This document shows positions 1 to 38,079 of a stretch of 38,079 bases of DNA, in pieces. Under the pieces are notes generated by a model, which searched no databases, had not been told where the DNA came from, and saw only the letters and a list, made by a program, of their open reading frames with translations. Position 1 is the stretch's first letter. The number at the start of each line of letters is the position of its first letter. The DNA comes from Verrucomicrobiia bacterium (GTDB taxonomy: Bacteria > Verrucomicrobiota > Verrucomicrobiia > Limisphaerales > DSYF01): NCBI GenBank assembly GCA_035765895.1, contig DASTWL010000043.1:1-38079 (forward strand). Direction: 5' to 3'. The position numbers were made by a program, and so were the translations under genes.

Positions 1-537
1 GTCGGAATTCAAGAGTGGAACGAACGCTGTTCGCGCGACCACGCCGAGCTGTTTGGCCGCATTCGCGCGCAGATGCCGCGGCTGGTTGAATGGGTGAATG
101 CCCGCTTTGAAGCCACCTTGTTTGAGGATATGTTCTCACCCTTGTGCATCATCGCTGCCAACAATGGCGACATGGACGCGATTCACGCAGAGCTGGAGCG
201 CTACTGTGCCGCCGAGCCGCTGCTGACCGTGGTGCGGAACGATGTTTATGCGCGGTTCAGTCACGCAGCATACAACAAGGGCACGGCGTTGGCCGAAATC
301 ACACGTCGCCTGGGCCTGCAACCGGCGCAGGTTTTTGCGGCGGGTGATCATTTTAACGACCTGCCGATGTTGTCCCGGGCTCACGCGGGCGCCATCGCCG
401 CGCCCGCCAATGCGGTCCCGGCGGTGAAGGCGAAAGTGCTGGAACAGGGCGGCTATGTCAGCGCGATGGCCCAGGGTGACGGTGTCTGGGACGCGCTGAA
501 CCATTTTCTGAAACGGAACGACCGGGCTGCGGTGTAA
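1..537 (+). CDS. HAD-superfamily hydrolase, Cof/IIB-like (5' partial)
   Basis: The reading frame is open from base 1, so the start and the N-terminal catalytic DxD motif lie outside the window. The visible 178 residues are the cap and C-terminal half of a HAD phosphatase. The clearest motif is GDHFNDLPML (bases about 346-372), the motif IV Mg2+ site GDxxND of Cof-type/IIB enzymes, followed by the usual segment in which conserved Ala, Val and Lys residues stabilise the core (APANAVPAVK). These enzymes dephosphorylate small phosphorylated metabolites, often sugar phosphates, in the cytoplasm. The substrate cannot be inferred from this piece. It ends 222 bp before korA and no terminator is evident after it. 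Confidence 0.85.
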   Translation, partial: VGIQEWNERCSRDHAELFGRIRAQMPRLVEWVNARFEATLFEDMFSPLCIIAANNGDMDAIHAELERYCAAEPLLTVVRNDVYARFSHAAYNKGTALAEITRRLGLQPAQVFAAGDHFNDLPMLSRAHAGAIAAPANAVPAVKAKVLEQGGYVSAMAQGDGVWDALNHFLKRNDRAAV

Positions 538-759
538 TGCGGCGCTGAGTTGGAATCAGAACGACTAATCAGCTCATTTTGGGTGCCGCTAGAGGAACGA
601 TGTTGTGTGTGTAACAGGTTGATTCAAAGTTAAATATGTTGAAAGATTAGACTTTTATACAGTCAGGCTAAGTGCTACTGTGGAATCATCGAACGTGTCC
701 TCACGTCCCGAAACAACAACTGCGACACATTCGGTCAAAGCATTGAGTAGAAAGTTTTC
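538..759. other. Intergenic region upstream of korA
   Basis: This is a 222 bp non-coding stretch, distinctly more AT-rich around 610-665 than its surroundings, and presumably holds the korA promoter. TATACA at 656-661 is a possible -10, but no acceptable -35 sits at 16-18 bp. I see no hairpin terminator for the preceding HAD gene, and no ribosome binding site before the korA ATG. Confidence 0.4.
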
Positions 760-2580
760 ATGAGCGCAACGACGACGACGGCATCATCCCAAGGTGGCAC
801 CCCCAAGGTGTCAAAAATCTCTGAGGCGGTCATTCGGATCGCCGGCAACTCCCAAGACGGCATTCAAGCGATTGGCGGATTTCTCGCGCGGCTGGCCGGC
901 CGCAGCGAACAGGAAGTCATGACCTTCATGACGATTCCGGCCACCATTTCCGGCGGCCCGTCCATTTTCCAGGTGCGCATCGGTTCGGGTGAAGTGTTGA
1001 GCGCGGGCGATGAGGCGGACGTTTTGCTGGCGTTTTATCAACATTCTTACGAAGGTCACCTTGCCTCGCTGCGCAAGGGCGGCATCGTCCTGTTCGACGC
1101 CGACCACGTCGTGCCCAAGCCGGAGTGGGAAAAGGATTACCGCCATGTGCCGGTCAAGATTTCCAGCCTCACGATTGAAGCCATCGGCGGCACAGCCAAG
1201 GACAAGGGCAAAAACATCTTTGCCCTGGGCCTGATTGCCCGAATGTTTGACTTGAACACGGCCAAACTCGAAAAGCTCATTGGCGAACGGTTTGGGGGGA
1301 AGGATGAAAGCGTGCTCAAGAACGCGCTGGCCGCCTTCCATGCGGGTTACGGTTACTCCATGGGCAATCTGACCGACCTCTTTCAGTTCAGCGAAGCCCA
1401 GCAGAAGGGCCAGCCGCAGGTGGTGATGAACGGGAATGAAGCGCTGGCTTTCGGGTTGATTGCCGCCGGGGTGCGCTTTGGGGCGGGCTATCCCATCACG
1501 CCGTGGTCCGACATCATGGAGATTTTGCGGCGCGAGCTGCCCAAATACGGCGGCATGTTCATTCAGTGTGAGGATGAGATTGCCTCGGCGGCGATGGCGC
1601 TGGGCGCCAGCTATGCCGGGCGCGTAGCCGTGACGGGATCGAGCGGTCCCGGCATTGCCCTCAAGATGGAGTGCATCGGCTGGGGCATCATGTCCGAAAC
1701 CCCTCTGGTCGTGGTGGACATCCAGCGCGGCGGGCCCTCCACGGGCATGCCGACCAACGTGGAACAATCCGACCTGAACATTGCCACCTACGGCAGCCAC
1801 GGCGATGCGCCGCGGGTCGTGCTCGCGCCCGCCAACGTCGAGGACTGCTTCTACACGGCGATTGAGGCGGTCAACATTGCCAACAAATACCATGTGCCCG
1901 TGTTCATCCTGAGCGATCAGGCCATCGCCACGCGCATCGAAGCGTTTCCCGAGCCGGATTTGAAAAAGGTGTGTCAGGACATCGCGCCGGATTTGAGCCC
2001 CGTCCCGGATTACAAGCCTTACGACTTGACGGCCGTGGACGGGACGTCACGCCGCGTGGTGCCCGGCACGCGCATTTTGAGTGGCAAATACCCGGTGGCG
2101 ACCGGCTTGGAACACGATGAATATGGTCATCCCTCGGGCAGCCCGAAAATGCACCTGCAAATGACGGCGCGCCGCCGCAAGAAACTTCAATCGCTGGCGT
2201 CCACGTTCGCGGCACCGAAGGTTTACGGTCCGCCGGAAGGCAACGTGCTGCTGGTTGGCTGGGGGTCCACGCAAGGACCGCTGCGCGAAGCCGTGGACCG
2301 TTCCCGCGCGGCCGGCGACAGTGTTTCGTCGTTGAACATCCGTCACATCAGCCCGCTGCCGAACGGACTCGAGGACATTTTCTCAGGGTTCAACCACGTG
2401 ATCGTCGTGGAAATGAACGATGAAGGCCTTTACGGCTACGGCCAGTTGGCGGCCATCCTGCGCGCCCGCTTCTGCGATCCCAAGATCCGGGCCGTCAACA
2501 AGACGGATGGCTTGACCTACAAGGTCAAGGAAATCATCGAGCGCGTCAAAACCGTCATCGCCGCTCCGGCCAAAGCCTGA
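760..2580 (+). CDS. korA: 2-oxoacid:acceptor (ferredoxin) oxidoreductase, fused gamma-alpha subunit
   Basis: 606 residues. With KorB it should oxidatively decarboxylate a 2-oxoacid (2-oxoglutarate is the usual assignment for this two-subunit form) to the acyl-CoA, passing electrons to ferredoxin. Residues about 25-205 are the gamma domain, with the GNSQDGIQAIGGFLARLAGR and QVRIGSGEVLSAGDEADVLL segments. From about 224 the pyrimidine-binding alpha domain begins with NGNEALAFGLIAAGVRFGAG and YPITPWSDIMEIL, and it continues with the GPSTGMPTNVEQSDL segment near residue 325. Length and fusion order match KorA. The 25 bp gap to korB indicates one transcript. No Shine-Dalgarno precedes the ATG. The exact 2-oxoacid is an inference. 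No KorC/D-type ferredoxin subunit gene is nearby. Confidence 0.93.
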   Translation: MSATTTTASSQGGTPKVSKISEAVIRIAGNSQDGIQAIGGFLARLAGRSEQEVMTFMTIPATISGGPSIFQVRIGSGEVLSAGDEADVLLAFYQHSYEGHLASLRKGGIVLFDADHVVPKPEWEKDYRHVPVKISSLTIEAIGGTAKDKGKNIFALGLIARMFDLNTAKLEKLIGERFGGKDESVLKNALAAFHAGYGYSMGNLTDLFQFSEAQQKGQPQVVMNGNEALAFGLIAAGVRFGAGYPITPWSDIMEILRRELPKYGGMFIQCEDEIASAAMALGASYAGRVAVTGSSGPGIALKMECIGWGIMSETPLVVVDIQRGGPSTGMPTNVEQSDLNIATYGSHGDAPRVVLAPANVEDCFYTAIEAVNIANKYHVPVFILSDQAIATRIEAFPEPDLKKVCQDIAPDLSPVPDYKPYDLTAVDGTSRRVVPGTRILSGKYPVATGLEHDEYGHPSGSPKMHLQMTARRRKKLQSLASTFAAPKVYGPPEGNVLLVGWGSTQGPLREAVDRSRAAGDSVSSLNIRHISPLPNGLEDIFSGFNHVIVVEMNDEGLYGYGQLAAILRARFCDPKIRAVNKTDGLTYKVKEIIERVKTVIAAPAKA

Positions 2581-2605
2581 ACCGTCCAGCCTGATCAATT
2601 TTACT

Positions 2606-3538
2606 ATGAGCACACAGACTCTCGCGAATCCCGCCCCGCAAACCGTCGCCACACCGCCGTCAGCCGAACGGAAGGGGCTCACCAAGAAAGAACTCGCGGC
2701 GGACCATCCGACATGGTGTCCGGGCTGCGGCGACTTCTCCGTGCTGGCGCTTTACTTCAAGTTGCTGGAAAAACGGAAACTGCAGCAGGACGAATTCGTC
2801 AGCATCTCGGGCATCGGCTGCTCCAGCCGCTTCCCGTATTTTGTGCAATCGCACGGCGTGCACTTTATTCACGGCCGCGCGCTGCCCTTCGCCACCGGCA
2901 TTTCCCTGTCCCGGCCTGATCTCCACGTGTTCGCCTTCAGCGGCGATGGCGACGCATTCTCGATCGGCGGCAACCACTTCACGCACACGGCGCGCAAGAA
3001 CGTCAAGATGAGCCTGGTCGTGATGGACAACCAGGTTTACGGCCTGACGAAAAAGCAGACCTCACCCACGTCGCCGCTGGGATTCAAGAGCAAGACGGAC
3101 GGCTGGGGCGCGATTGATCACCCGATCAACCCGCTCAAGCAGGCCATTGCCATGGGGGCCACCTTCGTGGCCCGCACCACCAGCACCAACCCGAACCACG
3201 TGCTGGCCATGATGGAAGCGGCCATGGACCACGACGGGTTCAGCTTTATCCAGTGCCTCAGCGAATGCGTCGAGTTCTACGAAGGCGCGTTCGACGCCGC
3301 CAATCCCCGCAAGGGCGGCGTGTTCAATGAGATTCCCAAGAACCACGACGTGACGGACGAAATCGCCGCCTACAAGCTCGCCAGCACGCCGTTCCCGGGC
3401 TACTTCGGGGTGTTCTACAAGGTGAACCGCCCGACCAAGAACGCCAAGGAATCCGAGATCATCACCAACGCCCGCGCCAAAATCCAGGGCCAGGCCGACT
3501 GGCAGCTGCTGCAAAAATCCTTCGAACGGATGAAGTGA
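2606..3538 (+). CDS. korB: 2-oxoacid:ferredoxin oxidoreductase, beta subunit (TPP-binding)
   Basis: 310 residues; carries the thiamine pyrophosphate site and the 4Fe-4S cluster of the KorAB enzyme. Seen directly: HPTWCPGCGDF (Cys38 and Cys41), GIGCSSRFPYF (Cys72), the TPP/Mg2+ motif GDGDAFSIGGNH at 113-124, and NQVYGLTKKQTSPTSP from 142. A further Cys in QCLSECVEFY fits the remaining cluster ligands. The N-terminal 30 residues are a low-complexity extension rich in Ala, Pro and Thr. It is transcribed after korA and closed by the strong terminator at 3562-3601, so korAB looks like a self-contained two-gene operon. Confidence 0.93.
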   Translation: MSTQTLANPAPQTVATPPSAERKGLTKKELAADHPTWCPGCGDFSVLALYFKLLEKRKLQQDEFVSISGIGCSSRFPYFVQSHGVHFIHGRALPFATGISLSRPDLHVFAFSGDGDAFSIGGNHFTHTARKNVKMSLVVMDNQVYGLTKKQTSPTSPLGFKSKTDGWGAIDHPINPLKQAIAMGATFVARTTSTNPNHVLAMMEAAMDHDGFSFIQCLSECVEFYEGAFDAANPRKGGVFNEIPKNHDVTDEIAAYKLASTPFPGYFGVFYKVNRPTKNAKESEIITNARAKIQGQADWQLLQKSFERMK

Positions 3539-3561
3539 TTTCCACCGTCCCGGCCTTTGCG

Positions 3562-3601
3562 TTGCGAGCCCGCTGAGTCATCACGGGCTCGCAATCTTTT
3601 T
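3562..3601 (+). terminator. Rho-independent terminator of korAB
   Basis: A perfect 11-bp stem (3562-3572 with 3584-3594, TTGCGAGCCCG/CGGGCTCGCAA) has an 11-nt loop and is followed directly by TCTTTTTC. It lies 24 bp after the korB stop. Confidence 0.9.
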
Positions 3602-3639
3602 CTGGCGCGAACCCGCCAAATGGTAAATTTTCAGCCGCC

Positions 3640-4137
3640 ATGCCGATTTACGAATTTGCCTGTCCCAAGTGCCGGCGGATTTTCAGCTTCCTGTCGAAGC
3701 GCGTAAATCCCGACCGCCTGCCCGTGTGCCCGAAGTGCGGCAACAAAAAATTGTCCAAACAAGTCAGCCGCTTTGCGATGACGAAGGGCTTGAAAGAGCC
3801 GGCCGCTGCGGGCGATGCCGCGGGCGCGGGGGAAGCGTCGATGCCGGACTTTGACGACCCGCGCGTGGAGCGGGCCATGCTGGAGATGGAGCGCGACATG
3901 GCGCATCTCGACGAGAACAATCCCCGGCACATGGCGCACATGATGCGCAAAATGAAGGACCTCATGCCGCCCGGCAGCATGCCGAAGGAAATGGACATCG
4001 CCATCAAGCGGCTCGAAGCCGGCGAAGATCCGGAAAAAATCGAGGCGGACATGGGCGACGTGCTGGGAGATTTCATGGGCGGCCCAGAAGGTGGCGGCGG
4101 TGGTTATACGCGGGACGAAGGGTTGTATGACTATTGA
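3640..4137 (+). CDS. FmdB-family zinc-ribbon protein
   Basis: 165 residues. The first 45 are a typical FmdB/CxxC-CxxC regulatory zinc ribbon: MPIYEFACPKC (Cys8, Cys11), then VCPKCGNKK (Cys30, Cys33). The rest is charged and Met-rich (PDFDDPRVERAMLEMERD), likely helical, and ends in a Gly-rich tail. Members are small, widespread and of unclear function, named after a putative regulator of a formamidase operon. The acidic Met-rich C-terminal extension is longer than the minimal family domain of about 60-80 residues. The gene stands alone after a terminator, with its ATG 12 nt after an A/T-rich stretch and no Shine-Dalgarno. Confidence 0.8.
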   Translation: MPIYEFACPKCRRIFSFLSKRVNPDRLPVCPKCGNKKLSKQVSRFAMTKGLKEPAAAGDAAGAGEASMPDFDDPRVERAMLEMERDMAHLDENNPRHMAHMMRKMKDLMPPGSMPKEMDIAIKRLEAGEDPEKIEADMGDVLGDFMGGPEGGGGGYTRDEGLYDY

Positions 4138-4219
4138 ATCGTGAAATGCTCCGGTTTGCGACACGCTGACCACGTTGCCTTGGAGTGCCGCCACCGGCAT
4201 CGCTCCGGGCGTTGATGCC

Positions 4220-4699
4220 ATGGCTCACATCCACGAAAAAATTGATTTCACAGTCGCCATCTTTGTCGTCCATGACGGCAAGGTGCTGCTCATTCACCAC
4301 CGCAAGCTCGACAAATGGCTGCCGCTCGGCGGTCACATCGAACTGGACGAGGACCCTGAGCAGGCCGCGCTGCGGGAGGCGAAGGAAGAGAGCGGACTCG
4401 ACGTGGAATTGCTGGGCGAGCGCGCGCCGACCACCGGGCCGGGCACGCGGGCACTCATCACCCCGCGCTTTCTCGACATTCACCGCATCACCGACACACA
4501 CGAGCACATCGGCATGATTTACTGGGCGCGCCCCAAAAGCGGCAGCGTTCAGCTTGCACGCGAGGAGCATCACGACATCCGCTGGTGCACGGCGGCGGAA
4601 CTCGACGCCTTGCAGCCACCCATGAGCCGGGCGGTGAGATGGTATTGTCATCGGGCTATTGAGGAAGTCGCGGGCCAGCAGCCGTCGTCGCCGGCTTGA
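4220..4699 (+). CDS. Nudix hydrolase
   Basis: 159 residues from the ATG at 4220. An upstream in-frame TTG at 4175 would add 15 residues that do not look like protein of this family. The Nudix box is complete at residues 38-60: GGHIELDEDPEQAALREAKE followed by ESGL, giving G-x5-E-x7-REAKEESGL, where the REAKEE acidic residues bind Mg2+. Nudix enzymes hydrolyse nucleoside diphosphates linked to other moieties. The substrate is not predictable here. LLIHHRKLDKWLPLGGHIEL resembles the branch often annotated as 8-oxo-dGTP diphosphatase/MutT-like, without proof. It is followed 27 bp later by the MFS transporter gene. Confidence 0.9.
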   Translation: MAHIHEKIDFTVAIFVVHDGKVLLIHHRKLDKWLPLGGHIELDEDPEQAALREAKEESGLDVELLGERAPTTGPGTRALITPRFLDIHRITDTHEHIGMIYWARPKSGSVQLAREEHHDIRWCTAAELDALQPPMSRAVRWYCHRAIEEVAGQQPSSPA

Positions 4700-4726
4700 T
4701 CTGTTTCGGCGCCACCCACCTACAGC

Positions 4727-5923
4727 ATGAACACCCGGCAACTGAAGCGGGGTTATTATCTACTCGAAGCCCTCAATAGCTTTGCGTCGGCGTTTTTCCT
4801 GAGCTACCTCGTTTTCCTGACGCAAAAGAATTTTGGGTTCGGCAACCGCGGCAACATGCTGGTAATGGCGTTGCACGGATTCTTTTACCTGCTCGCGTCC
4901 TGGCAGGGCGGAAAATTCATCCAGCGGGTGGGCTGCTTCACGGCGCTCAAGCGGGGTTACGCGGGGATGGCATTGGGTTTGATGCTCGGCCTGATGATTC
5001 CCGGCGTGGCAGGCGCGTTGATTTCCCTGGCGGCGTGGACGGTGCCGCTCTGTTTGATTTGGCCTTCGCTCGAGGCCTTGGTGACGGAGGGCGAGGAATT
5101 TGCCGGCACGGCGCGCGCGGTCGGCATCTACAACGTCGTGTGGGCGGCCGCGAATGCCGTCGCGTTCTGCGTGGGCGGATGGCTGTGGGAAACATTGGGC
5201 GCACGCGGGCTTTTTGGGCTGCCGTTGGTGCTGATGCTGGTCCAGTTGGGCCTCACCGCATGGCTGGAGCGGCAGGCGGGCAAAGTTCCGATGGCGCCCC
5301 GCGTCGCCGCGCCGGAAACTCATCACCCGGAACGCGCGGCCTTTGAACAAAAGCTGCCGCCCCGCCGCTTTCTGCAAATGGCGTGGCTCGCCAATCCGTT
5401 CGCGTATGTTGCCATCAACACGGTCGGCGCGGTCATCCCGCAATTGGCGGCCCGCTTTCAATTGTCGCCCGCGGAAGCCGGATTGTTTTGTTCGTTGTGG
5501 TTTTATGCCCGCCTGGCCGCCTTTGTCGTGCTTTGGCAGTGGACCGGCTGGCACTATCGATTCCGCTGGCTGGTGGCGGCGTTCGTGGCGTTGACGGGCA
5601 GCTTTGCCGCAATGTTGCTGGCGGATTCGTTCTGGGTGGTGGTGGGAGCGCAAGTAACACTCGGACTGGCGGTGGGATTGCTGTATTACTCGTCGCTTTT
5701 TTACTCCATGGATGCGGGCGAGACCAAAGGGGAGCACGGCGGACTGCACGAGGCGGCGATTGGCGCCGGCATTTGTGGCGGGCCGCTGTTGGGCGCCACC
5801 GCTCTGACGCTGGCGCCCACGTTGCCGCACGCAGGCGTCCACGCGGTCACGGCGTTGTTGGGCGTTGGCCTGCTGGCCTTGCTCTGGTTGCGGTTCCGGC
5901 CGCGCGGCGGCGATTTTTCTTAA
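4727..5923 (+). CDS. Major facilitator superfamily transporter
   Basis: 398 residues, strongly hydrophobic, with about 12 predicted membrane segments in two halves separated by a hydrophilic loop near residues 185-210 (QAGKVPMAPRVAAPETHHPE). The first helix (YLLEALNSFASAFFLSYLVFL) and the following loop and helix with RGNMLVMALHGFFYLLASWQ fit MFS topology. Substrate unknown. The protein ends RFRPRGGDFS and the gene stops 41 bp before pepP. It could share a transcript with the Nudix gene upstream. Confidence 0.85.
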   Translation: MNTRQLKRGYYLLEALNSFASAFFLSYLVFLTQKNFGFGNRGNMLVMALHGFFYLLASWQGGKFIQRVGCFTALKRGYAGMALGLMLGLMIPGVAGALISLAAWTVPLCLIWPSLEALVTEGEEFAGTARAVGIYNVVWAAANAVAFCVGGWLWETLGARGLFGLPLVLMLVQLGLTAWLERQAGKVPMAPRVAAPETHHPERAAFEQKLPPRRFLQMAWLANPFAYVAINTVGAVIPQLAARFQLSPAEAGLFCSLWFYARLAAFVVLWQWTGWHYRFRWLVAAFVALTGSFAAMLLADSFWVVVGAQVTLGLAVGLLYYSSLFYSMDAGETKGEHGGLHEAAIGAGICGGPLLGATALTLAPTLPHAGVHAVTALLGVGLLALLWLRFRPRGGDFS

Positions 5924-5964
5924 TCTCCGCTCCAGAAGCGACTAGGTTGGCCGAGCGATTGTTT

Positions 5965-7263
5965 ATGAAACCTGTTTCGATGCCCGCCGCGCTTTTCGCC
6001 GGCAACCGCCAGCGCCTCGTCCACAAGCTGCCCGTGCGTTCGGTCGCCGTTCTCAATGCAAACGATGTCATGCCCACAAATGCCGATGGCACCATGGGGC
6101 ACCTGCAGAACGCGGATTTGTTTTACCTCACGGGCATCCACCAGGAGGAAACCATCCTGCTCCTCGCACCACAGGCATTCGATCCCAATCACCGGGAGGT
6201 TCTCTTTTTGCGTGAACCCAGCGAGCACCTGGCAACGTGGGAAGGCCACAAGCTCACCAAGGCCCAGGCCACGGCGATTTCCGGCATCAAAACCATCAAG
6301 TGGTTAAGCGAATTTCCCGCGGTGTTCCGCACCGTGGTATGTGAGTCGGAAAACGTCTTCCTGAATTCCAACGAACATCAGCGCGCGGCCAGCGAAGTGG
6401 AAACCCGCGATGCGCGCTTCATCCGCGAATGCCGGCAAAAATTCCCGCTGCATCACTACCACCGGCTGGCGCCGCTGATGCACGAATTGCGCGTCGTTAA
6501 ATCCACGCACGAAATTGCCGCCATCCGCGCCGCGTGCGACCTGACGGGCAAAGGGTTTCGCCGCGCGTGCCGGTTTGTGCAGCCCGGGGTGAATGAGGCC
6601 GAGGTGGAGGCCGAATTTGCCCACGAATTCATCCGGGCCAAGGGGACGTTTGCGTATCCGCCCATCATCGCGGGCGGAGCGAACAACAACATTCTCCATT
6701 ACGTGCAAAACGACCGGGTGTGTCGCCGCGGCGAGTTGTTGCTGTTGGACGTGGCTGCGGGGCTGGGCAATTACATGAGCGACCTGACCCGCACGATTCC
6801 GGTGAGCGGACGTTTCACACGGCGGCAGCGGCAGGTTTATGATGCCGTGCTGCGGGTGTTCCGCGCCGTGGTCAAGCGCATGGTTCCCGGCAAGACCACC
6901 AAGGATCTGCGCGCGGAGTGCGAGGAACTGTTGACCGAGGAATGCCTGCGGCTCGGCCTGCTCCAGCCCTCGCAAGTGAAGCGGCAGACGCCCGATAACC
7001 CCGCGGTGCGGCCGTTTTTCATGCATGGCGTGGCGCACCCCATCGGGCTGGATGTGCATGACGTGACCTACAACCACTTTCAGATCGCGCCGGGCTGGGT
7101 GCTGACGTGCGAGCCCGCCATTTACATCAAGGAAGAAGGTTTTGGTGTCCGTCTGGAAAACACCATTCTGGTCACGGAGAACGGCCAGGTTGATCTGATG
7201 GCGGACATTCCCATGGAAGCCGAGGATGTTGAGGCTTTGATGGCGCGCCGCCGCCCGCGGTGA
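5965..7263 (+). CDS. pepP: Xaa-Pro aminopeptidase (aminopeptidase P family, M24B)
   Basis: 432 residues from the ATG at 5965. The frame remains open upstream to 5383, but that part is the shadow of the MFS gene. It removes N-terminal residues before proline in the cytoplasm. The N-terminal AMP_N domain (residues about 5-150, with NADLFYLTGIHQEET) precedes the pita-bread M24 domain. All five metal ligands are visible: Asp262 (LLLLDVAAG), Asp273 (YMSDLTRT), His354 (MHGVAHPIGLDVHD), Glu383 (TCEPAIYI) and Glu398 (RLENTILV). Their spacing is close to E. coli PepP, with two Mn2+ expected. Only 16 bp separate it from the next gene, an exported protease. Confidence 0.93.
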   Translation: MKPVSMPAALFAGNRQRLVHKLPVRSVAVLNANDVMPTNADGTMGHLQNADLFYLTGIHQEETILLLAPQAFDPNHREVLFLREPSEHLATWEGHKLTKAQATAISGIKTIKWLSEFPAVFRTVVCESENVFLNSNEHQRAASEVETRDARFIRECRQKFPLHHYHRLAPLMHELRVVKSTHEIAAIRAACDLTGKGFRRACRFVQPGVNEAEVEAEFAHEFIRAKGTFAYPPIIAGGANNNILHYVQNDRVCRRGELLLLDVAAGLGNYMSDLTRTIPVSGRFTRRQRQVYDAVLRVFRAVVKRMVPGKTTKDLRAECEELLTEECLRLGLLQPSQVKRQTPDNPAVRPFFMHGVAHPIGLDVHDVTYNHFQIAPGWVLTCEPAIYIKEEGFGVRLENTILVTENGQVDLMADIPMEAEDVEALMARRRPR

Positions 7264-7279
7264 ATCCGTTTTCCTGCCC

Positions 7280-8185
7280 ATGAACCGTCTGGTCTTCTTG
7301 CTCGGTTTGATGGTGGGCGGCGCGGTGTGGTGTTGCGCCCCCGTGGCAACGGCGCAGGGCAATCATGTTCCCATGGCCACGGACCGGACGGTGGACGAGC
7401 CGGAACTGCTCAAAGCAGCGGCGGCATTGCGTGACGCCAAGGCGCTGCTGACCATTGAGCGGGTGCAGTCCCAGCTGGGCCGCCAGACCTGCGTGCTCAA
7501 GCTTCCCAAACCGGAAACGAAGGCGCTCACCGGTCGCCAGATCTGGGAGCGCGCCCGCCGTGCTTACGTGCGGGTGGGCTGGTTTTACCTCTGCCGCAAA
7601 TGCAACGACTGGCACCTGGACCTGGCCGGCGGATTTTATCTCACGACCGATGGCGTCGTGGCCACGGCGCATCACGTCGCGCAGCCGACGAAGGACATGC
7701 GCGAAGGTTATCTCGTGGTGGTGGAGGGCGGGCGGATTCTGCCCGTAACCGAGGTGCTGGCCGGCAACGACTCGGGTGACACGTGCCTTTTGCGCACCCG
7801 CGGCGCCATGCAGGTGCGGCCACTGCCGTTGAACACCAACGTTTACCCGGGCGACGCGGCCTGGTGCTACAGCGATCCGCTGGACCACGCCTCCTATTTC
7901 AGCGCGGGCGTGGTGAACCGCTTTCTGGTCACAACCAACCACGGTCAGCGGCTGACGCGCATCGACGTGTCCACCGACTGGGCGCCGGGTTCAAGCGGCT
8001 CCGCAGTGCTTGATGAATGCGGCAACGCCATCGGACTTGTTTCGGAAATCGAGGTGGAAACCGGTCCGCTGGAAACGGACGACCGGCGGCGGCGCCGGGG
8101 TCGGCGCGAAGAACCTCTGATAACGCTGCATCACGCCGCGCGCGCCGCCGAGATTCTGGCCCTGATCAAACCCGGCGCGGAGTAA
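7280..8185 (+). CDS. Exported trypsin-like serine protease
   Basis: 301 residues with an N-terminal signal peptide (MNRLVFLLGLMVGGAVWCCA, probable cleavage after VATAQG). The peptidase S1/DegP-like fold is shown by TDGVVATAHHVA (catalytic His132), SGDTCLL (Asp167) and PGSSGSAVLD (Ser239, GxSGS in place of GxSGG), so the triad is complete. No PDZ domain follows, so it is a short, stand-alone periplasmic or secreted protease. An unusual feature just before the catalytic His is WFYLCRKCNDWHLD, with a CxxC-x3-H group (Cys106, Cys109, His112 approximately) that could bind metal or form a disulfide. It runs convergently into ispE with a 12 bp gap. Confidence 0.85.
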   Translation: MNRLVFLLGLMVGGAVWCCAPVATAQGNHVPMATDRTVDEPELLKAAAALRDAKALLTIERVQSQLGRQTCVLKLPKPETKALTGRQIWERARRAYVRVGWFYLCRKCNDWHLDLAGGFYLTTDGVVATAHHVAQPTKDMREGYLVVVEGGRILPVTEVLAGNDSGDTCLLRTRGAMQVRPLPLNTNVYPGDAAWCYSDPLDHASYFSAGVVNRFLVTTNHGQRLTRIDVSTDWAPGSSGSAVLDECGNAIGLVSEIEVETGPLETDDRRRRRGRREEPLITLHHAARAAEILALIKPGAE

Positions 8186-8197
8186 AGCCGGTCAACT

Positions 8198-9070
8198 TCA
8201 CAGCGGCACCACGGTCAACCAGCCGGCCGCCCCAAATTCCCGCTGGAACGGCTCCACCGCGGCTTCGGCCCTGATGCGGTCCGCAAAAATGGCGAAGGTG
8301 GTTGAGCCGCTGCCGGACATCAAGGCGACGGCGGCGCCCTGTTCGCGGAAAAATTCCTGATAGAGGGCAAGCACGGGGAACTTCTCCAGCGCCGGTGCTT
8401 CCAGCGAGTTGTAGAACTCGCGTCCCGCCGTGGTGAGATCCTGGCCGCGCAGGGCGGCGATGAGTTTTTCCGCCCGGCCCGGCTGGCCATTGAGCGCGGC
8501 GGGAAACCGGGCAAGTTCGCGGTAGGCCCACGCCGTGGCGATGCCAAAGCCGGGATGCACGAGGAGAATGGCGGTTTGTTGCAGGCAGGGAAACGGCTCC
8601 AAGGAAGTCACGTTCTCACCGCGTCCGGTGGCCAGCGCCGGTTTGGTTTGGAGAAAGAACGGCACATCGGAACCGAGGGTGGCCGCCAGCGCCTGAAGCT
8701 GCGCGGCATCGAGCGGCTGGTCGAAAAGTTCGTTCAACCCCAGCAGCGTGGTTGCCGCGTTGCCACTGCCGCCGCCCAGGCCCGCCGCCATCGGGATGTG
8801 CTTCTCGAGATGTAGTTTGACGCCATCGGCAATGCCGGCTGCTTGCCGGAAGGCGGTGGCGGCGCGAAAGACCAGATTCCGCGCATCCACTGGCAGTTCG
8901 GGATGGTTGCAGGTCAATTGCACCCCCGTGGCGGCGCGCGTAAAGCTGAGGTGATCGCAAATGTTGACCGGATGCATGACCGTTTCCAGTTCATGAAAGC
9001 CGTCCGTCCGTTTGCCTAGAATGTTCAGCAGCAGGTTGACCTTGCAGGGGGAGGCTTTTTCCAGCGTCAT
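8198..9070 (-). CDS. ispE: 4-diphosphocytidyl-2-C-methyl-D-erythritol kinase
   Basis: 290 residues from the ATG at 9070. An upstream in-frame start at 9112 is rejected because it lies inside the terminator region and the family begins near SPCKVNLLLNILGKRTDGFH. This GHMP kinase phosphorylates the 2-hydroxyl of CDP-methylerythritol in the MEP isoprenoid pathway. Motifs: substrate-binding KVNLLL and DGFHELETV near the N-terminus, the ATP-binding glycine-rich MAAGLGGGSGNAATT, and the C-terminal GHMP motif LMSGSGSTTFAIF. It implies that isoprenoid precursors are made by the MEP route. It sits downstream of a terminator on the same strand, so it probably has its own promoter. Confidence 0.95.
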   Translation of the reverse strand: MTLEKASPCKVNLLLNILGKRTDGFHELETVMHPVNICDHLSFTRAATGVQLTCNHPELPVDARNLVFRAATAFRQAAGIADGVKLHLEKHIPMAAGLGGGSGNAATTLLGLNELFDQPLDAAQLQALAATLGSDVPFFLQTKPALATGRGENVTSLEPFPCLQQTAILLVHPGFGIATAWAYRELARFPAALNGQPGRAEKLIAALRGQDLTTAGREFYNSLEAPALEKFPVLALYQEFFREQGAAVALMSGSGSTTFAIFADRIRAEAAVEPFQREFGAAGWLTVVPL

Positions 9071-9094
9071 CGGCGGCAGTCTAGTAGGACGGGC

Positions 9095-9126
9095 AAAAAG
9101 AAAAAGCGCCAACCACGGTTGGCGCT
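9095..9126 (-). terminator. Rho-independent terminator after the TIGR04073 lipoprotein gene
   Basis: A perfect inverted repeat at 9105-9126 (AGCGCCAAC/GTTGGCGCT, 9-10 bp stem, loop of 2-4 nt) is followed on the minus strand by TTTTCTTTTT. It closes the minus-strand run from 14358 to 9148 and separates it from ispE. Confidence 0.88.
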
Positions 9127-9147
9127 GGCGAAAAGTTGTGGCCCAGC

Positions 9148-9597
9148 TTACGGGGTCTTGAAAACGGAGAAACGGCTGCCCGGCACAGCCGGTGCAACGT
9201 CGCCGCCGCTGAAACCAAGATTGGTGTCCGTCGCGTAAATCGGATCATCCGGCAATCCGGGCGTGTAGCTGTCCGGATACACCGGCGCAGGGTTGATGTA
9301 GCTGGTCAGGACCGGGTCGTAGGACGGAATGGGGAAGGTCACGATTTCGTAAACGCCCACGCCGATGCGGGTGAGGGATCGGTTCAGGCCGGCCATCATG
9401 GCGCCACTGTGCGTGGCACTGGGGCCATCCCACACGCCCGCCTGCTCCACGGAGCGGCGCAAATCACCCCAACGCACCACTTCACCGACGTTGGTCAATC
9501 CGCGGCCGAACTTCTTTTCGGGGCCCGCGCAGCCGGAAACCAGCAGGCCCGCGACGGCCACGACGCCGAGCATGGAGAGGGACTTGATCATATTCAT
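9148..9597 (-). CDS. Exosortase-system-associated lipoprotein, TIGR04073-like
   Basis: 149 residues. The N-terminus MNMIKSLSMLGVVAVAGLLVSGCAG is a lipoprotein signal with lipobox LVSGC (Cys23), so the mature protein is lipidated. Next come KKFGRGLTNVGEVVRW, AGVWDGPSATHSGAMMAGLN and RIGVGVYEIVTFPIPSYDPV. This order, K(F/L)GRGL-N then G-x2-R-G-YE-(I/V)TFP-YDP, is what I recall for the TIGR04073 family, found in genomes with exosortase (PEP-CTERM) systems. The assignment is from memory of the family and not from a search. Molecular function is unknown. It is the last gene before the terminator, 48 bp after tatC. No exosortase or PEP-CTERM protein is visible in this window. Confidence 0.7.
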   Translation of the reverse strand: MNMIKSLSMLGVVAVAGLLVSGCAGPEKKFGRGLTNVGEVVRWGDLRRSVEQAGVWDGPSATHSGAMMAGLNRSLTRIGVGVYEIVTFPIPSYDPVLTSYINPAPVYPDSYTPGLPDDPIYATDTNLGFSGGDVAPAVPGSRFSVFKTP

Positions 9598-9645
9598 TTG
9601 AGGTTGCTTCAGGTTAGTCCGGGAGTCGGGCTTGTAAAGCGTGAT

Positions 9646-10665
9646 TTAGGCGACGTCGATTTCGCCGGCCGCCTCCCGCCGCTGCCGTTCTTTGCGCTCC
9701 CACCACCAAGTCACCCAGATGCTGATTTCATACAGCACCTGCAGCGGCAGGAACATGATCAATTGCGTGAGCACTTCCGGTGTGGTCAGCACCGCGCCCA
9801 AAAAAAGGTTGATGACGATCATGTAGCGCCGTCCCTTGGACAACATCGCGTAGTTGAGGACGCCAATTTTCACCAACGTCAGGATGACCACCGGCATTTC
9901 AAAGCCCAGCCCCATGCCCAGCATGAATTTGCAGACAAAACTGATGTAATCCTCTGCGCGCCACTGAAAGGCGGCGAAGCCCAGCCATTCCGAATAACGT
10001 TGGGACGCTGCGAGGGCAAAATGCAGCAGAAAGAAGTAACAAAACGCCACGCCGCACAGAAACAACCCGCCTCCGTAAAACATTCCCCGGTAAACATACT
10101 TCCGCTCCGTGATTTTCAGGGCGGGGAACACAAAGGACATTACAAAGTAGATGATGAATGGCGCTGACAGCACGAGCCCAGTGTAAACCGCAACCTGAAA
10201 CGCCACGATAAAACCGCCGGCCGGACTAAGGTTGACCAGTTCGATGTTCACCTTGCGGGCGGTTCCGGCGAGTTTGGGGTCGGGATCGACCTGCCAGGTC
10301 AGCACCTGGTTGGTGCCAATGACGGCGGGCTGGATGCGGACGGCGACAAAACGGTTGCTGCCCAGTTGAAGCGACGGCTGCGACGCGGGGGTGAGGGGAA
10401 ATGTTCCCAGCTTGTTCGTCTCCCAGAAAACGGTGACGATTTGATTCGTGCCCGGGTAGTGAATCTCGGCCTGTTCCAGCGGCCGTTTTAGGAGCCAGAC
10501 AACGGTGTTGCCGCCGAGCAGGCAAACCAGCATTGCCACGGCCACGGCCGCGGCGCTTTTGATGAGCACCCAGCGAAGATCTTCGAGGTGCTCAAGGAAG
10601 GATTTTACCGGCCCGCCTTCATTTTCCTCACCGTCCAGGCGCTCCAGATCGGGGTCGTCGGCCAT
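9646..10665 (-). CDS. tatC: Sec-independent protein translocase TatC (with enlarged first periplasmic region)
   Basis: 339 residues against about 250 for the family. TatC is the inner-membrane receptor for twin-arginine signal peptides. The conserved N-terminal FLEHLEDLR (residues 23-31) and the LSAPFIIYFVMSFVFPAL-ITERK segment (166-188) are clear, followed by four more hydrophobic helices and the LTTPEVLTQ motif near 293-301. Between RPLEQA (about 66) and LSPAGGFIVAFQ (146) lie some 80 residues where E. coli TatC has about 18. The extra part is polar and Thr/Pro/Gln-rich, lies in the first periplasmic loop and probably forms a small folded insertion. The N-terminal 20 residues are acidic. 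It follows tatA by 18 bp. Confidence 0.92.
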   Translation of the reverse strand: MADDPDLERLDGEENEGGPVKSFLEHLEDLRWVLIKSAAAVAVAMLVCLLGGNTVVWLLKRPLEQAEIHYPGTNQIVTVFWETNKLGTFPLTPASQPSLQLGSNRFVAVRIQPAVIGTNQVLTWQVDPDPKLAGTARKVNIELVNLSPAGGFIVAFQVAVYTGLVLSAPFIIYFVMSFVFPALKITERKYVYRGMFYGGGLFLCGVAFCYFFLLHFALAASQRYSEWLGFAAFQWRAEDYISFVCKFMLGMGLGFEMPVVILTLVKIGVLNYAMLSKGRRYMIVINLFLGAVLTTPEVLTQLIMFLPLQVLYEISIWVTWWWERKERQRREAAGEIDVA

Positions 10666-10683
10666 GAGTCGAACGGCTCAGGG

Positions 10684-10986
10684 TCAGGACTGCTGGCTGG
10701 GATTCTGGGGGGCGGCTGACTGAACCGAAGCCTCTTTCGGGACGGAAGCCTGCTGCGCCTGGGTGCCCGCTGGAGCAATCCGCTTGGACGGCGGGGGCGG
10801 CGCGTCTTCCACGGCGCTGGTGATTTCATCCTGCACTTCGCGCGTCGCCTTCTTAAATTCTTTGATTCCCTGCCCCAACCCGCGGGCCAGTTCGGGAACC
10901 TTCTTGGCGCCGAAAAGGATCAGCACTACCGCGAGGATCAGGATGATCTCCCAGCCGCCAAGCATGCCTGCAAACATTATGTTCAT
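10684..10986 (-). CDS. tatA: Twin-arginine translocase pore subunit TatA/E
   Basis: 100 residues. A short periplasmic start and one transmembrane helix (MLGGWEIILILAVVLILFGA) are followed by the hinge GAKKVPELARGLGQGIKEFK and the amphipathic helix, with the FGxKKLPE-type motif of TatA. The C-terminal 40 residues are Pro/Ala/Gln-rich and disordered (PPPPSKRIAP). A second ATG two codons downstream is equally possible. It is paired with tatC, giving a minimal TatAC translocase; no tatB is seen here. TatA assembles the pore used for folded proteins carrying RR signal peptides. Confidence 0.93.
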   Translation of the reverse strand: MNIMFAGMLGGWEIILILAVVLILFGAKKVPELARGLGQGIKEFKKATREVQDEITSAVEDAPPPPSKRIAPAGTQAQQASVPKEASVQSAAPQNPSQQS

Positions 10987-11052
10987 AGTCGAGCAGACGA
11001 AAGTTAAGCCTCATTGGTAACCGAGTAAAGTGCCAAACGAACTGAACCCGAC

Positions 11053-11856
11053 TCACCCCAGCGCCCCGCCAAAGCGGCTGGCGTGTGCCATTTGCCGCCA
11101 TTCACCGTCGTAGAACAACTGCTGAAATTCCTCCGTTTCGGCCAGATGCTGCTCCGCCCCGGGTTTGTCGCGCCGCAACAGGTATTTCAGCTCCTTCAGG
11201 TTGTGACTCCAACGGAATCCGTTGAAAAACTCGGCCCCGGCGAACTGTGTTTTGTAAAGGGCGTTCTCCGAATAGCAGGAGCCGAGATACAGGTGCCGCG
11301 TGCCGCGCCGGGCAAATTCCCCGACCGCGGAGGTCATCATGTAAAGGCCGAGATTGCGTTGGAAATAGTTCAGGTCATAAAAGGCGTAGTAGTAGAAGGC
11401 GAGGTCGTCGCCTTCCAGATAAAGCGTGGCGGTGCCGACCTCAGCGCCGGTCTGCGCGTCAGTGAAAATCAGCAGGTGCGACACAATGGGACTGGCAAAC
11501 AGCGAATCCAGCCGCGCAAAACTCATCTTGTCCTTGCCGAACTTGATGTCGGCATAACCCTTGTAAAAGGCGCGTCGCTCCCGGGTGAACTCAAACTTTT
11601 CCCGCGGCACCAATTGGAACGTGATGCCTTCCCCCTTGCGGAGCACGCGGCGATTTTCCGAGGACGGCTTGAATTTGCGGAGGTCCACACGAATGTGGCG
11701 GCACAGGTAAAACCGGTCCAGGTTGCGGGACGAGGGCAGAAAGCCCGCGTCAAACATCTGGCTGGGCGTTTCGCCTTTTTCGGGCAGCCCCCAGATGGCA
11801 TACGGAAAAATATAGTGCTCGTAGTCGCTGACGTGCTCGGAGAACAGGAGTTTCAT
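11053..11856 (-). CDS. Arginyl-/leucyl-tRNA-protein transferase-like protein (ATE C-terminal fold)
   Basis: 267 residues. The middle and C-terminus resemble the ATE/Bpt aminoacyl-tRNA-protein transferase domain, a GNAT-type fold. FKPSSENRRVLRKGEG matches the FKPS-x-RRVxR segment. AFYYYAFYDLNYFQRNLGLY matches the Y-FYDP-x5-SLGxY motif. RHLYLGSCYSENALYKTQFAGAEF matches YLGYWI-x5-YKxxFxPxE. In the N-terminal part, where the family carries paired cysteines (CPYLP and CPGCQACVP), only RFYLCRHIRVDL with a single Cys remains. Family members transfer Arg or Leu from tRNA to protein N-termini for N-degron turnover. Whether this shortened version does so is uncertain. It lies 40 bp after alr and 66 bp before tatA on the same strand. 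Confidence 0.65.
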   Translation of the reverse strand: MKLLFSEHVSDYEHYIFPYAIWGLPEKGETPSQMFDAGFLPSSRNLDRFYLCRHIRVDLRKFKPSSENRRVLRKGEGITFQLVPREKFEFTRERRAFYKGYADIKFGKDKMSFARLDSLFASPIVSHLLIFTDAQTGAEVGTATLYLEGDDLAFYYYAFYDLNYFQRNLGLYMMTSAVGEFARRGTRHLYLGSCYSENALYKTQFAGAEFFNGFRWSHNLKELKYLLRRDKPGAEQHLAETEEFQQLFYDGEWRQMAHASRFGGALG

Positions 11857-11896
11857 GGCAGGGGAGAATGTTGCGCCGCCGCGGCCGTGCGGCTCT

Positions 11897-13048
11897 TCAG
11901 GAGGAAGCTTCGCCGTTCACGCATTTCCGGCCCAGGCGCAGCCGCCAGCCGGTCAGCACGTCATACGTGACGGAGTTTTTGAGCTGGGCAATGTCGCGGG
12001 CGGTGATGCATTCCGCGCCTTGCTCGCCCATGATGACGGCCTCATCCCACATGCCCGCTTCGGGAATGTCCGTCACATCCACCATCAATGCGTCCATGGC
12101 GATGCCGCCCACGAGCGGCGCGCGGCGACCGTGAATCAGCGCGCCGCCCTGGTTGCGCACGCGCGGAAAACCATCGCCATAACCAATCGGCAGCACGGCA
12201 ATCCGGCGGTCCGACGTCGCGGTGTAACGCATCCCGTAGCCGACGTGCTCGCCGGCTTTGACCCGCTGAATGGCGGCGATCCGCGCCTTGATGGACATCA
12301 CGGGCTGGATTCCGGAAATCCGCCGGCACACGGTCGAGGGCAAAATGCCATACATGAGAATGCCCACCCGGACCATGTCGCGGTGGGCGGCGGGGAGATC
12401 GAGAAACCCGCCGCTGTTGCAGAGATGCTGCATCGGCACGGGCAACTGACGCGCCCGGGCCGCGCCCATGACTTCATCGAAGCGGGCCATCTGCAGGTGG
12501 GCAAACGTCTTGTCCGTTTCATCCGACTGCGAGAAATGAGTCATGGTCCCTTCCAATTGCAGGGAAGGTTCGGCCGTGATGGTCTCCAACAAATGCACCG
12601 CTTCGTCCCAGCGCACCCCGTAGCGGCTCATGCCGGAATTGATTTTGACGTGCACGGGGACGCGTTTCTCAAAACCGGCGGCCGTCCGCGCCAGTTTTTG
12701 CGCGGTGTGCGCATTGTTCAAACACACCGTGAGGTCGTAGGCCACGCACCACGGCAGCTCCGATTCCTGCCGTTCGCCCAGGATCAAAATGCGCGCCTTG
12801 ATGCCTGCGTCGCGCAGGGCCATGGCTTCTTCCAGCGTGCTGACACCGAGAAATGTGGCGCCTTCTTCCAGCGCGATCCGGGCCACGTCGAGCGCGCCGT
12901 GCCCGTAGGCCTCGTCCTTGACGACGGCGAGCAGCTGCACACGTGGGGGCAGGTCCTGCCGGATGAGTTGCAGGTTGCGTCGCAGCCGGGCGAGGTCGAT
13001 TTCAACCCAGGCGGGTCGTTGGGGGAAAACGCGGGAGTCGAGATGCAT
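11897..13048 (-). CDS. alr: Alanine racemase
   Basis: 383 residues from the ATG at 13048. The frame is open further upstream, to 13888, but that is the shadow of the PurD-like gene. Fold type III PLP enzyme interconverting L- and D-alanine for peptidoglycan. The PLP lysine is Lys44 in AVVKDEAYGHG, where the usual KADAYGHG has DE in place of AD. The second catalytic residue is Tyr271 in EHVGYGMRYTA. VKINSGMSRYGVR, THFSQSDE, CNSGGFLD, VRVGILMYG and LPIGYGDGFPR are all recognisable, as is the C-terminal beta domain with GGIAMDALMVDVTD. It begins 26 bp after the stop of the PurD-like gene, so the two are probably co-transcribed. Confidence 0.95.
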   Translation of the reverse strand: MHLDSRVFPQRPAWVEIDLARLRRNLQLIRQDLPPRVQLLAVVKDEAYGHGALDVARIALEEGATFLGVSTLEEAMALRDAGIKARILILGERQESELPWCVAYDLTVCLNNAHTAQKLARTAAGFEKRVPVHVKINSGMSRYGVRWDEAVHLLETITAEPSLQLEGTMTHFSQSDETDKTFAHLQMARFDEVMGAARARQLPVPMQHLCNSGGFLDLPAAHRDMVRVGILMYGILPSTVCRRISGIQPVMSIKARIAAIQRVKAGEHVGYGMRYTATSDRRIAVLPIGYGDGFPRVRNQGGALIHGRRAPLVGGIAMDALMVDVTDIPEAGMWDEAVIMGEQGAECITARDIAQLKNSVTYDVLTGWRLRLGRKCVNGEASS

Positions 13049-13074
13049 GGCGGCGATGGCGTTGAAGAACTGGT

Positions 13075-14358
13075 TCAGTTGGCGGTTCCGGGCGGCCACA
13101 ATGTCTGGCCGATGTCCGTGCGATAATAGCTCCCGAGCACGCGAATCCGCCGGAGGTTGGCCCGGGATTTTTCCGCTGCGGCCGGCACGCTGGCGCCAAA
13201 AGCGATGACGTCCGCATAACGGTGCCCCGCCGTGACCAACTGGCCGTCGCGGCCGCGTTCGACTTCGTTCCACCACACGTCGCAATCGAACCGGCCGGTC
13301 ACCTCGATGGGAAAATGCGGGCCGCGCACCTGCAAATGCGGGTAGCCGTAGCCGGCCAGCGTGGTGGAACAGCCGAACGCCGCGTCCGCCCGGAAGCGCG
13401 GCGCCAACGGCAGGTTGCGCGCCGCCGCCCAGAGCGTTTCCAGCGGGTTTTCCAGCAGGCGCAAAATCATCGAGCCCGAAGTGATGCCGAGCCGGACATT
13501 GTATTCGATGACGTGCCATTTGCGCCCCACCATGCAGGCCGTGACCTGCACCGGTCCGTGATAGTTCACGCGTTTGAACCACCGCCGCAACGGGTGCAGC
13601 AAGGCGCGCGCGAGGCCGTATTTGTCCTCCGGATCCCGTTCCACAATGCCGCCCAGTGGCGCGCCGCAAACGATGCCGAGGTCGCCGACATGAGCGCGTT
13701 TGTATTCCTGATTGGTCACGAGCGGATAAATTTCGCCGGCGCTGACGAGCGCAATGTGGCCGGCCTCGGCGCGGCCCAGATATTCCTGCAAAAAGACACC
13801 CTCGGCATAATCCACGTGATCCAGCCACGCGCGCGTGTCGGCCACTGTCTCGCAAACGATCGTGTGCACCGGACTGCCGGGGGAGCACAGTGGATTCTTA
13901 ATGACGTAGGGCCGCGGATTTTTCTTCAACCATTCCAGGGCCGCGAGGCGATTGGGCGCCACGTGCGCGGCGGGAAAGGGAATTTTGCAATCGCGGCACA
14001 GCCGGCGGGCGTAATCTCGTTCGCGCTCGAGCAACAGGGCTTCACCGGTGGGACACAGGATGGGCACCTTGCTCGCGAGCAGTTCGGCGGCCCACGGTTG
14101 CTGCGCCCAGTCAATGGACTGTGGAAAAATCAGGTCCACCTTGCGCTGCTTGAGGAGCGGCACCGGATTGGGGTGGTCCGCGCAATCGAACGTTGGCCCG
14201 ACGAGCGACGGCGGAAAATGGCCGTTGCGGCGGGTCAGGTAGGTGGCTGTGGTGGCGCCCGCGTCGCGCAAAATTTGCGTCGAACTTTGGGCGAACGAAC
14301 CGATGCCAAAGGCCATGACGGACAGACCGCGTGGATGGTTTTTTGCTTTGCCGCGCAT
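13075..14358 (-). CDS. PurD-like ATP-grasp protein with degenerate active-site motifs
   Basis: 427 residues from the ATG at 14358; starts further upstream (to 14517) add unlikely sequence. Overall length and layout match phosphoribosylamine-glycine ligase (PurD): an N-domain starting GLSVMAFGIGSFAQ, an ATP-grasp core with FLQEYLGRAEAG (residues 189-200), VTNQEYKRAHVGD (214-226) and VIEYNVRLG (283-291), and a GARS C-domain ending VLGSYYRTDIGQTLWP. The key PurD motifs are changed. GxGGREHA is FGIGSFAQ (17-24). The GLAAGKGV nucleotide loop is NPLCSPGSPV (155-164). DxGPNTGGMG is DLGIVCGAPLGG. RFGDPETQ is RLGITSGS. The Mg2+ ligands Glu285 and Asn287 remain. It is probably a paralogue with another substrate or no ligase activity. 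Automated pipelines would likely name it purD. Confidence 0.7.
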   Translation of the reverse strand: MRGKAKNHPRGLSVMAFGIGSFAQSSTQILRDAGATTATYLTRRNGHFPPSLVGPTFDCADHPNPVPLLKQRKVDLIFPQSIDWAQQPWAAELLASKVPILCPTGEALLLERERDYARRLCRDCKIPFPAAHVAPNRLAALEWLKKNPRPYVIKNPLCSPGSPVHTIVCETVADTRAWLDHVDYAEGVFLQEYLGRAEAGHIALVSAGEIYPLVTNQEYKRAHVGDLGIVCGAPLGGIVERDPEDKYGLARALLHPLRRWFKRVNYHGPVQVTACMVGRKWHVIEYNVRLGITSGSMILRLLENPLETLWAAARNLPLAPRFRADAAFGCSTTLAGYGYPHLQVRGPHFPIEVTGRFDCDVWWNEVERGRDGQLVTAGHRYADVIAFGASVPAAAEKSRANLRRIRVLGSYYRTDIGQTLWPPGTAN

Positions 14359-14538
14359 AGAAAATGCGGGCTGAAAACGGACGGTTGGCGCGTGGTTCAA
14401 CCCGCCCGCGCAGCAAGCGGCAAAACGCCGGGCGGCGCAAGTGATTTGTGGCCGTTGCGAATTTTCCATTGCAGGAGGGCTATCACGGACATAGTTTCCA
14501 TTACAGGAAGCCGTCAAAACAACTTACCCCATACCACT
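14359..14538. promoter_or_regulatory. Divergent intergenic region with a tandem 16-mer
   Basis: This 180 bp region must hold the promoters of the PurD-like operon (-) and the GH42 gene (+). TTTCCATTGCAGGAGG at 14463-14478 and TTTCCATTACAGGAAG at 14495-14510 match at 14 of 16 positions. They are offset by 32 bp, about three helical turns. The second copy is an imperfect palindrome, TTCC-N6-GGAA. This is what a two-site operator looks like, but no regulator is known for it. No convincing -35/-10 pair was identified. Confidence 0.45.
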
Positions 14539-16638
14539 ATGTATTTTGGCGTCGATTATCATCCGGAGCAGTGGGTGTATCCCTACGGTGGCACCAAGGA
14601 GAATCCCGAATCGGAATGGGAAAATGATGTGGAGATGATGGCGGCCGCCGGCGTCAACGCGGTGCGTCTCGGCGAATTTGTCTGGGGTTTGTGCGAACGC
14701 GAACCGGGCAAGTATGATTTCGCGTGGCTGCGGCGCGTGATGGATTTGCTGGGCAAATCCGGCATCAAAATCATTCTCGCCACGCCGACGGCGGCCCCGC
14801 CGATCTGGATGGCGCGCAAACATCCGGAAATCCTGCCGATCGATGAAAACGGCCTCGTCAAACACGAAGGCACCCGGCGGGCCGTCTGCCTGAACAGCGA
14901 GGTGTTTTGGAACTACTCCCGCGCGATTGTCGAGAACATGGCCAAGGCGCTGGGCGATCACCCCGACCTCATCGCGTGGCAAATTGACAACGGCATCGGC
15001 GGCAATTTCACCGAGGCCTCCTTCAACGAGGACACCCGGCGCGACTGGCATCTGTGGCTCGAAGCCAAGTATGAGACGGTCGAAAAACTCAACGAACAAT
15101 TGGGCTTGCGCCATTGGGGGCAGGTGGTTTCCGACATCAAGCAGGTGCCCATGCCCATGAAGGCGCCGGCCGTGCACAACCCGGCGCTCGTGCTGGATTG
15201 GAACCGGTTTTGCAGCGATACGATCGTGCAGTTCATCAAGATGCAGGCAGACATCCTGCGGCCGCTGACGCCGAACTGCCCCATCACCACCAACCTGCGC
15301 GCCTTGCGTCATAAATTCGACCACTTCGACATGGCCGAGGTGCTCGACTTCGTCTCCATCGAAGGCACGGCCGCGGTCCGCGCGAATTCCGCGGAACTGG
15401 CCTGCGAGATGGACATGCTCCGGTCACTGAAAAAGGACGGAGTCCGGTCGCCCGACGGCGGCTGTGGTTTCTGGGTGATGGAACACAAGGCGGGCAACGT
15501 TTCCTGGCAGGACGTGAATTCCCTGGTGCGTCCCGGCGTGTTGCGGCTCTTCACCTACCAGCTCATTTCCCGGGGTGCGGATTCCATCCTGTTTTTCCGG
15601 TGGCGCCAGCCGCGGTTTGGCGCGGAGAAGTTCCATGGCGCCGTGGTGCCGCATGCGGCGCGCAAGAACGGCCGGGTTTACCGCGAGGTTAGTCAGATTG
15701 GCGAGGAACTGAAACTACTGGCGCCGGCGTTGCACGGGTCGAAGGTCAAACCGGAAGTCTGCATCCTTTACACGCACGACAACGACTGGACCCTGCAACT
15801 GCCGCAACAGCCGAACAAGTATTTCAACCTGCGCGAGCATATTCAGCTGTTTTACAGCGCATTTCACGACAAGAACATCGGCGTCGATTTTGCCCGGCCC
15901 ACGGAAGATTTGTCGCGTTACCGGCTGGTGATCGCACCGTCGCTGCAATTGCTCCGCGGCGCCGAGGCGGACATGATGAAGCTCTACGTCCAGAACGGCG
16001 GCACGCTGGTGGGGACGTTCAGCACCGGACTGGTGGACGAGCACCACATCGCGTCCGACAACGGCTATCCCCACGACCTGATGGACGTGTTTGGCCTGGA
16101 AGTCACCGAGTTCGACATGCTCCCACCGGGCGAGGAAAATCATCTGACGTTCAAGGGGGCCTTTCCGACCAGTCACCTGCATCCGGCCAAGCTGTGGTGC
16201 GATTTGATCGAGCCCAAGGAGTGCCAGGTGCTGGCGTCGTATTCGCGCGATTTCTACGCCGGCAAACCGGCCATGACGATGAACACCTTCGGCCTGGGCA
16301 AGGCGATTTACATCGGCACCCTGAGCCACCAGCACTTTTACTCGGATCTGGTCACCTGGCTGCGCCAGCTCTGCAATCTGCATCCGCTGCTCAAGGTTCC
16401 CGAAAGCGTGGAAGTCAGCATGCGCGAGAAGGAGGGCTCGCGGATTCATTTCCTGCTCAACCACAAACCCTCCTCAGTCCGGGTGCAATTCTACAAGCCC
16501 ATGCACGATCTGCTCACGGGATCCAGCATCGTGGGCAATCACGACCTGCCGCCGCACGGCGTGCTGGTGCTGGACGAGCGGGTTGAACCAAAACCTGAAG
16601 CGGCGCCCGTCACGGCGCAGGCACCAGTCGCGGCTTGA
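14539..16638 (+). CDS. Glycoside hydrolase family 42 (beta-galactosidase-like) lacking the acid/base Glu
   Basis: 699 residues from the ATG at 14539. The longer open frame back to 13222 is a shadow of the PurD-like gene. The start MYFGVDYHPEQWVYP, the (beta/alpha)8 barrel with GVNAVRLGEFVWGLCEREPG and ATPTAAPPIWMARKHPEILP, the trimerisation/Rossmann-like domain (CILYTHDNDW, NGGTLVGTFSTGLVDEHH) and the small C-terminal beta domain follow GH42 order and length. The nucleophile Glu315 is present (VMEHKAGNVSW). The acid/base position, normally Glu in W-x-x-DNE, is Gly152 (WQIDNGIGG, codon GGC at 14992-14994). There is no signal peptide, so it is cytoplasmic. The C-terminal tail is Pro/Ala-rich. 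Activity on beta-galactosides is doubtful without the acid/base residue. Confidence 0.88.
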   Translation: MYFGVDYHPEQWVYPYGGTKENPESEWENDVEMMAAAGVNAVRLGEFVWGLCEREPGKYDFAWLRRVMDLLGKSGIKIILATPTAAPPIWMARKHPEILPIDENGLVKHEGTRRAVCLNSEVFWNYSRAIVENMAKALGDHPDLIAWQIDNGIGGNFTEASFNEDTRRDWHLWLEAKYETVEKLNEQLGLRHWGQVVSDIKQVPMPMKAPAVHNPALVLDWNRFCSDTIVQFIKMQADILRPLTPNCPITTNLRALRHKFDHFDMAEVLDFVSIEGTAAVRANSAELACEMDMLRSLKKDGVRSPDGGCGFWVMEHKAGNVSWQDVNSLVRPGVLRLFTYQLISRGADSILFFRWRQPRFGAEKFHGAVVPHAARKNGRVYREVSQIGEELKLLAPALHGSKVKPEVCILYTHDNDWTLQLPQQPNKYFNLREHIQLFYSAFHDKNIGVDFARPTEDLSRYRLVIAPSLQLLRGAEADMMKLYVQNGGTLVGTFSTGLVDEHHIASDNGYPHDLMDVFGLEVTEFDMLPPGEENHLTFKGAFPTSHLHPAKLWCDLIEPKECQVLASYSRDFYAGKPAMTMNTFGLGKAIYIGTLSHQHFYSDLVTWLRQLCNLHPLLKVPESVEVSMREKEGSRIHFLLNHKPSSVRVQFYKPMHDLLTGSSIVGNHDLPPHGVLVLDERVEPKPEAAPVTAQAPVAA

Positions 16639-16691
16639 GCTTTGCTCCGCGCCGTGGCAAGAGGATACTCGCCGGGGTTGCCCGGACCGCG

Positions 16692-17111
16692 ATGATTCCG
16701 CTTCCTCCCAGACGCATACCGCCCTTGGGGCCGGGCAAACGCCCGGCGCGTCAACGGGTGCTGGCGCAATGGCGGGGAGTGGATCTCGTGCCGCTGGAGC
16801 GAGCGCAGGCGGATACCGCCAAATCTGCCGCCCAGGTGCTGCCCAAGGTGCTGCACGAACAATTGCGGCTGGGCCGTCGCCAGGCCGAGGCCGAAATCGT
16901 CAAAGTCTGGAATTCCCTGAAACTGCTGGACCCCGTTCTGATGGCGCACGGCCAGCCGACGGGCTTGAATCAAAACGGAACCCTGTTTGTGACCGTCAGC
17001 AACAGCGCGGCGCTCATGGAATTTAAATACCACCAGCGCAAGATCCTCGAACGCCTGCAACACAGCTTCGGCAAGGATCTGGTCGCGCGCATTTCGTTCC
17101 GGGTGGGCTGA
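16692..17111 (+). CDS. DciA/DUF721 family protein
   Basis: 139 residues from the ATG at 16692; a TTG at 16635 in the same frame overlaps the GH42 stop and is less likely. The C-terminal half fits DUF721: VKVWNSLKLLDPVLMAHGQP (W-x10-x-H), GTLFVTVSNSAALMEFKYHQ (L-V-V-S-x-W/A-x-EL) and ILERLQHSFGKDLVARISFR. DciA-type members load the replicative DnaB helicase in bacteria that lack DnaC. The role here is inferred from the family. The N-terminal 50 residues are basic and Pro-rich, as expected for the DNA- or helicase-contacting region. It is about 50 bp after GH42 and may be read through from it. Confidence 0.75.
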   Translation: MIPLPPRRIPPLGPGKRPARQRVLAQWRGVDLVPLERAQADTAKSAAQVLPKVLHEQLRLGRRQAEAEIVKVWNSLKLLDPVLMAHGQPTGLNQNGTLFVTVSNSAALMEFKYHQRKILERLQHSFGKDLVARISFRVG

Positions 17112-17185
17112 CCTGATTTGCCGGCGCCCCCCGCAAATCTAGTGGACGACGCGCCGCTTCTGGGCAAGCTTCCTCAGCACAACCA

Positions 17186-17761
17186 ATGATGACTATGAAA
17201 GCCTGCTTTTGTTCCGTCGTGGCGGTTGCCTTGACCGCATTTTCCGTGCATGCCGATCCGGCTACCATCGCCAAGCAACGTGCCAAGGAAGTCGTTCGGG
17301 AAAACAACGTGCGCCAGGGGATTGGCGCGCCGGCGGCGGCCGCCGCGCGTCCCGCCGTGCCCCCGCCCCAACGGGCCGATCCGGTTGGTAAACTCAAGGC
17401 CGACTTGGCGGCCATTACCAGTAGCGCCAGTGTTTCCGCGGAACTTAAGGCGCAATTGCCACATGATTTGCTCGCCTGTGCCCGCGGCAGTCGCAAGCCG
17501 GCAACCGCCACCGTCGAGAAGTTTGCCAACAGCCTGAGCGCGGCCTTGACCGGCAAGGGGCTGACCGCGTCCGTGCAGTCCCGGCTCGCCAACGACATCA
17601 ACCTGACCTTCAACAGTGCCAGCCTTTCCGTCCAGCGCACGGGCGAAGTAGGCGATGACGTGCAGGCGATTTTGCAGACGGCCGGCCTCAGCCGTGCGGC
17701 TGCCGTGGACGTGGTGGCGGATTTAAAGGCGATTGCTGCCGAGTTGCAGGGCGCCCGTTGA
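17186..17761 (+). CDS. Exported protein of unknown function
   Basis: 191 residues from ATG at 17186 (ATG at 17195 also possible). A signal peptide is clear, MKACFCSVVAVALTAFSVHA, with cleavage probably after VHA. The mature part has a Lys/Arg segment, an Ala/Pro-rich linker (APAAAAARPAVPPPQ, about 48-62) and then about 125 residues that look helical, with repeated Leu/Ala spacing (KLKADLAAITSSASVSAELK and VEKFANSLSAALTGKG). I recognise no domain. It sits alone between the DciA-like gene and yacG, separated from the former by 74 bp. Confidence 0.7.
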   Translation: MMTMKACFCSVVAVALTAFSVHADPATIAKQRAKEVVRENNVRQGIGAPAAAAARPAVPPPQRADPVGKLKADLAAITSSASVSAELKAQLPHDLLACARGSRKPATATVEKFANSLSAALTGKGLTASVQSRLANDINLTFNSASLSVQRTGEVGDDVQAILQTAGLSRAAAVDVVADLKAIAAELQGAR

Positions 17762-17788
17762 AGCCGGCCGGTGAAGCTTTCTGCGCGC

Positions 17789-18013
17789 ATGCCTCAACCG
17801 CGGACAGTGCGATGCCCCACCTGCCGGAAGGTGGGCGATTGGTTTGGCGGCGAATACGGGCCGTTTTGTTCCCGGCGCTGCCGGCTGATTGATATGGGCA
17901 AATGGCTGGGCGAGGAGCACGCCATTTCGGAGCCGCTCAAGCCCGGGCATTTCGCCGGTTACGCTGATCTGCCGCCTGGCGTGGACCCCGACCGGCCGGA
18001 GGAGGGCTGCTGA
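17789..18013 (+). CDS. yacG: DNA gyrase inhibitor YacG-type zinc protein
   Basis: 74 residues from the ATG at 17789; a GTG at 17771 is possible. The sole domain is the YacG zinc ribbon RCPTCRK, then [19 protein letters not shown]. The second pair is FCSxRC, and the RLIDMGKWL helix is the family signature. YacG binds GyrB and inhibits gyrase in E. coli. The C-terminus is acidic and Pro-rich. It is followed 58 bp later by msrA. Confidence 0.88.
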
Positions 18014-18071
18014 TTTTTGCCTTTGCCATTTTTTCCGTTAGGTTGCGGGGTGGTTGGGCGACCAACGGAAT

Positions 18072-18692
18072 ATGACCAACATGCAACGGACTGTGATCAT
18101 CGCCTTGTCGTGCGGGCTCCTCTTGGGCAGCGTGGGCGGGGCATTCTCTTCATCCATGAATACCAACAAGACGGAACTGGCGACTTTTGGGGGCGGCTGT
18201 TTTTGGTGCCTTGAGGCCTGCTTTCAACTCGTCCCCGGCGTGAAGGCCGTCACGAGCGGTTACGCCGGCGGCACCAAGGACAATCCCACCTATCAGGAAG
18301 TCTGCACCGGCAACACCGGCCACGCCGAGGTGGTCCAGATCGAATACGATCCGGCCGTCATCAGCTACGAGCAGTTGCTGCAAAAATTCTGGGAGGTGCA
18401 TGATCCCACCACGTTGAACCGGCAGGGCAACGACGTGGGCACGCAGTATCGCTCGATCATTCTCTGCCGGAACGAGGCGCAGAAGGAGGCCGCCGAGAAG
18501 TCCAAGGCCGAGGCGCAAAAGGAACTCAGCCGCCCCATTGTCACGCAGATTGCGCCGCTGAAAAAATTCTGGCCGGCGGAGGCGTATCATCAGAATTACT
18601 TCCGCAACCATCCGGAGCAGGGCTACTGTCAGCTGGTCATCCGGCCCAAGGTGGACAAGCTGGAGAAGAAGCTCAAGGCGGAGCAGAAGTGA
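18072..18692 (+). CDS. msrA: Peptide-methionine (S)-S-oxide reductase, exported
   Basis: 206 residues from the ATG at 18072 (alternative ATG at 18081). Catalytic motif GGGCFWCLEACF with nucleophilic Cys43, then GVKAVTSGYAGG, NTGHAEVVQIEYDP, FWEVHDPTTLNRQGNDVGTQ and AEAYHQNYF, all standard MsrA. A likely resolving Cys is in EQGYCQLVI near the C-terminus. The N-terminal MQRTVIIALSCGLLLGSVGG is a signal peptide or anchor, so this enzyme repairs oxidised methionine in exported proteins and needs an extracytoplasmic reductant, not visible here. It is convergent with gapA across a terminator. Confidence 0.95.
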   Translation: MTNMQRTVIIALSCGLLLGSVGGAFSSSMNTNKTELATFGGGCFWCLEACFQLVPGVKAVTSGYAGGTKDNPTYQEVCTGNTGHAEVVQIEYDPAVISYEQLLQKFWEVHDPTTLNRQGNDVGTQYRSIILCRNEAQKEAAEKSKAEAQKELSRPIVTQIAPLKKFWPAEAYHQNYFRNHPEQGYCQLVIRPKVDKLEKKLKAEQK

Positions 18693-18764
18693 TCCGTGCT
18701 TTGCGAGCCTGATGTGAAGCGTCTCCGGCCTCGTTCACGCCGTTATAGCAGTTTCATAAATACT

Positions 18765-18871
18765 GTAGCCGTCCTGACGGCAGCAGCCCCTCGCCCCGTC
18801 CCTCGCCCCATCCGATGGGGAGAGGGTGGCTGAAGGCCGGGTGAGGGGCCGGTGAATAACCCGACGGCTAC
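18765..18871. repeat. Compound palindromic intergenic element
   Basis: Outer arms GTAGCCGTC (18765-18773) and GACGGCTAC (18863-18871) enclose further inverted segments: GCCCCTCGCCC near 18786 against GGGTGAGGGGC near 18839, and a central hairpin CCCTCGCCCCAT/ATGGGGAGAGGG around 18800-18826. The internal CCTCGCCCC motif is also directly repeated (18789-18796 and 18801-18809 region). This nested architecture resembles REP/BIME-type dispersed repeats. Only one copy is in the window, so its dispersion is untested. Confidence 0.5.
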
Positions 18872-18896
18872 GACATTTTTTAAACCGCTCTAAAGC

Positions 18897-18934
18897 AAAA
18901 ACGGCGGCCCGTTTCCGGGCCGCCGTTTTGTTTT
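18897..18934. terminator. Bidirectional terminator between msrA and gapA
   Basis: A perfect 14-bp stem (18898-18911 with 18916-18929, AAAACGGCGGCCCG/CGGGCCGCCGTTTT) has a TTTC loop. It is flanked by TTTTGTTTT on the plus strand and TTTTTGC on the minus strand, so it can stop both convergent genes. Confidence 0.92.
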
Positions 18935-18946
18935 GGGAGATTTGCC

Positions 18947-20038
<1,092 letters not shown>

Positions 20039-20211
20039 TCAAAACCGGGCCGGGCGTTGAACCGCGCCAAGTCCGGTCAGCCGGGGAATCTAGGGCAATA
20101 ACCGTTCAATGCCGAACAATTTTTGAGTTTTTCTGCTCCTATTTTGACAATTTTCCGTCCGGTCCGACAGTGAAAGGGGGCGGAGGAACTGCCTGTAATC
20201 CGGTTGGCATT

Positions 20212-21348
20212 ATGGAAACCATCAGTCCGGCAAAGACCACCTTGGCCGAAGTGCTCGCGGCACATGCGGCGCCGGGGCAATTGTTCCGGCTGGAGGACGG
20301 GAAGGTGCGGTGCGTGGCGTGCGGGCACCGCTGTTTGATCGCGCCCGGGCGCCACGGCATCTGTCGCGTGCGCTTCAACCACGAGGGTCAGTTGCGCGTG
20401 CCGTTCGGCTACGTGGCCGCGCTGGCATCGGATCCGGTGGAGAAGAAGCCATTCAACCATGTCCTGCCGGGAACGGATGCGCTGACGTTCGGCATGCTGG
20501 GCTGCGATTTTCATTGCGCGTATTGCCAGAACTGGGTGACGAGCCAGGCCTTGCGCGACACGGCGGCAGTGGCGCCCATCCGCGAAGTTTCCGCCCCGCA
20601 ACTCGTGCGGTCTGCGCAGCAAACAGGCGCGCGCCTGGTCGTCTCAAGCTATAACGAACCATTGATCACCGCGGAATGGGCCGCGACGGTATTCCGCGAG
20701 GCGGCTCCCGCCGGATTGTTGTGTGCCTTTGTGTCCAACGGCAACGCGACAGCCGAGGCGCTCGACTTTCTTAAACCCTGGCTGCGCGCCTGCAAAATTG
20801 ATCTGAAAAGTTTCAACGACCGCCGTTATCGGGAACTGGGCGGAACGCTGGAGCACGTTTGCGCCGGCATCCGGATGGTGCACGAACGCGGCATCTGGCT
20901 GGAAATTGTCACGCTGCTGATTACTGGTTTCAACGATGACGAGGCGGAACTGCGCGAGATGGTGCGCTTCCTGGCGGGGGTGGACCGCAACATTCCCTGG
21001 CACGTGACAGCGTTTCATCCCGATTACAAAATGACGGATGTGCCGGCGACCACGGCACGGCAACTGGTGCGCGCGGCGGAAATTGGCGTGGAAGAAGGAC
21101 TGCGGTTTGTTTATGCCGGCAACGCGCCCGGCCACGTGGGCGATTGGGAAAACACGCGTTGTCCCGAGTGTCAGACGACTTTGATTGAGCGGCATGGTTA
21201 CGCCGTTCGCGCGTATCGGCTGACGCCCGGGGGACGTTGTCCACATTGCGGTGCGGGCATTCCGGGCATCTGGCATCCGGGCGGCGCTGCGGATGTGCCG
21301 GCGGGCAATTTTTACAGCCGTGTGCCGCGGCGGGTGGCGATTTCGTGA
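20212..21348 (+). CDS. amrS: AmmeMemoRadiSam system radical SAM enzyme
   Basis: 378 residues from the ATG at 20212; a GTG at 20170 in frame gives an unlikely Gly-rich extension. The radical SAM motif is GCDFHCAYCQNW (Cys98, Cys102, Cys105). An upstream Cys cluster CVACGHRCLIAPGRHGICRV (residues 34-51) and a C-terminal zinc-ribbon-like part (RCPECQTTLIERHGY and RCPHCGAGIPGIW) match this family, which is distantly related to pyruvate-formate-lyase activases. SYNEPLITAEW and CKIDLKSFND are the usual SAM-barrel segments. Its chemical role is not established. It overlaps the Memo gene (TGATG), so the two are translationally coupled. Confidence 0.9.
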   Translation: METISPAKTTLAEVLAAHAAPGQLFRLEDGKVRCVACGHRCLIAPGRHGICRVRFNHEGQLRVPFGYVAALASDPVEKKPFNHVLPGTDALTFGMLGCDFHCAYCQNWVTSQALRDTAAVAPIREVSAPQLVRSAQQTGARLVVSSYNEPLITAEWAATVFREAAPAGLLCAFVSNGNATAEALDFLKPWLRACKIDLKSFNDRRYRELGGTLEHVCAGIRMVHERGIWLEIVTLLITGFNDDEAELREMVRFLAGVDRNIPWHVTAFHPDYKMTDVPATTARQLVRAAEIGVEEGLRFVYAGNAPGHVGDWENTRCPECQTTLIERHGYAVRAYRLTPGGRCPHCGAGIPGIWHPGGAADVPAGNFYSRVPRRVAIS

Positions 21349-22163
21349 TGAACATGAGTGCGTGCCAGTTCAAAAAAGTGCGGTCGCCCGCCTTTGCGGG
21401 CTCGTTTTACCCGGCGGTGGCCGAGGATTTACGGCAGTTGGTGCAATTCTGCCTCGCCGGTGGCACGCGCCGCGCGATCGGCGGTTCCTACAAGGCGTTT
21501 GTGCTGCCCCACGCGGGTTTCATTTACTCGGGGCCCGTGGCGGGTTCCGGTTACCTCTGCCTTGAGGCCGACCGGGAGCAGGTCAAACGCGTGATTTTGC
21601 TGGGGCCTTCACACCGGTTGGGTTTTGCCGGACTGGCAGTCAGTGAGGCCAGCGCCTTCGCCACGCCGTTGGGTGAGGTGCCGGTGGATTTGGACGCTGT
21701 GGGTGAGCTGCTGGCGTTGCCCCAAGTGCGCCTGCTGGAAGCCGCCCACAAACACGAACATTCCCTGGAAGTGCATTTGCCCTTCCTGCAAGTGGTCCTC
21801 GCGGGCTTCCAACTCGTCCCGCTGGTGGTGGGCGACGCCAGCGAGAGCGAAGTGGCGGCCGTGCTCGAAAAATTGTGGGGCGGGCCCGAAACGCGCGTCA
21901 TCGTCAGCTCGGATTTAAGTCACTACCACGATTACACGCTGGCCCGGCGGCTCGATGCCGAAACGGCCACGCGCATTGAGGATCTGCTGCCCGTGGCGCC
22001 CGACCAGGCCTGTGGCGCCATGCCCCTCAATGGCATGCTGCGCGCCGCCCGTCAGCATCGCCTGGCGGCGCACACCATCGATCTTCGCAACTCGGGTGAC
22101 ACGGCGGGCGGCCGCGACCGCGTGGTTGGTTACGGCGCATTTGTATTCGGTGCCGGGCGCTGA
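21348..22163 (+). CDS. amrB: AmmeMemoRadiSam system protein B (Memo family)
   Basis: 271 residues from the ATG at 21348, whose A is the last base of the amrS stop TGA. The Memo fold relates to extradiol dioxygenases. Putative metal-binding His residues are in VLPHAGFIYSGP, LLGPSHRLGF and KHEHSLEVHLPFLQ, and the VSSDLSHYHDY motif follows. The C-terminus DRVVGYGAFVFG is typical. It partners AmrS; the third member of the named system, the AMMECR1 domain, is neither fused nor adjacent. The gene is convergent with secG. Confidence 0.9.
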   Translation: MNMSACQFKKVRSPAFAGSFYPAVAEDLRQLVQFCLAGGTRRAIGGSYKAFVLPHAGFIYSGPVAGSGYLCLEADREQVKRVILLGPSHRLGFAGLAVSEASAFATPLGEVPVDLDAVGELLALPQVRLLEAAHKHEHSLEVHLPFLQVVLAGFQLVPLVVGDASESEVAAVLEKLWGGPETRVIVSSDLSHYHDYTLARRLDAETATRIEDLLPVAPDQACGAMPLNGMLRAARQHRLAAHTIDLRNSGDTAGGRDRVVGYGAFVFGAGR

Positions 22164-22202
22164 TCTTGGTTCCTTGCGCCGTTTCCGCGACTTTCTGCGC
22201 AA

Positions 22203-22233
22203 CAAAAACGCCCTTCGCTCTGGCCGAAGGGCG
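22203..22233 (-). terminator. Terminator of the pgk-tpiA-secG operon
   Basis: A 9-bp stem CGCCCTTCG/CGAAGGGCG (22209-22217 with 22225-22233) has a 7-nt loop and is followed on the minus strand by TTTTTGTT. It lies 25 bp after the secG stop. Confidence 0.85.
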
Positions 22234-22257
22234 CGGGTGAAACTTTGTGGTGACCGT

Positions 22258-22701
22258 TTACTTCGTCGCGGCGGGCGCGGCCGTGGCATTGGCCGGAGCG
22301 GCGGTATTCGTGGCGTTGGCGGCCGTGGTTGACATCAGCGGAGCTGGCGTGGCTGCGGGAGCGGTGCTGGCCGGGCTGCTCGGCGTCGCCGCCGGAGTGG
22401 CGCCCTGCTGCACCTGCTGTTCAACGGCGCGTTGGAAGGTGCTCGTGGTGCGCCTCGAATTGAAATGGTTCTGCAAAATGCCCACCAACAGCGCCAGCAC
22501 GAAGAAGGAGATGGCCGCGTATTTCGTGGCCTTCGTCAATACGGTGCCGGAGCCGGCGCCAAACAGCGCGTCCGTGGCGCCGCCGCCAAAGGCCACCCCA
22601 ATGCCCGCCTCTTTTTTCGGCAGTTGAATGAGCACGAGCAAAATCAGCGCGATGCAGATCAGCACCAGGACGAACGTCAACAGACCAATAATAAATGCCA
22701 T
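22258..22701 (-). CDS. secG: Preprotein translocase subunit SecG
   Basis: 147 residues. Two membrane helices (IIGLLTFVLVLICIALILLV and AAISFFVLALLVGILQNHF) flank the conserved loop QLPKKEAGIGVAFGGGATDALFGAGSGTVLTKAT, the SecG signature. It assists SecYE in protein export. The last 65 residues are an Ala/Thr/Pro-rich low-complexity tail (TPAATPSSPASTAPAATPAP), longer than in E. coli SecG. It is 25 bp downstream of tpiA, a common neighbourhood for secG. The AAGG of TAAGGTTTTATG is a weak ribosome binding site. Confidence 0.93.
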   Translation of the reverse strand: MAFIIGLLTFVLVLICIALILLVLIQLPKKEAGIGVAFGGGATDALFGAGSGTVLTKATKYAAISFFVLALLVGILQNHFNSRRTTSTFQRAVEQQVQQGATPAATPSSPASTAPAATPAPLMSTTAANATNTAAPANATAAPAATK

Positions 22702-22726
22702 AAAACCTTAGTTTGATTGAACTCAG

Positions 22727-23491
22727 TTAGATTGAGTTGCGGATTATATCAGCAAAGCTGCGGGCTTCAAGACTTGCTCCACCGACGAGTGCGCCATCCA
22801 CATCCGGCTGGCTCATCAACTCCTTGGCGTTGTTGGGTTTGACGCTGCCGCCGTATTGAATGCGAACCTTCTTCGCCGTGGCTTCGTCGAACATGCTGAC
22901 GAGCACCTTGCGGATGAACGCGTGCGCGTCCTGCGCCTGTTGGGTGGTGGCGGTTTTGCCCGTGCCGATGGCCCAAACCGGCTCGTAGGCCAGAACGGTT
23001 TCCACCATTTGCTCCTTGGTCAAACCGGCGAGGCTGCCGCGCACCTGCGTCTCCAGCACTTTTTCCGTCAGGTTGCCTTCGCGTTCGGCCAGCGTTTCAC
23101 CGATGCAAACGATGGGCTTGAGCGCGGCGGCGTGCACGGCCGCAGCTTTCTTGGCAATCAACGCATCGCTTTCCTTCTGGTATTGGCGGCGTTCGCTGTG
23201 GCCGAGGATCACATAGCGCACGGAGAATTCCTTGAGCATCACTGCGGCGATTTCGCCCGTGAAGGCACCCACGCCGTTCTCGCTCATGTTCTGTGCGCCC
23301 AGGCGGATGTTGGAGTCCAGAATGGCCTTGGACACGGACTCCAGCGCCGTGTAAGGCGGGCAGACGACGATGTCCACTTCCTTCACGCTGGCGAGTTCGC
23401 GCTTGAGGTCGTTCACGAGGGTCAGCGCCTCGGCGACCGTCTTGTTCATCTTCCAGTTGCCGGCGATGATGAGTTTACGTTCCTTGTTCAT
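22727..23491 (-). CDS. tpiA: Triosephosphate isomerase
   Basis: 254 residues from the ATG at 23491; an ATG seven codons upstream is less likely because the family starts at RKLIIAGNWKMNK. Catalytic Asn12 and Lys14 are in AGNWKMNK, the His in YVILGHSERR, and the Glu in VLAYEPVWAIGTGK, followed by the RIQYGGSVKPNNA phosphate loop and DGALVGGASL. It interconverts dihydroxyacetone phosphate and glyceraldehyde-3-phosphate. It is between pgk (59 bp upstream) and secG, in one presumed operon. Confidence 0.97.
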   Translation of the reverse strand: MNKERKLIIAGNWKMNKTVAEALTLVNDLKRELASVKEVDIVVCPPYTALESVSKAILDSNIRLGAQNMSENGVGAFTGEIAAVMLKEFSVRYVILGHSERRQYQKESDALIAKKAAAVHAAALKPIVCIGETLAEREGNLTEKVLETQVRGSLAGLTKEQMVETVLAYEPVWAIGTGKTATTQQAQDAHAFIRKVLVSMFDEATAKKVRIQYGGSVKPNNAKELMSQPDVDGALVGGASLEARSFADIIRNSI

Positions 23492-23550
23492 GTGATTCGT
23501 GAATGGTTGCACCGTGAACCGCCGCCGCGGGGCAACGGTTCAACGTAGAT

Positions 23551-24804
23551 TTACTTTTCGCTCAATGCGGCCACGCCGGGCAGTTCGATGCCTTCCAGAA
23601 ACTCCAAGCTGGCGCCGCCGCCGGTGCTCATGAAGGTGACCTTGTCCGCGAGGCCAGATTTGTTGATGGCCTTCACGCTGTCGCCGCCGCCAATGATGCT
23701 CGTGGCGCCCTTTTGCGTTGCTTCCGCCACGGCCGCCGCGACGGCATTGGTGCCCACCGCGAAGCGTTTGTCTTCAAAAATGCCCATCGGGCCGTTCCAC
23801 AGGATGGTTTTTGCGCCGAGCAACACATCCTTGAACTGGGCGGCGGTGGCGGGGCCGATGTCCACGCCTTCTTCCGTGTCCGGGATGTTCGGTTCGGTGT
23901 TCACCCGCGGATTGGTCAAATCCATGACCGGCCGGCCCTTCTTGTCGAGCTTGTCGGTTTTGACCGGTGTTACGCAGGTGTTGTCGGTGGGCAGCAGGAA
24001 CTGCACGCCGCGCTGCTTGGCCTTGGCCAGCGCCGCGAGCGCCACGTCGGTTTTGTCCTTTTCCACAAGCGACAAACCCACCTTGGCGCCCTGGGCCAGT
24101 TTGAAGGTGTAGGCCATCGCGCCGCCAATCAAAATCGTGTCCGCCTTTTCCAGCAGCCGGTCGATGACTTTGATTTTGTCCGAAACTTTGGCGCCGCCGA
24201 GAATCACGACGAAGGGGCGGGCGGGTTTTTCCAGTTCATCGCCGAGGAACTTCAGTTCACGTTCCATCAACAAGCCTGCGGCGCATTTCCCGCCGCGCTT
24301 TGCCACCACACGGGCCACGCCTTCGGTGGAGGCGTGCGCACGGTGCGCCGAACCGAACGCGTCGTTCACATAAACCTCGGCGACTTTGGCCATCTTTTCC
24401 GCGAACGCGGGATCGTTGGCCTCCTCTTCGTTGTAGTAACGGACGTTCTCGAGCAGCAGAATGTCGCCTTCCTTCAACGCTGCGGCGGTCTGCTCGACTT
24501 TCTCGCCGATGCAATCATCCACGAACGCGACGGGCCGGAGGATCATGTCGGCGAGCTTCGCGGCCACCGGGCGCAGGGACATGGAGGGCTCCTTCTTGCC
24601 CTTTGGCCGGCCGAGGTGCGCGGCGAGAATGATTTTGGCCCCCTTTTCGATCAACAGCTTGAGCGTCGGCAGGGTCTCCTTGATGCGCGTCGTGTCGTTG
24701 ATGACCATCTGGCCATCCTTCTCCTCCATTGGGACGTTGTAATCCACCCGGACGAACACGCGTTTGCCACGCAAATCAAGGTCGCGAACTGTGAGCTTTG
24801 CCAT
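23551..24804 (-). CDS. pgk: Phosphoglycerate kinase
   Basis: 417 residues from the ATG at 24804 (MAKLTVRDLDLRGKRVFVRV); the frame extends to 24885 but the family starts here. Substrate motifs RVDYNVP and AAHLGRPKG, LLLENVRYYNEEE, NDAFGSAHRAHAST, and the nucleotide-binding VVILGGAKVSDKI and IIGGGDSVKAI followed by STGGGASLEFLEG are all intact. It transfers phosphate from 1,3-bisphosphoglycerate to ADP. It is the first gene of pgk-tpiA-secG. Confidence 0.97.
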   Translation of the reverse strand: MAKLTVRDLDLRGKRVFVRVDYNVPMEEKDGQMVINDTTRIKETLPTLKLLIEKGAKIILAAHLGRPKGKKEPSMSLRPVAAKLADMILRPVAFVDDCIGEKVEQTAAALKEGDILLLENVRYYNEEEANDPAFAEKMAKVAEVYVNDAFGSAHRAHASTEGVARVVAKRGGKCAAGLLMERELKFLGDELEKPARPFVVILGGAKVSDKIKVIDRLLEKADTILIGGAMAYTFKLAQGAKVGLSLVEKDKTDVALAALAKAKQRGVQFLLPTDNTCVTPVKTDKLDKKGRPVMDLTNPRVNTEPNIPDTEEGVDIGPATAAQFKDVLLGAKTILWNGPMGIFEDKRFAVGTNAVAAAVAEATQKGATSIIGGGDSVKAINKSGLADKVTFMSTGGGASLEFLEGIELPGVAALSEK

Positions 24805-24831
24805 ATCAGGAATCGATTTCAGGTTCAGGTC

Positions 24832-24851
24832 AAAAACCCCTTGGAAAAGGG
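24832..24851 (-). terminator. Possible weak terminator between the glycosyltransferase gene and pgk
   Basis: On the minus strand CCCTT-TTCC-AAGGG is followed by GTTTTTG. The stem is only 5 bp, so it may be partial or an attenuator. Confidence 0.4.
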
Positions 24852-24923
24852 CGGGGCAGCATAGCGGATGCGAGGCCCGAGTCAAAACGGAATTGCGGCC
24901 TGACCGGCGCTAGAAGCCCGGTT

Positions 24924-26168
24924 TCATGCGGGGATTAGCGTGCCATCGCGGCGCAGCTTCATGCGGCGGCCGCGCCATTCGATGGTGTTCCCGAGAAACG
25001 CCAGCAGCCACACGCCGACCTGCAGGACGTCCTTGAACGGCGCCAGCCAGCAGTAACGGACAATCGGCGGGCGGTCGGCCGCGGCGTCCGATTCCGGCCG
25101 ATCACCGGCCAGCCGCCGTTGCAGGTCAGCCGTGACCATGAGGCGCACCAAGAACGCTGTGCCCAGGAAGCCGAGCGCCGTCCGCGTGCCGCTCACCGCC
25201 GCCCACAGCGCCGGCCAGAGCGTGGGATTGCTCAACAGACTGAAAAAATAAGGCACCGGCTGGCACACCCGGATGGTGCGGGCCCAGCGCAATTGATGTT
25301 TCCAGACCGCGGCCCAGCCGGCGGGCGCATCCCAACATTCCACCACCACCGGACTGAGCGCGATGCGCCCACCCCGTTGCGCGATGCGATGTCCAAGCTG
25401 GTAGTCGTCCGCCAAACAATCCTTGATGGCCGCAAAACCGCCCAGGCCGGCCAGTTCGCCACGCCGGGTCAGCATCACGGCCCCCAACGCGAAATCCATC
25501 GGCTTGAGCGAAACCGATTGCAGCACCTGGCTCCAGAAATCGGCATTGATGGCCACGGCTTCGCAGTGCATGGCCAGCGTGGCAGGATTGGCCAGCCGAT
25601 AAAAACAGTTCAACAGCGCGACAGGCGCGGCGGCCGGTGTGGGCGAAGGGCCGAATGCGGCGACGGCGTCGGCCAAAAAATCCGGCGGCACGCACACGTC
25701 CGCGTCGCTCACGCAAATCAATTCATGCTCGGCGAGCTGCTCCAACTGAATCAGCTTGGACACCTTGGCGTTTGCGCCCGCCCGGGCGTCACAAACAACC
25801 AGCTGTGCGGTCGTGCGGGGATGTTCCGCCATGAGCCGCTGCACGAGGGCGCAGGCCGGATCGCTGGCGTCGGCCACGCCGAAAAGCGCCTGGACCGGGC
25901 CGGAGTAAGCTTGTTGCAGCCAGCTGCGCAGACATTTTTCCGTATGAGCATCGGCGCCTTTCAGTGGTTTCAACAGCGTGACGCCGGGGTGGGGAGCCGC
26001 TGCCGCCGCATCTTGCGTCCCGAAAGCCAGCGCGGGTTGCACGCGGCGCTGATGCAGCGGAAAGCGGCGCGCCGCCAGCCATTGCCAGAGCAACAGCAGG
26101 AGACTCAGTGCCGCGAGCGCCCCGAAGATGCCGTTTAAAACCACGCCGCTAGCTAGCGTTCGCGCCAC
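24924..26168 (-). CDS. Glycosyltransferase, GT21 / ceramide glucosyltransferase or HpnI-like
   Basis: 414 residues using GTG at 26168; another GTG at 26144 is equally plausible and no ATG is available. An N-terminal membrane helix (IFGALAALSLLLLLWQWLAA) is followed by a GT-A domain: GVTLLKPLKGAD, ELICVSDADVCVPPDFL (DxD metal site), FALGAVMLTRRGELAGLGGF, CLADDYQLGHRIA (second Asp site), and HQLRWARTIR (the (Q/R)xxRW motif of processive and GT21 enzymes). Two or three further membrane segments lie at the C-terminus. This layout matches ceramide glucosyltransferases and the hopanoid N-acetylglucosaminyl transferase HpnI. Without hpn neighbours the lipid acceptor is undecided. Confidence 0.8.
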   Translation of the reverse strand: MARTLASGVVLNGIFGALAALSLLLLLWQWLAARRFPLHQRRVQPALAFGTQDAAAAAPHPGVTLLKPLKGADAHTEKCLRSWLQQAYSGPVQALFGVADASDPACALVQRLMAEHPRTTAQLVVCDARAGANAKVSKLIQLEQLAEHELICVSDADVCVPPDFLADAVAAFGPSPTPAAAPVALLNCFYRLANPATLAMHCEAVAINADFWSQVLQSVSLKPMDFALGAVMLTRRGELAGLGGFAAIKDCLADDYQLGHRIAQRGGRIALSPVVVECWDAPAGWAAVWKHQLRWARTIRVCQPVPYFFSLLSNPTLWPALWAAVSGTRTALGFLGTAFLVRLMVTADLQRRLAGDRPESDAAADRPPIVRYCWLAPFKDVLQVGVWLLAFLGNTIEWRGRRMKLRRDGTLIPA

Positions 26169-26346
26169 CCGGGGGCAAGTGCGGAATTGCCACGGCCCCG
26201 TTTTGACCTCACGCGATGGGACGGCACTCCCGCTCGGTCGTCAGATTGACTTGAACGCGGCCCTTGCGCCACGCATGCTGCCAACCAGCCGGCTGCGGTC
26301 CTGCGGCGAACGCCCGGGAGGGGGCAGGCACAACCGGCCCGGCAGT

Positions 26347-26423
26347 GCATCCGTAGCTCAACTGGATAGAGCTTCTGACTTCGGATCAGAAGGTTACAGG
26401 TTCGACTCCTGTCGGATGCACCA
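26347..26423 (+). tRNA. tRNA-Arg (anticodon TCG)
   Basis: Cloverleaf read by eye: acceptor GCATCCG/CGGATGC, D arm GCTC-N-GAGC, anticodon stem TCTGA/TCAGA with loop CTTCGGA (anticodon TCG, reading CGA/CGN), T arm ACAGG-TTCGACT-CCTGT, discriminator A and genome-encoded CCA (26421-26423). Confidence 0.97.
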
Positions 26424-26501
26424 GCTTTTCGGCGTCCTGAATAAGATGAGTTCTGCTTCAGAAGGCATGGTGGCCTTGCCTGGTTGGCGCGGAATATTCA
26501 C

Positions 26502-27830
26502 TTATTTCGCGGTTGATGGGGTTGGACTTTGGCGAGCTTGCTCGCGTGGTGGCAGCTCCTTGGAAAAGGGCAGCTCGCCGCGCAACAATGCCCCCGCGCG
26601 GCCGGTCAACCACAAATAATAATCCGCGGGCAGCCCTTCGTAATTGAGAAAGCTTGCGCCCGTGGGCGTCGCATTGCTGCACTTGAAAATGGCCGTCCCT
26701 TCGTCCATTTCGTCAAACATCGCAACGTAGAGCATGCGCGCGCCAGCCTCCTTCGCGGCGGTGATTTGGTTCCAATAGAACCGGCCTTTTTGGCGGGGGA
26801 TCTGATTGATCGGATTGGCGCCGCCGAACTCGGTTTTGCTCAAATTGAACCAGCTGAACCCCGGATAAACGCACGGCGCGTAGTCCAAATGTCGTTCGGC
26901 GCACCACGCAAGATCGGCCTTCAACTGGGCCAGATAGCGCGTCCGTTCCGCCGGCTGCATCGTTGAATAACGGCCGACCATCCACGGCAGCACCACGTCG
27001 GCGGACTCAATGAGTTGGTGCAAGTAAGGATCCGCCACGCAATCGCGTTGCAACGTTCGAAAATAGGTCGGCACGCCCAGCAGCACGGCGCAACCGCCGT
27101 ATTCCGGATCGTCCTTCAGAAAGGCGATCAGTTTCTCCACGCCGATCTGGTGGATGTTGTAGGGACGATCCGGGAAACCGAGCCCCCAAATGGCCACGAG
27201 CGGTTTACCGCGGTGGTAAAGGTAGGTTTGATTCGTGCCCTGACGGGTCAGCTTGAGCTGGTCCACGAGTTCCTTCCAATCCGTGATGATGGACGAGCAA
27301 TCCTCGGCCGGGGCGTTGAGGCCAGACAGGTCATACATGACGGCGATGGCGCGGTGATATTTTTGGGATGCAGCCAGCGCGTGCTCCAAAACCACGCGGC
27401 TCTGGCGCCGCCGCGGCTCGGTGCGGGTCGCCTCGAAGAAGCGTTGCACAAACACCCCATCAATGCCGTAGTCCCGCAGCCAGCGAAAATGAACGTCCAC
27501 CGTGCTCGCATCCCACGAACTGAACACGCGTGCCGGCTGGCCGTTGGACAGCACGAACGGTGTGGGATACGTATCCGGGTATTCGCGGGTGTCCGGCCAG
27601 TAATCGATGTGCAGGTGGTTCGTGTCGAACTTGCCGCCGACACCGAAATGAACCCAACCCTCATGGGATCCGTCACCAGCCGCGCGAAACCACCCTTGGT
27701 AGCCGCACATCACCCGACCGGCATAACTTGGGAAGGCGGAGCCCGGACTGTGCCGGCTTGCGGCCGCCCCTGCGGTGCCTGCGCATAACAAGGCGATCAG
27801 CCACCCGGCAACGTATCGTTTGATGATCAT
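26502..27830 (-). CDS. Exported glycoside hydrolase, GH71/99-like
   Basis: 442 residues with a signal peptide (MIIKRYVAGWLIALLCAGTAGA). The body begins RVMCGYQGWFRAAGDGSHEGW, continues with YWPDTREYPDTYPTPFVLSNG, and has RVFSSWDASTVDVHFRWLRD then YGIDGVFVQRFF, which I recognise as the GH71/99-like (endo-alpha-mannosidase/alpha-1,3-glucanase related) barrel common in Planctomycetes and Verrucomicrobia. Later motifs are GKPLVAIWGLGFPDRPYN, YAPCVYPGFSWFNL and MLYVAMFDEMDEGTAIFK, where Asp/Glu of FDEMDEGT may be functional. The substrate is probably an alpha-mannan or alpha-glucan but this is not shown. It is isolated, reading towards tRNA-Arg and away from the beta-glucan block. Confidence 0.75.
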   Translation of the reverse strand: MIIKRYVAGWLIALLCAGTAGAAASRHSPGSAFPSYAGRVMCGYQGWFRAAGDGSHEGWVHFGVGGKFDTNHLHIDYWPDTREYPDTYPTPFVLSNGQPARVFSSWDASTVDVHFRWLRDYGIDGVFVQRFFEATRTEPRRRQSRVVLEHALAASQKYHRAIAVMYDLSGLNAPAEDCSSIITDWKELVDQLKLTRQGTNQTYLYHRGKPLVAIWGLGFPDRPYNIHQIGVEKLIAFLKDDPEYGGCAVLLGVPTYFRTLQRDCVADPYLHQLIESADVVLPWMVGRYSTMQPAERTRYLAQLKADLAWCAERHLDYAPCVYPGFSWFNLSKTEFGGANPINQIPRQKGRFYWNQITAAKEAGARMLYVAMFDEMDEGTAIFKCSNATPTGASFLNYEGLPADYYLWLTGRAGALLRGELPFSKELPPREQARQSPTPSTAK

Positions 27831-28060
27831 GGGAATGGTTCATTCAGCGCACTTCGGCAACGGCCTCGTCTCTGGATTAACCCCGTTTTCCATGCCTGAC
27901 GCGCGGCGATTTGGCAAGGCGCACGCGCCGGCAACGGTGGTTTTGCGGGCGCTGCGACGGGCGGTCTGATGCCTTTCCCAACAGGATGCGTGTTGTGAGG
28001 CGCCCGTTTTTTCCCAGCTCGGCAAAACTTTTTTGCGCGACTGATGTTGAATGCTAAGTT

Positions 28061-28236
28061 GGCAGGTCGCCCGCAGGGGCAGGATTCCCCGCGGAATCGT
28101 TCTTTAAGTTTTTGCTTTCGCTGTCGGTTTATAGTTCAGGGCCGGTGGCGAAGTTCTACGAAACCTGCGATTGAACTCATCGAAAACTCCCCGGGCTGGT
28201 GGGCCACCCTCTGGCAAACCAGCCCGGTTATTTTTT
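28061..28236 (+). ncRNA. Candidate small RNA ending in a strong terminator
   Basis: The terminator at 28191-28236 has no coding gene upstream on its strand; the gene before it is on the minus strand. The stretch from about 28061 contains GATTCC-CCGC-GGAATC (28083-28098), GCCC-GCAG-GGGC (28069-28080) and the long-range pair AGTTCA/TGAACT (28133-28138 with 28172-28177). TATAGT at 28130-28135 could be a -10 for a shorter RNA of about 95 nt starting near 28141. Alternatively TTGCGC at 28033 with TAAGTT at 28055 gives a transcript of about 175 nt. Neither promoter is strong. It matches no RNA family I can name (not tmRNA, SRP or RNase P by motif). The 5' end is a guess. Confidence 0.4.
28191..28236 (+). 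terminator. Strong rho-independent terminator without an upstream CDS
   Basis: A 10-bp perfect stem CCGGGCTGGT/ACCAGCCCGG (28191-28200 with 28218-28227) is followed by TTATTTTTT. The 17-nt loop contains GGCCACCC. Confidence 0.88.
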
Positions 28237-28315
28237 GCGGCCTTCCGGACGCCCTTTAACTACCTCCTCTCCGCCGCGCCAAATCCGTAATTCGTGATGC
28301 TATGTAAAATTGTAG

Positions 28316-28353
28316 TTGACGCAGCATTTATTATGTAATACAAAACATTACAT
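28316..28353 (+). promoter_or_regulatory. Putative promoter with overlapping palindrome, upstream of the Ig/CBM gene
   Basis: TTGACG (28316-28321), 17 bp, TACAAA (28339-28344). A perfect 7-bp inverted repeat ATGTAAT/ATTACAT (28333-28339 with 28347-28353, 7 bp apart) covers the -10 and probable start. The 10-mer TGTAATACAA (28334-28343) recurs at the GH3 promoter. Confidence 0.5.
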
Positions 28354-28380
28354 CCCATTCAAAATGTGACGCGATGGCGG

Positions 28381-28399
28381 CACTGCCTCGGAGGCAGTG
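28381..28399 (+). promoter_or_regulatory. Leader hairpin upstream of the Ig/CBM gene
   Basis: Perfect 8-bp stem CACTGCCT/AGGCAGTG with CGG loop, no T-tract. It would lie in the 5' untranslated region, about 30 nt from the inferred start of transcription, and may affect mRNA stability or translation. Confidence 0.4.
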
Positions 28400-28495
28400 G
28401 CAGTCTTCGCACTAGCGAAACAATGTCGCAATGACTGGAACCTTTCGCCCAAAGCCAGCATTGGCCGGGCGGATTCAACAACAAACCCAGACCCC

Positions 28496-30499
28496 ATGAA
28501 AACCCGAATGAAGCATCTCGCGCTGATGGTCTTGGCCGCGGCCGCCTTTTGCGGCGGAACGGCCCAGATGAATGCCCAAGTCTCCGTCAAGGTTGATTCA
28601 ACCCTGCCGTGGGCGGGGTTCGTAAATGTGTGGCAAACCGATGGCACCAGTTATGTCTTTGGCAGCGCATGGGGAACAGCTGACCTGCGGGCTGCGTTCA
28701 TCCCGACGAACAGCCCGTCGGGCTGGCCATTGAACAACGGACTTGTGTTGCAGGCCAACACCGGAACCTACAACACCAACGACGTGTTTTGGAACAATCC
28801 GGACGGAACGTGCAACAAGGTGCTGGAGGCCAATTTCTACCGCGATGTGGGCACCGCCTTTGCCGGCCAGACGGTGACGTTTACCGGCACGGTGGTTTCC
28901 AACAATTTGCCTGCGCCGTCCGGCGGTGCCGTCACGGGTTGGGAGTGCGTTGCCTTCATCAAGGAGTTCACGTCAACCTACGGTTTTGTGGGCATCACGA
29001 CCGTGCCGCTGACGCCCGGGTCGTTTACCGTTTCCATGCCCATCGGCGCCGGCCATGTCGCGCAATATGGCTTCTACGTGAAGGGGCCAAATGTCGCGCC
29101 GAATTCGGCCGATGCGCTCCGCAGCGTGGGCATTTTGGTCGAGGACGCAGATCCGGCGATTACCAGCCAGCCGAAGGATGTGACGATGACCACCGGCAAC
29201 ACCACAAATCTGAGCGTGACCGCGATTGGCAGCTCAACCTTGAGCTATCAATGGGCGACCAACGGCGTGCCGCTGCTGAACGGGGCGAAGTATTCGGGCG
29301 TCAGCACCCCCACGCTGACCATTGCCAACGCGCAGGTGGCTGACAGCGGATCCTATGTGGTCACCGTTTCCGACACGGCCGGCTCGGTCGATTCCCGCGC
29401 GGCAGTGGTGAATGTTTTGGATATTCTGATCACCAACAATCCGGTCAGCCAGCGGGTGGAGCAGAACTCGACGGTGGTTTTCAGCGTGGGTGCAACCAGC
29501 CCCTCGGCCTTGAGCTACCAGTGGAGTTCGGTAATTGGCGGCGTGACGAATGCGCTGACCGACGGCGCGACGGTTTCGGGCGCGACTTCGTCCGCGCTGA
29601 CTCTTTCCAACGTGCAGGTGGCCGCCAGCGGCACCTACTTTGTCACGATCTCGACCGGCTCCGGATCGGCGAGCACGGGGGCGTCGCTTGTGGTGAAGTC
29701 CTTCACGGATTTCTCCAATTTCCTCGAAAATCCCGGCTTCGAAACGGGAACGGATAATCCGTGGGTGCGGTTTTCGTCGAGTGATCCGAGCTTTGGCCAT
29801 TTGCAAACCACGGCCGACACCTACTTCGGCGGCGGCAATGTCAATGTTTACGAAGGCACCTACGTCAGCTACACGACCTTCAATGGCGATTACTCCGGCA
29901 TTTATCAGGACGTGCCGACCCAGCCCGGCCAGATCTTTGCGGCCGACTTCTGGGTTTACAACGCCAGCGGCGATCCGATCCCCGGACCGTCCATGAATGC
30001 GTCGAACGAAATCTATCTGGAGATCCAGTTCCGGGCGGGCGACGCCGGCACGCCGCTGCAGCAATTCGTGAGTCCCATTCTGAACTACACCGCTCCCTTG
30101 AACACGTGGCTGGATTTGCAGGCGACCAACGCCGGCACTTACGGCTCATTGCCGCCCGGGGTGAACGGCCGTTATCTCATCGCGCCGCCCGGCACCACCA
30201 AGGTGCGCTTCCAGCTCACCATGCACGACCTCGGCGGAAGCGTGGGCGCGGGCTCGCTTTACTACGACAGCGCGAAGTTGATGCTGAAGATTCCGGCCAC
30301 GCTCGGCGCCAGCATGACGGGCACGGATGCGGCATTGTCCTGGAAATCGCAGGGGGCAACCAGCTACCAGGTCCAATACAAGGACACGCTCGACGGCGCC
30401 TGGCAGAACCTCGAAGTCGTCCCGGGAACCGGCTCGGTGATCACCAAGTCCTATCCCGCCACGGGCAACCAGCGCTTTTACCGGGTGCTGACGTTGTGA
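28496..30499 (+). CDS. Exported Ig-like/carbohydrate-binding multidomain protein
   Basis: 667 residues from the ATG at 28496 (MKTRMKHLALMVLAAAAF, signal peptide ending near AQMNAQ). An N-terminal beta domain of about 190 residues (TLPWAGFVNVWQTDGTSYVF) is followed by two Ig-like repeats: about 219-305 (ITSQPKDVTMTTGNTTNLSV, LTIANAQVADSGSYVVTVSD) and about 306-395 (ITNNPVSQRVEQNSTVVFSV, LTLSNVQVAASGTYFVTIST). About 400-570 is a CBM-like jelly roll starting FLENPGFETGTDNPWVRF, with YSGIYQDVPTQPGQIFAADF. The C-terminal roughly 80 residues end in QRFYRVLTL, a module also found in the GH16 protein at 31483. No catalytic motif was seen. It is likely a secreted or surface glycan-binding protein heading the beta-glucan block. 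Confidence 0.8.
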   Translation: MKTRMKHLALMVLAAAAFCGGTAQMNAQVSVKVDSTLPWAGFVNVWQTDGTSYVFGSAWGTADLRAAFIPTNSPSGWPLNNGLVLQANTGTYNTNDVFWNNPDGTCNKVLEANFYRDVGTAFAGQTVTFTGTVVSNNLPAPSGGAVTGWECVAFIKEFTSTYGFVGITTVPLTPGSFTVSMPIGAGHVAQYGFYVKGPNVAPNSADALRSVGILVEDADPAITSQPKDVTMTTGNTTNLSVTAIGSSTLSYQWATNGVPLLNGAKYSGVSTPTLTIANAQVADSGSYVVTVSDTAGSVDSRAAVVNVLDILITNNPVSQRVEQNSTVVFSVGATSPSALSYQWSSVIGGVTNALTDGATVSGATSSALTLSNVQVAASGTYFVTISTGSGSASTGASLVVKSFTDFSNFLENPGFETGTDNPWVRFSSSDPSFGHLQTTADTYFGGGNVNVYEGTYVSYTTFNGDYSGIYQDVPTQPGQIFAADFWVYNASGDPIPGPSMNASNEIYLEIQFRAGDAGTPLQQFVSPILNYTAPLNTWLDLQATNAGTYGSLPPGVNGRYLIAPPGTTKVRFQLTMHDLGGSVGAGSLYYDSAKLMLKIPATLGASMTGTDAALSWKSQGATSYQVQYKDTLDGAWQNLEVVPGTGSVITKSYPATGNQRFYRVLTL

Positions 30500-30515
30500 C
30501 CTCAGTCCGGCGTGC

Positions 30516-30544
30516 CCTCAAGGCCGGCTGGTCCGGCCTTGAGG
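30516..30544 (+). terminator. Perfect hairpin between the Ig/CBM and pseudopilin genes, no T-tract
   Basis: 12-bp perfect stem CCTCAAGGCCGG/CCGGCCTTGAGG (30516-30527 with 30533-30544) with a 5-nt loop. It is followed by AACCCGGC, not by T residues, so it may be a 3'-end stabiliser or processing site and not a terminator. Confidence 0.35.
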
Positions 30545-30595
30545 AACCCGGCAAACATCCGGGACGTCCCGGCGATACGACAAAGGAAAGTGTTT

Positions 30596-31444
30596 ATGAA
30601 GAAAGAAGCCATCCAGCAGACCGATGCGGCCAAATCAGCGCGCGCCGGACTGCGGCCGGGCACCAGGGGTTTTACGCTGATCGAATTGCTGGTGGTGATT
30701 GCCATCATCGCCATTCTGGCCGCCATGCTTCTGCCCGCCTTGAGCAAGGCCAAGGCGAAGGCGCAAGGCATCAGCTGCCTGAACAACCTCAAACAATTGC
30801 AGTTGGGCTGGCTGCTGTATTCCGGCGACAACGATGACAAGGTCGTCCGCACTGGCGGGCTCGCGGTGCTTGCACTCGACCCGCTGGATCCGCTGGCGCA
30901 ACCCGGCGGCAGCAAATCCCAGTGGGTGCTGGGCAGCGTGGCCGACACCGAGCCGGCCGCTGCCACCAACGAAATGCTCATCAAAAACGGCCTGCTGTTT
31001 CCGTTCATCAACAGCCTCAAAGTTTACAAGTGCCCGGCCGACAAGAAGACCGTTGCCGGCGGCCCGACAGTGCGCAGCATGTCCATGAACGCGTGGATGA
31101 ATCCCATTCAGGATGAAGGCCAGTTGGACACGGTCAATTACACCGTTTTCCGACGGCAGGCGAACATCCGGAATCCAGCAAATACGTGGGTGACCATCGA
31201 CGAAAATCCGAACAGCATCAACGACGGCTGGTTTTTGGTGCGACCCAACGTGCCGACCGTCTGGCGCGACGTGCCGGCTGCGTATCACAACAATGCCGGC
31301 GGCATGTCATTTGCCGACGGACATGCGGAAATCAAACGTTGGACCGACAACGCGGTCATCTCTCAGGCGGGTTCTTACGCACGCAAGGATCCCAACTCGC
31401 GCGATCTGGACTGGCTGATCGAGCGCACCACTGTGCATAATTGA
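30596..31444 (+). CDS. Type II secretion-like pseudopilin, H-X9-DG type
   Basis: 282 residues from the ATG at 30596. It is preceded by AAAGGAAAG at about 8 nt, one of the few good Shine-Dalgarno sites in this window. The prepilin signal is [20 protein letters not shown], with cleavage after Gly25, Phe26 at +1 and Glu30 at +5, then [16 protein letters not shown] and [20 protein letters not shown], the Verrucomicrobia/Planctomycetes/Lentisphaerae-type pattern. [12 protein letters not shown] fits the H-X9-DG motif of the processing-associated family exactly. Such proteins occur in very many copies in these phyla, with unknown function. Its place between a glycan-binding protein and a GH16 enzyme suggests a role in surface display or export of glycan-degrading proteins, which is an inference. 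Confidence 0.88.
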
Positions 31445-31482
31445 GCGGCGGCCGCCGTCGGCGCCCATTTCCCGAATCCGTG

Positions 31483-33108
31483 ATGAATCTGTTCCGTTTT
31501 GCATCTGCTCAAGCGCCGCTCCGGCGGCCTTTGAACCTCCTCCTCTGCGGCGCCGCCGCGCTGTTCTGCGTGGCTGCCACCGCGCAGCCCAAGACCGGCT
31601 GGACGCTGGTCTGGTCGGATGAATTCTCCGGCGCGGATGGCAGTTCGCCCGATTCAACCAAGTGGGGTTTTGACACCGGCGGCAGCGGCTGGGGCAACAA
31701 TGAGCTGGAGTATTACACCACGCGCACCAACAACGCCCGCATCGAGAACGGGCACCTGGTCATCGAGGCGCGGCAGGAGAGCTACGGCGGGCGGGATTAC
31801 ACCTCGGCCCGTTTGCTGACGCGCGGCAAGTGGTCCTGGACCTACGGCCGGATGGAAGCGCGCATCAAGATTCCCCGCGGCCAGGGCATCTGGCCGGCCT
31901 TCTGGATGCTGGGCACGAACATCGACTCCGTTGGCTGGCCCACGTGCGGCGAAATCGACATCATGGAGAACATCGGGAAGGAGCCCGGCACCATTCATGG
32001 CACGCTCCACGGACCGGGTTATTCCGGTGGCAACGGCATCGGCGGTCCGTCTACGCTGCCGGGCGGTGCGGCATTCGCGGACGACTTCCACCTGTTTGCC
32101 ATCGAATGGCAGACCAACCACATCCGCTGGCTCGTCGATGGGCAGGAATATTTTTCAGTGTCGCCCGCGAACCTGCCCGGCGGCACGCAATGGGTGTTCA
32201 ACCGCCCGCAGTTCCTGCTGCTGAACCTGGCCGTGGGCGGCAACTGGCCGGGGAATCCGGACGCCACGACCACGTTTCCGCAGCAGATGGTGGTGGATTA
32301 CGTGCGGGTTTACGCGCCGACGACGGTGACGAGTTGCACCGGAAATCTGCTGACCAACCCCGGCTTTGAAAGCGGCAATCTGGCGGGCTGGACCGCCTAC
32401 GGTTCGGGCGGCAACACGTTTGTCGCCCCCACCAACTCGCTGCCCGCACACACCGGCGGCGACGTGTTCAAGGTTTACGGCCAGTTCACGGGCGGCGCCA
32501 ATTATTCCGGCGTTTACCAGGATGTGCTCGTGACGCCCGGTGCCAATTACATGGCGGACGGCTGGGCGCTGACGCCCAATGGCGACAACCTGGCCGGAGG
32601 CAATTTGGCCTGGCTCGAAGTCACCTTCCGGAACGATGCCGACACACTGTTGAGCCTTTATCGTTCGGAGGCACTGGACGCCAGCACCACGCCCGGACTC
32701 TGGCAGCATCTGTTGGTGACCAATCAATTCGATCCCGCAACATATGCGCGCGTGGGCGCGGTGAGCGATCTGGTCGCGCCGCCGGGGGCGACGAAGGCGC
32801 GCTGTCAAATCGTCTTCCAGCAACCGCTCACCGCGGCCGGCGCGGCTTTGTTTGATGACCTCAACCTGGCCACCCCGGACTCGTCGGAAGCGACCGTCGC
32901 CATTCAAGCGGCCCAAAGCGGCCCAAACCTCACCCTTTCGTTCCCGACGCTGTTCGGCCTGAATTATGCCGTGCGTTTCAAACGCGATCTAGGCGATGAC
33001 ACCTGGCTGACGTTGACCAACGTGCCAGGCGACGGCTCCGTGAAAACGGTGGCTGACCTGCTCGGCGACGAGCGCCGTTTCTATCGCGTCGTGCCGTTGT
33101 GCAACTGA
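31483..33108 (+). CDS. GH16 endo-beta-glucanase (laminarinase-like) with C-terminal binding modules
   Basis: 541 residues from the ATG at 31483; signal peptide LLLCGAAALFCVAATAQ. The GH16 domain spans about 40-280: WTLVWSDEFSGADGSSPDST, WGNNELEYYTTRTNN, YGRMEARIKIPRGQGIWPAF and the catalytic GEIDIMEN with nucleophile Glu157, Asp159 and acid/base Glu162. The motif lacks the kappa-carrageenase pattern and fits beta-1,3- or mixed-linkage glucanases. About 283-440 is a CBM-like jelly roll (LLTNPGFESGNLAGW, YSGVYQDVLVTPGANY). The last 80 residues end RRFYRVVPL, the same module as in the protein at 28496. Extracellular endo-cleavage of beta-glucan is expected. It lies 38 bp after the pseudopilin gene. 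Confidence 0.92.
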   Translation: MNLFRFASAQAPLRRPLNLLLCGAAALFCVAATAQPKTGWTLVWSDEFSGADGSSPDSTKWGFDTGGSGWGNNELEYYTTRTNNARIENGHLVIEARQESYGGRDYTSARLLTRGKWSWTYGRMEARIKIPRGQGIWPAFWMLGTNIDSVGWPTCGEIDIMENIGKEPGTIHGTLHGPGYSGGNGIGGPSTLPGGAAFADDFHLFAIEWQTNHIRWLVDGQEYFSVSPANLPGGTQWVFNRPQFLLLNLAVGGNWPGNPDATTTFPQQMVVDYVRVYAPTTVTSCTGNLLTNPGFESGNLAGWTAYGSGGNTFVAPTNSLPAHTGGDVFKVYGQFTGGANYSGVYQDVLVTPGANYMADGWALTPNGDNLAGGNLAWLEVTFRNDADTLLSLYRSEALDASTTPGLWQHLLVTNQFDPATYARVGAVSDLVAPPGATKARCQIVFQQPLTAAGAALFDDLNLATPDSSEATVAIQAAQSGPNLTLSFPTLFGLNYAVRFKRDLGDDTWLTLTNVPGDGSVKTVADLLGDERRFYRVVPLCN

Positions 33109-33217
33109 ATATCTACCGCGCTCCGACGGGCGCGCGTGCTCCGGTCCATCTGCAGGCTGGAACGTCCCACTGGTTTGGCGGTAGTCTGACCGCATCAAAC
33201 AACCACCTGCTGCATTT

Positions 33218-35710
33218 GTGAAATCCACGCCGGCACGCCTTGCCTCCATCGGTTCCTGGGGGCGATGGGTTTGTTGCCTGCTGGCGGCAGGCCTGGGCGC
33301 ATTCACGAACGCCCAGACCAATCCCGCCGTTGTGTTGCGCACGGCCGAAGCGGTGCGCCAGCTCAGCCCCGAGCAGGCCGGCCAGCATTTGCCGGTTCGC
33401 CTGCGCGGCGTGGTTACATTCAATGACGGCGCCTTGTATTCACGGTTCATCCAGGACGACACGGCGGGCATTTACTTCCAGGATTACGGCGGCATGCCGG
33501 ACTTGAAGGCGGGCCAGCAGGTGGAACTCGTTGGCGTGACCAGCCCCGGCGAATACGCCCCCGTCGTCGTTCCTTCCGAAATCCGCATCCTGGGCGAGCA
33601 AAAATTTCCTGAACCCCAGATGGTTTCCATGGAAGAGCTCGTCAGCGGCAAGGAGGACAGCCAGTTCGTGCATGCGTCCGGCATCGTGCGCGCCGTCCGG
33701 TTCGAGGAGGAATCACACAATTATCTGGTCGATCTCGTGACCGGCGGTGAGCGGCTCACCATTTACACCAAAACCCTGCCCGTGCCCGAACCGGAGAACC
33801 TCGTGGACAGCGTGGTGCAGGTGAACGGCGTCTGCTCCACCATGTTCAACCGTTCGCGCCAGTTGTTCGGCATCCACCTGCTCGTGCCCCGCGCCAGCGA
33901 CCTCATCGTTGAACAGGCGGCGCCCGCGAAACCCTTCGACATCGCGGCGCAGTCCATCAGCAGCCTCTTGCAGTTCACCCCGCAGGGCAATTACAGCCAT
34001 CGCGTCAAGGTGCGGGGAACCGTCATCTACCACGAACCGGGCGTGGCCTTGTTCATTCAGGACGCCAAGGAGGGCCTCTACGCGCAGACGCGGCAACGGA
34101 CTTTTGTGCAGCCGGGCGACCAGGTGGAAGTGCTCGGCTTTGTGGCCAAGGGCGAATATACGCCGATGTTGCAGGACGCGGTTTACCGCAGGCTGTCGCG
34201 CGGCACCCCGCCGCCGGCCGAACCGGTGGATGTGGACGAGGCGCTGAAAGGCACCCACGATTGCCGCCTGGTTTCATTGCGCGGCAGGCTCCTGGACCGC
34301 GGCGAGCGCGGCCGGGAACAGTTCCTGGTGATTGAGGCGGGCGGCTTTGTGGTGCATGCCTACTACACCAGCCAGGGCGACACGGGCGAGGAGTTCCGGC
34401 AATTGCAGAACGGCAGTGAAGTCGCCGTCACCGGCGTGTGCCTCATCGAACGCGGCAGCAGCTGGCGGGCGGGCGAAGGCTGGCGGGCCAAATCGTTCCG
34501 CCTCCTGTTGCGGTCGCCGGCGGACGTGGAACTGTTGCAACGGCCGCCGTGGTGGACCCTGCAGCGGCTGTTGTGGATTGTTGGCATTCTCGCCGTGGTG
34601 GTGCTTGGCGCGGTGGCCTGGGTGCTCGTGCTCCGGCGCAAGGTCCAGCAGCAAACCGGCATCATCCGCCAGCAACTGCAAATGGAAGCGACCTTGAAGG
34701 AGCGGTATCAGGATTTGTTCGAAAATGCCAATGACATGGTCTTCACGCACGACCTGACCGGACGGCTGACCTCCATCAACAAAATTGGGGAACGACTGCT
34801 CCGCCGGCCACGCGCGGAGCTGGTGTCGCTGAACCTGCTCGATCTGGTGGCCGAGGATCAACGCGCCGCGGCGCGAACGTGGCTGGAGCAAATCGTCCGT
34901 GGCGAGGAACTGCCGACAGCCGAGTGGGATTTCCTGAACGCCGCGGGCCAGCGCGTCAAACTCGACATCAGCAGTCGGCTCATCGAGCAGGCGGGCAAAC
35001 CGCGTGAAGTCGAGGGCGTTGCCCGTGACATCACGGAACGGCGGCGGCTCGAACGCGAACTGCTGGAGATCAGCAACCGTGAACAACGCCGCATTGGCCA
35101 TGACCTCCACGACGGCGTATGCCAGCAGCTCGCAGCCATCGCATTTCTTGTGGACATCTTGGGCGATGATTTGCGGGAACAGGCATTGCCCCAGTCGGCC
35201 GAAGCGGAAAAGATTGGCACCTTGATCAATGAAGCCACCGCGCAGGCCCGCAGCGTGGCCCGGGGGCTGTTCCCCGTTCGACTCGAGGAAAACGGCCTGG
35301 TTTCGGCGCTGGAAGAACTCGCCGAAAGCGCCGGGAGCCGGTTCAAGATGCGCTGCCAGTTCCTTTGCAACGCGCCGCCGTCGGCGGTGGACAACGAGGT
35401 TGCGCTCCATTTATACTACATTGCACAGGAAGCCCTGCTGAATGCCGTCAAACACGGCGGAGCCGAAGAAGTCACCATGTCGCTCCGGCCCCACGCAGAC
35501 GGATATTTGCTGTCGGTGCGCGACCGCGGAACCGGGTTCCAGATGGCGGGTGCCGGCACGCTGGGCATGGGCATTCGCATCATGCGTTATCGCGCCAAAG
35601 TCATCGGAGCCACGCTGGACATCGCCAGTCAGCCCGGACAGGGCACGGAGGTCATCTGCTATTTTCACCTGGCCACGCACGAGCCGGATCCCGAATCAAC
35701 CCATGGCTGA
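33218..35710 (+). CDS. Membrane sensor histidine kinase, NarL-type, with periplasmic OB-fold array
   Basis: 830 residues using GTG at 33218, which gives a proper signal/anchor (WVCCLLAAGLGAFTNAQ). Residues about 40-440 are periplasmic and contain two copies of an OB-fold-like unit: VRLRGVVTFNDG-FIQDDTAGIYFQD-AGQQVELVGVTSPGEYAPV and VKVRGTVIYHEP-FIQDAKEGLYAQT-PGDQVEVLGFVAKGEYTPM. Each is followed by a further beta domain. One transmembrane helix lies near 448-470, a PAS domain at about 495-605, HisKA_3 with RIGHDLHDG (phospho-His631), and HATPase_c with EALLNAVKHG, RDRGTGF and GMGIRIM. It probably senses an extracytoplasmic saccharide or related ligand; the ligand is unknown. The last 8 bases overlap the response regulator. 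Confidence 0.9.
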   Translation: MKSTPARLASIGSWGRWVCCLLAAGLGAFTNAQTNPAVVLRTAEAVRQLSPEQAGQHLPVRLRGVVTFNDGALYSRFIQDDTAGIYFQDYGGMPDLKAGQQVELVGVTSPGEYAPVVVPSEIRILGEQKFPEPQMVSMEELVSGKEDSQFVHASGIVRAVRFEEESHNYLVDLVTGGERLTIYTKTLPVPEPENLVDSVVQVNGVCSTMFNRSRQLFGIHLLVPRASDLIVEQAAPAKPFDIAAQSISSLLQFTPQGNYSHRVKVRGTVIYHEPGVALFIQDAKEGLYAQTRQRTFVQPGDQVEVLGFVAKGEYTPMLQDAVYRRLSRGTPPPAEPVDVDEALKGTHDCRLVSLRGRLLDRGERGREQFLVIEAGGFVVHAYYTSQGDTGEEFRQLQNGSEVAVTGVCLIERGSSWRAGEGWRAKSFRLLLRSPADVELLQRPPWWTLQRLLWIVGILAVVVLGAVAWVLVLRRKVQQQTGIIRQQLQMEATLKERYQDLFENANDMVFTHDLTGRLTSINKIGERLLRRPRAELVSLNLLDLVAEDQRAAARTWLEQIVRGEELPTAEWDFLNAAGQRVKLDISSRLIEQAGKPREVEGVARDITERRRLERELLEISNREQRRIGHDLHDGVCQQLAAIAFLVDILGDDLREQALPQSAEAEKIGTLINEATAQARSVARGLFPVRLEENGLVSALEELAESAGSRFKMRCQFLCNAPPSAVDNEVALHLYYIAQEALLNAVKHGGAEEVTMSLRPHADGYLLSVRDRGTGFQMAGAGTLGMGIRIMRYRAKVIGATLDIASQPGQGTEVICYFHLATHEPDPESTHG

Positions 35711-36410
35711 AGCTACCACTCCCAAGCCGAACCCGGCGGACTCCGCGGCCGCAGCCAAAAGCCGCGTTTACGTCGTCGATGACCACACGATGTTTCGCGA
35801 AGGGCTGCGGCAGCTCATTGATCACGAGCCCGGGCTGATGGTGTGCGGCGACGCGGCGGATGCGGCGGGCGCCCTTGCGGGAATCCGGGAAACCAAACCC
35901 GACGTCGTGCTGGTGGATATTTCCCTGGCCGGCTCCAGCGGGCTGGATCTAATCAAGGCCATCCGCGCCGAGGACGAAAATCTCCCGTTGCTGGTCGTTT
36001 CCATGCATGACGAATCCCTCTACGCCGAACGGGCCTTGCGCGCCGGCGCCATGGGTTACGTGATGAAGCACGAGCCGGCCAAAGTCATGAAGGCCGCGAT
36101 CTACAAGGTGCTCGGCGGCGACATGTATCTCAGCGAAAAGATGTCCAGCAGCATCATCACCCGCCTGATGCGCGGACAGACGGATGAACCGCCCGCCTCC
36201 TCCGTGGAGAAACTCAGCGACCGTGAGCTGGAGGTGTTTCGCATGCTCGGGCAGGGCAAGGGCGTCCGGCAAATTGCCACCGAACTCAACGTTACCGTGC
36301 CCACCGTCAATTCCTTCCGCAACCGCATCAAGGAAAAGCTCCAGCTCAAAACCAGCACTGAAGTGATGCTTCACGCCATTCAGTGGTTTCGGGACGAGGC
36401 CGGCAAATAA
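35703..36410 (+). CDS. LuxR/NarL-family response regulator
   Basis: 235 residues from the ATG at 35703, inside the last codons of the kinase gene (8-base overlap), so the pair is translationally coupled. The receiver domain, about 20-140, shows Asp26/Asp27 (VVDDHTMF), phospho-acceptor Asp72 (VLVDISLAG), the Ser/Thr switch region VVSMHDE, and Lys in GYVMKHEP. The LuxR-type HTH at about 170-215 shows KLSDRELEVFRMLGQGKGVR and VNSFRNRIKEKLQLKT. It should bind promoters as a dimer after phosphorylation by the upstream kinase. The palindromes at 28333-28353 and 36472-36496 are candidate targets, unproven. Confidence 0.93.
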   Translation: MAEATTPKPNPADSAAAAKSRVYVVDDHTMFREGLRQLIDHEPGLMVCGDAADAAGALAGIRETKPDVVLVDISLAGSSGLDLIKAIRAEDENLPLLVVSMHDESLYAERALRAGAMGYVMKHEPAKVMKAAIYKVLGGDMYLSEKMSSSIITRLMRGQTDEPPASSVEKLSDRELEVFRMLGQGKGVRQIATELNVTVPTVNSFRNRIKEKLQLKTSTEVMLHAIQWFRDEAGK

Positions 36411-36452
36411 CCCAGCCGCGCCCAACTCGCCAATCCGCCGCGAATTAATATA

Positions 36453-36496
36453 AATTGTTGCAAAACAATTAACGTGTAATACAATCAACTACACGT
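36453..36496 (+). promoter_or_regulatory. Putative promoter with palindromes upstream of GH3
   Basis: TTGCAA (36458-36463), 16 bp, TACAAT (36480-36485, 5 of 6 to consensus). Two inverted repeats overlap it: AATTGTT/AACAATT (36453-36470, 4-nt centre) at the -35, and ACGTGTA/TACACGT (36472-36496, 11-nt centre) around the -10. It shares TGTAATACAA (36475-36484) with the promoter at 28334. Confidence 0.55.
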
Positions 36497-36511
36497 CGCG
36501 CCCGAAAATCC

Positions 36512-36543
36512 GTTGCCTGCCGCGGTTGGCAGGTAACTTTCTT
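36512..36543 (+). terminator. Leader hairpin with short T-tract before GH3 (possible attenuator)
   Basis: GTTGCCTGCC/GGCAGGTAAC forms a 10-bp stem with one G-T wobble (36512-36521 with 36528-36537) and a GCGGTT loop, followed by TTTCTT. It lies 20 bp before the GH3 ATG, in the expected leader. Confidence 0.4.
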
Positions 36544-36563
36544 AACCTGACTTAGGAATCACC

Positions 36564-38079
36564 ATGCTCACCACCTGCCAATCTCAATCCGGATCCCGCG
36601 GGCACAAGCCGGTGCCGCTCGCCCGTCGCCCGTCTTCACGCCACCATTTCCGTTCAAGTGTGGGCGCGTTGGGCTTGATGCTCGCCGCCCTCCCGCTTTG
36701 TGCCGCAGACCCCAGTGAGGCCAGTCGGCGTGCGGACGAACTGCTGCAACAAATGACGTTGGAGGAAAAAATCGGCCAGATGGTGCAAGCCGATTCGGAT
36801 GCGCTGAAGGACAAGGGCGATATTGGCAAATATTTCCTCGGTTCCGTGTTGAGCGGCGGCAGTTCCGATCCCGCGGACAACTCGCCGCAAAGCTGGTTGA
36901 AACTGGTGGAAACCTGCCAGGCGGAGGCGCTGAAGACGCGGCTCAAGATTCCGCTCCTTTATGGCATAGACGCCGTGCATGGCCACAACAACGTCCAGGG
37001 CGCCGTCATTTTTCCGCATAACATCGGCTTGGGAGCCACCCACAACCCCAAACTGGTGGCGCAGGCGGCCCGCGTCACGGCTGAAGAAATGGCCGGAACG
37101 GGCATCCGCTGGGCCTTTGCCCCCTGTCTGGCTGTGGCGCAGGATGAGCGTTGGGGCCGGACTTACGAAAGCTTCGGGCAGTCGCCCGACCTGGTTTCGG
37201 AACTGGGTGCGGCCGCCGTGCGGGGTTTTCAGGGTTCTGAACTGTCTCCGGGCACTTCTGTTCTGGCGTGTGCCAAGCATTTTGTCGGCGATGGCGGCAC
37301 GCAGGGCGGCGTGGACCAGGGCAACACCGTCGTGGACGAAGCCACATTGCGCCGCATCCACCTCGCGCCCTATCGCGCGGCCATCAAGGCGGGCGTCGGC
37401 TCGGTCATGATTTCCTTCAGCAGTTGGAACGGCGCCAAAATGCATGGCAACCGCCACTTGATCACGGACGTTTTGAAAGGGGAACTGGGCTTCACCGGCT
37501 TCACGGTGTCCGATTGGGCTGCCATCGACCAGTTGCCGCATGATTACAAGGGCGACATCGAAGCCTCCATCAACGCCGGTTTGGACATGGTGATGATTCC
37601 CAATGGTCCCGGGCAAAAGAACAACTATGTGGAATTCATCGACGACCTCAAGGCGCTGGTCGGCGAACAACGGGTGCCCCAGGCGCGCATTGATGATGCG
37701 GTGCGCCGCATTTTGCGTGTCAAATTCGCGATGGGCCTGTTCAACGAACCGGCCGTGGATCCGGCGTTGACGGCCGGCATCGGCTCAGCCGCGCATCGCG
37801 ACGTGGCCCGCAATTGCGTGCGGGAGTCGCTGGTTCTGCTTAAGAACGAGCGCAACGCGCTGCCGCTCGGCAAAAATATCCGTCGTCTCGCAGTGGTCGG
37901 GGCTGCGGCGGATGACCTGGGCGTTCAATGCGGTGGCTGGACGATCAGCTGGCAGGGCAGCACCGGCAACGTCACCCGCGGCACGACGATTTTGCAGGCC
38001 GTTCGCCAGTCCGTGGCGCCCGGCGTCACGGTCGATTATTCCCCGGATGGCGCGAATCTCAGCGGAGCCGACGCGGTGG
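36564..38079 (+). CDS. GH3 beta-glucosidase, exported (3' partial)
   Basis: Open to the window end (505 codons seen); start ATG at 36564, with AGGA six bases upstream. The N-terminus is Arg/His-rich followed by a signal segment [16 protein letters not shown]. The GH3 N-terminal barrel follows: [74 protein letters not shown], and nucleophile Asp317 in [30 protein letters not shown] leads into the second domain ([17 protein letters not shown]), where the acid/base residue would be beyond the edge or nearby. KHFVGDGG and GVDQGNT place it with exo-beta-glucanase/beta-glucosidases of the barley ExoI type. It should release glucose from oligosaccharides made by GH16. Confidence 0.93.

What the first reader, a model, noticed from the sequence alone, without database searches (positions are those of the whole stretch)
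14980..15003. GH42 protein with the acid/base Glu replaced by Gly
In GH42 the acid/base Glu follows Asp-Asn in W-x-x-DNE (Glu141 in the Thermus A4 enzyme, from memory). Here the codon at 14992-14994 is GGC, giving WQIDNGIGG, while the nucleophile Glu315 (VMEHKAGNVSW) and the rest of the fold are intact. Loss of only the acid/base is known to turn retaining glycosidases into poor hydrolases that can still act on activated substrates or use an external base (for example plant myrosinases in GH1). The protein could be a transglycosidase, a lyase-like enzyme or a sensor, and it sits in a locus that is not a sugar-utilisation cluster.
Basis: partly seen in the sequence, partly recalled or inferred. 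Interest (0 to 1): 0.7.

Follow-up and report, generated by a model that had tools for sequence, protein, structure and literature searches.

The report
Order-wide GH42 without its acid catalyst
A sugar-cutting enzyme of the GH42 family lost one of its two essential catalytic residues once, in an ancestor of a whole order of soil and lake bacteria, and has since been kept almost as strictly as a core metabolic enzyme, so it probably does a different, still unknown job.

Summary
The window encodes a full-length GH42-type protein (14539-16638 +, 699 aa; Pfam E 5e-116; AlphaFold model matches GH42 crystal structures, Z 36-40). The acid/base position, codon 14992-14994, is Gly. It is not an error: none of 120 distinct orthologues from the order (Verrucomicrobia subdivision 3, Limisphaerales/Pedosphaera) has Glu there (Gly 81, Ser 29, Asn 5, Ala 4, Pro 1), whereas 32 of 32 other GH42 proteins do. 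A tree needs one loss, on the stem of a 100%-supported clade. The gene is in 202 of 320 genomes of the order and was seen nowhere else in the phylum sample. It is as conserved as phosphoglycerate kinase in most of the same genomes and has dN/dS of 0.03-0.08. The nucleophile Glu315 never changes, but the catalytic Tyr and galactose-contacting Asn and His also drift, so more than the acid/base has been lost. Best reading: a repurposed GH42 trimer that keeps a ligand pocket but is no ordinary beta-galactosidase, most likely a binding or regulatory pseudo-glycosidase. A nucleophile-only enzyme for activated or thio substrates is not excluded. No activity can be shown by computation.

The parts
14539..16638 (+). 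GH42-type protein, 699 aa, no signal peptide apparent
   Evidence: ORF; Pfam PF02449 E 4.7e-116, PF08532, PF08533; homologues align from residue 1 and Met1 is invariant
14554..15714 (+). TIM-barrel catalytic domain (PF02449)
   Evidence: residues 6-392
15754..16362 (+). GH42 trimerisation domain (PF08532)
   Evidence: residues 406-608
16408..16575 (+). GH42 C-terminal domain (PF08533)
   Evidence: residues 624-679, E 1.1e-5
14992..14994 (+). codon 152 GGC (Gly) at the acid/base position
   Evidence: alignments; G/S/N/A/P in 120 of 120 clade members, E in 32 of 32 others
15481..15483 (+). codon 315 GAA, nucleophile Glu, invariant
   Evidence: 120/120 and 32/32; no change on the tree
15487..15489 (+). 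codon 317 AAG (Lys), clade-specific residue two after the nucleophile
   Evidence: 119 of 120 Lys in clade, 0 of 32 elsewhere
15367..15369 (+). codon 277 (Thr) at the position of the catalytic Tyr (Tyr287 in BiBga42A)
   Evidence: Tyr in 19 and Phe in 4 of 120 in clade; Tyr or Phe in 32 of 32 others; role of Tyr287 from PMC10688820
   Evidence: 112 of 120 Glu, otherwise A/Q/D/V/H/L
16635..17111 (+). dciA-like gene (PF05258) directly downstream, overlapping the GH42 stop codon as called here
   Evidence: dciA is downstream of the GH42 gene in 37 of 76 loci that have enough flank

Best explanation
This is an ancient repurposed GH42 protein. Shown: one ancestor of the order lost the acid/base Glu; the gene was then inherited mostly vertically as a single copy under strong purifying selection; the nucleophile, part of the sugar pocket and the trimer-domain architecture were kept, while the Tyr, Asn and His that GH42 enzymes use on galactose drifted. 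Inferred: it is not an ordinary beta-galactosidase. It most likely acts in the cytoplasm as a homotrimer that binds a sugar-like ligand in the old pocket (Arg113, Glu315, Lys317, Trp323, Phe353, Glu363) and transmits that binding to a partner, that is, a sensing or scaffolding pseudo-glycosidase. The partner and ligand are unknown.
For: Acid/base Glu in 0 of 120 clade members and 32 of 32 others. One E to non-E change on two trees, clade support 100. 202 of 320 genomes of the order, 92 of 118 genera; no hit above about 38% identity in the rest of the phylum sample. Amino-acid identity matches PGK in most of the same genomes (73-77% against 75-78%). dN/dS 0.03-0.08. Glu315 and Arg113 invariant, Lys317 newly fixed; Tyr277, Asn151 and His366 drift. 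In BiBga42A, E160A cuts kcat on pNP-Gal 170-fold and Y287F cuts kcat 80-170-fold (PMC10688820). Clade-specific invariant residues are spread over all three domains rather than concentrated at the barrel mouth (10 of 162 against 10 of 207 positions, p 0.65), as expected for constraint on surfaces and assembly. The fold is intact. A conserved neighbour in several families is dciA, not sugar genes.
Against: The nucleophile has not changed in 120 sequences, which is stricter than binding alone needs. Position 152 takes only small residues (G, S, A, N, P) in about 15 changes inside the clade, although Asp, Val, Arg, Cys and Thr are one base away; that looks like selection for a cavity, perhaps for a substrate. 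No partner, ligand or phenotype is known. The trimer was not modelled.
Confidence: 0.5

Rival explanations
1. A working enzyme that uses only the nucleophile. Glu315 forms a glycosyl-enzyme with substrates that need no acid (thioglycosides, glycosyl phosphates, other good leaving groups), and a small acceptor or ion enters the cavity left by the missing Glu, so the net reaction is transfer, phosphorolysis or thio-ligation.
For: Glu315 120/120 with no changes on the tree, and only small residues at 152; Lys317 newly fixed beside the nucleophile could hold an anion; Arg113, Glu363 and Trp323 kept. General knowledge: acid/base mutants of retaining glycosidases act as thioglycoligases, and plant myrosinases lack the acid/base Glu.
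Against: The Tyr that is important for the chemistry in BiBga42A is lost in 101 of 120 (97 if Phe counts as kept), and the Asn and His that contact galactose drift. No thiol, phosphate or sugar-activation gene is a constant neighbour.
Confidence: 0.33
2. Ordinary glycosidase whose acid/base has moved to another residue, for example Glu159 in the loop after strand 4, or Asp150.
For: Glu159 in 112 of 120 and Asp150 in 117 of 120; the loop is remodelled relative to other GH42 proteins.
Against: Glu159 is Ala, Val, Leu, His, Gln or Asp in 8 otherwise well-conserved orthologues. Asp150 is also present in 5 of 32 proteins with a normal Glu, so it is not a substitute. Loss of the Tyr argues against an intact galactosidase site. 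The loop is modelled at pLDDT about 57.
Confidence: 0.1
3. Decaying gene or sequencing/assembly artefact.
For: The comparison genomes of the order are nearly all draft or metagenome-assembled.
Against: 115 representatives below 95% identity all lack Glu; dN/dS 0.03-0.08; full-length matches in most of the 202 genomes.
Confidence: 0.01

Closest known systems
GH42 beta-galactosidases (3tts Bacillus circulans subsp. alkalophilus; Gan42B; Thermus A4; BiBga42A)
   Same: Three-domain architecture, fold (Z 36-40), nucleophile Glu, Arg, Trp, Phe and Glu of subsite -1
   Different: Acid/base Glu absent, catalytic Tyr mostly absent, Asn and His contacts drifting; order-wide single copy; not in a sugar-utilisation cluster
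Plant myrosinases (GH1)
   Same: A retaining-glycosidase fold without the acid/base Glu and with the nucleophile kept (general knowledge)
   Different: Different family; myrosinases have Gln there and use ascorbate as external base; here the residue is G/S/N/A/P and never Gln
Klotho KL1/KL2 domains and other pseudo-glycosidases
   Same: Glycosidase fold with a catalytic Glu lost, used for binding rather than hydrolysis (general knowledge)
   Different: Klotho is an animal GH1-like co-receptor; this is a bacterial GH42-type protein with no known partner
IaSGT beta-1,2-glucosyltransferase of Ignavibacterium album (GH35; 7vkx)
   Same: Same three-domain fold (Z 28.8), and an example of a beta-galactosidase-family protein with a different activity (PMC8861115 abstract)
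   Different: 16% identity; its active-site residues were not compared here

Membership tests
GH42 (sequence and fold family) | Glyco_hydro_42 + 42M + 42C domains | tested here: met
   all above Pfam cut-offs
GH42 (sequence and fold family) | GH42 fold | tested here: met
   AlphaFold pLDDT 84, pTM 0.89; 3tts Z 40.4, 654 residues, 1.9 A; all top 16 entries are GH42
Catalytically competent GH42 beta-galactosidase | Nucleophile Glu on strand 7 | tested here: met
   Glu315, 120/120
Catalytically competent GH42 beta-galactosidase | Acid/base Glu after Asn on strand 4 | tested here: not met
   Gly152; no Glu in 120 clade members
Catalytically competent GH42 beta-galactosidase | Tyr equivalent to Tyr287 of BiBga42A | tested here: not met
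   Thr277 here; Tyr in 19 of 120; role from PMC10688820
Catalytically competent GH42 beta-galactosidase | Homotrimer with Trp from the neighbouring subunit | tested here: inconclusive
   Trp193 kept in 114 of 120 and 42M domain present; oligomer not modelled
Catalytically competent GH42 beta-galactosidase | Hydrolysis of beta-galactosides | not testable with these tools
   needs purified protein
Pseudoenzyme (definition in PMC10211241) | Lacks conserved catalytic motif by sequence | tested here: met
Pseudoenzyme (definition in PMC10211241) | Function is non-catalytic | not testable with these tools
   no assay
Myrosinase-like (GH1) | Gln in place of acid/base Glu | tested here: not met
   never Gln at 152

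The most novel reading that the evidence does not exclude
A natural nucleophile-only glycosyl-transferring enzyme (thioglycoligase- or phosphorylase-like) derived from GH42 and used in central physiology across a bacterial order, with a cavity in place of the acid/base catalyst.
Probability: 0.15. Interest if true: 0.85.

Novelty: new variant of a known kind. Interest (0 to 1): 0.58.

Why it matters
Glycosidase genes usually come and go between bacteria. This one lost a catalytic residue once, deep in an order, and has since been kept about as strictly as a glycolytic enzyme. Automatic annotation is likely to call it beta-galactosidase in hundreds of Verrucomicrobia genomes and inflate their apparent sugar-degrading capacity. 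It also offers a natural experiment with over 100 sequences on what a glycosidase fold can do with the nucleophile but no acid/base.

Tried and rejected
Sequencing error or strain mutation: rejected. Glu159 as relocated acid/base: weakened by 8 exceptions. An HpnI-like GT21 glycosyltransferase lies 23-32 bases downstream in many loci, but it is found across the order independently of the GH42 gene, and the adjacency is mostly one genus-level group, so I do not treat it as a partner. A response regulator plus AsmA/DUF748-like gene upstream (25 of 75 loci), with a GH57 branching enzyme and a DUF4912 protein, is confined to some sub-clades. Plasmid GH42 genes: best 38.6% identity; of four fetched, three show the N-E motif by text search and all four align with Glu. 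Literature searches found no report of a GH42 family lacking the acid/base; most subscription papers are not held. A first tally contained four sequences read on the wrong strand; one search replaces it, while the entropy and invariant-residue test still used the earlier set. Atomic coordinates of the model were not available, so side-chain positions could not be examined.

Full report
Observation. The ORF begins at ATG 14539 and ends at 16638 (699 aa). The open frame extends further upstream, but homologues align from residue 1 and Met1 is invariant in the alignment, so 14539 is the likely start. Pfam assigns all three GH42 domains. In alignments to solved GH42 enzymes, Gly152 (codon 14992-14994, GGC) sits where the others have the acid/base Glu. 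The nucleophile is Glu315, at 15481-15483.

Conservation. The order holds 320 sampled genomes, of which 202 have the gene, nearly always as one copy at 63-84% identity to the window where listed. In the phylum sample, apart from members of the order, the best full-length hits are at about 37-38%. Named records place the family in Pedosphaera, Limisphaerales and Verrucomicrobia subdivision 3. In 120 distinct clade sequences (115 representatives at a 95% identity cut) residue 152 is Gly 81, Ser 29, Asn 5, Ala 4, Pro 1 and never Glu; in 32 other GH42 proteins it is always Glu. A tree of 79 proteins makes the clade one side of a branch with support 100, on a stem of 0.87 changes per column, and needs one change from Glu to non-Glu. 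A tree of all 152 sequences agrees.

Constraint. Close pairs give dN/dS of 0.03-0.08. In four genomes of the same or another family (G002, G255, G262, G260) this protein is 73-77% identical to the window copy while PGK is 75-78%; for alanine racemase, three of these give 61-64% and no match was reported in G260. The comparison with PGK holds for the shared PGK lineage only, because some genomes carry a second PGK at 48-50%. No other strong GH42 exists in the window's genome; the remaining PF02449 hits are weak partial matches to large ORFs.

Active site. The mapping uses BiBga42A (PMC10688820) and is by alignment and residue spacing, not by superposed coordinates. Kept: Arg121=Arg113 (120/120), Glu318=Glu315 (120/120), Trp326=Trp323 (116), Phe356=Phe353 (107, Tyr 12), Glu366=Glu363 (118), neighbour Trp200=Trp193 (114). 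Changed: Glu160=Gly152; Tyr287=Thr277 (Tyr in 19); Asn159=Asn151 (Ser 15); His369=His366 (Tyr 64, His 47); Asp285=Glu275 (Glu 65, Asp 46). New: Lys317 (119/120), Gln148 and Asn163 (120/120 each). In BiBga42A the E160A and Y287F changes each cut kcat about 100-fold, so ordinary beta-galactosidase activity is expected to be very low. This is an expectation, not a measurement.

What the pattern says. Two features point in different directions. Loss of Tyr, Asn and His with a spread of clade-specific invariants over all domains suits a protein whose job is binding and assembly. An unchanging nucleophile and a position 152 that takes only small residues over about 15 changes suits a pocket still shaped for a ligand or substrate. 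I put the binding/regulatory reading first at 0.5 and a nucleophile-only enzyme second at 0.33.

Structure. AlphaFold2 with 55 sequences (window plus orthologues) gave mean pLDDT 84.4 and pTM 0.89; the loop at 151-160 is weak (about 57). The 16 best PDB entries are all GH42, Z 36.5-40.4; the next group is the Ignavibacterium beta-1,2-glucosyltransferase at Z 28.8.

Surroundings. In the window the gene lies between a divergent PurD-like ATP-grasp gene and a dciA-like gene. The GH42-dciA order is seen in 37 of 76 loci and on both sides of the deepest split of the midpoint-rooted tree, so it is probably ancestral (inference). Other sub-clades have a response regulator and an AsmA/DUF748-like gene upstream and an HpnI-like glycosyltransferase downstream. 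None is constant enough to name a partner. Three of the four plasmid GH42 genes fetched lie beside an arabinogalactan endo-galactosidase (GH53-type) or sugar-transport gene, the fourth beside a nucleoside hydrolase.

Limits. Nearly all comparison genomes within the order are drafts; other phyla were sampled only through plasmids; the literature search covers open-access papers only; no activity, ligand or partner was tested.

Noticed in passing
window 23551-24807 (-): Two phosphoglycerate kinase lineages exist in the order: the window copy is 74-85% identical to most members but only 48-50% to a same-genus genome (G001) and to several genomes of family f55, which suggests replacement of a core glycolytic gene.
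   Followed up: no
window 13075-14517 (-): PurD-like ATP-grasp protein that scores far below the purD cut-off (92 against 288 bits); probably a paralogue with another substrate.
   Followed up: no
window 24924-26168 (-): HpnI-like GT21 glycosyltransferase, below the HpnI cut-off (273 against 310 bits); orthologues lie directly downstream of the GH42 gene in one group of the order.
   Followed up: partly
window 26502-33108: GH99-like secreted protein, Ig-domain protein and GH16 enzyme: polysaccharide-related genes about 10-16 kb from the GH42 gene.
   Followed up: no
L128, L138, L139: Records titled Akkermansia muciniphila or Methylacidimicrobium carry 66-71% identical orthologues and fall inside the clade; the organism names of these metagenome bins are probably wrong.
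   Followed up: no
L079, L086, L090 and other loci: Recurring block of GH57 branching enzyme and DUF4912 protein divergent from a response regulator and AsmA/DUF748-like gene next to the GH42 gene.
   Followed up: partly
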